Positions 1-64,000 of a stretch of DNA of 64,000 nucleotides are shown piece by piece (position 1 is the first letter of the stretch; every line of letters begins with the position of its first letter). The stretch covers positions 37,959 through 101,958 of the forward strand of contig CAIYUN010000051.1 in assembly GCA_903929355.1 (NCBI GenBank), written 5' to 3'. Source of the DNA: an uncultured Opitutaceae bacterium (GTDB lineage Bacteria; Verrucomicrobiota; Verrucomicrobiia; Opitutales; Opitutaceae). Made by a program: the position numbers and the translations under genes. The notes under the pieces are model-generated. The model did no database searches, had not been told where the DNA came from, and worked only from the letters and a program-made list of their open reading frames with translations.

Positions 1-485
1 ACCTTGACATGCTCCAGTCCCGGCGGGAACGGCCGGTAGCCGGCGATGGCGAAGCCGAGCTGGATCGCCTGTGACTTCAAGGCGGCCGCCTGCTCCCCGA
101 GCGACATCTCGACGAGGTTCACGTCCACCCCGGGATACTGCCGGTGGAAGGCCGTCAGGCTCGCCGGCATGAACCCCATCAGCAGCGGCGCGTAAAAACC
201 GACCGTGAGGCGGCCCCGCGCACCCTGCTCGGCCTCCCGCGCGAGGGTGACCGCCCGCTGGGCCTGGGCGAGGGTCTGCCGCGTGGCCTCCAGGAATGCC
301 TTGCCGGCCCCGGTGAGCCGCACCCCGCCCGTGTTGCGGTCCAGCAGCCGCACATCGAGCTCGGTCTCCAGGTCCTGGATCTGGCTGCTCAGCGCGGGCT
401 GAGAGACCCGCAGGCGCTCCGCCGCCTTCCGGAAATTCAGCTCCTCCGCGACCGCCACAAAATAGCGCAGATGTCTCAGCTCCAT
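1..485 (-). CDS. LysR family transcriptional regulator (partial, C-terminus beyond window start)
   Basis: Reverse-strand translation from ATG at 483-485: MELRHLRYFVAVAEELNFRKAAERLRVSQPALSSQIQDLETELDVRLLDRNTGGVRLTGAGKAFL, a classic LysR wHTH; runs off the left edge. Confidence 0.93.
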   Translation of the reverse strand, partial: MELRHLRYFVAVAEELNFRKAAERLRVSQPALSSQIQDLETELDVRLLDRNTGGVRLTGAGKAFLEATRQTLAQAQRAVTLAREAEQGARGRLTVGFYAPLLMGFMPASLTAFHRQYPGVDVNLVEMSLGEQAAALKSQAIQLGFAIAGYRPFPPGLEHVK

Positions 486-492
486 GCGAACT

Positions 493-513
493 CTGATAGG
501 ACAAACCTATCAG
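493..513. promoter_or_regulatory. Putative LysR operator in divergent lysR/emrA promoter region
   Basis: Perfect inverted repeat CTGATAGG-ACAAA-CCTATCAG; contains T-N11-A / ATAG-N7-CTAT. Confidence 0.6.
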
Positions 514-618
514 TCTGGAAAGAACAAAGTCATTCCGCGATCTGCGAAGCGGTGATATTCTGGGTCAAGCCCGGGAGAAACCGATCCGGGCGCAACTCGT
601 CAACCACCTCCCACCACC

Positions 619-1746
619 ATGAACACCATCGCCGACCCCGCCGCCTCCGTCTCTGAGTTTGTGGACGTCGCACCCGACCGCCCCGCGACCGCCGGCCGGG
701 CCCGGACCCGGGTCCTCCGGGTTGCCTGGGGCAAAATCCTGGCCGGCACGGCTCTGGCCGCCGTCGCGACGGCGGTTGCCGCCTACGTCCATCATGCCGC
801 CGGCTATGAAAGCACCGACGACGCCTTCCTTGCGGGCGATGTTCACCCGATCAGCGCCCGCATCAACGGCACCGTCAGCCGGGTGCTGGTGGACGACAAC
901 GCCGTGGTTCGGGCGGGCGAGCCGCTGGTGGAAATCGACCCGGCCGACCTGAACCTCGCGGTGCAGGGGGCCGCGGCCGACCTCGCCCAGGCGCAGGCCA
1001 ATCTGATCCAGGTCGCGGCCCAAATCACGCGGGCCCGGGCGGAGGTGGACGCCGCCACTGCCCGGATCGCCCAAAACGCCGCCCAACTCACCCGCGCCGG
1101 GCTCGATTTCCACCGGGTCGAGCAGCTGGCGGACGACCATTTCAGCGCTGTCTCGGCCCAGGAGCTGGACGCGGCGCGCGCGGGCTATGACGCCACCAAG
1201 GCCGCCAGCCAGTCGCTGGTCGCTGAGCACGCCTCGGCCGAGGCCGGCCTCGCCGCCGCCGAGGCCCAGCGCTCCGTCGCCCTCGCGCAGATCCAAAAGG
1301 CGGGTGCGGCGCTCGACGCGGCGAAGCTGCAGGTGGACTACACCGTCATCCGCGCGCCGAACTCCGGCCGGGTGGCCAGGAAAAATGTCGAGGTCGGCCA
1401 GCGCCTGCAACCCGGCCAGCCGGTGATGGCGGTCGTGGACCAGCAGGTGTGGGTCGTCGCCAACTTCAAGGAAAGCCAGCTGGCGCGCCTGCGCGCCGGC
1501 GAGAAGGTGGCGATTTCCGTCGACGCCGTGGAGGGCCGGCAGTTCGGCGGCACGGTGCAGAGCTTTGCCCCCGGGACGGGGGCGGAATTCTCGCTCCTGC
1601 CCCCGGACAACTCCACCGGCAATTTCACCAAGGTTGTCCAGCGGGTGCCGGTGAAGATCCTGTTTTCCCCCGCCGCGCTGGCCGCCGGCGGCGAGCGGTT
1701 CGCGCCCGGGCTGTCGGCCAACGTCAGTGTTTCAATCCGCCAGTGA
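619..1746 (+). CDS. HlyD/EmrA-family membrane fusion protein of a multidrug efflux system
   Basis: N-terminal TM, ESTDDAFLAGDVHPISARINGTVSRVLVDDN, long coiled coil, VIRAPNSGRVARKNVEVGQ, LLPPDNSTGNFTKVVQRVPVKI. Confidence 0.93.
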   Translation: MNTIADPAASVSEFVDVAPDRPATAGRARTRVLRVAWGKILAGTALAAVATAVAAYVHHAAGYESTDDAFLAGDVHPISARINGTVSRVLVDDNAVVRAGEPLVEIDPADLNLAVQGAAADLAQAQANLIQVAAQITRARAEVDAATARIAQNAAQLTRAGLDFHRVEQLADDHFSAVSAQELDAARAGYDATKAASQSLVAEHASAEAGLAAAEAQRSVALAQIQKAGAALDAAKLQVDYTVIRAPNSGRVARKNVEVGQRLQPGQPVMAVVDQQVWVVANFKESQLARLRAGEKVAISVDAVEGRQFGGTVQSFAPGTGAEFSLLPPDNSTGNFTKVVQRVPVKILFSPAALAAGGERFAPGLSANVSVSIRQ

Positions 1747-1754
1747 ATCAACTG

Positions 1755-1925
1755 ATTGGTATCCGTGTCCATCCGCGGTAAAACTCCGAAATCCGTCCTT
1801 CTTCCCTCTCCCCCCAAAATTCGCGTTCATTCGCGGTTCCTCTTTCTGCCCTCCGTTCCCTTCGTTCCCTTCTGTTCAAATCCGTCTCTCCCATCCGTGT
1901 CCATCCGTGTTCATCCGTGGTTCCA
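1755..1925. repeat. Cluster of dispersed word-like intergenic repeats (ATCCGTGTCCATCCGTG type)
   Basis: ATCCGTGTCCATCCGCGG, TTCGCGTTCATTCGCGGTTCC, TCCGTTCCCTTCGTTCCC, CCATCCGTGTCCATCCGTGTTCATCCGTGGTTCC between emrA and emrB. Confidence 0.75.
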
Positions 1926-1939
1926 ACCTCCTTTTTAAG

Positions 1940-3505
1940 ATGAAACCTTCCCCCTCCCTCCCCGCTGCGCCGGCGGAACACGTCTCCCTTCGGACCTGGA
2001 TCGGCACCTTTGGCGCGATGCTGGGTGCCTTCATGGCGGTGCTCGACATCCAGATCACCAACTCCTCGATCCGGGACATCTCGGGTGCGATTGGCGCCAG
2101 CCTGGACGAGAGCACCTGGATCTCGATCGCCTACCTCGTGCCGGAGATCATCATCATCCCCCTCACGGGGTGGCTCACCTCGATCCTCGGCCTGCGCCGG
2201 TATCTGATGATCACGTCGGTGCTCTTTCTGCTGTGCTCGGTCCTGTGCGGTCACGCGTGGAGCCTCGCCAGCATGATCGTCTTCCGCGCCGGCCAGGGGT
2301 TCTTTGGCGGGGCGCTCATCCCGCTTTCGTTCACGGCCGTGCTGCAAATGCTGCCCCCGTCCAAGCACGCCACCGGCTTTGCGCTGTTTGGCCTCACGGC
2401 GATGTTTGCCCCCTCCATCGGGCCGAGCGTCGGGGGCTGGCTCACGGACAACTGGGGCTGGGAATGGAATTTCTACCTCAACCTGCTGCTCGGTCCCGCG
2501 CTGCTCGCCTCGATCTGGTATGGCTTCCCGCCGGAGCCGGCGCGCTGGGACCAGGCGCGCCAGATTGATGCCCCGGGAATCCTGCTGCTGGCGCTTGGGC
2601 TCGGCTCGCTGACCATGTTCCTGGAGGATGGCACGCGGAACGACTGGTTTGGCTCGACCTACATCACCCGGCTGGCGCTGGTCGCCGCCGTGACGCTGCC
2701 CTTGTTTGTGCTCTGGGAGCTGCGGGCGAAGCACCCGGTGACCGACCTGCGGGTGTTTGGCCGGCGCAATTTTGTCCTCGGCTCGCTGATCAACGTTTCG
2801 CTGGGCGGGGCGATGTACGGCTCGATCTTCCTCCTGCCCCTCTATCTTGGGACCATTCAGGATTACGGGGCGTCCGACATCGGCCGCACGCTCATCTGGG
2901 GCGGGGTGCCGCAGTTGTTCATCATGCCGCTGCTGCCCTGGTTCATCCGGCGGTTCGACATCCGCAAACTGATCTCATTCGGACTGCTGCTGTTCGGGGC
3001 GAGTTGCCTGATGAACACCGCACTGTCACCGGACTTCGCCCGCGACCAGTTCCGGTGGTCGCTGCTGGTGCGGGCGCTGGGCCAGCCGTTCATCATGGTC
3101 CCGCTGTCCACGCTCTCGACGGCGGGGATCCCGGCCGGGGCGTCCGGGCTTTACAACATGATGCGCAACCTCGGCGGGTCGGTCGGCATCGCGTTGCTCT
3201 CGGCGCTCCTCACGGTGCGCGAGCGGTTCCACTCCAACCGGCTGGGGGAGGCGGTCAGCGCCTACAACCCGCTCACCCAGGAGCGCCTCGTGGCGCTGAC
3301 GGCAAAATTCACCGCCGCCGGCAGCGACGCCTACACTGCGGGCCGGCAGGCGGTCGGAATGCTCGACGCCACCGTGCGGCGCGAGGCGAGCCTGATGGCG
3401 TTCAACGACTGCTTCCATGTGCTCGGCCTGGTGCTCCTCGGCATGATCGTCGTGGCGCTCCTTTGCCGGCCCACCAAGGGTGGGGGCTCCACCGCGGCGC
3501 ACTGA
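1940..3505 (+). CDS. DHA2-family MFS multidrug efflux transporter (EmrB-like)
   Basis: MKPSPSLPAAPAEHVSLRTWIGTFGAMLGAFMAVLDIQITNSSIRDISGAIGASLDESTWISIAYLV...; 14-TM DHA2 motifs; follows HlyD gene. Confidence 0.93.
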   Translation: MKPSPSLPAAPAEHVSLRTWIGTFGAMLGAFMAVLDIQITNSSIRDISGAIGASLDESTWISIAYLVPEIIIIPLTGWLTSILGLRRYLMITSVLFLLCSVLCGHAWSLASMIVFRAGQGFFGGALIPLSFTAVLQMLPPSKHATGFALFGLTAMFAPSIGPSVGGWLTDNWGWEWNFYLNLLLGPALLASIWYGFPPEPARWDQARQIDAPGILLLALGLGSLTMFLEDGTRNDWFGSTYITRLALVAAVTLPLFVLWELRAKHPVTDLRVFGRRNFVLGSLINVSLGGAMYGSIFLLPLYLGTIQDYGASDIGRTLIWGGVPQLFIMPLLPWFIRRFDIRKLISFGLLLFGASCLMNTALSPDFARDQFRWSLLVRALGQPFIMVPLSTLSTAGIPAGASGLYNMMRNLGGSVGIALLSALLTVRERFHSNRLGEAVSAYNPLTQERLVALTAKFTAAGSDAYTAGRQAVGMLDATVRREASLMAFNDCFHVLGLVLLGMIVVALLCRPTKGGGSTAAH

Positions 3506-3777
3506 AGCAGGGAATTCCCGGTCTGCTTCCTCCGTTCCTGCTCCTGTCAAACTCCGCCCCGTCCGTTCATGAGTTCCTGATTTCCAGATTCAAATTCCTT
3601 GGTCTGTATTTCGCGCCTTCGGGCTAAAATACCGCCCCTCTGTTTCCTCCCTTCCCTCCGGTAAAAAATGCCTCCTTTTCCTTCGTGAAACAGCAGCGGA
3701 CGACGTGTCGAGTGCGAACCCAAAACTTGCCCCGACCGGTTCGGCGTGCTAGCCTCAAACATCCAACCTCACCACCC

Positions 3778-4203
3778 ATGAAACGCAAAGCCTCCGCCGT
3801 CTGGCACGGCGACCTCAAATCCGGTCGCGGTGCGATCTCCACCGAAAGCACCGTCCTCCACGACACTCCCTATGCCTTCGGCACCCGTTTCGAAAACGGA
3901 CCGGGCACCAATCCCGAGGAACTGATCGCGGCCGCACACGCCGGTTGTTTCAGCATGGCGCTCTCCGCCGAACTGCAAAAGGCCGGTTTCACCGCGGACA
4001 CGATCGCCACCACCGCGACGGTCACGCTGGAGAACCATCCGCAGACCAGCTGGACCATCACCAAGGTCCTGCTCGAGACGACGGCGAAAATTCCCGGCAT
4101 CAGCGCGGGCAAGTTTGAGGAGATCGCGCAGGGCGCGAAGGCGGGCTGCCCGGTCTCGCGCCTGCTCAAGGCCGAGATCACCCTCGACGCCAAATTGGTC
4201 TGA
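3778..4203 (+). CDS. osmC: OsmC/Ohr family peroxiredoxin-like protein
   Basis: [24 protein letters not shown]...[17 protein letters not shown]...[22 protein letters not shown]; typical OsmC with two Cys. Confidence 0.92.
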
Positions 4204-4309
4204 TTCCCGGTTTCAGATACTCCGAAGGATCGGAATTCCACCGAGCCATGGATTTGGAACTTATCATACCAACGTCTGTTGTGATTTAGACTTTGTGCTT
4301 GCTCCGGCG

Positions 4310-4480
4310 TGTCCTCCGACTTGTCCGCCATAGCCTTGGCGAAGGCGGAAGCTTTAGCGTAGGAGGAGGGTAGGGCGCGACCGCCTTGTCGCGTCGGCTT
4401 GTCCGCCGTAGCTTTAGCGAAGGTGGAAGGCTTGGCGAAGGCGGATGGGCGCGCCTTGTCGCGCCATAGGCTTGCTTGCC
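4310..4480. repeat. Imperfect repeats of the GCCTTCGCCAAGGCTATGGCGGACAAG ('FAKATADK') type
   Basis: Minus-strand reading gives ...[22 protein letters not shown]...[19 protein letters not shown]; repeated gcgaaggcgga / gacttgtccgcc units. Confidence 0.75.
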
Positions 4481-4530
4481 GCGCCAAAGCCATGCGACGG
4501 CGGGGCGACGGCGGACGCTCCGGGTTGGAG

Positions 4531-4550
4531 CTGCGGCGACCTCGCCGCAG
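4531..4550. repeat. Perfect 9-bp stem hairpin within the MITE-like element
   Basis: CTGCGGCGA-CC-TCGCCGCAG. Confidence 0.7.
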
Positions 4551-4590
4551 TTTATCTTGGCTATCGTCTAAAGATTACCAGACGTTGGTA

Positions 4591-5709
4591 TTACCGCACG
4601 CGCACGTTCACGATCACCGACAGGCCAAGCCGCAACCGGGGGCCGACGGCGGCGAGGCTCTCCTTATCGAGGACGATCTTCACCGGGATGCGTTGCACGA
4701 CCTTGTTGAAGTTGCCGGTCGCGTTGTCGGGTGGCAGCAGGGCGAACTGCGAGCCGCTGGCCGGGGCGAGGCTCTCCACGGTGCCGTGCAGGGTCACGCC
4801 GGGCAGGGTGTCCAGCGTCACCTCGGCGACCTGACCGGGCACAATCCGGGTGAGCTGCGTCTCCTTGAAGTTTGCCACAATCCAGGCGTCGGGCGAGGCC
4901 AGCGCCAGCAACGACTGGCCGACGAGGGCGTAATTGCCGACCTCGACCGCCTTGTTGCCCACGCAGCCGTCGGCCGGGGCGGTGATCGTGGTGTAGGTCA
5001 GCAGGCGTCGGGCGTCATCGAGCGCCGACTGGGCGACGGCCACATTGGCGGTGGCCGCCCCGAGCCTGGCGGTGAGCGAGGTGCGGGCGGCGTGGGCCGA
5101 ATCCACCGCCGCGCGGGCGGCGACGAGGTTGGCCTCATTGGCCGCGCGGGCGGCCGTGGCGGCTCGAAAGGCGCCGCGGGTCGTGTCGAGATCGGCCTGG
5201 GCGATGACATGCCCTCCGGCGAAGAGCTGCTCGCCGCGGTCGAGGTTCTGCTTCGCGAGATTGAGCTCCGCCTCGGTCTGGCCGAGCTGGGCCTCGGCCT
5301 GCTGGACCCGCGCCTCGGCACCGGCAATCTCCGTGTCGGCCTGGGCCAGGGCGGCGTTGCCTTCGGTTTCCTGGGCCCGGGCCTGGTCGAGCTGGTCCTG
5401 CGCCTTTTGGACGGCCAGGGTGAATTGCAGCGGGTCGAGCCGCACCAGCACGTCGCCGGCCTTGACCATTTGATTGTCGTTCACCGGCACGGCCGCCACC
5501 TGGCCGTTGATCTGCGGGCTGATCTGGAACAGGTGGCCCGACACATAGGCGTCGTCCGTCTCCTCATAGTGCGCGGCGTGCAGGGCCGCGCGGGCGAGCC
5601 ACACGCCGACGGCGAGCACCGCCACCGTCACCAGGACCGGCCGCCAAAGCGGGCGGCGCGGGCGGGCGGGAGGGTGGACGGCGGCGGGAGTTTCGGGCGG
5701 GAGGCTCAT
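4591..5709 (-). CDS. HlyD/EmrA-family membrane fusion protein
   Basis: MSLPPETPAAVHPPARPRRPLWRPVLVTVAVLAVGVWLARAALHAAHYEETDDAYVSGHLFQISPQINGQV...LLPPDNATGNFNKVVQRIPVKIVLD. Confidence 0.93.
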   Translation of the reverse strand: MSLPPETPAAVHPPARPRRPLWRPVLVTVAVLAVGVWLARAALHAAHYEETDDAYVSGHLFQISPQINGQVAAVPVNDNQMVKAGDVLVRLDPLQFTLAVQKAQDQLDQARAQETEGNAALAQADTEIAGAEARVQQAEAQLGQTEAELNLAKQNLDRGEQLFAGGHVIAQADLDTTRGAFRAATAARAANEANLVAARAAVDSAHAARTSLTARLGAATANVAVAQSALDDARRLLTYTTITAPADGCVGNKAVEVGNYALVGQSLLALASPDAWIVANFKETQLTRIVPGQVAEVTLDTLPGVTLHGTVESLAPASGSQFALLPPDNATGNFNKVVQRIPVKIVLDKESLAAVGPRLRLGLSVIVNVRVR

Positions 5710-5720
5710 GGGAAAAATAA

Positions 5721-7334
5721 TCAGTGGGCGGCGGCGGCCGCGGTCTGGTTGGAACCCTTGTCCAGCAGCAGGAGCAGCGGGAGGGACGCCAGAAACGCGG
5801 CGGCCACATAGAAAAACACCTCGGCAAACGAGAGCAGCAGCGACTGGGAGTTCACGGCGTGGTCCAGCGCCGACCACATCTGCTGCCGGGCCAGCACGGG
5901 ATCGGCGGAGCGGGTGGCGAACAGCTCGCCGAGGTACTGGCCGCGCAGGATCATCGCGGGATTGGCCGTGGTGATGTGCTCGACGAGCCCCGCGCGATGC
6001 AGCGCCTCGCGCCGGGCCAGCACCGTGGTGATGACGGCGATCCCGATGCTGCTCCCCATCTGCCGGGTGAGGCTGTAGATGCCGGAGCCGGCGGCGATCT
6101 CGCGCTTCGGGAGCGCGCCGAGCGTCGCCAGGCTGAGCGGGACAAAGATCATCACCGCCCCGATGCCGCGCAACAGCAGCGGCAGGAAGAGCGAGCCGGT
6201 GCCGGTGTCGGGGTTGATGGTCGCAAGCAGCAGCGCCGTCGCGACCGTCACGAGGGCCCCGATTGCGATCAACACCCGGGCGTCGAACCGGCCGGACACC
6301 TTGCCCATGATGATCATGGTGACCGCCGAGGCAAAGGCCCCGGGCATGAGAAGCAGGCCGCTCTGCATGGCGGTGAAATGCAGGTAGTCCTAGGTGAAGA
6401 TGGGCACGGCAAACATCACCCCATAGAGCCCCATTCCGAGCACGAGCGAGTACACGCTGCCCGCCGCCAGCGACCGGTGCCGGAGCACGCGCAGGTCCAC
6501 CGCCGGGTGCTCCGCGGTGAGTTCCCGCCAGAGGAACAGGCCGCCGCCGGCCAGCGCGCCCACGGTCATCGTCAGGATGAAGCGCGAGCTGAACCAGTCG
6601 TCCTGCTGCCCCTCCTCCAGCATCGTCTGGAAGCAGGCCAGCCCGAGCGTGAGCAGGCCGATCCCCGCCCAGTCCACGGGCTTGCTCTCCCGGTCCTCCG
6701 GGCGGTCACGCGGCAGAAACACCATCGTCATCAGGACCGCGATGATACCGAAGGGCAGGTTGATGAAGAAAATCCAGCGCCAGCCCAGTGTGTCGGTCAG
6801 CCAGCCGCCGAGCACCGGCCCGAACGCCGGCCCGGCGATCACCCCGATGCCGAACAGCGCCTGCGCGGCCGGCTGCTCGTGGCGGGGAAAGGTTTCAAAC
6901 AGGAGCGACTGGGCCTTGGCCAGCAGGCCGCCGCCGCACAGCCCCTGGAGCACCCGCGCGATGATCAGCATCATCAGACTCGTGGACAGGCCGCAGAGGA
7001 CGGACGCCGCGGTGAAACCAGCGAGTGAGAAGAGGAGGTATTGCTTTTTGCCGTAGCGGTAGCCCAGCCAGGCGGTGAGCGGGATCATCACCACATTGGC
7101 GCAGGCATAGCCGGTGGACACCCAGCCGGCCTCGCTGAGCGTGGCCCCCAGGTTGCCCCGGATCTCGGGCAGGGCGACGTTGACGATGCTGGTGTCAATG
7201 ATCTCGAGGATCGCCCCCAGCGCCGCCGTGACCGCGATGACCCATTTCAGGATCCCGCGGTCCGCCAACCGCGCGGCCAGCGGGCCGAGCAGACTGCGGT
7301 CGGAGCCGTAAAGTCCCGGGACTGCTTCGCTCAT
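5721..7334 (-). pseudogene. DHA2-family MFS transporter (EmrB-like) interrupted by an in-frame amber codon at 6390-6392
   Basis: ORF 6390-7334 ends ...GVMFAVPIFT*; the same frame continues DYLHFTAMQSGLLLMPGAFASAVTMIIMGK... (ORF 5721-6368). Only TAG separates them; no frameshift. Confidence 0.85.
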
Positions 7335-7963
7335 TTACGGGATCCTTTCGCCTTCCCGGCCGCCCCGTGCAGCACCAGCGCGACGGCGGCCCGCCGGTAG
7401 TCATCGGTGTCGTATTTCAACTTGAGATCCCGGGAGGCACAGCGGAGGACGCCGGTGAACAGCATGCCGGTGAACAAATCCGCCAGCAGGTCGGGGCCGG
7501 GGTCGGCGCGCAGCTCGCCCGCCTGTTGGGCGGCCGCGATCCGGTCGGCCAACGCGGACTTGACCGGCTGGAACACCGCCCGGAACACCTGCCGTTCCTG
7601 CTCCCGGTGGTGGTGGTGGATTTCGCCCAGCATGGTACGGACCAGGGGCAGGTTGGCGGTGAGCAGCCGGTCGTATTCCGCGGCCAGCCGGGTGAGGTCG
7701 GCCCGCAGGTCGGCCGTGGCCGGCGGCGGGGTGGGGACCCCATCGCGGCCGGGATCGCCGCCGAAATTCTCCCCGACGACGGCGGCGAGGAGGCGCTCCT
7801 TGGTCTGGAAGTGCCGGAACAGCGTGACCTCGTTGACCCCCGCCGCCCGCGCGATGGCGCGGGTGGTTGCCCCCGCCAGCCCGTGCCGGGCGAAGACGCG
7901 GGCCGCCCCCGCGAGGAGGCGGGCCCGGGTGCCGGCCGCGCGGGACGAAGATGGGGCTTTCAT
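7331..7963 (-). CDS. TetR/AcrR family transcriptional regulator
   Basis: MKAPSSSRAAGTRARLLAGAARVFARHGLAGATTRAIARAAGVNEVTLFRHFQTKERLLAAV; ATGA overlap with the downstream MFS start. In-frame upstream ATG at 7981. Confidence 0.92.
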   Translation of the reverse strand: MKAPSSSRAAGTRARLLAGAARVFARHGLAGATTRAIARAAGVNEVTLFRHFQTKERLLAAVVGENFGGDPGRDGVPTPPPATADLRADLTRLAAEYDRLLTANLPLVRTMLGEIHHHHREQERQVFRAVFQPVKSALADRIAAAQQAGELRADPGPDLLADLFTGMLFTGVLRCASRDLKLKYDTDDYRRAAVALVLHGAAGKAKGSRK

Positions 7964-7981
7964 GCAAGCAATCACTTGCAT
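7962..7981. promoter_or_regulatory. Putative TetR operator
   Basis: ATGCAAG-CAATCA-CTTGCAT inverted repeat at the start of the tetR gene. Confidence 0.55.
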
Positions 7982-8167
7982 GCATTATGGGAAAGCGCAA
8001 GGCCAAAACCGGCGACCAGAGGCAGAATTTTTACCGGAGGGAACGAGGGAAACGGAGCCGAAGCCAGCGAGCACGGCAGGACAAATCCCAGGACACGGAG
8101 TTTTCGGGGTTTTTAACCGGGGATTCGCGCGGAATCGGCTTTGCGGGGGCGCCGGTCGCTGGGGGGA

Positions 8168-9421
8168 TCAAGGCCGGGAGGTGGGCGGTTCGCCGGCGAG
8201 GACTTTTTTGGCGCGGGGCAGGTCGAGTTCATTTTCCCACCGGGCCACGGTGATCGTTGCGACGCCGTTGCCGATGAGGTTGGTGAGCGCGCGGGCTTCC
8301 GACATGAACCGGTCAATACCCACCAGCAGCGAGAGGCTGGCGACCGGAATGGGCGTCGAGGAGAGCGTGGCCGACAAGGTGACGAACCCGCCGCCCGTGA
8401 CCGCGGCGGCGCCCTTGGAAGTGAGCAGCAGCAGCGTCAGCACGCCGACCTGCTGCCAGAGGGTGAGCGGGGTGTCGGTGGCCTGGGCGAGGAAGATCGC
8501 GGCCATCGTCAGGTAGATGCAGGTGCCGTCGAGGTTGAACGAGTAGCCCGAGGGCAGCACGAGCCCGACGACCGACTTGGAGCAGCCCAGGTTTTCCAGC
8601 TTGGCCATCATGCCGGGCAGGGCCGACTCCGACGAGGAGGTGCCCAGCACGAGGAACAGCTCCTCGCGGATGTAGCGGAGGAATTTCAGCAGGCTCAGCC
8701 CGTTCAGCCGCATGATGGCGCCAAGCACCACCGCGATGAACACGAACATGGTGAGGTAGACGCACAGGATCAGCCGGCCCAGCGCCAGCAGCGCCCCGGC
8801 GCCCTGGCTGCCCATGGTGTAGGCGATGGCCCCGAAGGCGGCGAGGGGGGCCAGCTTCATCAGCAGGGCCACCATGCCCATCAAAACCTTGGTCACCAGG
8901 TCGAGCAGGTGGAGCAACGGCTCCGCCCTCGGCCCCAGCCGGGCGACGGCGATCCCGAAGAGCACCGCCACGAGCAGGACCTGCAGGATGTCACCGGAGG
9001 TGAGGGCCCCCGGCAGCGTGGTCGGAATGACGTTGAGCAGAAAGCCCACCACGCTGGTCGGTTTGGCGTAGGCGCCGGCCTGGGTGAGGTCGGCGACGGA
9101 AAGGGTCACATGGCGGCCCGCGCCCGGCTGCACCCAGTTGACGACCACCAGCCCCACCACCAGCGCGAGGGTTGTCACGACCTCAAAATACAACAGCGCC
9201 TTCAGCCCGACGCGCCCCACCTTGCGCAGGTCGGAGACCTGGCCGATGCCGGTCACGATCGTGCAAAAGATGATCGGGCCGATGAGCATCTTGACCAGGC
9301 TCACAAACCCGTCGCCCAAGGGCTTCATGGCCATCGCCTGGGCCGGAAAGAAACCTCCAAACACCGCCCCGGCCACCGTCGCCAGCAGGACCCAGACATA
9401 GAGATGGCGAAAGAGCTTCAT
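8168..9421 (-). CDS. dctA: Dicarboxylate/amino acid:cation symporter (DAACS family, DctA-like)
   Basis: MKLFRHLYVWVLLATVAGAVFGGFFP...LVKMLIGPIIFCTIVTGIGQ...GTSSSESALPGMMAKLENLGCSKSVVGLVLPSGYSFNLDGTCIYLTMAAIFLAQA. Confidence 0.93.
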   Translation of the reverse strand: MKLFRHLYVWVLLATVAGAVFGGFFPAQAMAMKPLGDGFVSLVKMLIGPIIFCTIVTGIGQVSDLRKVGRVGLKALLYFEVVTTLALVVGLVVVNWVQPGAGRHVTLSVADLTQAGAYAKPTSVVGFLLNVIPTTLPGALTSGDILQVLLVAVLFGIAVARLGPRAEPLLHLLDLVTKVLMGMVALLMKLAPLAAFGAIAYTMGSQGAGALLALGRLILCVYLTMFVFIAVVLGAIMRLNGLSLLKFLRYIREELFLVLGTSSSESALPGMMAKLENLGCSKSVVGLVLPSGYSFNLDGTCIYLTMAAIFLAQATDTPLTLWQQVGVLTLLLLTSKGAAAVTGGGFVTLSATLSSTPIPVASLSLLVGIDRFMSEARALTNLIGNGVATITVARWENELDLPRAKKVLAGEPPTSRP

Positions 9422-9585
9422 GGGATGGGGCGGGCGGCGGTTCAACTTCAGGTCCGACGCGTTAGGGACCACGCGCCTTCCCCATCACAAGTATATGACA
9501 TAAGAGACGTTGACATAAAGTCTCTCGTCGCAGCCACCGGATAAAAATGGACACGACCAAAGCCGAAAGGAAGGGTCATCCCCCC

Positions 9586-11364
9586 TCACTTCAGCAGCAT
9601 GTCCTTGACCGTCTTGCCGGCGGGGATCATCGGGAGCACGTGCTCGGTGTAGGGCACGATCACGTCGAGCACGAACGGCCCATCGCAGTCCAGCATCTCC
9701 TGGATCGCGGCGCGCAGCTCGCTCTTCTTGATCACGCGGCGGCCTTTCACCCCGAACCCCGCGGCGATCTTCACGAAGTCGGGATAGAGCGCGTCGGGGT
9801 TGTCGGGACTGCCGATGTTCTTCTCGTCGCCGAGAATGGTGTTGCCGCGGATGCTGCCGTAGAAACGGTCCTCCCACTGCACGACCATGCCGAGATGCTG
9901 GTTGTTCAGGATCATGGCCTTCGCGGCGATCTTCTCGATGTGCGCGGTGGCCAGCTCCTGAATGTTCATCACGAAGGAACCGTCGCCGTCGATGTCGATG
10001 ACCTGCTTGTCGGGGAAGGCGACCTTGGCGCCGAGGGCGGCCGGGTAGCCGAAGCCCATCGCGCCGAGGCCGAGCGAGCTCAGGTAGCGGCGTGGCTCGT
10101 TGAAGCGGTAGAACTGCGCGGCCCACATCTGGTGCTGGCCCACCCCGGTGGTGATGATGGCCTCGCCCTTCGTCAGCTCGTGGAGCACCTGCACGGCCTC
10201 CTGCGGCACGATGTGACGGCTCTCCTCGTAACCGAAGGGGTAGTCGCGTTTCCAAGCGTTGAGCTGCGTCTGCCAAGGCTTGGTGTCGGGCGGCGTGAAC
10301 TTGTGCGCGGTGGCGAGCTCATTGAGCCGGCGCAGCGCGTAACGGATGTCGCTGACCACCGGGAGCTGGACCCGCTTGTTCTTGTTGTGCTCGGAGGCGT
10401 CGATGTCCACATGGACGATCTTTGCGCCAGCGGCAAAGTGTTTCGTGTCGCCGGTGATGCGATCGTCGAACCTCGCGCCGAGGCAGAGCAGCAGGTCGCT
10501 CTGATCCACGGCCCAGTTGCCGTAGGCGGCGCCGTGCATGCCGAACCACTGGAGCGAGAGCTTGTGCGACTCGGGGAACGCGCCCACGCCCATGAGTGTG
10601 GTGGCGACCATGAGATTGGTTTTCTCCGCAAAGGTCTTCAGCTCGGCGTGCGCGCCGGCGGAGATGAGCCCGCCGCCCGCGTAGATGACGGGCTTTTTCG
10701 CCTCGGCGATGAGGGAGAGAATCTGGTTGAGCTGCTCGTCGGTCGCACGCGGCAGGGCGCCGAGCAACGGGTTGCGGAATTCCGCCGTGGCGGGAAACAC
10801 CGGCTGGAGCTTCTTCTGCTGCACATCCTTGGGGATGTCGATGATGACGGGGCCGGGCCGGCCGGAGTTAGCGATCTGGAAGGCCTCCTTGAAGATGCGC
10901 GGCAGGTCGCTGGCGTCGAGCACGAGGTAGGAGTGCTTCACGATGGGCAGCGTCATGCCGTAGAAGTCGGTCTCCTGGAAGGCCATCTTGCCGATGTATT
11001 TTGAATAGACCTGGCCGGTGATGGCGATGAGCGGCACCGAGTCCATGTAGGCGTCGGCGATGGCGGAGATGAGGTTGGTGGCGCCGGGGCCGCTGGTGGC
11101 CATGCACACGCCGACCTTGCCGGTGGCCCGGGCGTAGCCCTCGGCGGCGAAGGAGCCGCCCTGCTCGTGGCGGGGAAGGATGGTGCGGATCTTCTCCGTG
11201 CGGGCGAGGGCCTGGTGGAGCTCCTGCGACGCGCCGCCGGGATAGGCGAAGATTACGTCCACGCCCTCACGGATGAGGCACTCGACCACGCAGTCGGCGC
11301 CGTTCATCTCGCGGCCGATTTCCGGCGCAGGGAAAGGAGTGGAAGGGGAGGTGGATTTGGGCAT
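9586..11364 (-). CDS. ilvB: Acetolactate synthase large subunit (biosynthetic type)
   Basis: [36 protein letters not shown]...; ThDP motif [47 protein letters not shown]. Confidence 0.95.
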
Positions 11365-11736
11365 GGCGGTGGCGGATTGGAACAGAGGGCAGAAACCAAC
11401 CACAACGGGAGAGCGGAGGCAATCACGGAGTTAGTGACCGCCAATCGGCGCAGATCTTTGCCAAATCTGGAACACGGAACACCAGGTTGAACAGGAGGTA
11501 ACAGAGGAAACGGAGGGAGGAAGAGGGTTATAGACCCAAAGCCGCGGAGGGAACAGGGCTGAGGGGACATAGAATCACGGAGGTTTTGCACAAGTTCGCG
11601 AAAGTAGCAAAGAAACGGAAACCCGGGCGTGCCGGTGCCTTGGCGCCCTCTGCGCTCGTTACGTGATAATTTGCGAGCAGAAAACCAACACCTTTTCGGT
11701 TGGCAGCCAGACCGGACGCAACGCACGCTGACAGCC

Positions 11737-12525
11737 ATGCTGAAGATCCTTTTCATCGGTGACATCGTCGGGCGGCCGGGGCGCGACATCGTGGTGGCGG
11801 AGGTGCCGCGGCTCCGTGCGGAGATGGGACTCGACGTGGTCATCGCCAACGCTGAAAACGCGGCCGCCGGCGCGGGCATTACGGCCGCCATTGCCAAGGC
11901 GATCCTCGCCGCCGGCGTGGATGTCATCACGCTCGGCGACCACGTGTGGGACCAGCGCGGCTGGGAGACCGAGATCGGCGGTCTGGAGCGGGTGTGCCGT
12001 CCGGCCAACCTGCCCGCCGCCTGCCCGGGCCGCGAACTGGTGGTGGTCGAAGTGAAAGGGGTGCGGCTGGCGGTGCTCACACTGCTCGGCCGCACGTATA
12101 TCAACCTCAAGGCCGAATGCCCGTTTCTCGCGGCCGACGCCCTGCTCGCCCGGCACGCCGGCGCGGCGGACGCGTTTTTCGTGGAGATCCACGCCGAGGC
12201 GACGAGCGAGAAACAGGCGCTGGGCTGGCATCTCGACGGCCGGGCGGTAGCGGTCATCGGCACGCACACGCATGTGCCGACGGCCGACGCCTCCGTGCTG
12301 CCCGGCGGCACCGCGTTCCTGTGCGACGCGGGCATGACAGGGCCCTACGCCAGCGTGCTGGGCCGCGAGGTGAAGCCGGTGGTCGCGCGGTTTCTCGACG
12401 GGATGCCGCGCAAGTTTGAGGTGGCCGAGGGCGACGTGCGACTCTCCGGCGTGGTGGTCGAATATGACCCGGCGGTCAGACGCGCCACGCGCTGCGAACT
12501 GATCACGGTGCGGAAGGTGCGGTGA
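11737..12525 (+). CDS. TIGR00282/YmdB-family metallophosphoesterase
   Basis: [49 protein letters not shown]...ITLGDHVWD...[36 protein letters not shown]. Confidence 0.93.
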
Positions 12526-12665
12526 GACCGCGGACGGATGGAGTCTGGAGCCAGGAGCCAGGAGACGGAAAGATTTCGAGGTTGGGACCAAGGCCGGCCT
12601 TGCCCCATTCGGGGCCGTCGTCCAAGCTCGCCTCCACCCCTGTCCTTGCCCAACCCCGTCCCGTC

Positions 12666-14462
12666 ATGAACCTCCCGACCCCCGTCCTGGTCCTGGGCCT
12701 CGCCCTCGCCGTCCTGCCCGCCGCCCGTGCGGCGGAAAGCTATCCGCCGAACCCGGACTCGCAGCGCCACGACGGCGTGCCGGCGGGTGAGCAGATCAAG
12801 TTCACTTTCGACACCTCCAGGATTTTCCCCGGCACCACGCGCAACGTGACGGTGTATGTGCCGAAGCAATATGACCCGGCGAAGCCGGCGTGCGTCTATG
12901 TCAACCAGGACGGCGTGCAGTGGAACGCGCCGGTGGTGTTCGACAACCTCATCGCCGCCGGGGCCATGCCCGTGACCATCGCCGTGTTCTCCACCCCGGG
13001 CGTGGTGAAGACCGCCACGCCGGCTGCGGCGCTCGACCGGTTCAACCGCAGCCTCGAATACGACGGGCTGGGCGACGCCTACGCGCGGTTCCTACTCGAG
13101 GAGCTGCTGCCCGCCGTCGAGACCAAGGCCACCGCCGACGGCCGCGCGATCCATCTCTCGCACGACGGCAACGACCGCGCGATCGGCGGCTCGAGCAGCG
13201 GCGCGATCGCGGCGTTCACGGCGGCCTGGGAGCGGCCGGACGCGTTCACGCGGGTGTTCACCGCCATCGGCACCTTCGTCGGCCTGCGCGGGGGCAACGA
13301 CTACCCCACGCTCATCCGCAAGGTTGAGCCGAAGCCGCTGCGGGTGTTTCTCCAGGACGGCTCGTCCGACCAGAACATCTACGGCGGCGACTGGTGGATG
13401 GCCAACCAGGAGATGGAGCGCGCGCTCACCTACGCCGGCTACGAGGTCAATCATGCCTGGGGCACCGGCGCGCACAGCGGCGCGCAGGGCAACGCGATTT
13501 TCCCCGACGTGATGCGCTGGCTCTGGAAGGACTGGCCGCAACCCGTGAAGGCCGCGCTGCTCAAGTCCGACCGGGTGGGGAAGATCGTGATTCCAGGGGA
13601 GGGATGGAAAGAGTTGATCGTGAACCAGCCCCCCACAAGCGCCCTGGCGGCAAACGCCCGAGGAGAAGTTTTCGGCTTTGGAGGAATTTCTCGCGTTATC
13701 AGCAGCTCGACGTTCAATGTTGGAATTGATGGCAAGATTGTGCCCAAGCCCAAGGGTTTTGGTTTTGCGGGTGCTGGGATCACTGCGGCGGCCTTTGGAC
13801 CCGATAACCGACTCTATTCGAACTTTATGACTCCAGTCGGCGACGGTATCGACGCCGTGGAGGAAGGTGGCTCAACGTCATCGATCATAATTGCGCCCAA
13901 CAACCAAGATCCTAAATTTCAATTGTTCCGCCCAGCCTTGGTCCTCGCCCATAATGGCAACCTTTACGCTGCGAGCGGGCACCAAGTCCTGCTGGTGAAA
14001 CCCACGGGTGACATAAGCAAGGAGGGTGAGGATGAGCCGGCCGCCGGAGGCCTAGCCCTTTCCTCTGACCAGTCTCTCCTTTATCTGTCGGAGGCCGATT
14101 CGCACTGGGTGGACAGCTACACCATCAAGGCCGACGGGACTCTGGCGAACAAACAGCGCTATTTCTGGCTCCATGCGCCGGACACGGCGGACAACAGCGG
14201 GGCCGCCGGCATGTGCGTGGACCGCGGCGGCAGCCTCTATGTCGCGACGGCGATGGGATTGCAGGTGTGTGACCAGGCGGGGCGGGTCAATTGCATCCTG
14301 CCGCTCCCGGGCAACGCCAAGCCGACCTCCGTTTGTTTCGGCGGGGCCAACTTCGACACGCTCTTTGTCGCCTGCGGCGACAAAGTTTTCCTGCGCAAGC
14401 TCAACGCCCACGGCGCCAACGGCTGGGACACCCCCACCAAGCCCGCCGCGCCGCAGTTGTGA
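12666..14462 (+). CDS. Secreted Fes/esterase-D-like alpha/beta hydrolase fused to a C-terminal SMP-30/gluconolactonase-like beta-propeller
   Basis: Signal peptide; RNVTVYVPKQYDPAKPACVYVNQDG...IGGSSSGAIAAFTAAWERPDAFTRVFTAIGTFV; C-terminus ...SLYVATAMGLQVCDQAGRVNCILPLPG...PTSVCFGGANFDTLFVACGDKVFLRKL. Confidence 0.88.
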   Translation: MNLPTPVLVLGLALAVLPAARAAESYPPNPDSQRHDGVPAGEQIKFTFDTSRIFPGTTRNVTVYVPKQYDPAKPACVYVNQDGVQWNAPVVFDNLIAAGAMPVTIAVFSTPGVVKTATPAAALDRFNRSLEYDGLGDAYARFLLEELLPAVETKATADGRAIHLSHDGNDRAIGGSSSGAIAAFTAAWERPDAFTRVFTAIGTFVGLRGGNDYPTLIRKVEPKPLRVFLQDGSSDQNIYGGDWWMANQEMERALTYAGYEVNHAWGTGAHSGAQGNAIFPDVMRWLWKDWPQPVKAALLKSDRVGKIVIPGEGWKELIVNQPPTSALAANARGEVFGFGGISRVISSSTFNVGIDGKIVPKPKGFGFAGAGITAAAFGPDNRLYSNFMTPVGDGIDAVEEGGSTSSIIIAPNNQDPKFQLFRPALVLAHNGNLYAASGHQVLLVKPTGDISKEGEDEPAAGGLALSSDQSLLYLSEADSHWVDSYTIKADGTLANKQRYFWLHAPDTADNSGAAGMCVDRGGSLYVATAMGLQVCDQAGRVNCILPLPGNAKPTSVCFGGANFDTLFVACGDKVFLRKLNAHGANGWDTPTKPAAPQL

Positions 14463-14505
14463 GCCGGGTTGTCCTCTGTAGGGGCGCAGTGTTGTTGCCT
14501 TATAT

Positions 14506-14551
14506 GTAGCCGGCCTAGCCGAGGCCGGACGGGGTCAGCGACCCCGGCTAC
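14506..14551. repeat. REP-like element predicted to form a three-way junction
   Basis: GTAGCC-[GGCCTAGCCGAGGCC]-GGAC-[GGGGTCAGCGACCCC]-GGCTAC: outer stem plus two perfect internal hairpins, between convergent genes. Confidence 0.7.
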
Positions 14552-14578
14552 AGATGTCTGCCGGGAACCACCAACACC

Positions 14579-15604
14579 TCAGGGGATGATGCCGGCGTCC
14601 TTCAGGACTTTTTCGAAATTGTCCCGGTTGATGAAGGTACCGGCGGTGCGGGTGTCGGCGGCCGGCGCGGTGCCGTCCTTGATCCAATGATACATCATCT
14701 CGGAGGTCTGGCCCCCCTCGCCGGGCGCGGAGACAAAGACCGAGCCAAAAAAGCCCGTCGGGGTCGGCTTGCGGAGCTCGTCGATGCAGTCGGTGCCGTT
14801 GATGCCCACGCCGATGATGTCGGCGGCGGCAAAGCCGCGGCCCTCGGTGGCGCGGACGGCCCCGAGTGTCGCGGTGTCGTTCATGCCGGCCACCAGCCAG
14901 TGCTTCACGTCGGGCTGCTGGGTGAGCAGGATGTTGGCGGCGTCGCGGCTGCCGGGCACGTCGGTGGTCTTCTGCGGGGCCTTGAAGATGCGGTCCGCAG
15001 GGAGGCCGGCGGCCGTGAGCGCCCGGATGATGCCGTCGGTGCGGTTGCGGGCGGTGTCGAGCTCCTCAAAGGTGATGATGCACGCGCCGGTGTCCGCCGC
15101 GGTCCAGCCGCGCTTTTTCATCTCGGTGGCCAGCGCCACGCCGGAGGCCTCGCCGATCTTGCCCGCCGACATGCCGAGATAGGGCACCTCGGTCAGAAAC
15201 TTGCCGTCGGCCCCGATGAACTGGTCGTCCACGGTGATGACCTTGAGGCCGGCCGCCTTCGCCTTGGCCACGATGGCGGGGCCGAGATGCACGTCGGGCG
15301 TGCAGATGACAAAGCCCTGCGCGCCATTGGCGGCGAGGCTGTCGATGGCGGCCAGCACCTTGCCCCCGTCCTGCGCGCCGAGTTTGACGACCTCGAAGCC
15401 GTCCTGGGCGGCGGCCTGGTCGGCGCCCTTCCACTCAAATTGGAACCAAGGTTCCTCAGGTTGTTTTACGAGGTAACCGATTTTGACCTTGGCGGCGCCC
15501 GGCGCGGCGGCAGCGCTGGCGGGCGTGGCGGAGTCGGGGGATTTGGCGCAGCCGGCGAGGAGAGCGAGGACGGCAGCCAGGAGGGGAAGGGGTGACTTTG
15601 ACAT
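14579..15604 (-). CDS. L-arabinose-binding-protein-like (AraF) sugar ABC transporter substrate-binding lipoprotein
   Basis: Lipobox LLAGCAKS; KIGYLVKQPEEPWFQFEWKGADQAAAQDGFEVVKLGAQDG...GFVICTPDVHLGPAIVAKAKAAGLKVITVDDQF...GINGTDCIDELRK. Confidence 0.86.
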   Translation of the reverse strand: MSKSPLPLLAAVLALLAGCAKSPDSATPASAAAAPGAAKVKIGYLVKQPEEPWFQFEWKGADQAAAQDGFEVVKLGAQDGGKVLAAIDSLAANGAQGFVICTPDVHLGPAIVAKAKAAGLKVITVDDQFIGADGKFLTEVPYLGMSAGKIGEASGVALATEMKKRGWTAADTGACIITFEELDTARNRTDGIIRALTAAGLPADRIFKAPQKTTDVPGSRDAANILLTQQPDVKHWLVAGMNDTATLGAVRATEGRGFAAADIIGVGINGTDCIDELRKPTPTGFFGSVFVSAPGEGGQTSEMMYHWIKDGTAPAADTRTAGTFINRDNFEKVLKDAGIIP

Positions 15605-15677
15605 GGTGGAACAAGATACGTGGTTGCCTGCCGTGGGACCACCGGTCCGCAGCGCGGGATCCGGTGGTGATCCGCCG

Positions 15678-16271
15678 CTAGGCGGCGTGCTTCTGATAAA
15701 CGCTCACCCGCGCGGGCGGGAGGTTGCGCCACACGATGTCGGAGCAGCGCAGGTGAAACTTTTCCGAGCCATGCTGGCCGCTGTTGCCGAGGTGATAGCT
15801 GTATTGCACCCAGCAGCCGCCGGGCCGGAGCAGGCGGCGGATCGCGTCGGCCAGACTGCGGGTGAACTCCTCCTTGAACTGCCGCAGCGGCAGGCTGGAC
15901 ATGACCGCGCCCACCCGGTGCTCCCCCCTCCCGTGCTCGCGCAACAGGGCCGCCATCTCGCGGGCGTCGCCGGTGATGATGCTGATGGCGGGAAAACGTT
16001 CGCGCAAAACCGCAACCAGTTCGGGCGATTTCTCGATGGCGACCAACTGGGAAGCCTTCAACCCGTGCGCCATCAGAGCCTGCGTGATCGCTCCGGTGCC
16101 CGGGCCCAGCTCGACCACCAAGTCATCGGGGTCGGCCGGCAGCCAGCGGGCCATCGCGTTGCCGAGATGCCTCGAACTGGGTGCGATCGCCCCGATCTGG
16201 TTGGGCCGGCGCAGCCATTCCCTGATGAAAAGGGCGCTCGCGCTGAGAGGGTGGCGCGGGGGCTTGGACAC
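15678..16271 (-). CDS. Class I SAM-dependent methyltransferase, phospholipid N-methyltransferase-like
   Basis: FIREWLRRPNQIGAIAPSSRHLGNAMARWLPADPDDLVVELGPGTGAITQALMAHGL...SSLPLRQF; PmtA-like motifs. Ends in TAG. Confidence 0.83.
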   Translation of the reverse strand: MSKPPRHPLSASALFIREWLRRPNQIGAIAPSSRHLGNAMARWLPADPDDLVVELGPGTGAITQALMAHGLKASQLVAIEKSPELVAVLRERFPAISIITGDAREMAALLREHGRGEHRVGAVMSSLPLRQFKEEFTRSLADAIRRLLRPGGCWVQYSYHLGNSGQHGSEKFHLRCSDIVWRNLPPARVSVYQKHAA

Positions 16272-16614
16272 TTTGGGGGCGGGGGTAATTTAAGTGGAGC
16301 GACGGACGGAAAGAGTGTCGGCCAGGGGCCGGCGAAGGACTGATGGGCTGGGCCGACGCAATCGGGACGCCAGACGGGGTGCAAGCCCCTTTGTCGGGGT
16401 TGGGCGGGGCGGAGTGAAGTGCTTGGGCGGGGCATGTTGAAAGTTGCCCCTCCGGATGTAGCCGGGGGTTGGTGACACCGGATCTGGACGTGCAGATTCG
16501 GACCGGGATCGTCCGCCTGCGCCAAGGCGCCTCCCGTACAATTGATGGAAGCCGGACGCGGGCCACCTCATGCCTGGGAGGCAGGCGGGAAGCCGCGCTA
16601 CCTCCTGAGCAGCC

Positions 16615-18198
16615 TCAAGGCGTCGCCACCGGCGTGTAGCTCACAAAGGCGAACGACCGGCTGTCGGGCGACCAGGACGGCACGTTCATCGTGCCCTGGC
16701 CGCCAAAAATCTTGGCGGCGACCGTGATCTTGCCGCCTGCCACCGGCATCAGGCGGAGCATCACGTGTTTGTTGGGCAGATGCTGGCCCGAGGGCTCCGA
16801 GGGCTCGAAGGAGACAAACGCGAGCCACTTGCCATCGGGCGAAACGTGGGCGAACCAGTTATTGTAGTCGTCGGAGGTGACCGCCTCCTGTGCCGACCCG
16901 TCGGGATGCATGCGCCAGATCTGCATTTTGCCGGTGCGCTCGGAATTGAAGTAAATGAATTTACCGTCCGGCGAATACTCCGGCCCGTCGTCCAGCCCCG
17001 GGTCCGACGTCAGGCGCGTCTCGGGTCCGCCGGCGGCGGGGACGGAATAGACATCATAATTGGCCTTGCCGAGCTTGGGGTCCAGGCGCGAGCCGCAGAA
17101 CACGATGGTGGTGCCGTCGGGGGACCAGCCATGCCAGTAGGAAGGCCCGACAGCGGTGAGCTGGCGCGGGGCGCCACCGCCGGCCGGCAGGAGGTAGACG
17201 CGCGATTGATGGTCGGGCTGCGACTGGTCGCTGATCGCAAACTGGGAGCCGTCGGGCGAGAAACCATGGTCGTTGTTGACGCGGGTTTCTGGCCCGGTGT
17301 TGACGGTCTCCGGTTTGCCGCCGGTCACGGGGAGGCGATGGATGAGACGGTCCGCGCCGTTGAAGACCAGCGTCGCGCCATCGCGCGTCCAGTTGGGCGC
17401 CTCCAAGTGCTCGTCCGTGGTGTAAATCACCTTCCGGTTCAGGCTGGTGATGTCGATGGTCTCGATGGTGCAGAGTTGCTTGGGCGGGGCGGACGCCGCC
17501 ACGGCCGTGCCCGCCGCGAGCTCGACTTTGGCAAACGCCGCGGTTTCGAACGCGGAGTTGTTGTGCGCGCAGACCCCCAAGCCGACGTAGAACGGCCCGG
17601 TGAACTCCAGCCGCACCGCGCCGCCGACCGGCCGCAGGACACCGTCGGCCCCGGTGACCGAGACCGAGACATAGGATCCGCGCTTCTCGATCCGCAGCCG
17701 CTTGGGCGCGCTGTCGCCGACTTGAATCTCGTGGGTGGTCTCGCCTGCCCCGTCGCGGAATTGGAGGCTCGTCAGCCCGAGCCCATGCACCGCGACGTCG
17801 GCATACGTGCTGTTGGCGTCCAGGCTTTGCCGGATCATCAGGCAGGCCTTGCGGTGCGGGTCGCCACCTGGTGCCGAAAAATTGATGTCGGCCGCGAGCG
17901 AGACATCGCCCCCGTCGACTTTGGTCCAGACATAGTGAAACTCATCGGCCGCACCCCAGATGTTCGTGCCGCCGCCGCCGACAGTGTAGGTGCCGGCCAC
18001 CGCGTCAAACGCGGCGGTCCCGGCCCGGCCGGTCGCCCCGATGTCGGCGTGTGCGGTGAACTGGCCCAACGGGGCCTCAGCCGCCGGCAACGAACGCACA
18101 GGGAGGGTGGCGAGCGCGGCCGCAAGGAAGCCGAAAGCGGTCAAGGAAATGCGGCGGGGCGGCGAAGCGAAAGGGCATGAGGCAACGGGGGAGTTCAT
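16615..18198 (-). CDS. Secreted protein with N-terminal LamG/DUF1349-like domain and C-terminal TolB/PD40 beta-propeller
   Basis: Signal peptide; HRKACLMIRQSLDANSTYADVAVHG; PD40 repeats NNDHGFSPDGSQFAISD, YWHGWSPDGTTIVFCG, DDGPEYSPDGKFIYFNSERTGKMQIWRMHPDGS. Paralogue of 28626-30287. Confidence 0.85.
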   Translation of the reverse strand: MNSPVASCPFASPPRRISLTAFGFLAAALATLPVRSLPAAEAPLGQFTAHADIGATGRAGTAAFDAVAGTYTVGGGGTNIWGAADEFHYVWTKVDGGDVSLAADINFSAPGGDPHRKACLMIRQSLDANSTYADVAVHGLGLTSLQFRDGAGETTHEIQVGDSAPKRLRIEKRGSYVSVSVTGADGVLRPVGGAVRLEFTGPFYVGLGVCAHNNSAFETAAFAKVELAAGTAVAASAPPKQLCTIETIDITSLNRKVIYTTDEHLEAPNWTRDGATLVFNGADRLIHRLPVTGGKPETVNTGPETRVNNDHGFSPDGSQFAISDQSQPDHQSRVYLLPAGGGAPRQLTAVGPSYWHGWSPDGTTIVFCGSRLDPKLGKANYDVYSVPAAGGPETRLTSDPGLDDGPEYSPDGKFIYFNSERTGKMQIWRMHPDGSAQEAVTSDDYNNWFAHVSPDGKWLAFVSFEPSEPSGQHLPNKHVMLRLMPVAGGKITVAAKIFGGQGTMNVPSWSPDSRSFAFVSYTPVATP

Positions 18199-18271
18199 GG
18201 CTTGGGTGATGGGGTTGGGTCTCGGCGTGGAGCGTGAAATCAAGGGGTTAATTCAAGGCGAAGCCCGCTGC

Positions 18272-21040
18272 TTATTCGGTGGCGGCATGTAAGACAAAGT
18301 AGGGTTGGTTGTCGAGGGTGGGGGCCAGCCCGGGCAGAAGGGTGGGGGTGCCGGTCGCGAGGGTGAGCTCGAAATAATAGGTCAGCGGGAAGGGCGAGTC
18401 GGCGTAGTCGGCGGGGATGTCGGCGTGGAAGCTGCCGGAGGAGGCGATCATCGGGAGCGAGAGCCACGGCTCGGCCTGGTTGGCGTGGCGGTAGTGCAGG
18501 AGCGCGGACTTCGGCGGCGTAGCGCCGCCCGCGGGCGCGAGGGCGAGCGCGACGGACTGGCTGCGTCGGAAGGAGGCGGGCGGCGTGTGCGTCACGCCGG
18601 GTGCGGGGCGCTCCGGGGCACTTGCGATCACGGCGGTGATGAGCGCCGCGATACTTTCCTGTGGCACGCCGGGCATGGTCGGCGTCGGCGCGGGCGCGGA
18701 TTTCCTTTGCTCCATCGCAGCGATGTCGCGTTTAATCGCTGCAAGCCGGTCGCCCCAGCTTCCGCGTTGAAACCAACCGTCGCCGTAGGTCAGGTCGGTG
18801 ACATAGACTCCTGAAGTTGTTTCGGCCATGGCCTGCAAACCCAAACGGGCCATGTGATAGTGATCACAGGCGGCAGCCAGCGCACTCCGGTCCGCCGTTC
18901 GCTCAAACAACGCGAATAATACGGCGGCCCGGAATTTATCGGCGAATAACTTGCCCAGATATATTTGCACCGATGCATCGCACTTGAACCTCAGATAGGC
19001 GGTGGCACCGAGATCAAGGGGAGCCGCTGGAGTTTCCGTCGCACCCGGCGCAAGCGTGCTGTTCAAATCTTTGGCCAGTAGTGCCCCTTTTGCGAGGTGT
19101 ACCAGCCAACTCGCGACCTCGGTCGGGGTGTATTTGCCGCCCACAGTGCCCTTGAGCAAATCGTCGACGTAATCCTCGACGCGGTAGAAAAGCTGAGGGT
19201 CCAGCGGGCTCACCCCGCCAAAGCGTTTCGGGTTGGGCGTGTCGGTGTAGGGCTCAGGATGCGAGGCATCCACAATGGACATGTTCGCCGGCATCTCGGC
19301 CCAGAAATTGTTGTTGGCGGCCGAGGGCAGGTGCGCGGTCGTGAGCAGCGGCAGGATGCGGCTCGCGTTGGCGAGGGAAACCTCCACCGCAGCGGCCGCA
19401 GTCCCAAAATCCGCGCGCAACTGCCGCTGCCACACTTCCGGCCGGGTGTCGGGATTGTAGAGCATCCGGCCCCAGAGGCGGTAAGTGTAACGGTATTTCT
19501 CAAAGTCGCCGCCGGGTGCCCGCAGGGACAGGTCGGCGTAGCCGTCGCGGCCACCGGGCAAACCGGAGCCCTTGCGGCCCTTGAAGGAGAGCGGGTCGAA
19601 AATCTCGTGGCCGAGGCTGCCGCAAAAGCTGCCGGCGCGCGAGTAGGCCGCCGCGAATTTCGGGTCGCCCCAGAGCAGCACGCGCTGTGTCCCGGGCCAG
19701 ATGCGGTGGAAGATGCCATACTTGCGGTCCTCGGAGAGCAGGTCGCCGTAACCATAGCGGAGAAAACTCCGGGCCCCGTTGCTTTGGGCAAACGCTCCGC
19801 CACCGCGCGTGCGGGTGGGTAGCTCGGTCGGCCGGATGCCGGCCTGGTGGTAGGGGAGGCCCATGTGCTCGGCCCAGAATTTGGGCGAGATGTTGACGGG
19901 GAGCCCGGTGCCGAGCGCGGCGTCAATTGTCGGCTGGTCCATGCCCTTGGCGTGCATGTCGAGCTCGATCTGCCGGCCGCTCCGCACGCAGCCGTCGAAG
20001 ATGGTTTTCCACAAATCGTAGCTGCCCTCAGGGACGCCGCTCTCGCCGTGGATGCGGAAGGTCACCCCGGTGATGTTGGGGCACTCCTTAAGGATCAGCG
20101 CGAGCGCGTCGCGGGAATAGGGTGCCTGCGTCCGAGGGGTCAGGCCGGTGATCCGATGGTTGGCGTCCGGGCTGTTGACCCACTCGTAGGCGTGCGTCCA
20201 CAGCCCGAGCTGAAACCGCAGTCCACGCGCCGCCGCCTCGTCACTGATGAAGCGCAGCATCGCCAGGTTCTGGTCGCGCTCGGCATCGGGCAGGTTGGTC
20301 GCGCGCACGTCGTAGCCGGGCACCCTGACCAGAAAGGGATAGGCAAAATAGAGGTAAGTGTCGCGCAGGCCGGTGGGAGCGTCGTAGCCGAGGCCAAAGG
20401 CGAGGTTGAGCCGGTTGAACCGCTGCGTTGCGAGCATCGTGAGGTAGCTCCGCCAGAAATCGCGGTCGTTGAACCAGCCCTTGTCCTCCACGTCGCTGAC
20501 GAACAGCCGCATGACGCTGCGGACGGGGTTGGCCGGCCGCTCGACCATGGCTGTCGGCGGGCGCAGGGTGGTGGCGGGATCGCCCGCGAGGGCGACGGCA
20601 TCGGCGATCTCGGTGAGCGCATACGCGAGGCCGCGCGGATCGCTCCCCGCGGCCAGCAACACCTCACGGCCGCCCAGGCGGCCGGGCGCGAGGGAGAGCG
20701 ATTCAGGCGCATCGGGCGGAAGCACGCCGAGGTCGCGGGTGATGGCGGCGGTGCGACCGGCGGCGATGACGCGGAAATCATCCGGTCGGGCCTCATCCAG
20801 ACGCGCCACGATCCGGGCGTCAAAGCCTCGCAAGGTCAGCGCCAGACGGACCTGCTCGGCGGCCCATCGGGCCGGCGCGGCTGAAGCGAGCGGATCGGCA
20901 GGGTCGAGGATGAGCGCGACGCCCTTGCCGTCGCCCGGCGCGGCGGGAGTGCCGGTGCCGGCCCGGACGGTCAGCCCATTGCCGGCGAGGTAGCCAGCAG
21001 TGGCCGCCCCGGTTTGGAGCAGGAATTTGCGACGGTTCAT
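18272..21040 (-). CDS. Tat-exported large glycosidase-like protein (possible GH67/alpha-glucuronidase-like)
   Basis: MNRRKFLLQTGAATAGYLAGNGL (Tat-like); N-terminal GH67/GH20-type domain preceding a TIM-barrel-like region (GVTFRIHGESGVPEG...). Family is tentative. Confidence 0.6.
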   Translation of the reverse strand: MNRRKFLLQTGAATAGYLAGNGLTVRAGTGTPAAPGDGKGVALILDPADPLASAAPARWAAEQVRLALTLRGFDARIVARLDEARPDDFRVIAAGRTAAITRDLGVLPPDAPESLSLAPGRLGGREVLLAAGSDPRGLAYALTEIADAVALAGDPATTLRPPTAMVERPANPVRSVMRLFVSDVEDKGWFNDRDFWRSYLTMLATQRFNRLNLAFGLGYDAPTGLRDTYLYFAYPFLVRVPGYDVRATNLPDAERDQNLAMLRFISDEAAARGLRFQLGLWTHAYEWVNSPDANHRITGLTPRTQAPYSRDALALILKECPNITGVTFRIHGESGVPEGSYDLWKTIFDGCVRSGRQIELDMHAKGMDQPTIDAALGTGLPVNISPKFWAEHMGLPYHQAGIRPTELPTRTRGGGAFAQSNGARSFLRYGYGDLLSEDRKYGIFHRIWPGTQRVLLWGDPKFAAAYSRAGSFCGSLGHEIFDPLSFKGRKGSGLPGGRDGYADLSLRAPGGDFEKYRYTYRLWGRMLYNPDTRPEVWQRQLRADFGTAAAAVEVSLANASRILPLLTTAHLPSAANNNFWAEMPANMSIVDASHPEPYTDTPNPKRFGGVSPLDPQLFYRVEDYVDDLLKGTVGGKYTPTEVASWLVHLAKGALLAKDLNSTLAPGATETPAAPLDLGATAYLRFKCDASVQIYLGKLFADKFRAAVLFALFERTADRSALAAACDHYHMARLGLQAMAETTSGVYVTDLTYGDGWFQRGSWGDRLAAIKRDIAAMEQRKSAPAPTPTMPGVPQESIAALITAVIASAPERPAPGVTHTPPASFRRSQSVALALAPAGGATPPKSALLHYRHANQAEPWLSLPMIASSGSFHADIPADYADSPFPLTYYFELTLATGTPTLLPGLAPTLDNQPYFVLHAATE

Positions 21041-21077
21041 TCGGGGTTAGGCCGAGCCGACGCGCTGGGTGCCAGTT

Positions 21078-22187
21078 TTACTTCGTCACCGGCCTGTAGC
21101 CCCGCCAGACCCACTCCAGGGCCGACGGGAGGGTCTGGGCGATGGCTTTGCTGTCGGTGTGGCCGGCGTTCTTGGCAAAAACCAACTGGTAGTGATAGCC
21201 CTTGGCCTTCAGGACCGCAGCCATGTTCTGGTTGGCGAGAATCCAATTGCGGAACCCGGCGGCGGACGTCGCCGCCCCGTTGTCCCGCTCGGCGACCTCC
21301 AGCCAGACGCGCAGGGGCTTGGCGGGGTTGTCGGGGATGAAATGCTCGTTGTACTCCCAGGCCCCGTGCGGGGCGTCGGGGCCGTTTTTGAGATTAACAT
21401 AGGTGCCGGAGTAGGTGAGCACGCGGTGATAGAGCTCCGGATGAAACCACGCCATGGTGAAGGCCACCGCGCCGCCGGAGCTGCCCCCGTAGGTCATCCG
21501 CCCGTCCGGATCCTTGGTCACGGTCACGTTGGCTTCCTTCTCCGCCCGGGGCAGCACCTCGGTCTCAAAGAAATCGTCATACTTGGTGGAGACCGTGTCG
21601 TATTCGATGCTGCGCTCCCCGCCGGGGCCGGGGTTGACCATGATGGCGATCATCGCGGGCAGGCGGTGGTCGGCGAGCATGTTGTCCAGGATGGTGGGGA
21701 GTTGGTTTCCCTTCAGGCCGTATTGGTCGGCCGCCATGATGCACGGGGCGGGCGTGCCCGGGACGTATCCGGGTGGAATATACACGGCCACCGCGCGCTG
21801 GAAGGGCATCCCGTTGGCGGTGGGGTAGAATTTGCTCTCGGTCGAATCCATCGTGAATTGGATGACCTTGCCCTTCGGCACACCGTCGCGGGGTGTCTGC
21901 TCGGGCGCGGGGGTGTAATTGGGTCCGGTCGAGTAATCCCCGTCGGTCAGGCCGGTCGCATAAGGGGGAAGGTCGTTGAGCTTGGCAATCGCGGCCAGAT
22001 CCGCCGGCGTCGCCGGCGGGCCCGGCGGGCCACCGCCACGCCGGGGCGCCGGGGCGCCGGGAGTGGCGCCAGGAGTGGCGCCAGGAGCGGGCGCCGCCCC
22101 GGGAGCGGGTGCATCGGCGCCCAACGTCGGTTGGACGGCGGAAAACAGGCACATCAGGGCAACAGAGGGCAGCAGGCTCGATTTCAT
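21078..22187 (-). CDS. Secreted esterase, enterochelin-esterase/Fes-like alpha/beta hydrolase
   Basis: Signal peptide, PAPRRGGGPPGPP linker, TPRDGVPKGKVIQFTMDSTESKFYP, AVYIPPGYVPGTPAPCIMAADQYG, YGGSSGGAVAFTMAWFHPELYHRVLTYSGTYV. Confidence 0.9.
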   Translation of the reverse strand: MKSSLLPSVALMCLFSAVQPTLGADAPAPGAAPAPGATPGATPGAPAPRRGGGPPGPPATPADLAAIAKLNDLPPYATGLTDGDYSTGPNYTPAPEQTPRDGVPKGKVIQFTMDSTESKFYPTANGMPFQRAVAVYIPPGYVPGTPAPCIMAADQYGLKGNQLPTILDNMLADHRLPAMIAIMVNPGPGGERSIEYDTVSTKYDDFFETEVLPRAEKEANVTVTKDPDGRMTYGGSSGGAVAFTMAWFHPELYHRVLTYSGTYVNLKNGPDAPHGAWEYNEHFIPDNPAKPLRVWLEVAERDNGAATSAAGFRNWILANQNMAAVLKAKGYHYQLVFAKNAGHTDSKAIAQTLPSALEWVWRGYRPVTK

Positions 22188-22312
22188 GGGGAACGCGGGG
22201 GTTTGGGGTGGCCGAATCAGAGACCGAGACAGCGGAAAAGATGGCGGATTGTCCATCAAGAATTTGGTGGCATTTTCACCGCAGCAACCTATCCACTCGG
22301 TGCCCAAAAATC

Positions 22313-22921
22313 ATGAACGAAGATCTCGCTGAACTCAAAGGACTCGTCTCCGCCATCAAAGCCGACCACCAGGCCCAGAAAGACAAGGAGAAGCGCGACG
22401 CTTGGACGAAATACGTCTCGCTCTCGATGATCTGCCTCGCCGTGCTGGCGGCGATCGCCACCAACAAAGGGGGCAGCTACTCCTCCACCACGATGAAGCA
22501 GCTGAGTGAGGCCACCTTCAACACGGCAAAGGCTTCGGACGATTGGTCTCTTTTCCAAGCCAAGGGCATCAAGCTGGCCATCGCCGAACTGGAGCAGGAC
22601 CTCTTCGTCTCCAGCGGCAAACCCGACGACGTCAAAAAGCTCGCCGCGATCGACGCCAAGGTAAAAAAAGACGGAGACGACAAGAACCAAGCCTTTGCCA
22701 CCGCCAAGGCCTATGAGGACAAAAGCACCGCCGCCCATAATTTGTCCGAATATTCTGCGGAACAAAGCCGGGGCATGGGCCGGGCGACGCAGCTCTTCCA
22801 GATCGCCATCGCCTTCGGCGGCATGTGCCTCGTGGTCAAGAAGCGCTGGCTGTGGGCGCTCTCGCTCGTGACTGGCGTGCTGGCCACGTTGCAAATGGCC
22901 TGGGTGATGTGGCGGGGGTGA
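22313..22921 (+). CDS. DUF4337-like membrane protein
   Basis: MNEDLAELKGLVSAIKADHQAQKDKEKRDAWTKYVSLSMICLAVLAAIATNKGG...KQLSEATFNTAKASDDWSLFQAKGIK; three predicted TMs. Confidence 0.75.
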   Translation: MNEDLAELKGLVSAIKADHQAQKDKEKRDAWTKYVSLSMICLAVLAAIATNKGGSYSSTTMKQLSEATFNTAKASDDWSLFQAKGIKLAIAELEQDLFVSSGKPDDVKKLAAIDAKVKKDGDDKNQAFATAKAYEDKSTAAHNLSEYSAEQSRGMGRATQLFQIAIAFGGMCLVVKKRWLWALSLVTGVLATLQMAWVMWRG

Positions 22922-22931
22922 GGTCTCAACC

Positions 22932-23528
22932 TCAGGGCAGATCGCCCCGAATGCCGACCAGCATGTCCCGGAGCTGCGCCGCCTGGCTCAGGGCCTCTTC
23001 CGTCTCCTTTGTCGTGCTGCGACCGGCGATATCTTTTGCCATGGTGATGGCGGTGTCGAGACTGGTGGAAAACTTGGCGGCCAGCTTGCCGGTGTTGGCG
23101 GGGTTGCTCCCGTCGTCATTCGCCACGGCGGTGGCCGACTGCTCCACCTTCAAGAGGTCGTTCCAAAAGTTGGGGTGAACATTTGGGCTGGCAAAGTCCG
23201 ATCCCTGCTCGCGGACAGTCTGCACCAAACTCAGCGCGCTGTTGGCCGCCTCGACCGGTGGCACGGTCACTGCGGCGGCCTTGGTCTTCGGCGCTTTGAG
23301 CAGGGCCGCGCCAGCCTTGGCCGGGGTGGCGACCTTGTTCAGGGTCGGCACTTTCGCGGGTTGCAGCGCGGGCACATAGCGGGCGATGACAAAGCTGGTC
23401 GCCACCGTCGTGAGGAGGGAACTGAGCACGGCTATGAAGATCACACTGCCCGTGACCGAAGACCGTGAAACGGGCGCGGCGACCGGGCGGACCGGTGGCC
23501 GGTAGGAGGGGGTGGTGGGGGCGGCCAT
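22932..23528 (-). CDS. Hypothetical membrane-anchored protein
   Basis: 198 aa with one N-terminal TM (SVIFIAVLSSLLTTVATSFVIARYV); convergent with the DUF4337-like gene. Confidence 0.7.
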   Translation of the reverse strand: MAAPTTPSYRPPVRPVAAPVSRSSVTGSVIFIAVLSSLLTTVATSFVIARYVPALQPAKVPTLNKVATPAKAGAALLKAPKTKAAAVTVPPVEAANSALSLVQTVREQGSDFASPNVHPNFWNDLLKVEQSATAVANDDGSNPANTGKLAAKFSTSLDTAITMAKDIAGRSTTKETEEALSQAAQLRDMLVGIRGDLP

Positions 23529-23610
23529 GGGGTAAGAGGGTGAACTAGGATCGCCACCGCGGTGATTCTACCCGCCGGGGCGGGACGCCGGCCAGGGTGA
23601 GGTGAGGCGT

Positions 23611-24753
23611 CTACCGGGTCACCGGTTTGTAATCCTGCCACACCCACTCCAAGGCCTGGGGATAGGTCTGGGCGATCGCTTTGCCATCCGTGTGGCCCGC
23701 GCCTTTGGCATAGACCAACTGGTAGTGATACCCTTTGGCCTGCAGGACGTCCGCCATGTGTATATTGGCGATGAGCCAGTTGTGAAACCCGGAGGAGGCC
23801 GCGGTCGCGCCATTGTCATTCTGGCCCATTTCCAGCCAGACGCGCAGTGGCTTCGGTTCGCTCTGAGGGATAAGGGTTTCGTGGTAATTCCAAGCACCAT
23901 GCGGAGCGTCGGGACCGGCCTGTTGGTTCACATAGGTGCCCGAGTAGGTCATCACGCGGTGATAGAGCTCCGGGTGAAACCACGCCATGGAGAACGCCGC
24001 CGAGCCGCCCGAGCTTCCGCCCAACGCCATTCTGCCGTCAGGATCCTTGGTCAGGGTCACGCCGTAGTCTTTCTCCACCTTGGGCAGAATTTCCGCCTCA
24101 ATGAACTCGGCGTTCTTGCCCGCCACGGTGTCGTATTCGAGGCCGCGCTCGCTGCCCCCGCCGTCACCGCCGCCGTTGGCGATCATCACCGCCAGCATCA
24201 CCGGCAGGCGTTTGGCCGCGATCATGTTGTCGAGGATGTTGGGGAGCTGGTTGTTCCGCGCACCATAGGCGTCGGCCGACACGATGAATGGCGCGGGCGT
24301 GCCGGTGACATACTGGCTGGGGATATAGACGGTCACCTTGCGGGTGGGGGTGGCGCCGCGTTTGCCGGTGTCGGGATAGAATTTGCTGTCGGCGGCGTTC
24401 AAGGTGAAGCTGACGACTTTGCCCTTCGGCACGCCGTCCTTGGGCGTCTGTTCCGGGGCCGGGGTGTAGTTTGGCCCGACAAAAAAGCGACCGTCACCCG
24501 AGCCGGGGGCCCAGGCGGGGTAATCGGCGAGCTTGGCAATCTCGGCCTTGTCGGCATCGCTCAGCGGGGCACCGCCGCCGCGGCCCCCGCGTCGGGGTCC
24601 GGCGGCCGGAGGCGTGGTGCCATTGGCGGCGGGAGGTTGCGCGCCCGGGGCGGGCGCGGGGGTCTGGCCAAATAACGGACTGGTGCCGACGAGCAGGCTG
24701 AGCAGGGAAGCAACGCGGACGACGTTCAGGGCGGACAATTTCTTTGCGCTCAT
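23611..24753 (-). CDS. Secreted esterase, Fes-like alpha/beta hydrolase (paralogue 2)
   Basis: MSAKKLSALNVVRVASLLSLLVGTSPLFG..., GPRRGGRGGGAP linker, GGSSGGSAAFSMAWFHPELYHRVMTYSGTYV. Confidence 0.9.
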   Translation of the reverse strand: MSAKKLSALNVVRVASLLSLLVGTSPLFGQTPAPAPGAQPPAANGTTPPAAGPRRGGRGGGAPLSDADKAEIAKLADYPAWAPGSGDGRFFVGPNYTPAPEQTPKDGVPKGKVVSFTLNAADSKFYPDTGKRGATPTRKVTVYIPSQYVTGTPAPFIVSADAYGARNNQLPNILDNMIAAKRLPVMLAVMIANGGGDGGGSERGLEYDTVAGKNAEFIEAEILPKVEKDYGVTLTKDPDGRMALGGSSGGSAAFSMAWFHPELYHRVMTYSGTYVNQQAGPDAPHGAWNYHETLIPQSEPKPLRVWLEMGQNDNGATAASSGFHNWLIANIHMADVLQAKGYHYQLVYAKGAGHTDGKAIAQTYPQALEWVWQDYKPVTR

Positions 24754-24839
24754 GGGATAATGGTTTTGCGGGGTTGAACCAATGGGGGTGGGGGGATGGA
24801 GACAAAGCAGCGGGCCGGTGTCCAGTTGGATTTTCGGGC

Positions 24840-26003
24840 TTACTTCGTCACCGGCTTGTAGCCCTGCCACACCCATTCCAATGCTTGGGGAAGGGTCTGG
24901 CTAACAACCCGGCTGTCCACATGTCGACCGCCCAGGGCATAGACAAACTGGTAGTGGTAGCCTTTGGCCTTGAGTGCCGCCGCCATGTGCAGGTTCGCCA
25001 GAATCCAATTGCCCATGCTGGCTCCGCTCCGGGTGGCCCCGTTGTCATTCTGGCCGGCCTCAATCCAGATTCGCAGCGGCTTGGCGTCGTTCTGGGGGAC
25101 GAGGTGCTCGTGAAACTCCCAGGCGCCGTGCGGCAGGGCCGGGTTGACCGGCGACTGGTTGTTCACATAGGTCCCGGAATAGGTCAGCACCCGGTGGTAA
25201 AGCTCCGGATGAAACCAGGCCATCGCCAGGGCCGCCGAGCCGCCCGAACTGCCACCGATGGTCATGCGCCCGTCGGGATCCTGGGTGAAGGTCACGTTGT
25301 AATCCTTGGCGATGCGGGGCAGCACCTCCGCCTCGACAAACTCGGCATACTTGCCGGACACCGTGTCGTACTCGAGCCCGCGCTCGCTGCCGGGGCCGTC
25401 GCCGCCGCCCGACTGGATCATGACGGCGACGAGGGGTGGCAGCCGGTGCGCGGCGATCAGGTGGTCCAGGATCGGCGGCAGGAGCTTGTTGTAGTTGAGC
25501 AGGTAGCCGTCCTGCGCCACGATGCAGGGCGCCGGTGCGCCGGGGGTGTATCCGGGCGGGACATACACCGCCACCTTGCGGGTCGGGGTGGCCCCGCGCG
25601 GGCCGTTGCCCGGGTAGAACTTGCTGTCGGCCGCCACCATTTCAAATTCGTGGACCGTTCCCTTGGGGCCGTCGGCCAGCGGCTTCAGCGCGGGGTCGTT
25701 GGCATACATCGGCCCGACCCGGTAGTCGCCGTCATCGGACCCGGGCGCCAGTTCCGGGAGATCGGCGAGCTTGGCCACCGCAGCCGTCTCGTCCGCAGTC
25801 ATCGGCGGGCCGCCGCCACGTCCTCCGCGCCGCGGTCCGGCGGCGCCCGGGTTGGCCGGCGCCGGGGTGGTGGGGGCGGTCGACGGAGGGTTGTTGCCGG
25901 CGGGGGACGGCGGGTTGCCCGTCTGGCCCAGGGCGAGATTGCCGGCTGTGAGCAGGGCGAGCAAAAGCCCGGTGGAGAGTCGGATGAGGTTGGGAGAACG
26001 CAT
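24840..26003 (-). CDS. Secreted esterase, Fes-like alpha/beta hydrolase (paralogue 3)
   Basis: MRSPNLIRLSTGLLLALLTAGNLALGQ..., GPRRGGRGGGPP linker, GGSSGGSAALAMAWFHPELYHRVLTYSGTYV. Confidence 0.9.
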   Translation of the reverse strand: MRSPNLIRLSTGLLLALLTAGNLALGQTGNPPSPAGNNPPSTAPTTPAPANPGAAGPRRGGRGGGPPMTADETAAVAKLADLPELAPGSDDGDYRVGPMYANDPALKPLADGPKGTVHEFEMVAADSKFYPGNGPRGATPTRKVAVYVPPGYTPGAPAPCIVAQDGYLLNYNKLLPPILDHLIAAHRLPPLVAVMIQSGGGDGPGSERGLEYDTVSGKYAEFVEAEVLPRIAKDYNVTFTQDPDGRMTIGGSSGGSAALAMAWFHPELYHRVLTYSGTYVNNQSPVNPALPHGAWEFHEHLVPQNDAKPLRIWIEAGQNDNGATRSGASMGNWILANLHMAAALKAKGYHYQFVYALGGRHVDSRVVSQTLPQALEWVWQGYKPVTK

Positions 26004-26039
26004 GGGTCGATGGGAAAAGTGGATTGCGGGGCCGGCGGG

Positions 26040-27008
26040 TCAGGTGGTGGCCCGCATGGTTTTCCAAGTGTCAAAGCAGCGCTGGGCGGTCTCAAACTCC
26101 GAATACCGGCTGCCCTCCTGCTCCATGAGATAATATTCCAATCCGCCGACGGACTCCGCCGCCGCGAATATCTCCTTCCAGGGCGAAACGCCCTCGCCGA
26201 ACAGCGCGCGGTAGCCCTTGTCGTTGCCGCCCACCCCCGCGCCATTGGCCGGAATGCCGCCCGGCGCCCAGTCCTTGAGATGGACGACCCGGATCCGGCC
26301 CGGATTGGCCTTGATCCAGGCCACAGGGTCGGCCCCGGCGGCGACACAGGTGCCCACATCCAACTGAAGGACGAACTCCTTGGGCGTGTTGGCGGCGAGA
26401 AAATCCATGATGCGCTGGCCGGGGGCCAGTTGCGCCCACTCGGTGTTGTGGTTGTGGAAACCGAGCGACAGACCATGCGGCTTCAACAGTTCCACCGTGG
26501 AAGTGAGCTGTCCGCATAGTTTGGTCCAACCGGCCACGCCGTTGGTGTTGTTGGGCGCGGTGGCCAGCACCAAGATCTTGCAGCCCAAGATTTGGTTCAG
26601 CTCGATGGTTTTGCCAATGGTGTCATCCGGCGTGAAAAAGGGCAGATGGTTGTGCGTGGAATAACAGCGCAGGCCGAGGTCGTCGAGGAGGGTGCGGATC
26701 TCCTTGGCCTGGGGGACCGTCCAATCGTAGTAGGGGGCGTAGAATTCAACCGCCTCGTAGCCGATTTTGGCCACCTCACGGAGGGTGTTCGGCATGTCCT
26801 TCATCCCGGCGTTTCGGACCGAATACATCTCCAGGCCGATGGGATACTTTTTGCCTGTCGTCCCACCCGCCATCGAAGCGGGGGTGAGGGCGGCGGCAAA
26901 AGCACTGCCGGTCAACGACTGGGCCGCGATCACCGCGGGAATCGCGCCAGTCAACGCGAGAAAGTTGCGGCGGGAGAGAGCCTCAGCCGGGGGCGTGTTT
27001 TCGTTCAT
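26040..27008 (-). CDS. Tat-exported sugar phosphate isomerase/epimerase-like TIM-barrel protein
   Basis: SRRNFLALTGAIPAVIAAQSLTGSAFA; IGLEMYSVRNAGMKDMPNTLREVAKIGYEAVEFYAPYYDWT...YSTHNHLPFF...LGFHNHNTEW...LQLDVGTCVAAGADP. Confidence 0.9.
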   Translation of the reverse strand: MNENTPPAEALSRRNFLALTGAIPAVIAAQSLTGSAFAAALTPASMAGGTTGKKYPIGLEMYSVRNAGMKDMPNTLREVAKIGYEAVEFYAPYYDWTVPQAKEIRTLLDDLGLRCYSTHNHLPFFTPDDTIGKTIELNQILGCKILVLATAPNNTNGVAGWTKLCGQLTSTVELLKPHGLSLGFHNHNTEWAQLAPGQRIMDFLAANTPKEFVLQLDVGTCVAAGADPVAWIKANPGRIRVVHLKDWAPGGIPANGAGVGGNDKGYRALFGEGVSPWKEIFAAAESVGGLEYYLMEQEGSRYSEFETAQRCFDTWKTMRATT

Positions 27009-27056
27009 GAGCTTTGAGGTCGCAGGGAGGTTATTGGGGAGAAACCCGACCTCGCA

Positions 27057-28376
27057 TTACGGGGTGACCGGGGCCGGGGCCGCCGGTGTCGCCGCGCCGG
27101 GAGCGGGCGCGGCCGGAGCGCCGCCCGCATTTGCCGGCCCGGGCGCACCAGGGGTCCCGGGAGCGCCGCCGCGACGGCCACCGCGGCCGCCACCGCCGCC
27201 ACCGCCGCCACCGCCGCCACGACCGACTCGCGGCGGGTTTTGCACGCGGAGGGCCACATCCCTTGCCGCTTTGGTCTCGGTGCCGGACGCGGTGAGGAAA
27301 CCCAGGTCTTTCATCCAATCCATGAACCGCACATCCCATGTCCCGTAGGGATGACCATTGCGGGGGGACAGGCCGCCATTCCAACTGTTGCCTTCGCTGT
27401 CCTTTGAGCCAGGGTGCGCGCCCGCGCCATAAATGTGCAGTTCGACGTTCGGGATGCGCGCGGCCAGCATCGCGGAGAAGTATTGGACGGCCCAGGCGGC
27501 ATGGTCCGAGTCGTCCGAGCCGGCACCGGCGATGAAGGCCGGCGGGGTGTTGGCTGGGATGGCTGGGGGCGTGCGGTTGGGGGCGAACGGCGAGGGACCG
27601 GGGTAAACATCGCCGATAAAGTCCGGCCGCGACGAGACGCCCGCGAGCGGGTCGTCTTTATCGCTGTTCTTGGCGTCCCAGTCACCGAACGAGACGGCGG
27701 CGGGGGTGGCCAGCTCGGCCCCGGCGGAAAAGCCCACGATGCCGATGCGGTTCGGGTCGAGGTTCCATTCCTTGGCATGAGAGCGGATCAGGCGGATGGC
27801 CTGCTGGGCGTCATAGACCTCGTCGGTTTGCGGATTGTAGCCGTCCACCCGCAGCCGGTTGCGCAGGATGGCGGTGCTGATGCCAAATTTGGCAAAGTAA
27901 GGCACAAAGGCCATCGCCTCGCCGCCGACATTGAGGGTGTTGTGCCCGCCGCCGGCCGCGAGGATGATGCAGGTGCCGGTGTTGTTTTCAGCCGGGGCGG
28001 CGTGGAACTCAATCGAGGGATTATGGATGCTTACGATGCTGCCAACGCTTGTCGCGGAGGCGCCGTTGTATTTCTCGGGGACAGTGATTTTCTCCGGGTT
28101 GAGATAATGCGAGTCGGGCGGAAAAAGGGTTAGGATGATGCCGCCGGGCACCAGCATGGCGGGCTGGTAGGGCTTGTCGGTCTGCGGGTTGGGTTGGAGC
28201 GCCGGGCCGCCGCGGCGATTGCCGCGGCCGGCGGGTTGGGCTTGGGCCGAAGGAGTGGGAGCCCCGGCTGCGGGGGCGGCGGGCGGCGGTGTGTTCTGGG
28301 CCCGGAGGGCGGGCGTGAGAGCGGGGAGCAGCAGCAAGGCGAAGGCCGCCGGAAGCAGTTTGATATATGTGTTCAT
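27057..28376 (-). CDS. Secreted alpha/beta hydrolase (Aes/acetyl-xylan-esterase-like) with Gly/Arg- and Pro/Ala-rich C-terminal tail
   Basis: Signal peptide; IILAAGGGHNTLNVGGEAMAFVPYFAKFGIS...IGIVGFSAGAELATPAAV...; tail VGRGGGGGGGGGGGRGGRRGGAPGTPGAPG... Confidence 0.88.
   Translation of the reverse strand: MNTYIKLLPAAFALLLLPALTPALRAQNTPPPAAPAAGAPTPSAQAQPAGRGNRRGGPALQPNPQTDKPYQPAMLVPGGIILTLFPPDSHYLNPEKITVPEKYNGASATSVGSIVSIHNPSIEFHAAPAENNTGTCIILAAGGGHNTLNVGGEAMAFVPYFAKFGISTAILRNRLRVDGYNPQTDEVYDAQQAIRLIRSHAKEWNLDPNRIGIVGFSAGAELATPAAVSFGDWDAKNSDKDDPLAGVSSRPDFIGDVYPGPSPFAPNRTPPAIPANTPPAFIAGAGSDDSDHAAWAVQYFSAMLAARIPNVELHIYGAGAHPGSKDSEGNSWNGGLSPRNGHPYGTWDVRFMDWMKDLGFLTASGTETKAARDVALRVQNPPRVGRGGGGGGGGGGGRGGRRGGAPGTPGAPGPANAGGAPAAPAPGAATPAAPAPVTP
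27186..27221. repeat. In-frame 9-bp tandem repeat (GCCGCCACC)x4 encoding poly-Gly
   Basis: Four consecutive GCCGCCACC units (last ends CACG) inside the esterase tail. Confidence 0.85.
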
Positions 28377-28540
28377 AGGGGAGGAAACGTGGGGGAAATG
28401 TGGGGTCGGGGAAAGACGGCGGCGGCGCGCCGGGAGTGAGCAGATGACGTGGGGATGACGCCGGGGGGGGTCGACTCGAAGGGGAACGGCGAGCATCGTT
28501 GGCGCGCGACCGCTGGCAACTGTAAAAGGGCGGGCTTGGA

Positions 28541-28620
28541 GTAGCGCGGGCATCCCTGCCGGCTCTGGCCGTTTCCGGCTTAAGCCATCCCCCGGAGGCA
28601 GGCTGGGAAGCCTGAGCTAC
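28541..28620. repeat. REP-like multi-stem intergenic element (GTAGCGCGGGCATCCCTGCC ... GGCAGGCTGGGAAGCCTGAGCTAC)
   Basis: Terminal GTAGC/GCTAC complementarity, inner CCTGCC/GGCAGG; right-arm relative at 16572-16602, left-arm relative at 37338-37370. Confidence 0.6.
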
Positions 28621-28625
28621 ACCCG

Positions 28626-30287
28626 TCAATAGACCCACTGCTCGCTCACAAAAATGATCTGCGACGTGCCGCCGCCAGGCGACCAGGAGGGGGACGCCGC
28701 CGGGCCGCCGAGGATGCGCGCCATCAGGTCATTGGCATGGCTGGTCAGGTTGAGGCGGCGGATTTCGACCGGCTGGTTCGCCGGGTCGTCCACGATCCCC
28801 TTGGGGTAGGTGACGAACAACATTGCGGCATCATTGGGCGCCAGGTGGGGAAACCAGTTGTTGTTGTCGTCCACCGTGAGCTGCACGGGCTCGGAGCCGT
28901 CGGGCTTCATCCGCCACACCTGCATCGTGCCGGAACGGTCGGAGCAGAAGATGATGAAGCTGCCGTCATGCGAAAACTGCGGGCCGTAATTCTTGCCCAT
29001 GCCGTTGGTCAGACGTGTGGCCGGGGCGCTGCCGTCCGTCGGGATCGTATAGATGTCTGCGACCGTATCGGTGTCGAAGACGAAGGTCTTCCCGTCGGGC
29101 GACAGGCTGGAGCCAGCGCCGGTGTTGGGGGTGAGCAGCCGGGGGGTGCCCCCGGCGAGCGGCACGAGATACGTGTTGGCGGGAGGGCGTGGCTGCCCGG
29201 GCGGGTGGTCCACGAAAATGATCTGGGCACCATCGGATGACAGGCCGTGCATGCGGCTGATGTGGGTGAGGCCGCCTGTGTCGATCAGGGTGGGGGCGCC
29301 GGCGGCGGTGGGCGCGTTGCCCAGGATGGGCGCCGGGGTCGCCGCCCCGCCGCGCCCGCCGCGCCGGCCGGCCGCGCCCGGCGGCAATTTGATGGGCAGG
29401 CGCAGCAGATGGCCGCCGCTGCTGAAGATCACCCCGCTGTTGTCGGGCAGCCAGAGGGGGCCCTCCATGGCCGTGTCGCTGAGGTAGAGGACCGTACGGT
29501 CCGTGTTCTGGGTCTGAGTGGCGTTCACCGGATTGGAGGCCTGCGTTTCAATCGCGCTGTAGAGCTTGGGCGTGGTGGCGGGCAGGTCGGTTTTCAGCTC
29601 AACGTGGGAGAACGCCACCGATTCGAGGTTGGGCGAGGTGTCGTTCTGGTTGTGCGCGCCGACGGCGAAGCCGAGGTAAAAGGGTTCGGAAAACTTGAGA
29701 CTGTGGGCGGCCCCGGTGAACCTCGGCTCTTCCCCGGCCTGGCCCACGAACAGGGTGATCATGTCCCCGTGTTTCTCGATCCGCACCCGCATGGGTCCGA
29801 TGACGTTGCTCTGCACCTCGCGGGTCGCCTCCCCCTTGGCGTCGCGAAACTGGAGGGCGGCCAGGCCGTTGCCATGCAGCGCGGCATCCACGTAGGCCGC
29901 GTCGGCGTCGAGGTTCTGGCGCACCATCAAACAAGCCTTGCGATGCACGTCCGGCGTGCCGGTCGGGTTGTCGAGAAAGGTGATGTCGGCCGCGAACGTG
30001 AAATCTCCCGACAGCTTCCGCCATACGAAATGGCCGGCGTCCACCTTGGCCCAGATGTTGTTGCCGCCGCCGGTGACGGTGTAGGTCTGCCTGACGGCGT
30101 CGAACATCGCCTTGCCGGGGGCGGGCGTGATGCCGATGTCGCCATGGCTGTCGAACCAGCCGACGGGGTCGGCTGGTTGGGCGGAAGCGGTATGCCCGGC
30201 GGCGAACAAGCCGGCGGCCAGCAACGGGATCAGCTGGCGCAACCGGTCAATGCAGCAGCCACGAGGAACAACAGCGGGGTATGACAT
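28626..30287 (-). CDS. Secreted LamG/DUF1349-like + TolB/PD40 beta-propeller protein (paralogue of 16615-18198)
   Basis: HRKACLMVRQNLDADAAYVDAALHGNGLAALQFRDAKGEATREVQ; PD40 GPQFSHDGSFIIFCSDRSGTMQVWRMKPDGSEPVQLTVDDNNNWFPHLAPNDAAMLFV. Confidence 0.86.
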   Translation of the reverse strand: MSYPAVVPRGCCIDRLRQLIPLLAAGLFAAGHTASAQPADPVGWFDSHGDIGITPAPGKAMFDAVRQTYTVTGGGNNIWAKVDAGHFVWRKLSGDFTFAADITFLDNPTGTPDVHRKACLMVRQNLDADAAYVDAALHGNGLAALQFRDAKGEATREVQSNVIGPMRVRIEKHGDMITLFVGQAGEEPRFTGAAHSLKFSEPFYLGFAVGAHNQNDTSPNLESVAFSHVELKTDLPATTPKLYSAIETQASNPVNATQTQNTDRTVLYLSDTAMEGPLWLPDNSGVIFSSGGHLLRLPIKLPPGAAGRRGGRGGAATPAPILGNAPTAAGAPTLIDTGGLTHISRMHGLSSDGAQIIFVDHPPGQPRPPANTYLVPLAGGTPRLLTPNTGAGSSLSPDGKTFVFDTDTVADIYTIPTDGSAPATRLTNGMGKNYGPQFSHDGSFIIFCSDRSGTMQVWRMKPDGSEPVQLTVDDNNNWFPHLAPNDAAMLFVTYPKGIVDDPANQPVEIRRLNLTSHANDLMARILGGPAASPSWSPGGGTSQIIFVSEQWVY

Positions 30288-30576
30288 GGTGCGGGAAAAT
30301 GAGCCGGCGCCGGTGGCGGGACAAGATATTACTGGCGAGCGATGGACAGAACCAGGCTTCCCGTTTCACCAGAGTTATTACAGAGGGGCGCAAAGATCGC
30401 AGAGGCAGGCACGGTCAGTTTCCTCTGGCCTTCGCGTTCTCTGCGACCTAAGTGCACAAGCTCCGACCTCTGACGTCTTCCTGTTCCCGCTATTCCGGCG
30501 CGGGCGCAAAGCGTTGGAGCATGTCATGAAGCTCGGCGAGTTTCACCGGTTTGGTGAGAAACTCGTTCATCCCGGC

Positions 30577-32352
<1,776 letters not shown>

Positions 32353-32503
32353 GCGGCACAGGGTTATCGGCACACCAGACCCGGGTGGGGGATTAAGTCG
32401 AGTAATATTGGTTCAGCCGCAACGGGTTTCGTTGTTTCTAAAAAGTAGCAACGCACTGGTCGAGCCGGAGTTGGGCGATGGCTGCTCCCTGCCTGCCCCG
32501 CCC

Positions 32504-32962
32504 TCACTTTCCCTCCCGGCCCAAAGCGCTGATCTCGTCCACGAACTCGGTCACGTCGCGGAACTGTTTGTAGATGCTGGCGAAGCGGACGTAGGCGACC
32601 TGGTCCATCTTGCGCAGGCGCTCCATCACCGCGTCGCCGATCGCGCGCGAGGGTATTTGGTGGTCATATTGGGCCTCGAGGATATCGATCACGTCCTCGA
32701 CCAGCATGGAAATCTGCTCGGCGTCCACCGGTCGTTTGTGACAGGCGGCGCGGGTGGCGCGAATGAGCTTCTCGCGGTCAAAATCCTCGCGGCGTCCATC
32801 GCGCTTGATGACCACAAGACCCTCGCGCACCAGCGTTTCGGTGGTGGTGAAGCGATGGTTGCACTCCAGACACTCGCGACGGCGGCGGATGGTCGAGCCC
32901 TCCTTGCTGATGCGGGAGTCGATGACCTTGTCCTCAATGGAGGTGCATTTGGGGCAGCGCAT
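32504..32962 (-). CDS. nrdR: Transcriptional repressor NrdR
   Basis: MRCPKCTSIEDKVIDSRISKEGSTIRRRRECLECNHRFTTTETL...; zinc ribbon + ATP-cone. Confidence 0.96.
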   Translation of the reverse strand: MRCPKCTSIEDKVIDSRISKEGSTIRRRRECLECNHRFTTTETLVREGLVVIKRDGRREDFDREKLIRATRAACHKRPVDAEQISMLVEDVIDILEAQYDHQIPSRAIGDAVMERLRKMDQVAYVRFASIYKQFRDVTEFVDEISALGREGK

Positions 32963-33081
32963 GGGGAAGAAGTAGCGAGTAGCGGGTAGTGAGCAGCGGG
33001 CAAATCGCAGAGGCGAATGGTCGCGTGGTTGGTTGGTTGGTCGATCGGGATGTTCGCTGGTCACTGCTCGCTACCTCCCCG

Positions 33082-33648
33082 TCAGTTCAATTCGAGGAAG
33101 TTCTGGAGAATTTTGATCCCGTGCTCGGTGGCGATGCTCTCGGGGTGGAACTGCACGCCCCAGATGGGGAGCGAGCGGTGGCGCAGGCCCATGATCTCGC
33201 CCTCGGCGGTCTCGGCGGTGATGGCGAGGCACGCGGGCAGGGTGGCGCGCTCGACGAGCAGCGAGTGGTAGCGGGTGGCGGCGAAGCCCGGCGGCATGCC
33301 CCGGAACACGTCGGTGTTGTGGTGCAGGATGGGCGAGGTCTTGCCATGCATGAGGCGGCCCGCGCGAACGACCTTGCCGCCAAAATAATGCCCAATTGAC
33401 TGGTGCCCCAGGCACACCCCGAGGATGGGCTTTTTGCCCGCGAAGGCGCGGATGATGTCGAGCGTGACCCCGGCCTCGGCGGGCGAACAGGGGCCGGGCG
33501 AGAGCAGCACCCGGTCGGGATTGAGCGCGAGCGCCTCGGCGGGCGTGATTTCGTTGTTGCGAAACACGCGTTGCGCCACCCCCAGCTGCCCGAAGCACTG
33601 GACGAGGTTGTAGGTGAATGAATCGTAATTGTCGATGACGAGCAGCAC
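33082..33648 (-). CDS. pabA: Anthranilate/aminodeoxychorismate synthase component II (glutamine amidotransferase)
   Basis: [23 protein letters not shown]...[11 protein letters not shown]...[20 protein letters not shown]...[18 protein letters not shown] start. Confidence 0.94.
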
Positions 33649-33728
33649 GGGTGAAATGCGGATTGCGGATTGCGGAACGCGGAATCAAAACCGACTCCCC
33701 CTTCGCTGGCAAATCCGCATTTCACCCG
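33648..33728. repeat. 17-bp perfect inverted repeat with internal ATGCGGATTGCGGATTGCGGAA words
   Basis: CGGGTGAAATGCGGATT (33648-33664) and AATCCGCATTTCACCCG (33712-33728). Confidence 0.75.
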
Positions 33729-33936
33729 GGAAGTATTTGCTATTGCATATTGCTTATCGCTCATCGGGCTATTTCCAGCCTCCCATGGTGGGTCAGCTTG
33801 CGGCCTTTAAGCCTGCAGTGCTTTTCCCGAAAATGGCCCAATCAGCGTTGGCCCATCTTCCTTCCGTTTTCCTTCACGAATTAACAAAAATAACCATTAA
33901 CCATTAACCATCAATCAATAATAGATTCCACCGTCC

Positions 33937-35082
33937 ATGCCTTCCCACTTCCAACTGCTCGCCACCGACACCGCGACCGCCGCGCGGCGAGGGCGGTTGC
34001 ACACGCGGCACGGGACGGTGGAGACGCCCATCTTCATGCCGGTCGGCACCCAGGGGACGGTCAAGGCTGTCACCCCCGTGCAGTTGCGCGACTTGGGCGC
34101 CCAGATCATCCTCGGCAACACCTACCACCTGAACCTCCGCCCGGGCAGCGAGGTGGTGCGCGAACTGGGCGGACTGCACCGGTTCATGGGCTGGGACGGC
34201 CCCATCCTGACCGACAGCGGCGGCTTCCAGGTGTTCTCGCTGGCCAAGTTGCGCGACATCCGGGACGACGGCGTCGCGTTTTCCTCCCACCTCGACGGCA
34301 CCAAGCTCTTCCTCGGCCCGCGCGAGGTGATGGCGATCCAGCAGAACCTCGGCAGCGACATCGCGATGGTGATCGACGAGTGTCCGCCCTGGCCGTGCGA
34401 TCGCGACGAGTGCGCCCGGGCCTGCGCGCGCAGCCTGCGCTGGGCCCGCGACTGCCGGACCATCGCCGCCGACACCGGCTGGCTGACGGCGGGGCACCAC
34501 CTGTTCGCGATCGTGCAGGGGTCCACCTACGACGACCTGCGCCGCGAGGCGGCGGAGGAGCTGGCCGCGTTGGATTTTCCGGGCTACGCCGTCGGTGGCG
34601 TGAGCGTGGGCGAGCCGGAGCCGGAAATGCTGAAACAGGTCGCCGCCACGACCCCCTTCCTGCCGGCGGACAAGCCGCGCTACACGATGGGCCTCGGGAC
34701 GCCGTCGCAACTGCTGAAAATGGTCGCGCTCGGCGTGGACCTGTTTGACTGCGTGCTGCCAACCCGCGTGGCGCGCAACGGGCTCGCCTTCACCCCCGAC
34801 GGACCCATGAACCTGCGCAACGAGAAATATCGCACCGACCCGCGCCCGGTGGTGGAGGGTTTGGCGAACTACGCGGCTAATTTTTCCCGCGCCTACCTGC
34901 GGCACCTCACCCTGTCGGGCGAGATTCTCGGTTGTACACTGCTCACGATCCATAACCTGCATTTCTACCTCGACCTCATGGCCCAGGCGCGGGCGCATAT
35001 CGAGGCGGGGGACTACGGCGCCTGGCATCTTGCGTGGATCGCACGCTATGAGGCCGGTGCCGCAGCACGCACCGCCTCGTAG
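33937..35082 (+). CDS. tgt: tRNA-guanine transglycosylase (queuine tRNA-ribosyltransferase)
   Basis: HGTVETPIFMPVGTQGTVKAVTPVQLRDLGAQIILGNTYHLNLRPG...LTDSGGFQVFSLAKLRDI...YTMGLGTPSQLLKMVALGVDLFDCVLPTRVARNG. Confidence 0.96.
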   Translation: MPSHFQLLATDTATAARRGRLHTRHGTVETPIFMPVGTQGTVKAVTPVQLRDLGAQIILGNTYHLNLRPGSEVVRELGGLHRFMGWDGPILTDSGGFQVFSLAKLRDIRDDGVAFSSHLDGTKLFLGPREVMAIQQNLGSDIAMVIDECPPWPCDRDECARACARSLRWARDCRTIAADTGWLTAGHHLFAIVQGSTYDDLRREAAEELAALDFPGYAVGGVSVGEPEPEMLKQVAATTPFLPADKPRYTMGLGTPSQLLKMVALGVDLFDCVLPTRVARNGLAFTPDGPMNLRNEKYRTDPRPVVEGLANYAANFSRAYLRHLTLSGEILGCTLLTIHNLHFYLDLMAQARAHIEAGDYGAWHLAWIARYEAGAAARTAS

Positions 35083-35301
35083 GGGCGCGGACTTGCCGCG
35101 CCCTATCTGGTCGCAGTGAGTAGAGAGCGGAATGAATCGGACGCCGGAGTTGGGACACAGGGCAAAGAGGAAACGCAGGAGTTCACGGAGAAAACCATTG
35201 GGTTATGACCCGGACCTTGAAAACGTGGCCTCTCCGATTCTTCTCTCTGTGACCTCGGCTTGGTCCTCTGTGAACTCTGTGACCAAAATCTGGATTCCAA
35301 A

Positions 35302-36261
35302 TTACTTCGCGCCCGCCTTCTTCTTGATAAACCCGCGCTCGCCGAGCCAAGTGACAAAACTGGCGGGCCAGGCGGCGGAGGGCATGTCGGGTTTGTAAAG
35401 ACCCAAACCGAATCCGTGACCGTCCATGCCGAAGATGTGCATCTCCACCGGCACGCCGGCCTTGTGGAACAGAAGGTAGGTGGTGGCGACACCTTCGGAA
35501 ATATTGGGGCGATCGTCGGCCGCGCAGGCGAGATAGGCGGGCGGCGTGGTTTTGTCGGGCGTGCCGAGGCCGGAAAGGTCGGGGTAAAACAGGCCTTGGA
35601 AGTCGGGCTGGCTGCCCTCGTGTTCGATGTCATCGGCGGACTCGGGGTGGCGCGGGTCGGGGCGGAAAGCGGCGAGGGTGGCGATTTTGGCACCGGCGGA
35701 GAAGCCGATGATGCCCACCGCGGCGGGGTTGAGGTTCCATTCGGCGGCGCGGCTGCGGATCGTGCGGATGGCGCGCTGGGCATCGGCGAGGGACTCTTTG
35801 GCGGCGGTGTAATTGGCCCCGGGGGAGCCCCGTTCGAGCCGGTATTTCAGGACAAAGCCGGCGATTCCGTGGTCAGCCAGCCACTGGCCGATGGCGTAAC
35901 CCTCATGGTCAATGGCCAGAAACTGGTGACCGCCGCCGGGCGCGATGATGACGGCAACCCCGGTCGCCTTGTCCTGCGGAGGCAGATAAGGTGTGATGCT
36001 CGGATTGTGGATGTTGGAGACGTCGGTGTGGTTGTAAGTCGCGCCGACATGAAAAATCACTTTCTCCGGCTCGTCCTTCCGAGCCTCGGAGCCCGGGGCG
36101 CCCTTCGGCCAAAGCGGGATCGCCGGTGGGTGCGCGGGCTCCGTGCCTGGATAGTCGCCCGGCGGCTGCGCGGCCCCGAGGAAGAGGAGCGGCGAGGCGA
36201 GCAGCAAAAACGCGGCGGAAAATGTCCGAAAATGCGATGAGTTTGGGGCAGTGGGGGGCAT
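35302..36261 (-). CDS. Secreted alpha/beta hydrolase (Aes/acetyl-xylan-esterase-like)
   Basis: MPPTAPNSSHFRTFSAAFLLLASPLLFLGAAQ; VAVIIAPGGGHQFLAIDHEGYAIGQWLADHGIAGFVLKYRL...VGIIGFSAGAKIATLAAF...HIFGMDGHGFGL. Confidence 0.9.
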   Translation of the reverse strand: MPPTAPNSSHFRTFSAAFLLLASPLLFLGAAQPPGDYPGTEPAHPPAIPLWPKGAPGSEARKDEPEKVIFHVGATYNHTDVSNIHNPSITPYLPPQDKATGVAVIIAPGGGHQFLAIDHEGYAIGQWLADHGIAGFVLKYRLERGSPGANYTAAKESLADAQRAIRTIRSRAAEWNLNPAAVGIIGFSAGAKIATLAAFRPDPRHPESADDIEHEGSQPDFQGLFYPDLSGLGTPDKTTPPAYLACAADDRPNISEGVATTYLLFHKAGVPVEMHIFGMDGHGFGLGLYKPDMPSAAWPASFVTWLGERGFIKKKAGAK

Positions 36262-36410
36262 GGAAGTGTAGTTGAGCAAAAACACCCGGCGATGCGTGGG
36301 TCCAGAAATAAATGTTTGTCCACAGCCACCAAGAACCAGGAACCAAGAACTTCTACCCCCTACCCCGGTCTTGCCATTCCGCACTCAGCAGTCTTCACTC
36401 CGCCATTCCC

Positions 36411-37337
36411 ATGAGAATCCTCGTCACCGGCGGCGCCGGTTTTCTCGGCTCCCATCTCTGTGACCGCCTGCTCCAGGACGGGCACGAGGTCGTCGCCATC
36501 GACAATTTTTTCACGGGGCGGAAGGGCAACCTCGCCCATCTCGCCGGCCACCCGCGCTTCGAGCTGGTGCGGCACGACATCATCGACCACTTCAAGTTCG
36601 AGGTGGACCAAATCTACAACCTCGCGTGCCCCGCCTCGCCGCCGCACTACCAGTACAACCCGATCAAGACGATCAAGACCTCCATCCTCGGCGCGATCAA
36701 CTGCCTGGGCCTCGCCAAGCGGGTGCGCGCGCGGGTGTTTCAGGCCAGCACGAGCGAGATTTACGGCGACCCCAAGGTCCACCCCCAGCCCGAGAGTTAC
36801 TGGGGCCACGTCAACCCCATCGGCAGGCGTTCCTGCTATGACGAGGGCAAGCGCTGCGCCGAGACCCTCTTTTTTGACTACCACCGCGAGCACGCGGTGG
36901 ACATCCGGGTGGTCCGAATTTTCAACACCTATGGCCCGCGGATGCTGGCCGACGACGGCCGGGTGGTCTCCAACTTCATCGTTCAGGCCCTCAAGGGCGC
37001 CCCGCTCGGCATTTACGGGGACGGCTCGCAAACGCGCTCCTTCTGTTTTGTGGACGACCTCATCGAGGGCTTCGTGCGCTTCATGAATCAGACCGAGACC
37101 GTGGGCCCGATGAACCTCGGCAACCCGGGTGAGTTCACCATGCTGGAACTCGCCCAGCACGTCCTCAAGCTCACGAAGAGCAAGTCCAAGATCGTGTTCC
37201 AGCCGCTGCCCCCCGACGACCCGAAGCAGCGCCAGCCCGACATCACGCTCGCCAAGAAAGTGCTGAAATGGCAGCCGAAGATCCCGCTCGACGAGGGCCT
37301 GAAGCGCACGATCGCCTACTTTAAGAAGCAGGCGTGA
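36411..37337 (+). CDS. UDP-glucuronate decarboxylase (UDP-xylose synthase), SDR family
   Basis: [44 protein letters not shown]...[21 protein letters not shown]...[42 protein letters not shown]. Confidence 0.94.
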
Positions 37338-37370
37338 AAAAGCGGCGCGGGCATCCCTGCCTCCGCCCAA

Positions 37371-39491
37371 TCACTCCTGCCAGATGGCCACCCCGGCGGT
37401 GGGGACGTTGCGGTCGCCGACGAGCAGCCTGGCCCTGGCCGGCACGGGGGCGGGCTGGGCGCCGGCGTTGAAGTTCGTCGCCACCCAGAAGCCGTCGCGC
37501 CAGTCCACGCAAAAGCCTTCGGCCAAATCCTCCACCGCCACTCCGGCGCGCGCATACACGCCGCGGACCAACTGCGCCTCCAAGGCGCCGTCCGCCGAGT
37601 CCACCCCGATATAGGTCACGCTGCCCCGGCCGAGCGGGCGCGTCACGGCGGCTGCGGCCCCGGCATAGAACTGGTCGGTGTAATGCGCCAGCACGGTTGT
37701 CCCCGCGGCGGGGTCGAGGATCTCGCCCCAGGTGGACCAAGGGTGGGTTTGGTCGCCGGCCTTGACGTGGGCGACATTCGGCGCGGGCAGGGTGTCGTAG
37801 GATTTGATCCTCGCGCCGATGAGGTCGAGGATGGGCCTCGCCCATGGGCCCTCCCATAAAAAGCCCCGGCGGTCCTTCTGGCCGGTGCGGCAGGTGAGGA
37901 TGAGATGGCCGCCGTTTTCGGCGTAGGTTTGCCACCGCGCGACCAGCGCGGCATCCACCAGCTGTGCGGCGGGGACGATGAGAAACGGGTAGGCCGCAAA
38001 ATCCTTGTCCTCGGTGATCACATCCACGGGCGCGCCGAGCCGCTTGAGCGCGGTGTGGTATTTGAGCAGATGCCCGTAGGTGTCCCAGGCCTGGTTTTGC
38101 TTGTGGTTGTCGAGATCCCAGCGGTCCTCGAAACTGTAGAAAATGGCGGCGCGGCGCGCGGTATAGGTCGCGGGCGGCCGGGCGTCGGCCCGCCAGAGCG
38201 GGCGGAGCGCCGCGATCTCGCGCATGGCCTGCATGAATTGCTCGCCCCCGATGCTGGGTGTGACCCCATCGGTGCCGACCAGGCCGTTGTGGTAGAGCTC
38301 CGGGCCCGAGAGCGGCTCGCGGTAGCGGTAGGTGCAGACAAACTTTGCCCCGGCGGCAAACGCGCGCATGAGCCAGAGCCGGACGGCGCCGGGATACGGC
38401 TGCGGGTTGACCTCGCCCCAGTTCACCTGGCCGGGCTGCAGCTCCATGATCCCCGTCTGGCCGTTGATGGTGCGCATGAAGTCGGCGGCAAACGAGAGCG
38501 TGGCCGAGCTGCCGAGGCGGAAGCCGAGCGGGCCCTCGTTGGCGTTGCCGTGGACGGGATAAATCGTCCAGGTCACGAGGTCGAAGTCCTTGCCGGTGAG
38601 GGCGGGGTTCACGGCGGCAAAGTCATGCATGTGGTTCGTCGTGATCCACTGGTTGTGCCCGCAATACTGGCGCAGGATGTCGGTCTGGAAGCGCAGGTAG
38701 CCGGCGGTCTCGTCCGCGAACCAGCGCCGGGCGTCGAGGAGCGAGTGCGGGTTCATCTGTGCTACCTCCTCCTGCTGGTTCGGGATGCGGATCTGGTCGA
38801 AGTCCTGGTAAACCTGCGACCAGAACGCGTTGCCCCAGTCGCGGTTCAACGCCCCGATGGTGCCGTATTTGTTGCGCAACCAGGCGCGGAAACTGGTCTG
38901 GCTGGCCGGGCCGTAATCCGGCTCCTTGCCGTAATGCGACAGCTCGTTGTCAATCTGCCAGCCCCAGACGCGCGGATCCTGGCCGTAGCGCCGGCCCAGG
39001 GCGGCGACGATCTTGCCCACATACTCGCGGTAAAGCGGGACGCTCCAACTCGCCTGCTGCCGGGTGCCATGCTGCATTTGGCGGCCGGCCGCGTCGATCA
39101 TCAGCACCTCGGGATGCGCCGAGGTGAGCCAGACGGGCGGGGCGGCCGACGGCGTGCAGAGAACGACCTTGAGGCCCTGCGCGGCGGCCAGGGCGATGTT
39201 CTGGTCGAGCCAGGCAAAATCAAATTTCCCCTCGGTCGGCTCCATGAACGCCCAGTCGAACTCGCCCATGTGCACAAATTCCATGCCCATTTTTTTGATG
39301 TTCGCCATATCGCGCGGCCACTGTTCGGCCGGCCACGCCTGCGGGTAATAATAGACCCCGATGCGCATCAGGTCGGCCGGCGGGAAGGAATAGGGGGCGC
39401 CGGGGGTGGTCGGCTGGGCCTGCCCTGTCAGCAGGGCGACGCGGAGGCAAAGCGAGAGCGCCAGGACGGCGCGGAGGAGGGAGGGCTTCAT
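37371..39491 (-). CDS. Secreted beta-galactosidase, GH42 family
   Basis: Signal peptide; RIGVYYYPQAWPAEQWPRDMANIKKMGMEFVHMGEFDWAFMEPTEGKFDFAWLD...VWGWQIDNELSHYGKE...GIMELQPGQVNWGEVNPQPYPG. Confidence 0.92.
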   Translation of the reverse strand: MKPSLLRAVLALSLCLRVALLTGQAQPTTPGAPYSFPPADLMRIGVYYYPQAWPAEQWPRDMANIKKMGMEFVHMGEFDWAFMEPTEGKFDFAWLDQNIALAAAQGLKVVLCTPSAAPPVWLTSAHPEVLMIDAAGRQMQHGTRQQASWSVPLYREYVGKIVAALGRRYGQDPRVWGWQIDNELSHYGKEPDYGPASQTSFRAWLRNKYGTIGALNRDWGNAFWSQVYQDFDQIRIPNQQEEVAQMNPHSLLDARRWFADETAGYLRFQTDILRQYCGHNQWITTNHMHDFAAVNPALTGKDFDLVTWTIYPVHGNANEGPLGFRLGSSATLSFAADFMRTINGQTGIMELQPGQVNWGEVNPQPYPGAVRLWLMRAFAAGAKFVCTYRYREPLSGPELYHNGLVGTDGVTPSIGGEQFMQAMREIAALRPLWRADARPPATYTARRAAIFYSFEDRWDLDNHKQNQAWDTYGHLLKYHTALKRLGAPVDVITEDKDFAAYPFLIVPAAQLVDAALVARWQTYAENGGHLILTCRTGQKDRRGFLWEGPWARPILDLIGARIKSYDTLPAPNVAHVKAGDQTHPWSTWGEILDPAAGTTVLAHYTDQFYAGAAAAVTRPLGRGSVTYIGVDSADGALEAQLVRGVYARAGVAVEDLAEGFCVDWRDGFWVATNFNAGAQPAPVPARARLLVGDRNVPTAGVAIWQE

Positions 39492-39507
39492 GGAGGGGCG
39501 GGGGGTA

Positions 39508-39545
39508 TCAACCACGGATTTCACGGATGATCACGGATAAAATGG
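39508..39545. repeat. Word-like intergenic repeat (ACCACGGATTTCACGGATGATCACGGAT)
   Basis: Near-tandem CACGGAT words upstream of secA, reverse-complement relative of the 1755-1925 cluster. Confidence 0.7.
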
Positions 39546-39636
39546 ACCGCCGTTGGGCAAATCCGCCCCGGGGGTGCCTGCCCGCCCATTTTGCCATTTG
39601 CCAAGGCCTCCCGGTGGCCTACAGTGTCCGCCCTCC

Positions 39637-42618
<2,982 letters not shown>

Positions 42619-42649
42619 GCGGCGTCGGGTGCCCGGGCGCATTTCCTCC

Positions 42650-44329
42650 ATGTCCGCCGCCCCCGCCCCCGCCTTCGCCGCCGCCCCGCCCCCGTGGTGG
42701 CGGCGGTCCTCGGACGGAATCGCGGCGGCCGTGGTGTTGACGCTGAGCGCCGGTCTCACGGTGCTGGCTTTTCCGCCGTTCCACACGCCGGAGGCCGCCT
42801 ATGTCCTGGCGACGCCGGCGGTGTTGTGGGCATATCGCCGTCCCCCGTGGAAACTTTTTGCGGCCACCGTGCTCGGCGCCCAGGCCATCGCCTGGACCCT
42901 CATGCTGGGCTGGCTGCATCACGTCACCTGGGTTGGCCTGTTTTTGCTCGGGCCGTTCGTCGGCCTGTGGGTGGGGGCGTGGTTCCTCGCGCTGCGCTGG
43001 GCGCTCCCGCAGCTGCCGGGCCGCCCGGTGCCGGTGCGTCTTCTCGCGGTGACCGGACTGGCGGGGCTGTGGGTCGTCAACGAGTGGACGCGCACCTGGC
43101 TGCTGGGCGGTTTCCCGTGGCTGCCGCTGGCGGCGAGCCAGTGGCAGCGGGCGTCCATCCTGCAAGTCGCCGCGTTCACCGGCGCGGGGGGCGTGTCTTT
43201 TGTGCTCATCACGATGAGCCTGGGTCTCGGGGCCTACGCGCACCGGCTCAGTTTCGAGGCCACCCAAGGGCTGGCGCGTCGCTGTCCGGAATTCTGGCTG
43301 GTGATGGTGCTGATCCTCGGCGGTTTCACCCTTTACCTGCGCGAGGCGGTCAACCGCGCCCCGTTCGCCACGCCGCTCGCTCAGGTTGCCTTTGTCCAAC
43401 CCGACATCCCCCAAGCGGTCAAATGGGACAACACCAAGACCGGCGAGATTCTCACCACCCTCAACGGGCTGACAAACGTCGCCGCCGCCACCAAGCCCGA
43501 CCTCATCCTCTGGCCCGAAGCCAGCACCCCGTGGGCGCTCAATGCCGACCCGGACCTGCGCGCATGGGTGGAAAAGCTCGCGCGCGACGCCGGCTGTGCG
43601 CTGGTGCTCGGCTCCATCGCGAAACGGCCCGCCAGCCCCGACGGGCACGTCGACTGGTTCAACGCGGCGTTCGTCACCGATCCGGCGACCGGAGTCGCGC
43701 CGGACTTTTACGCCAAGCGCCAGCTGGTGCCGTTCGGCGAGTTCGTCCCCCTGCGCCCGCTGCTCGGATGGATCGGCAAGTTTGTGCCGATCGGCGACGA
43801 CTTTGGGTGTGGCACCAGCGCGGGCCCGCTGGTGGTCCGGACGCCAGGCCGCCCGCTGACGCTCGGGCCGTTGATCTGCTACGAGGACACCTTCCCCGGG
43901 CTGGCGCGGGCCGACGTTCTCGCCGGGGCCGACGCGCTGGTGGTGGTCACCAACAACGGCTGGTTCGGCGAGGGGGGCGCCGCCTATCAGCAGGCGGCCA
44001 GCGCGGTGTTGCGCGCCGTCGAGAACCGCCGTCCCGTGCTGCGCGATGGCAACGCCGGCTGGAGCGGGTGGATTGACGAGTTTGGCCGCATCCGTGCCGT
44101 CCTCACCCAGGATGACACGGGGCGGGTGAGCACCCAACCGATGGCCGCGGGCACGATCTATTTTCGCGGCACGGCGACGGTGGAGGTCAGGGTGGATTCC
44201 CAGTGGGTCGGACAACTGAGTTTTTACACCCGGCACGGCGACTGGTTTGTCGCGGTCAGCGCCGCGCTGGCGCTCGCCGCCTGCTTCACCCTCCGCCGGC
44301 CACCGCGCGGGTCCGCTGGTCCCCCATAG
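42650..44329 (+). CDS. lnt: Apolipoprotein N-acyltransferase
   Basis: Multi-TM N-terminus (NEWTRTWLLGGFPWLPLAASQ), nitrilase domain with LILWPEASTPWAL, KRQLVPFGEFVPLRPLLGW, LICYEDTFPG, VVTNNGWFGEGGAAYQQAASAVLRAVENRRPVLR. Confidence 0.95.
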   Translation: MSAAPAPAFAAAPPPWWRRSSDGIAAAVVLTLSAGLTVLAFPPFHTPEAAYVLATPAVLWAYRRPPWKLFAATVLGAQAIAWTLMLGWLHHVTWVGLFLLGPFVGLWVGAWFLALRWALPQLPGRPVPVRLLAVTGLAGLWVVNEWTRTWLLGGFPWLPLAASQWQRASILQVAAFTGAGGVSFVLITMSLGLGAYAHRLSFEATQGLARRCPEFWLVMVLILGGFTLYLREAVNRAPFATPLAQVAFVQPDIPQAVKWDNTKTGEILTTLNGLTNVAAATKPDLILWPEASTPWALNADPDLRAWVEKLARDAGCALVLGSIAKRPASPDGHVDWFNAAFVTDPATGVAPDFYAKRQLVPFGEFVPLRPLLGWIGKFVPIGDDFGCGTSAGPLVVRTPGRPLTLGPLICYEDTFPGLARADVLAGADALVVVTNNGWFGEGGAAYQQAASAVLRAVENRRPVLRDGNAGWSGWIDEFGRIRAVLTQDDTGRVSTQPMAAGTIYFRGTATVEVRVDSQWVGQLSFYTRHGDWFVAVSAALALAACFTLRRPPRGSAGPP

Positions 44330-44398
44330 GTTTGGTGCCCGCCGCCGCCCTTTCCGACCTCCGTCTACCGTCCCTGAATCCTGACTCCTGGCTCCTTC

Positions 44399-44992
44399 CT
44401 ACTCCCTCCAGGTAAACGCATGACACAACGCCACCCCTGCGGCGTCGGCCTCGTCGGAGGCGAGCGGGCGGCCGTGGCCGAGCAGGGCCATCACCGTGCG
44501 TGCCATCTGCTCCTTGCTCGCCCGGCCGGCGCCGACGACCGCCTGTTTCACCCGCAATGGCGGGTACTCGAAAACCTCGTGGCCCGCCACCGCTGCGGCG
44601 GCGATGGCCGCCCCGCGCGCCGCGCCCAGAATCTGCGCTGTCCGGATGTTCTGCACGTAGATCGTCTGCTCCAAGGCGACATGCCGCACTCCGGTGCCGT
44701 CGAGCATGGTCGCGACCGCGCGGTAAATTTCGCCCAAGGCGAAAGCCATCGAGCGTTTGGGCGGCACCCGCAGGGTCTGACTACGCAGCAGGACCGGCGA
44801 CCGTCCGGGAATAAACTCGACCAGCGCCAGCCCGGTCCCGCGGAGCGAGGGGTCAATGCCCAGCACCACGCCGGCAAACGCGCCGCGCGCCGGCCGGCCC
44901 AGCGCGAGCGTCGCGCCCGCGCCTCCGGCTGACGGGAGGTTTTTGCCCTCGAGTTTGGCCTTCCACATCTGCCGGACGTTCATGCGCGCCAT
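44399..44992 (-). CDS. ruvC: Crossover junction endodeoxyribonuclease RuvC with N-terminal extension
   Basis: [19 protein letters not shown]...[59 protein letters not shown]...[13 protein letters not shown]. Confidence 0.94.
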
Positions 44993-45108
44993 GGTGTGCC
45001 CACCACATCGACGAATGGCCGGAAAGGGAATGACGATTTGGCTGGTCGGCGAAGGTCTGGGCCGCCGGCCGGCCAGGATTGGCCGGCAAAGCCGGAGTGA
45101 AGGGAAAT

Positions 45109-45708
45109 TTATTGGAGGGCAGACAGGAGGTCCCTGATCGGATAGCGCCAGTCTTCCTTCGCTGCGTTGGGCGAAGCACCCACGTCGGCGCACATTTGTT
45201 TGGCGGAGGCGAGCTTGGCGGCAAAGGACTGCCGGCCGGATATTTCCTCGTGGCCCCGGGCCGGCGGCAGCATCGCGAGCTGGGCGGTCGTGTCATCCAA
45301 CAGCCGGGCGATGACCAGTCGCGCGGTGAACAGACTCTTGAGCGCCTGGGCGTGACGGGGATCGTTGGGGTCGGCACAGGTGCGCAGGAGCGCGGCAATC
45401 GTCTCCGCCGCAGGGCCGCGGCGGGTGACGACGAACGCCGGCTGTTTTTCCAAAAGCTGGGCCGTCGCGGCCTTGAGGTCCGCCAAGGTCTGCGGACCGG
45501 AAAGGCGCGTCTTGAGGTCGGTGTTTTCCTTGCGCAGCAGGGCGAGTTCCGCCAGCGGGTCGAGCTCGTCCTCGAGGACTTGGTTTTCCGCGCGCAGGCG
45601 CTCCACCTCATTGGCGATGTCAATCGGGTTGGTGAGGGGCTGGGCCGTGAGGCGGCCGCCGACCGTGAGCGTCAATAGACCAGCCAGGAGGCAGTGGAGG
45701 TATTTCAT
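45109..45708 (-). CDS. Hypothetical exported coiled-coil protein
   Basis: [69 protein letters not shown]...; signal peptide plus heptads. Confidence 0.7.
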
Positions 45709-45788
45709 GATAATGAGGGTTGCCCGGCCGGAGCCGGTCGAAGGTGGAAGGTAAGCAGGGCGGGCGACCGGGCAAGGGCGTTTGGGCA

Positions 45789-45827
45789 ATACGAAGTGCG
45801 GAATGCGGAATGCGAAGTGCGGAATGG
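45789..45827. repeat. Word-like intergenic repeat (GAAGTGCGGAATGCGGAATGCGAAGTGCGGAATG)
   Basis: Four near-tandem GAA/GTGCGGAAT units; minus-strand reading gives FAIPHFAFRIPHFV. Confidence 0.75.
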
Positions 45828-45976
45828 CAAAGTTTTCATGCAAAGGGCCCAAAGCAGCGCCGAGGGACGGAGGACAGATTTTAACCGCTAATGAGGAACG
45901 GTGGGGAGGAGGACGATGATTGGGGGGCGCTTTTGGGGCTTGAGGGGGAAGAGTGCTGGCGCCAGAGTGGGCGACC

Positions 45977-46861
45977 ATGATTACCCCCCGCCCCTTGCCC
46001 TGGATGATGGCGGCATGCGCCGCGCTGTGCGTTGGATTGCTGTCGGCCGTTGCGGCCGAGACTCCCGCCGCGCCGCCGATGGCCGCGAGCAAACCCACGC
46101 TCTATGTGGTCGGCGACTCGACGGCCAACAGCCCGGCGCCGATCCAAGGGTGGGGCACACCGTTCGGTGCCTATTTCGACCCGGCCAGGGTGACGGTGCT
46201 CAACAAAGCGCGCGGCGGCCGGTCCAGCCGGTCCTACATTCATGAGGGCCTGTGGGACGGCATCGTGAAGGATCTCAAGCCCGGCGATTTCGTCCTGCTC
46301 CAGTTTGGCCACAACGACGGCGGCACGCCCAGCGCCAACCGGGCGGGCGACCGGCCCTCGCTGCCGGGCCTGGGCGAGGAAACCAAGGATTTCCCCAATC
46401 CAGCCGGCCAGACCGAGACGGTGCACACTTTTGGATTCTACATGCGGAAAATGGTCGCCGACGCGAAGGCCAAGGGGGCCACCGTCATCGTGCTGAGCTG
46501 CACCGTGCGAAATATCTGGCGCGACGGGAAGGCCGACCATGGCCCCGGCTCGTTCGGCCCCTGGGCCGCCGACGTGGCCAAGGCCCAGGGCGTCCCATTC
46601 GTCGATCTCTCCAGCATTGTGGCCGACAAGTATGACGTCCTCGGGAAGGAGAAAGTCGTCCCGTTCTACGGCCCGACGGACACGACCCACTCGACGCCCG
46701 CTGGCGCCGACTACAACGCGACCAGCGTGGTCTCGGGCCTGAAGGCGCTCAAAGACAGCCCCTTCGTGGCGCTACTCTCCGACAAGGGCAGGGCGGTGGC
46801 GACCGCCGACGTGAAATATGTGACGCAAAACGCGCCGGGAGCGGGCGCGACGGGGAAATGA
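45977..46861 (+). CDS. Secreted rhamnogalacturonan acetylesterase-like SGNH hydrolase
   Basis: PTLYVVGDSTANSPAPIQGWGTPFGAYFDPARVTVLNKARGGRSSRSYIHEGLWDGIVKDLKPGDFVLLQFGHNDGG; GDS, GRSSRS, GHND blocks. Confidence 0.92.
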   Translation: MITPRPLPWMMAACAALCVGLLSAVAAETPAAPPMAASKPTLYVVGDSTANSPAPIQGWGTPFGAYFDPARVTVLNKARGGRSSRSYIHEGLWDGIVKDLKPGDFVLLQFGHNDGGTPSANRAGDRPSLPGLGEETKDFPNPAGQTETVHTFGFYMRKMVADAKAKGATVIVLSCTVRNIWRDGKADHGPGSFGPWAADVAKAQGVPFVDLSSIVADKYDVLGKEKVVPFYGPTDTTHSTPAGADYNATSVVSGLKALKDSPFVALLSDKGRAVATADVKYVTQNAPGAGATGK

Positions 46862-47060
46862 GGGGTGCGCGGTTCATGGTTCCAAGTTCATGGTTCTTGG
46901 TTGGTGAGGGGAAGGGATTTTAACGCAAAGGCGCGAAGGACGGTGGATTGGCCACGAAAGGGCGCACGGCTTCGCCAAGTGAAGGCGTGGCATGGTGGGG
47001 AAACGGCTTGCCATGTCGGGGGCTTTTTCTGCCTGATGCTTGCGACCCCAACAATCCCCT

Positions 47061-48101
47061 ATGTTTTCATTCCGCACCTTCCCGTCCTTTGCGTTGCGTT
47101 GCCTGAGTTTGTTTGGCGCGCTGGCCTTAACCTCGACTGCCCTGCGTGCGGCCGACGCCCCAGTCAGTTCAGCGGGTCCCGGCAATGCGGCTGCGGCCAC
47201 GCCCGCGCCCGCCCCGCGCGGGGGTGCAAGGGCCGGACGCCCGGCGGCGATTCCGCCCGGTCCGCCCGCCCCCGTGCCCGCCGCGGTCGCGATCCCGCGG
47301 CCCAGCGCGGCCCAGCTGGCGCAGATGAATGCCGAGTTGCAGAAGTTGGTCGCTTCCGACCGTTCGCCGGTGAAAGGTTTGTTCGATAAATTTCCGGCCA
47401 TGCTCGTCATCCCGCCTCTGCGCGCGAACAGCGCCATCGCCCCGCAGCTCAACCCGGGCTACATGACCAAGCACAACAACAACCTCGAGGCCGCCAAACA
47501 GGGCGACGTGGACATCCTCTTCATGGGCGACTCGATCACGGACAACTGGCGCAGCGCCGGTGACCCGGCCAATCCCGCCTCGCAGCACAAGGCGGTGTTT
47601 GACCAATATTACGGGAGCCTGAAGACCGCCAACTTCGGGGTGGGTGGCGACACCACGCAGGGCGTGCTCTGGCGGCTGATGAATGGCGAGGGGCAGGGAT
47701 TCCAGCCCAAGGTGGTCATGCTCCTGATCGGCACGAACAACGGCGGCAACGCCCCCACGAACACCACCGCCGAAATTGCGGAGGGCGTCGGCGCCGTGGT
47801 GCTGGAGCTCCGGAAGGATTTCCCGGCGGCGAAGATTCTCCTGCTCGGCATTTTCCCGCGCGGCGATCCCGGCAGCGACCTCCGCAAGACGGTCCTCGAT
47901 GTGAATCCACTCATCGCCAAACTGGATGACCGGGAGCACGTGTTCTTCATGGATATCGGAGACAAGTTCCTCGACGCCGGCGGCAACCTGGCCCCGGACA
48001 TCATGCCGGACAAACTGCATCCCACGGCCAAGGGCTATGTCATCTGGTCCGAGGCGGTGAAGGAGCCGCTGGCAAAGCTGCTGAAAGGGGAGACGCCGTA
48101 G
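47061..48101 (+). CDS. Secreted GDSL/SGNH hydrolase, PAF-acetylhydrolase-like
   Basis: DILFMGDSITDNWRSAG...NFGVGGDTTQGVLWRL...VVMLLIGTNNGGNAPTNTTAEIAEGVGAVVLELRKDFPAAKILLLGIFPRG...DKLHPTAKGYVIWSEAV. Confidence 0.92.
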   Translation: MFSFRTFPSFALRCLSLFGALALTSTALRAADAPVSSAGPGNAAAATPAPAPRGGARAGRPAAIPPGPPAPVPAAVAIPRPSAAQLAQMNAELQKLVASDRSPVKGLFDKFPAMLVIPPLRANSAIAPQLNPGYMTKHNNNLEAAKQGDVDILFMGDSITDNWRSAGDPANPASQHKAVFDQYYGSLKTANFGVGGDTTQGVLWRLMNGEGQGFQPKVVMLLIGTNNGGNAPTNTTAEIAEGVGAVVLELRKDFPAAKILLLGIFPRGDPGSDLRKTVLDVNPLIAKLDDREHVFFMDIGDKFLDAGGNLAPDIMPDKLHPTAKGYVIWSEAVKEPLAKLLKGETP

Positions 48102-48312
48102 TCTGGTTCTTAGTGCTTCGTGCTTGGTTTTTGTCTCTGGTGCTTGGATCAACGTCTTCCACGGTTAGGTCTTGTGATTTGAAGGTGGGGAGCGACCGCC
48201 GGGCGCGCCGTCCGGGAAAGTGAAAAATACTGAGGTGCGTTCAAGTGGCGGACGATTGGGGAAAGCGCTTGCAACCATGAGCAGGCTGTTATATCGCCAG
48301 TCATTGTCCTTT

Positions 48313-48732
48313 ATGAAAACACCCCTCGTTGCATTCATGACGTTGCTTCCGATGCTGGCTTTGGCGGATCCCAACTCTCCCACGACGAAGCCGTCCACTG
48401 TCAAGCCGACCACGACCAGTCCGACGTCCACAGGCGTCAACCCGGGCATCCCGGATCCGACGACAGAACTTCAAGTGATGACGGAGCGGATCAAGCTCAC
48501 TCCGAGCCAGCAGGCGGCGATCAAGCCAATCTTGGTGGAGGAGTTCAAAAAGCGGAAGGCCATCGAGGACAGCACCAGTCTGACCGTGCAGCAGAAACAT
48601 GACCAGACGGGCGTGGTGCACCGGGCGGCATTGCAGGAAATCAAGGTGATCTTCACGCCCGCGCAGATGGCGCTGATCGAGCAGCAGCAGGACCATCCGG
48701 CGGCGAGTTCGACGAACCCGAAGGGGACCTGA
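48313..48732 (+). CDS. Hypothetical exported protein, Thr/Pro-rich N-terminus
   Basis: MKTPLVAFMTLLPMLALADPNSPTTKPSTVKPTTTSPTS...ERIKLTPSQQAAIKPILVEEFKKRKAIED...IFTPAQMALIEQ (LTxxQ/Spy-like spacing). Confidence 0.65.
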   Translation: MKTPLVAFMTLLPMLALADPNSPTTKPSTVKPTTTSPTSTGVNPGIPDPTTELQVMTERIKLTPSQQAAIKPILVEEFKKRKAIEDSTSLTVQQKHDQTGVVHRAALQEIKVIFTPAQMALIEQQQDHPAASSTNPKGT

Positions 48733-48932
48733 GGGAAGGTTGAATGATGAATGATGGAGCCGCGAGGCCCCCATCGCGGTCCGAGCCCCATACCACGCGA
48801 CGAGGGCGTCGTGTCTCCAAAAGGGCAACCGGCCCGTGACGGGTCGGGTCCAACTTACTCGGCGCGCCCGGCGGTCACGCCCTCGGAACCCAGAACCAAG
48901 AACCCAGAACCAAGCACGCCCGCGTCCGCGGG

Positions 48933-49610
48933 CTATTCGACTGCCGTCTTCTTCAGCTCCTCGCTGTGGCGGATGTCCCTGGCTTGGGCCAGAAACACCA
49001 TCTCCTCTGCGATGTTGGAGGCGTGGTCGGCGATGCGTTCAAGGGATTTGGAGATGAACATGAGCTCCAGCGCCCGGCTGACCGTCGCGGGGTTTTCGAT
49101 CATGAAGCTGGTGAGCTCGCGGTAGAGCTGGCGATTGAGCTGGTCCACCTCGGAGTCGCGTTTCACGATGGCGATGGCCCGGTCGGGCTCGAGGTGCAGC
49201 AGGCAGTCGAGGGCGGCGCGCAGCATCTCGACGGCGATTGCCGCCATGCGCGGGAGGTCCACATACGGCTTGAGGGGGGGCAGGGCGGCGAGCTTGACCG
49301 CGCGTTTGGCGATGTTGCTGGCCTCGTCCCCCACGCGCTCCAGATCATGGCTGGCCTTCATCCCGACGATGACCAGACGCAGCTCGGTGGCCACCGGCGC
49401 GCGGAGGTTCATGTACCGGATGGCCTCGTCGTCGATCTGCAGCTCAAAATTGTCGAGTTCGTCGTCCGCGGCGATGACCCGGTCGGCCAGGGCGATGTCG
49501 CCAGTGACGAGCGCCTTGACGGCGTCCTGCACCTGCCGCACGGCGGTTTCCCCCATCAGGATCAGGTGGGAGCGGAAAGTCTCAAGCTCTTCGTCGAAAA
49601 AGCGTTTCAT
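48933..49610 (-). CDS. phoU: Phosphate signalling complex protein PhoU
   Basis: MKRFFDEELETFRSHLILMGETAVRQVQDAVKALVTGD...LRLVIVGMKASHDLERVGDEASNIAKRAV...SLERIADHASNIAEEMVF. Confidence 0.94.
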   Translation of the reverse strand: MKRFFDEELETFRSHLILMGETAVRQVQDAVKALVTGDIALADRVIAADDELDNFELQIDDEAIRYMNLRAPVATELRLVIVGMKASHDLERVGDEASNIAKRAVKLAALPPLKPYVDLPRMAAIAVEMLRAALDCLLHLEPDRAIAIVKRDSEVDQLNRQLYRELTSFMIENPATVSRALELMFISKSLERIADHASNIAEEMVFLAQARDIRHSEELKKTAVE

Positions 49611-49702
49611 GAGGGAAAGGGGAAGTTTGGCCACAAAACCCGCGAAACACACGAAAAAGATGCGCGCTTCGGGGTGGTGAGGGAAGTCTGGGCGGTTGAT
49701 CC

Positions 49703-50575
49703 TCAGCCAAAGCGGCCGGAGACGTAGGCCTCGGTCTGGGGGTTGGCCGGGTTCATGAAGATGGTGCCGGTGTCGGAATACTCGACAAGCTGACCCAGGT
49801 AGAAAAAGGCGGTGCGGTCGGAACAGCGGGCGGCCTGCTGCATGTTATGGGTGACGATCACGATGGTGAACTCGCGCTTCAGCTCATGGATGAGGTCCTC
49901 GACCTTGGCGGTGGCGATGGGGTCCAGCGCGGAGCAGGGCTCGTCCATGAGGATGACATCCGGTTCGACGGCGATGGCCCGGGCGATGCAGAGGCGCTGC
50001 TGCTGGCCGCCCGAGAGACCGAGGGCGCTCTCATGGAGGCGGTCCTTGGCCTCGTCCCAGAGCGCGGCGCCGCGCAGGGATTTCTCGACCACCGTGTCGA
50101 GCGTGGACTTCTGGCGGACCCCCGCGATGCGCAGGCCGTAGGCGACATTCTCATAAATGGACTTGGGGAACGGATTGGATTTTTGGAAAACCATGCCGAC
50201 GCGCTTGCGCAGCTCGATGACATCGAGGTTGGGCGCGTGGATGTCCTGGCCGCCCAGGAGGATGGTGCCCTCGAGGCGGGCGCCGTCCACCAGGTCGTTC
50301 ATGCGGTTGAAACAGCGGAGCAGGGTGGACTTGCCGCAGCCGGACGGACCGATGAAGGCGGTGACCCTCTTCTCGGGGATGTCGAGGGAGACGGAGTGGA
50401 GGGCCTGCTTGGCGCCGTAGAAGAAATTGACCGAGCGCACCCGGAGTTTGACCGGCGGGGGCGCCACGGCGGCGGGCGGACCGACCGCAACCACAGGCCG
50501 GGCGGGCAGCGGGACGGGCGGGACGGCGGGTCGGGGAGGTTCCATGGTCGGGACAGGGACAGCGAGGAAAGGCAT
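49703..50575 (-). CDS. pstB: Phosphate ABC transporter ATP-binding protein PstB
   Basis: [110 protein letters not shown]. Confidence 0.96.
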
Positions 50576-50577
50576 GG

Positions 50578-52242
50578 TCAGAAGGCGCCGGTGTGGTATT
50601 TCCGGCGAATGCGGTCGCGCAGCAGGATGGCGAACAGATTGAGAAAAACGACGATGGCGATGAGAAGCAAGGTCGTGGCATAGACCATCGGCTTGGCCGC
50701 CTCGATGTTGGGCGACTGGAAGCCCACATCATAGATGTGGAAGCCGAGGTGCATGAACTTGCGGTCCAGGTGAACGAACGGGAAGGTGCCATCCACCGGC
50801 AACCCGGGCGCGAGCTTCACCACGCCGGTGATCATCAGCGGCGCGACCTCGCCCGCGCCGCGCGCCATGGCGAGGATGACGCCGGTGAGAATGCCCGGGA
50901 CCGAGGCCGGCAGCACGATATGGAGGATGGTCTGGAACTTGGACGCGCCGAGCGCGAGGGAGCCCTCGCGGGCGCCGCGCGAGACCGCGGCGATGCTCTC
51001 CTCGGTGGCGACGATCACCACGGGCACGGTGAGCAGGGCCAGGGTGAGGGAGGCCCAAAGGATGCCCCCGGTGCCAAACGTCGGGACATGCAGGGCGGTC
51101 TGGGCCGGGAAAAACGCGCGGTCGATGCCCCCGCCGATGAAGTAGATGAAGAAGCCCAGCCCGAAAACGCCGAACACGATGGACGGCACGCCGGCGAGAT
51201 TGTTGATCGCGATGCGGACGAGCCGCACGATCAGGCCCTGCCGGGCGTATTCGCGAAGATAGAAGGCGGCCACGACCCCGAAGGGCGTGACCACGATGCT
51301 CATGATGAGGGTCATCATCACCGTGCCGAAGATGGCGGGGAACACCCCGCCCTCGGTGTTGGACTCGCGCGGCTCGCCATAGACGAACTCGGCGGCCCGG
51401 CCGAGATAATGGCCGATTTTCCGGCCGAAACCCATGGCGTTGGGCTTGAAGGCGCGGACCACGCTCGCGAGCGCGATTTTCTTTTCCTTCCCGTCAATCG
51501 TGGTGAACACCGCCTGCGCGGCCACGGACTCGACGGCCAGGGCCTCGGCCCGGGCGCGGAGGGTCTCATACCGCGCCTGGAGCGCGGCGAGGTCGGCGGT
51601 CACGGTGGCGGCCAGCGCGGGGTCGATGGGGGAGCCGAGGCCGCCGGCCGCGAGCTGGGCGGAGACGAGGCGGAGCTTGGCGTCCTGGATCCGGGCGTTG
51701 AGCGCGCCGATCTCGTCCCGCTGGAGGGTGGTGGCCTGGGCGGCGAGGTCCCGCGCACCGGGCTGGAGCGCGAGGAGCTGGTCCCAGGCGGCGGGGCCGG
51801 TGGCCGCCACCCGCCCGCCGACCTCGAGACGCTGGAGGAAGCCGAGGAAGTCGCCATTCTCCTGGCGTTCGACCTCGACCGCGTCGTCCGGTGCGCGGTA
51901 ATTGGACAACTGCGCGGTGGGCACCCAGATGAAGTCAAAGTTGTAGAGCTCCCGGTTGCCGACGCGGAACTGGGTCTGGGCGGGCGTGGCTTTGTGCGCG
52001 GGCTGGGTGGCCGTGAGGACCCCCAGGAGCGGCGGTCCGCCAGCGCGGTCCACCGCGGTGAGCGGGAAAGGCCAGAAAAACGTGAGCCCATTGAGCACGA
52101 CGAGGAGCAGCAGGCCCGTGATGAGGAGCACGGCGAGGCCGAGCGCGCCGCCGCTGATCCACAGGAGATGGTCGCCGCGCCGGAAAAGCTGGGCGATGCG
52201 GGTCGGGGCCCGGGCAGGTTGCAGGAGGGCGGGAGACGTCAT
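50578..52242 (-). CDS. pstA: Phosphate ABC transporter permease PstA (long form with periplasmic coiled-coil insertion)
   Basis: [32 protein letters not shown]...[25 protein letters not shown]...[42 protein letters not shown]. Confidence 0.94.
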
Positions 52243-52246
52243 GGGG

Positions 52247-54478
52247 TCACACGGCCTGGTACTTCTGACGGAGTCGCTGGCGGACCACCTCGGCGACGGT
52301 GTTGCAGGCAAAAGTCAGCGCAAAAAGCAGCAGGGCGGCCAGGAAAAGGACGCGGTAGAGCGTGCCCGCGACGGGCGCCTCGGGGATCTCGACGGCGATA
52401 TTGGCGGCGAGGGTGCGCATGCCGTTGAACGGGCTGAAGCTGAGAATGGGGGTGTTGCCCGTGGCCATCAACACGATCATGGTCTCGCCGACCGCCCGGC
52501 CGAAGCCGATCATCACAGCCGAGAAGACCCCGGGGCTGGCCGTGGGCAGGATAATCCGCCAGGCGGTCTGCCACCGGCTCGCGCCGAGCGCGAAGCTGGC
52601 GGACTGGAAGGCCTTGGGGACGTTGGAAAACGCGTCCTCGGAGATGGTGAAAATGAGCGGGATGACGGCGAACCCCATCGCGATGCCGATGACGATGGCG
52701 TTGCGCTGCTCGACCTGCTGGCCGAACTTTTCGAACACCCACTGTTTGTAATCGCCGTGGAAAAAAGCGCTCTCGGCGCCCGGGCCGAGCGCCTGGCCGA
52801 GCCAGATGCCGAGCACGACCAGCGGGATGATCAGCACCAGTTCGCAACCATGGGGGACGAGGTGACGCGCGGCGCGCGGCAGCATCATCCAGCCGACCAT
52901 GCCCGCGGCGATGACGAGCGGGACGGTGAGCACACAGAGGAGGGTGCCCGGCATCATGGTTTCCAGCAGCGGCGCGAGCCAGAGGCCGGCGAGAAAACCG
53001 ATCACCACCGAGGGCAGCGCAGCCATGATCTCCACCGTCGGCTTGAGCCAGCTCCGCAGGCGGGGCGCGATGAACTGCGAGGTGTAGAGCGCGGCCAGCA
53101 CGGCGACGGGGAGGGCAAACAGCAGGCCGTAGAACGAGCCCTTGAGCGTGCCCACGATCAGCGGGACCAAGGAGAACTTGGCCTCAAAGTCATCGGACCC
53201 GCCGGTGCTTTGCCAGACATAGGCGGGGGCGTCATAACCTTCGTAGTGGACCGGGGTGAACAGCATCTGAAAAGAGACATCGGGGTGGGGGTTTTGCACC
53301 GCGGAAAACCGCAGCGCCCCATCGGTGCCGAGCGCGAGCAGGGCGGTGAGCTTGGGCGAGTAGGCGAGGGCGCGGACCCCCGAGGCGAGGCGGGTCGTCA
53401 GCAGGGTGCGCTCCGAGGTGGTGAAATCGAGCTGCACCGTGCCGTCGGCCGCCCCGACCGCGAAACCCCGGTCGCGCCCCGATGGCTGAATCCAGGTCAC
53501 GGCGGCCGGCAACGAGGCAAAGGTGTGGATCCGGTGGACGGGCCGGAGGGTGTCGGTGGGCTGCTCGCGGACGCCGGACCAGGACTCGACCGCCCCATTG
53601 GCGAGCCCGACGATCAACGCGGAGTCGCCGATGGCATAGTCGAGGGCCGTGATGTTCGCGGGAAAATCATAGACGCGGAAGGGTGTGGCGCGATTGTCGG
53701 CCAGGTAGTATTGATAGAGCTTGCGGGCGTCGGTGGCGACGAACAGCCGGTTGCCCTCAAAATCAACGGCCAGGCCGTTGATCCGGCCGGCGAAAGCGCC
53801 CCCGACCGGCTGGGGTGGATCGGCCGGCGTGTCCTCGGAGAACCTGCCGCAGAACACGCGCCCGTCGGCGGTGGCGGCAGCATAGAGCCAGTCGCCATTG
53901 GCGTTCTGGCGGGCGTGGACGGCGGTGACCGCCACGCCGGGCGCGACGCCGACGACCGCGATCTGCCGGGCGGAGACCTTCACGGTTCGCCCTGATTTGC
54001 CGTCGTAGACCGCCGCAAATCTGGTCTCGGCGAAGATCACCCGGCCGTCGGCGGTGCCCACCAGAAGCTGGTCGCGGGTGGGGGTGCGGTAGGCGGCGGT
54101 GGCACGGGTGCCGGCGAGGGCGGGCAGCGGCATCCCGGAGCGGGGTTGGCGGGTGGCGGTGTCGAGAAAGCGGATGGAGCCAGTGGTGGCGTCGAGCCAC
54201 CAGACATTCGACTCATATTCATCCACGCCGAGCGCGAGCACGGCGGGGTTGTCGGGGAGGGGCTGCTCAAAAACGACCTGCTGCCGGGCCCCGCGGAACA
54301 AGGGCAGCGTCTCGGCGGCGATGAACACAAAGATGAGCGCCACGATGGCAATGATGCCGACGCCGCTCGCACGGATGACAAGGTTGGCCGTGCGGTCCAC
54401 CAGACGAACACGGCGCGAGACCGCCTTGGCGACAAGGGACCGCGGGGGCGTGGTAGTGGGTGGCGGCAAAACGGGCAT
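52247..54478 (-). CDS. pstC: Phosphate ABC transporter permease PstC with N-terminal periplasmic propeller-like extension
   Basis: C-terminus TLKGSFYGLLFALPVAVLAALYTSQFIAPRLRSWLKPTVEIMAALPSVVIGFLAGLWLAPLLE...RAVGETMIVLMATGNTPI; N-terminal repeats resembling WD40-like blades. Confidence 0.92.
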   Translation of the reverse strand: MPVLPPPTTTPPRSLVAKAVSRRVRLVDRTANLVIRASGVGIIAIVALIFVFIAAETLPLFRGARQQVVFEQPLPDNPAVLALGVDEYESNVWWLDATTGSIRFLDTATRQPRSGMPLPALAGTRATAAYRTPTRDQLLVGTADGRVIFAETRFAAVYDGKSGRTVKVSARQIAVVGVAPGVAVTAVHARQNANGDWLYAAATADGRVFCGRFSEDTPADPPQPVGGAFAGRINGLAVDFEGNRLFVATDARKLYQYYLADNRATPFRVYDFPANITALDYAIGDSALIVGLANGAVESWSGVREQPTDTLRPVHRIHTFASLPAAVTWIQPSGRDRGFAVGAADGTVQLDFTTSERTLLTTRLASGVRALAYSPKLTALLALGTDGALRFSAVQNPHPDVSFQMLFTPVHYEGYDAPAYVWQSTGGSDDFEAKFSLVPLIVGTLKGSFYGLLFALPVAVLAALYTSQFIAPRLRSWLKPTVEIMAALPSVVIGFLAGLWLAPLLETMMPGTLLCVLTVPLVIAAGMVGWMMLPRAARHLVPHGCELVLIIPLVVLGIWLGQALGPGAESAFFHGDYKQWVFEKFGQQVEQRNAIVIGIAMGFAVIPLIFTISEDAFSNVPKAFQSASFALGASRWQTAWRIILPTASPGVFSAVMIGFGRAVGETMIVLMATGNTPILSFSPFNGMRTLAANIAVEIPEAPVAGTLYRVLFLAALLLFALTFACNTVAEVVRQRLRQKYQAV

Positions 54479-54735
54479 GGCGGAAACGGGCGCGCGGCAG
54501 GCGCGGGCTGACCTTCGGCCGCACGGGGGCGGGCGACAAGGGGGAAGCGCGGGGCGAATGTTAAGATTGGGTGACGGAACGCTGCGGCCGCCCCACGGGG
54601 GTTGAGGCAACATTCCGCAGTAAAATCGCTTGCCTCGCCCCCGGCGGCGCGTGAACACTGTCCCCTGCGCCCCACCTGGCGCCCCGCGCCACCCAGCAAA
54701 CACCTCGCGGGCTCCCGCCCGCTTTTACGGACTAC

Positions 54736-56580
54736 ATGGACGATCAAGCCACCAAGGAAAATCCGCCTGCGGATTTCAACAAGATAGACCTGACCCAGCT
54801 CCAGAGCTTCAGCTTCGGAACGCAATGGACACAGGACAAGACCCCGCCGCCCGGCGGATCGCGGCCCCCGCGCGAGCCGCGGCGCGACGACCGGCCGCCC
54901 CGGCCGAGGGAAGGTGGCGGGGGCGAGCGCCCCGGCGAACCACGGCGGGACCGTCGCGAATTTCGCCGGCCGGCCGGTCCCGGCGGCGATGGGCCGCCGG
55001 CCGGCGGCGCGCGCCCGGCTGGCAGTTATCCGCCACGCGGCCCGCGGGGCGACGACCGGGACGGCGGATTCCGCGGCCCGCGGCGCGACGGCGGCGAGTT
55101 TCGGGGCGGTCCCGGGCCCCGGCGCGACAGCGAGATGGACCGCGGCCCCTACCTGAGCCCGTTTTTCAACGTCACGTTCTATCCGGAGGAGACGAGCTTT
55201 GCCACCCTGGTGAAGACCCTGCGCGTGTCCTGCCGCACCGTCGAGCTCTTCGACATCGCGCGCGCCGTGGTGGGCAAAAGCGACCGCTGCATCGCGGTGG
55301 TCCAGCGCCCGCCGATTGAGCCGGCCCCGGGCGCCGCGGCCGCGCCGGCGAAAGCCGCACCCCTGGCGTTTGCCGTCCCGGACAGCCTGCCCTTTGAAAA
55401 CGAGGAGGCGGCCGTGGCGCATGTGTTCGCGCGGCACCTCGACAAGTTCTTTGACGTGACCGAGGTGGAGGTCGAGGCCCCCAAGGGGAACTTCCAGGTA
55501 GTCAACAAATGCGGCGTGACGGGTGCGTTGCTCGGCCCGCCCAACTACCACCGTTATCCGCAGATTATGCAGCAGCATCACGCGGCCAACGTGCGCCTGC
55601 CCTTCGAGGTGTTCCGCGGGCGCATCGAATCGGTGCGCGACCCCGAGGTGATCAACCAATGGCTCGCCCAGATGAAAAAGGCCGTGCGTTACACCTGGAA
55701 ACAGGTGCCGGAAGGTGCGGTCGCCCCAGTGTTCGACTCGCTGGAGGAGGCCCGCCAGCACCTGCTGGCGCAGGCCCGTGACCAGGTGGTCAAGCTGGTG
55801 GAGCATGTGCGGTTTCCCGGCAAACTGCTGGAGTCACTGCCTGTGGGGGAGATCCGCCGCGCCACCGAGGGCGCGCTGGAGCGCCAGCGGCGATTCCCCT
55901 TGGAGACGGCCAACGCCCTGCGGGGCCGGCTGCGCCGGGAGGGCTTCTCGATCTTCAAGAAAGGCTCCAAAGGCATCAGCTATGTGTGCGCGGTGCGGAG
56001 AAAATTTCGCGCCCCCGGCCAGGTGTTCTCGGACAGCATTGGCGCGCTCATTGCATTCATTGCGGAGCATCCGATGATCCGGCGGAGCGAGCTGCCGGGG
56101 AAGTTTCTCGGTCTCAAGCTGCCTGCCGCCCCGGCCACGGGACCGGCGGAGTCGCCGGCCACGCCGGCGGACGAGTCGGCCGCCCCCACGGAGGCGGGTG
56201 CCGCGCCGGTGCCAGCCGCGGCCACGCCGGCCGCCCCGCATCTGTCGGCGGAGGACCACGAGCGGTTTGCCAAGATGCACGGCGACCTGCGCTGGCTGGT
56301 CAGCGAAGGGTATGTGATGGAATTCATGGATGGCCGGCTGTTCGCGCCGCCCCCGATGGCGGAGTCCCGCAAACAGGAGGCCGAGATCGCGGAGAACGAT
56401 CCGGAGAACTTCCCGGAGGCGGCGGTCCCGGCGGGTGAGGTGACCTCTGAGGCTGCGCCCGAGGCGACGGAGCCCCCGGCGCCGGAGTCAGCGCCCGCCG
56501 CCGCCGAAAGCCCGACCGAGTCGGCGGCCGCGGTTGCGCCGGAAACTCCGGTCGCGCCCGAGGCACCGGCAGCCGGCTGA
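54736..56580 (+). CDS. Protein of unknown function with Arg/Gly/Asp-rich N-terminal IDR and Pro/Ala/Glu-rich C-terminal tail
   Basis: 614 aa: ...RPPREPRRDDRPPRPREGGGGERPGEPRRDRREFRRPAGPGG...GFRGPRRDGGEFRGGPGPRRDSEMDRG... then folded core PYLSPFFNVTFYPEETSFATLVKTLRVSCRTVELFDIARAVVGKSDRC. Confidence 0.85.
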   Translation: MDDQATKENPPADFNKIDLTQLQSFSFGTQWTQDKTPPPGGSRPPREPRRDDRPPRPREGGGGERPGEPRRDRREFRRPAGPGGDGPPAGGARPAGSYPPRGPRGDDRDGGFRGPRRDGGEFRGGPGPRRDSEMDRGPYLSPFFNVTFYPEETSFATLVKTLRVSCRTVELFDIARAVVGKSDRCIAVVQRPPIEPAPGAAAAPAKAAPLAFAVPDSLPFENEEAAVAHVFARHLDKFFDVTEVEVEAPKGNFQVVNKCGVTGALLGPPNYHRYPQIMQQHHAANVRLPFEVFRGRIESVRDPEVINQWLAQMKKAVRYTWKQVPEGAVAPVFDSLEEARQHLLAQARDQVVKLVEHVRFPGKLLESLPVGEIRRATEGALERQRRFPLETANALRGRLRREGFSIFKKGSKGISYVCAVRRKFRAPGQVFSDSIGALIAFIAEHPMIRRSELPGKFLGLKLPAAPATGPAESPATPADESAAPTEAGAAPVPAAATPAAPHLSAEDHERFAKMHGDLRWLVSEGYVMEFMDGRLFAPPPMAESRKQEAEIAENDPENFPEAAVPAGEVTSEAAPEATEPPAPESAPAAAESPTESAAAVAPETPVAPEAPAAG

Positions 56581-56708
56581 AGCGGTGCCGGGTGGGACGC
56601 CGCGCAGGGGTCGCCGCATCTCCAGGGCGAAGGACCCGGTCGGCGGGGAGCCGCCCCCCCCGCGCTTGGCTGTTGCCACCCGCGGGATGTTTCACCGATG
56701 TCGTGGGT

Positions 56709-57407
56709 ATGAAAGTCGCATTCATCAGCGGCACCAGCCTTGCGGGCTCCACGTTGTTTTCGGCCTGGTCGGCCCGCACGGTTGAGACCGGCTACGGCCC
56801 GGTTTCAATCCGGGAGCGGGGCGACCAGGTGCTGCTCAACCGGCACGGGGCCGGCCCCCCGCAGCCTCCCCATGCGATCAACCACCGGGCGAACATCCGG
56901 GCGCTGGCCGACCTGGGATTTCAGGATATTGTGGCGCTCTGCTCGGTCGGCTCGCTCCAGCCCGGGCTGCCGCCAGGCACCTTGGTGGCCTGTTCCGATT
57001 ACGTCGGCCTGCAACAGGGGCCACAGACCTTTTTTGACGACGAACTGCGAGGCGGGACGACCGGCATCGCAAATAATCTCCTGCCGCAGATCATGGCCGG
57101 GCTCACGCCGGAGTTCGCGGTGCAGGCGGGGAAAACCTATGTGCAGATGCGCGGACCGAGGTTTGAGACCAAGGCCGAGATCGGCATCATCCGGCAGTGG
57201 GGCGATGTCGTGGGCATGACGGCGGCGCACGAGGCGGACCTGTGCGGCGAGCTGGGTCTGAACTACAATCTGCTCGCGGTGGTGGACAACTACGCGAACG
57301 GGATCGAGGGGACGACGGTCGGCTTCGCCAACTTCGCCGCCATGGTGCAGGCGAACCGGGCGCGGGTGGACGGCCTGTTCACGCGGCTGTTGGAAATCCT
57401 CGGCTAA
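56709..57407 (+). CDS. MTAP/purine nucleoside phosphorylase-like protein
   Basis: MKVAFISGTSLAGSTLFSAWSARTVETGYGPVSIRERGDQVLLNRHGAGPPQPPHAINHRANIRALADLG...YVQMRGPRFETKAEIGIIRQWGDVVGMTAAHEADL. Confidence 0.92.
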   Translation: MKVAFISGTSLAGSTLFSAWSARTVETGYGPVSIRERGDQVLLNRHGAGPPQPPHAINHRANIRALADLGFQDIVALCSVGSLQPGLPPGTLVACSDYVGLQQGPQTFFDDELRGGTTGIANNLLPQIMAGLTPEFAVQAGKTYVQMRGPRFETKAEIGIIRQWGDVVGMTAAHEADLCGELGLNYNLLAVVDNYANGIEGTTVGFANFAAMVQANRARVDGLFTRLLEILG

Positions 57408-57446
57408 CTCGGCTGCCGGTTCGGCGGGCATCCCAATTCAGACAAC

Positions 57447-57463
57447 GTCAACTCATAGTTGAC
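57447..57463. promoter_or_regulatory. Palindromic operator-like site
   Basis: GTCAAC-TCATA-GTTGAC, 176 bp upstream of the oxidoreductase start. Confidence 0.4.
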
Positions 57464-57638
57464 ATTATAGCCGCGGCCACTGTTGCCAACCAGAAGCCGG
57501 TTGGTGACCGCGGTTCTGACCGGAGGCCAGGCGGGTGCAAAACCACCCGGTCCACCAGCGGAATGCGCCGGTGGGTGGGACGACTCAAAAGACGGATTGG
57601 ATTTCGTGCCATTCGTGTATTTGGTGGGGGTTCATCCT

Positions 57639-58463
57639 ATGAAAACCATCGGCATTCTCGGACTTGGTCTGGTCGGCAGCGTGTGGGCTCGAAACTATGG
57701 GGAGGCGGGGGTGCTCGCGGGCACCTGGAACCGCACCCCGCAGCCGGATTTTCCGGCGTGGCGGCCCACCGCCGGGGCGGTGGTGGGGGCGGCGGACGTG
57801 GTGCAGATCGTCATCGCCGACCCGCCGGCGGTCCGCGCCGTGCTGGCGGAGATTCTCCCCTTCCTCGGACCAGGCAAGACCGTGTTGCAGTCCAGCACCA
57901 TTGATCCCGCGAGCAGCGCGGAGTTTTACGCGATGGTCACCGGAAGCGGGGCCCGCTACCTGGAGACCCCTTTCACCGGGGGCAAGGCGGCGGCGGAGCG
58001 ACGGCAGACGGTGTTTTACCTCGGCGGGGACACGGCGCTGGTGGCGGAGATGGAGCCGTTGCTGGCGCTGCTCTCTTCCGCCCGGATTCACATTGGCGAC
58101 CACCGGCAGGCCGCGACCTACAAGCTGGCGATGAACCTCAACATCGCGGCGCAGGTGGAGGCGCTGGGGGAGTCGTTGATGATGTCGCGTCGGGCGGGCA
58201 TCGCCGACGATGTGTTCTTCACCGGGCTGGGTCAGAACATCGCCTATTCGGCGCTGATGAAGTTCAAGGAGCCCAAGCTGCGCGCGGGGGAGTTTTCGCC
58301 GCAGTTCTCGGTGAAGCACATGGCCAAGGACATGCGCCTGGCGTCGGCGATCAACGGTTGTGGGGATTTCCCCGTGCTCGACGCGGTGCGGGGGCGGCTG
58401 GCGGAGGCGGTCCGCGCCGGCTGGGCGGACGAGGATTTTTCCGCCACCATCAAACTCCTCTGA
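57639..58463 (+). CDS. NAD(P)-dependent oxidoreductase (3-hydroxyisobutyrate dehydrogenase-like, 6PGDH superfamily)
   Basis: MKTIGILGLGLVGSVWARNYGEAGVLAGTWNRTP...VLQSSTIDPASSAEF...YLETPFTGGKAAAERRQTVFYLGGD...YKLAMNLNIAAQVEALGESL. Confidence 0.9.
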   Translation: MKTIGILGLGLVGSVWARNYGEAGVLAGTWNRTPQPDFPAWRPTAGAVVGAADVVQIVIADPPAVRAVLAEILPFLGPGKTVLQSSTIDPASSAEFYAMVTGSGARYLETPFTGGKAAAERRQTVFYLGGDTALVAEMEPLLALLSSARIHIGDHRQAATYKLAMNLNIAAQVEALGESLMMSRRAGIADDVFFTGLGQNIAYSALMKFKEPKLRAGEFSPQFSVKHMAKDMRLASAINGCGDFPVLDAVRGRLAEAVRAGWADEDFSATIKLL

Positions 58464-58496
58464 GCCGGTCACGGCCGCTCTCAGCCTTTTTTTTCG

Positions 58497-59324
58497 ATGA
58501 ACGACGCGCCCTCGCCCTTCCAAGCGCCACACGACCCGACGCTCACCCTGCGCGCGGACCCGCCCCGCGTGACGTGGCGGCAACGGCTCAAAAAGCTGTT
58601 GGGGCCGTTTGCGGCCGTCTTTGCGGTCCTTGGCAAGTTTTTTGCCGTCATCAAAGGGCTGCTGCTGCCGCTCCTGCCGTTCATCAAGACGGGGGGCACG
58701 ATGCTGATCTCAATCTGGTTCTACGCGCAAGGCTGGGGCTGGCCATTTGCCGTCGGCTTTGTCATCCTCATTTTTGTCCATGAGTGCGGGCATTTGGTGG
58801 TGGCGCGGTGGTTTGGTCTGAAAGTGGGCGCGCCGATGTTCATCCCGTTCATGGGCGCGCTCATCGCGTTGAAGCAGGCGCCGCGCAATGCCTGGGTCGA
58901 GGCCTGTGTGGGCATCGGCGGACCCATCGCCGGTTCGCTCGGGGCCGCGGGGTGTCTGCTGACCTACCAGGTGACCGGCGATCTTTTCTGGCGTGATCTG
59001 GCCTTCACGGGATTTTTCCTGAATCTTTTCAACCTCACCCCGATTGGGTTTCTCGACGGCGGACGCATTGTGACGGCGCTTTCCCCCTGGCTGTGGGTGG
59101 TGGGTCTGGTCATCATGGGCGCGATGGCGTGGGCGCACCCGAATTTTCTGCTGATCCTGATCCTCATTTTGTCCCTGCCCCGGCTGTGGTCGCTGTTCCG
59201 GACCAAAACCGAGGCGGAGAAACGTTACTTCGAGATCTCCCCGGGGCAGCGTGGGACGATGGCGGCGATGTATTTCGGCCTGGTGGCGGCGCTGGGGTGG
59301 GCGATGTTCGCCACGGCCAGGTAG
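58497..59324 (+). CDS. Site-2 protease family (M50) membrane metalloprotease
   Basis: [36 protein letters not shown] (HExxH variant HECGH) and [17 protein letters not shown]. Confidence 0.93.
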
Positions 59325-59422
59325 GCTTCCCGGACGGGGCGCGGACGTCCCGCGCCAGGGGATCGGCCACCGACCGGCATCCCCGGCTTGCGGTCCGGCG
59401 CCAACCCGCCATGGTTGCCGCC

Positions 59423-60394
59423 ATGAGCGACTTTGTCTCCGGCTCCGCCATCGCCGACGCCCGCCAGGTGCTCGACCGCATCCGCGCCAACATGCGCGTC
59501 ACGATCAAGGGGAAGGACGAGGTCATCGACCAGGTGCTGGTCTGCCTGATCGCCGGCGGGCATGTGCTGCTCGAGGATTTGCCGGGGGTCGGGAAGACCA
59601 CGCTGGCCTACTCGCTTGCGCGTTCGACCGACTGTGCGTTCGCGCGCATCCAGTTTACGAGCGACCTGCTGCCGGGCGATGTGACCGGGGTGGGGATTTA
59701 CGACGAGCAGGCGCGGGAGTTTGTCTTCAAGCGGGGGCCGGTGTTTGCCAACGTCGTGCTGGCCGACGAGATCAACCGGGCGACGCCCAAGACCCAGTCG
59801 GCGCTCTTGGAGGTGATGGAGCGCGGCAAGGTCACGGCAGACGGCGCGACCCATGCCGCGGGCACGCCGTTCATGGTCTTTGCGACCCAGAACCCGGTCG
59901 ATTACGAGGGCACGTTTCCGCTGCCGGAGAGCCAGCTCGACCGGTTCCTCATGCGTCTGCGGATGGGCTATCCCAAGGCGGCGGACGAGATGGAGATCCT
60001 GCGTGCTGCGCACACGACCTATGACGCCATGGCGCTGGAGCCGGTCGCCACGCGGGTCGAAATCCTGCGGCTGCAGGCGCTGGTCGGGGAGGTGTTTCTC
60101 GAGGACTCGGTGCTCGAGTTTGTGCTGCGGATCGTGGGGGCGACGCGCACCGAGACGGAGTTTCGCGCGGGGGTGTCGGTGCGGGGCGGGCTGGCGCTCA
60201 AACGGGCGGCCCAGGCCCGCGCGCTGCTGCAGGGGCGCGACTTCGTGGTGCCGGAGGACGTGCAGGAGCTGGCCGCGCCGGTCCTTGCGCACCGACTCGC
60301 GCTGGCGCGGCCCGGCGCCGACGCGCTGGAGGAGCGGCACACGGTGGGGGACACGCTGCGGAAAATCCTCGCGGCCCTGCCGCCGCCGGTGTGA
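59423..60394 (+). CDS. MoxR-family AAA ATPase
   Basis: [35 protein letters not shown]...[21 protein letters not shown]...[30 protein letters not shown]...[27 protein letters not shown]. Confidence 0.96.
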
Positions 60395-60474
60395 CTGCAC
60401 CCGCCGGGGTCTAGCGGCAAGATACTCTATTACAACAATATATAAATTCAACCTTTAAACTTCCAATAAATCCC

Positions 60475-61671
60475 ATGGGCGAAGATGCGGCCAAAGCTGC
60501 AAGGTTGGAGGGTGAGCGTCGACCGTTGGGCGTGGCGCGCGATGGCGCCGGGCTGGAATGGCACGGGGCGGGACACCGCCACCGGAAGCGCGGACGGCGC
60601 TGGCGGCGGATCCTGTGGGCGCTGCTGCTGCCTCCCCGGGGGCCGCGGATGGGACTGACGCTGCCGGGCGCGCTGCTGGTCGCGCTGGCGCTCGCCATCG
60701 GCGGCGCGGCCTACAACACGTCGAACAACATCCTTTTCATCACGCTTTCGCTGCTGCTTTCGTGCCTGCTGCTGAGCGGCGTGCTGGCCTGGCTGAATTT
60801 TTCCCGGTTGCGCTGGCGGCTGCGGGTGCGACTCCCGCTGCGCAAGGGCATGGAGCACAGCCTGATGGTGGAGGTCCGCAACGACAAGCAGTTCGCTCCC
60901 GCCTACGCGCTCGCGTTCGAGTGCGCCGCCACCGGCGGGGCGGGGCCGGTCATGGTCGCGCTGCCCGGCCGGCTGGACCCGGGGGCGCAAGCCAGCGCGG
61001 AATGGCGGCTGCGGCCGGCGCGGCGGGGGCTCCTGCGCGTCGAGCTGGTGGCGGCGGTCTCGGTCTTCCCCTTTGGGTTTGTGCGCAAGGTCGTCGGCAT
61101 CGGGCAGGGGCAGGAGGTGCCGGTGTGGCCGGCGGCGGTGGCCTACCAGACCTGCCACAACCCGCCGGGCTGGCGGCCGCGGGCCGGGGCGCGGCGCGGG
61201 ACCGCAGGGCCGCGCGGCGGCGACCTCCGGGCGTTGCGGCGCTATGCACCCGGGGATCCGCCGCGCGCAGTCCACTGGAAGGCCAGCGCGCGCGCGCGCC
61301 GGCTGCTGGTGCGCGAGTTTTCTCCCGAGCTGGACGACGGGGTGCTGCTCTCACTGCAACCGCCGGCGGAGCGGTGGCCGCGCGCGGAGCAGTTTGAGCT
61401 GCTGTGCGGCCTGGCGGCCACGCTGGCGGAGGACCTGTTCCACGCGGGGCGCTTGCGTGCGACCGTCATCGGGGACGGGCCGGTGCAACCCGTGCGGGGA
61501 GCCCGCGACGTGGAGGCGTTTCTCGACCAGATCGCCCGGTTGGAGCCGGCACCGGGGCCGGCGCGGCCGGAACCCTCGGGTGGGCCGCGGCCGGGGTTGA
61601 TGACGTTTGCACCGGACGGGGCGCGGGGGGTGATTGCCTATGTCGATGGAATCAAAACGGCCACAGCTTGA
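60475..61671 (+). CDS. DUF58 domain-containing protein
   Basis: AAYNTSNNILFITLSLLLSCLLLSGVLAWLN...GPRGGDLRALRRYAPGDPPRAVHWKASARARRLLVREFSPE; follows MoxR. Confidence 0.92.
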   Translation: MGEDAAKAARLEGERRPLGVARDGAGLEWHGAGHRHRKRGRRWRRILWALLLPPRGPRMGLTLPGALLVALALAIGGAAYNTSNNILFITLSLLLSCLLLSGVLAWLNFSRLRWRLRVRLPLRKGMEHSLMVEVRNDKQFAPAYALAFECAATGGAGPVMVALPGRLDPGAQASAEWRLRPARRGLLRVELVAAVSVFPFGFVRKVVGIGQGQEVPVWPAAVAYQTCHNPPGWRPRAGARRGTAGPRGGDLRALRRYAPGDPPRAVHWKASARARRLLVREFSPELDDGVLLSLQPPAERWPRAEQFELLCGLAATLAEDLFHAGRLRATVIGDGPVQPVRGARDVEAFLDQIARLEPAPGPARPEPSGGPRPGLMTFAPDGARGVIAYVDGIKTATA

Positions 61672-63793
61672 CCGCGCCGAGCTGCAGCAGCTTCGCTGGC
61701 TGTTTGGCACGCTGCTGCTCCTGCTGGCCGCTTGGACGGTGCCCTACATGGACATCGACGCGTGGGTCTGGCTGGCCCTGATCACGGGGGGGGCGCCGCT
61801 CATGCTCTGGCGGCCGGACTTGGCCGCGCGGTTGCCGCGCTGGGCGCACCGGCTGGCCTTTCCCCTGTTTTTGACGGTGACGGTGGCGGACTGGCGGCTG
61901 GAGACGGTCCGCGTGCTGCCGGCGCTGGTGCGGCTGACCCTCATGCTGCTGCTCTACCGGGCGGCGACCATGCGGCGGCGTCGCGAGGACCTGCAGGTGG
62001 TCGTGCTCGGCCTTTTCCTCGTGGTGGTGGCGGGCGTGCTGTCGGTGTCGGTGATGTTTGTGGCCCAGATTCTGGGGTTCACCGCCTGCGCCCTGCTGCT
62101 GCTGCTGACGCTGACACTGACGGGCACCGCGGAGACCGAGGCGGCTCCGCCGGAATGGACCCGGGTGAACTGGCCCGCGCTGGCGCGCCGGGTGCGGGCG
62201 GTGACCAACTGGCGGGTGGTATTGTTCGGCGGCGGGCTGTTTGGCGGGCTGGTGGCGCTCTCTTCCGTCTTTTTCATCCTGCTCCCACGCTTTGACCTCG
62301 AGGGCAGTCTGTTCTTCGACCACCTGATGCAGGGCAAAGCCCGGACCGGGTTCACCGACGAGGTGAAGCTGGGGGACGTGACCGACATCACGCAGGACAC
62401 CAGCATCGCCTTCCACGTGGATGTGGACGATCCGGCCAAGGTGCCCGCGAACCTCTACTGGCGGATGATCGTGCTGGACCAATATGCGGGCGGAAAATTC
62501 AGCATCTCACGAGCCTTGGAGGTGCGTCTCACGCCCGAAAAAACCGCCCGTTACAGCGGCACGGAGCAAGTGCGGGCCGGTGCACCGGTATGGACCTTCT
62601 ATTTCGAGCCGGGCATCAGCCGGTATCTCGCGCTGCCGGGCAGTTTCAACCGGCTGGTTTTCACGGAGGAGCAACCGTTGGAGGGAGATGGGGAGCTGCG
62701 CGTGGTCCGGTTGCCGCATTCGTCGGTGCAGATGCTGGCTTACAAGGTGGAAGGTTTGAACCTGGCGTCGACACTGCCGGCACCCAGCGGGGACGGGGCT
62801 CTCACCGGCCAGTCGGGAACGTTGCCGGCCTACAAGAGCCTACGGCAGATTTCCCCGGACGACCAGGCGCAGTTGGTCCGCTGGGCTCAGGCGTTGGGGG
62901 CGCCTCCGCAGAACCCTTCCGAGTTTGCGCGCCGGGCGTGTGCGTGGCTCTCAAGCAACCACGCTTACACCCTCCAGATGACGCTGCCGGATGATCCCGT
63001 GGGAGTGAAACGCGACCCGATCGTGCGGTGGCTGGACAGCACGAGTCCGGGTCACTGCGAATTTTTTGCGGGATCGCTCGTGCTGCTGGCCCGCGCCGCC
63101 GGCTACCCGGCGCGGATGGTGGTGGGCTTCAAGGGCGGCACCTGGAATCCGACCAGCGGCAATCTGACCGTGCGCAACTCCAATGCGCACGCCTGGTGCG
63201 AGGTGCTGGACGCCGCGAAAAAAGAGTGGGTGCGGGTGGACCCGATCCAGCGTGCGGACGTGTTTGGCGACGCGGCCGGCACGCTGAGCGGCGAGGCGGT
63301 GTTGCAAAAAATCAGCGACCGCACCTTCAGCGCGCGCTTCGACGGCCTGCGGATGTTCTGGTACCGGCGCATCGTGGATTTTAACCAGGGCGCGCAGGTG
63401 GAAATCGCGCACCGGGCCCGGCTGGTGATGGAGGATTTTGGTCGCTGGCTGAAGGCCTGGCTCGAGGGGAAACGGGACGCCATCCGGGCATGGCTGAACC
63501 ACCCGTGGGACCGCCGCCAGCTCGCGGAGAGCGCGGCCGCAGCGGCCTTTCTCCTCGTGGGGGCGTGGTGGTGGCGGCTGGGCCGTTTCGCCTGGCTGCG
63601 GCGGCGGGGGGGCAACCCGGTGCGACGGGAGGCCGGGCGCTGGCTGGCGCGCCTCGGAAGCCGCGCCGGAGGCGCGGTGGGGGGCGAATTGGGGGAGGAA
63701 TTGCGGCGGCTGCGGTACGGCGCGCCAGGAAGCTGGCCAAATCCGGAAAAAATCTTTCGGGCGGCGCGACGTTTTTGGCGAGGGCGGGAGTGA
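61640..63793 (+). CDS. TgpA-like DUF3488/transglutaminase-domain membrane protein
   Basis: Multi-TM N-terminus, transglutaminase core DSTSPGHCEFFAGSLVLLARAAGYPARMVVGFKGG...NSNAHAWCEVLDAAKKEWVRVDP; overlaps the DUF58 ORF. Confidence 0.94.
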   Translation: MSMESKRPQLDRAELQQLRWLFGTLLLLLAAWTVPYMDIDAWVWLALITGGAPLMLWRPDLAARLPRWAHRLAFPLFLTVTVADWRLETVRVLPALVRLTLMLLLYRAATMRRRREDLQVVVLGLFLVVVAGVLSVSVMFVAQILGFTACALLLLLTLTLTGTAETEAAPPEWTRVNWPALARRVRAVTNWRVVLFGGGLFGGLVALSSVFFILLPRFDLEGSLFFDHLMQGKARTGFTDEVKLGDVTDITQDTSIAFHVDVDDPAKVPANLYWRMIVLDQYAGGKFSISRALEVRLTPEKTARYSGTEQVRAGAPVWTFYFEPGISRYLALPGSFNRLVFTEEQPLEGDGELRVVRLPHSSVQMLAYKVEGLNLASTLPAPSGDGALTGQSGTLPAYKSLRQISPDDQAQLVRWAQALGAPPQNPSEFARRACAWLSSNHAYTLQMTLPDDPVGVKRDPIVRWLDSTSPGHCEFFAGSLVLLARAAGYPARMVVGFKGGTWNPTSGNLTVRNSNAHAWCEVLDAAKKEWVRVDPIQRADVFGDAAGTLSGEAVLQKISDRTFSARFDGLRMFWYRRIVDFNQGAQVEIAHRARLVMEDFGRWLKAWLEGKRDAIRAWLNHPWDRRQLAESAAAAAFLLVGAWWWRLGRFAWLRRRGGNPVRREAGRWLARLGSRAGGAVGGELGEELRRLRYGAPGSWPNPEKIFRAARRFWRGRE

Positions 63794-63882
63794 GTGAAGG
63801 AAAAATACAAACACGCAAATAGCTATATTACAATATATTACGAGATTTTGATGGGCGGAGAAATCGGGTGGAGGCAGTTTGA

Positions 63883-64000
63883 TTTTTTTTTTCAAAAATC
63901 TATTGACCTCCGAAAAAAAAAGTGTCCTGATTGTCCTCTTTCCCATCGGGGAAGGCTCTTTGAAATTTACTTTGTGCGATTGATTGGGACCCCCAATCAA
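63883..64000 (+). promoter_or_regulatory. AT-rich promoter-like region with boxA-like motif and terminal inverted repeat (possible rRNA-operon leader)
   Basis: T9/A9 tracts flanking TTGACC, then GGCTCTTTGAAATTT (boxA-like) and TTGATTGGG-ACC-CCCAATCAA at the right edge. Confidence 0.35.

Follow-up and report, generated by a model that had tools for sequence, protein, structure and literature searches.

The 64,000-nucleotide stretch of DNA from an uncultured Opitutaceae bacterium that was analyzed here (the window) contains a noncoding segment lying between an OsmC-like gene and an HlyD/EmrA-like efflux gene. The genes and features at this site are as follows.

3778 to 4203, plus strand: OsmC-like gene, across the element from the efflux gene (Pfam OsmC, 69.8 bits)
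4264 to 4266, plus strand: left copy of the target duplication, TCA, assigned by the TNA rule of the family; TCA is also the stop of the orthologue in the congener G003
4267 to 4590, no strand: MITE, 324 bp, TACC...GGTA, delimited by paired terminal inverted repeats (TIRs) and family alignment
4267 to 4291, plus strand: left TIR, TACCAACGTCTGTTGTGATTTAGAC, identical in the copy on contig C52 and closely similar in other copies and in relatives
4317 to 4448, plus strand: two diverged copies (4317-4370 and 4395-4448; 80% identical) of another dispersed repeat
4370 to 4395, plus strand: GTAG-tagged, REP-like palindrome inside the element, with similar sequences scattered elsewhere in the genome (for this family of palindromes, see PMC3733652)
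4531 to 4550, no strand: internal palindrome, CTGCGGCGACCTCGCCGCAG
4566 to 4590, minus strand: right TIR, TACCAACGTCTGGTAATCTTTAGAC, assigned by pairing of the inverted arms
4591 to 4593, plus strand: right-hand target duplication, TTA, serving as the TAA stop of the emrA-like gene; one base off the left copy
4591 to 5709, minus strand: HlyD/EmrA-like efflux gene, with the element inserted at its stop codon (Pfam HlyD_D23, 61 bits)

Two EmrA/EmrB-type efflux cassettes converge on this region (619-3505 on the plus strand and 4591-7334 on the minus strand, with EmrA proteins ∼42% identical), and the OsmC-like gene and the MITE are situated between them. Downstream of the emrA-like gene lies an EmrB-like MFS efflux gene (5721-7334, minus strand) with an in-frame stop at residue 315 of 538; it may be a pseudogene or contain a sequencing error.

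The first-pass annotation placed 26-bp TIRs at 4266-4591. Inverted arms of 26 nt are present there (4266-4291 and 4566-4591, 81% complementary and separated by 274 nt), and the number of exact 13-nt inverted pairs expected by chance in ∼650 bp is ∼0.003, but the ends need correction: the outermost bases, 4266 (A) and 4591 (T), are part of the target duplication, and the true ends lie one base inward at 4267 and 4590, leaving TIRs of 25 bp within which the termini are near-identical. On its right side the element runs up to the TAA stop of the emrA-like gene (4591-4593, minus strand), in agreement with the original claim of an insertion immediately 3' of that gene. The interior (4267-4590) contains no likely gene, as was also claimed, the element has no match to Rfam families, and no sigma-70 promoters or terminators are predicted within it. 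This copy is ∼130 bp longer than the common form of the family because it contains the two diverged copies of another dispersed repeat at 4317-4448.

The element folds as a strong hairpin on both strands (z scores of -5.9 and -5.2), as do most other copies, which are also long hairpins. Its position directly after a stop codon would fit an immobile element kept as a functional 3' hairpin of the efflux gene, acting in RNA stability or termination; however, it has no terminator-like T run, it is absent at the orthologue in G003, and its copies are scattered at unrelated genes, and we consider that this explanation almost certainly does not apply. A side effect of the hairpin on the efflux-gene transcript is possible.

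Element BLAST together with a search for the terminal 13-mer recovered ∼8 paired copies in the window's genome (3.8 Mb in 91 contigs), mostly about 175 to 205 bp in length, with paired copies at the following positions.

C52: 1387-1582
C84: 1931-2207 (275 bp)
C6: 2628-2819
C27: 3644-3839
C38: 29860-30064
C21: 32206-32384
C81: about 44622-44812

The repeat search suggested in the first-pass annotation thus recovered a multicopy family, and the situation that would have spoken against a MITE (a single copy fixed in all relatives, with TIRs never paired elsewhere) was not encountered. Paired elements collected across Opitutaceae number 65 and range from 74 to 393 bp, although in a few of these the same ends are paired in a second way or the pairing is due to chance, and figures derived from the set are accordingly approximate. 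Thirteen of the 15 matches to a TIR scan of 84,980 genomes were in Opitutus, Opitutaceae, Opitutae, or unclassified Verrucomicrobia MAGs, and a search of 373 genomes of the order allowing two mismatches found the TIR in many copies in G002, G021, G111, G135, and G157, while the reversed TIR pattern used as a control gave almost no matches in the same 373 genomes. A single unpaired, chance-like match to the TIR pattern was found in viral contigs; plasmids yielded no match to either the element or the transposase described below, and viral contigs yielded nothing for that transposase. Taken with the target duplication and empty sites described below, the TIRs and the dispersed short copies devoid of a transposase indicate, at the level of sequence comparison, that the segment belongs to a genuine MITE family.

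The TIRs are common to different genera, while the interiors are unrelated between them. Of 45 interiors, 25 contain GTAG-tagged palindromes (scored as GTAGG), versus ∼6 in shuffled sequences (maximum, 15), though interiors are common to copies of one genome and these counts are consequently not independent events. To our knowledge, target duplications are not expected of Y1 transposases, and this counts against the idea that the elements are REP- or REPIN-like palindromic clusters moved by a Y1 (RAYT) transposase instead of a DDE enzyme. The excess of palindromes would favor such an origin, as would the richness of Opitutus terrae in GTAG REPs and the presence of TIRs around some RAYT-like genes (PMC3733652); yet it is the TIRs and not the REPs that are shared between genera and that mark the ends of insertions, making a RAYT origin extremely unlikely. 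The GTAG REPs would instead be passengers accumulated in MITEs.

The sequences flanking the 65 paired elements define the target. On the left, T was present in 57 and A in 63 of the 65 elements, and on the right, T was present in 59 and A in 58. The middle base was equal on both sides in 51 of 65, and the whole triplet was identical in 38 of 65, versus at most 22 of 65 in 2,000 shuffled pairings; when only distinct sites with TNA on both sides were considered (n = 46), the middle base agreed in 38. Filled and empty versions of one locus in another genus, lying between two convergent genes, gave the same picture: a 92-bp copy lies between two TCA triplets in G135 and G137, and a single TCA without the element is found in G134, G131, G132, G030, and G010. 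In G130, the interval between these genes contains an unrelated sequence of ∼190 bp (L249, about 1723-1916). These comparisons show that the family duplicates TNA, 3 bp directly outside the element, and not TA.

The first-pass annotation had viewed the segment as a canonical IS630/Tc1-type MITE in which the repeat starts at CCAACG and the flanking TA is the target duplication. TA is present at both ends of most copies, and the candidate partner transposase is of the IS630 family, so that the assignment to this group held in part and the TA duplication did not. Because the C38 copy ends in TG...CA, a change of the terminal dinucleotide made as an inverted repeat, the terminal TA is part of the element itself; the outer TNA, by contrast, covaries between the two sides. 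Empty sites were indeed found as had been proposed, but they contain one TCA that becomes two upon filling, with no TA-TCA, and TA as the duplication is thereby ruled out. The canonical reading is accordingly very improbable, and the MITE family departs from the TA target duplication by which the IS630 family is recognized.

Whatever its middle base, a TNA triplet reads as a stop codon on one of the two strands. In the window copy, the right duplication is the TAA stop of the emrA-like gene and the left duplication is TCA, one base different, while the emrA orthologue of G003 (69% identical) has its stop codon at the same position as TCA (TGA) and no element. Beyond the stop the G003 sequence is not homologous, making this an empty site on the gene side only. 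The simplest history would be that the element most likely inserted into the TGA stop (TCA on the plus strand) of the efflux gene, that the reading frame stayed closed owing to the duplication, and that a later change on the gene side turned TCA into TTA (TGA to TAA). Across the family, 15 of 63 elements occupy the stop codon that closes an open frame of 120 codons or more, versus 9.8% of neighboring TNA sites (P of about 0.001), a modest enrichment in which the frames are counted as open frames and not as verified genes.

Inspection of unpaired TIRs located a candidate partner transposase. On contig C76 of G021, a TIR with TCA outside runs straight into a transposase gene; on C70 of G194, a TIR with TGA outside lies against that gene's 3' end. 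The G021 and G194 pieces overlap by 78 residues, all of them identical. A third TIR, on C12 of G086 and also with TCA outside, adjoins a C-terminal fragment of 59% identity where the contig ends. The G021 and G194 TIRs are alike at 28 of 29 positions, and the TIRs of the window copy match both in 21 to 22 of 29. The G021 piece scored 123 bits against the NCBIfam model transpos_IS630 (NF033545; cutoff, 100) and contains HTH_33 and DDE_3 domains, and the G194 piece supplies the remainder of DDE_3 (46.8 bits) with a PYSPELNPVE motif. An IS630-type transposase is therefore encoded next to these TIRs in relatives, while the window element itself has no gene. G021 also bears many MITE ends of the family.

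The search for a full-length transposase with these TIRs, also proposed at the outset, was answered in part: IS630-type genes were found, but none of the three copies (G021, G194, and G086) is an intact autonomous one that retains both ends and both duplications, all being interrupted or cut by contig edges. The G194 copy is interrupted by an apparent IS21-type element and the G021 copy stops at a similar sequence near its contig end, so that these transposon copies of two genera (L284 and L286) break at apparently the same IS21-type sequence. The shared break and the 78 identical residues suggest recent transfer.

An alternative is that the enzyme behind the MITEs is an IS5-family (IS1031-type) or Harbinger-like transposase, a kind that normally duplicates TNA; the TNA target with a 3-bp repeat does match the IS1031 group (PMC12016507). 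However, the published IS1031-group TIR, GAACCTGTCTAGTATCT, is unlike that of the family, and it is IS630-type genes that do carry the family TIRs, leaving this alternative improbable. Four Pfam families (DDE_Tnp_1, DDE_Tnp_1_2, DUF4096, and DDE_Tnp_4) were considered as IS5-family or Harbinger-like partners and rejected, as the loci recovered in 10 to 13 genomes had no matching TIRs.

None of the TIR-bearing loci retrieved from the window's genome encodes the transposase, and for this reason we infer mobilization in trans, in which an IS630-type transposase, its source perhaps now lost from that genome, would have moved the MITEs; the enzyme of the relatives is the presumptive mover. We consider it highly probable that the window segment is a nonautonomous MITE of an Opitutaceae-wide family that depends on an IS630-type DDE transposase in trans and duplicates a TNA target. 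The IS630-family enzyme would bind and cut ends that consist of TACCAACGTC, a spacer, and then TTTRGAC, and integration at a TNA trinucleotide would be followed by duplication of that TNA.

In most respects the family works as an ordinary MITE. Bacterial MITEs such as Correia/NEMIS, RUP, ERIC, and Nezha are 70 to 300 bp long, noncoding, gene adjacent, and hairpin forming, with TIRs of 15 to 30 bp (PMC3733652), and the Opitutaceae elements share their short length, TIRs, absence of coding capacity, proximity to genes, and hairpins, but differ in the TNA duplication and in interiors that change wholly between genera while the TIRs stay constant. By its partner enzyme the family is IS630, yet it fails the target-duplication test of that family. 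For the bacterial IS630 element ISY100, which has been studied in vitro, TA is the nearly exclusive target and is duplicated (PMC2170065); the partner resembles such IS630-Tc1-mariner elements in its match to the IS630 transposase model, its HTH and DDE_3 domains, and its organization as a single-gene element with TIRs, whereas the duplication of the Opitutaceae family is TNA. Duplication of TNA or TAA is known in the eukaryotic elements Tc4 and Fot of the IS630-Tc1-mariner group (PMC11071193, PMC7386202), a likeness that consists of the duplication and of membership in the superfamily, the level at which the sequence relationship was compared. The IS1031 group of IS5 has the same TNA target and 3-bp duplication (PMC12016507) but another transposase family and another TIR. 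ISAzo13 and Zator make 3-bp duplications and are distantly related to IS630 (PMC10045372, PMC7386202), but the partner matches DDE_3 and the IS630 model, and no ISAzo13 DDE family is among the Pfam matches listed. We found no bacterial IS630 element with a TNA duplication in the literature, which is weak evidence given that subscription papers were mostly outside the search.

A broader scenario, to which we assign an even chance, is that the target of one bacterial IS630 branch shifted to TNA from the ancestral TA. Any site it uses would then read as a stop codon on one strand, and an insertion in a last codon would restore the stop; the MITE TIRs would have persisted across genera, with interiors exchanged time and again for host-specific GTAG-REP palindromes. 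Duplication of TA is regarded as a defining trait of IS630/Tc1/mariner elements; a bacterial IS630-type element with TNA, if true, would parallel the Tc4 and Fot exceptions and offer a tractable system in prokaryotes for studying changes in the target stagger of the superfamily. The case also illustrates how stop codons can be occupied by an element that leaves the genes unbroken. The TIR sequence, TACCAACGTC, can be used to annotate noncoding repeats in Opitutaceae genomes. Element interiors in G035 (L093, L081, L087, and similar copies) consist of the palindrome GTCATGGCGAGGAGCGAAGCGACGAAGCCATCC, and similar sequences are found inside L109 and L155 of other genomes; this palindrome may resemble a repeat present in many bacteria.
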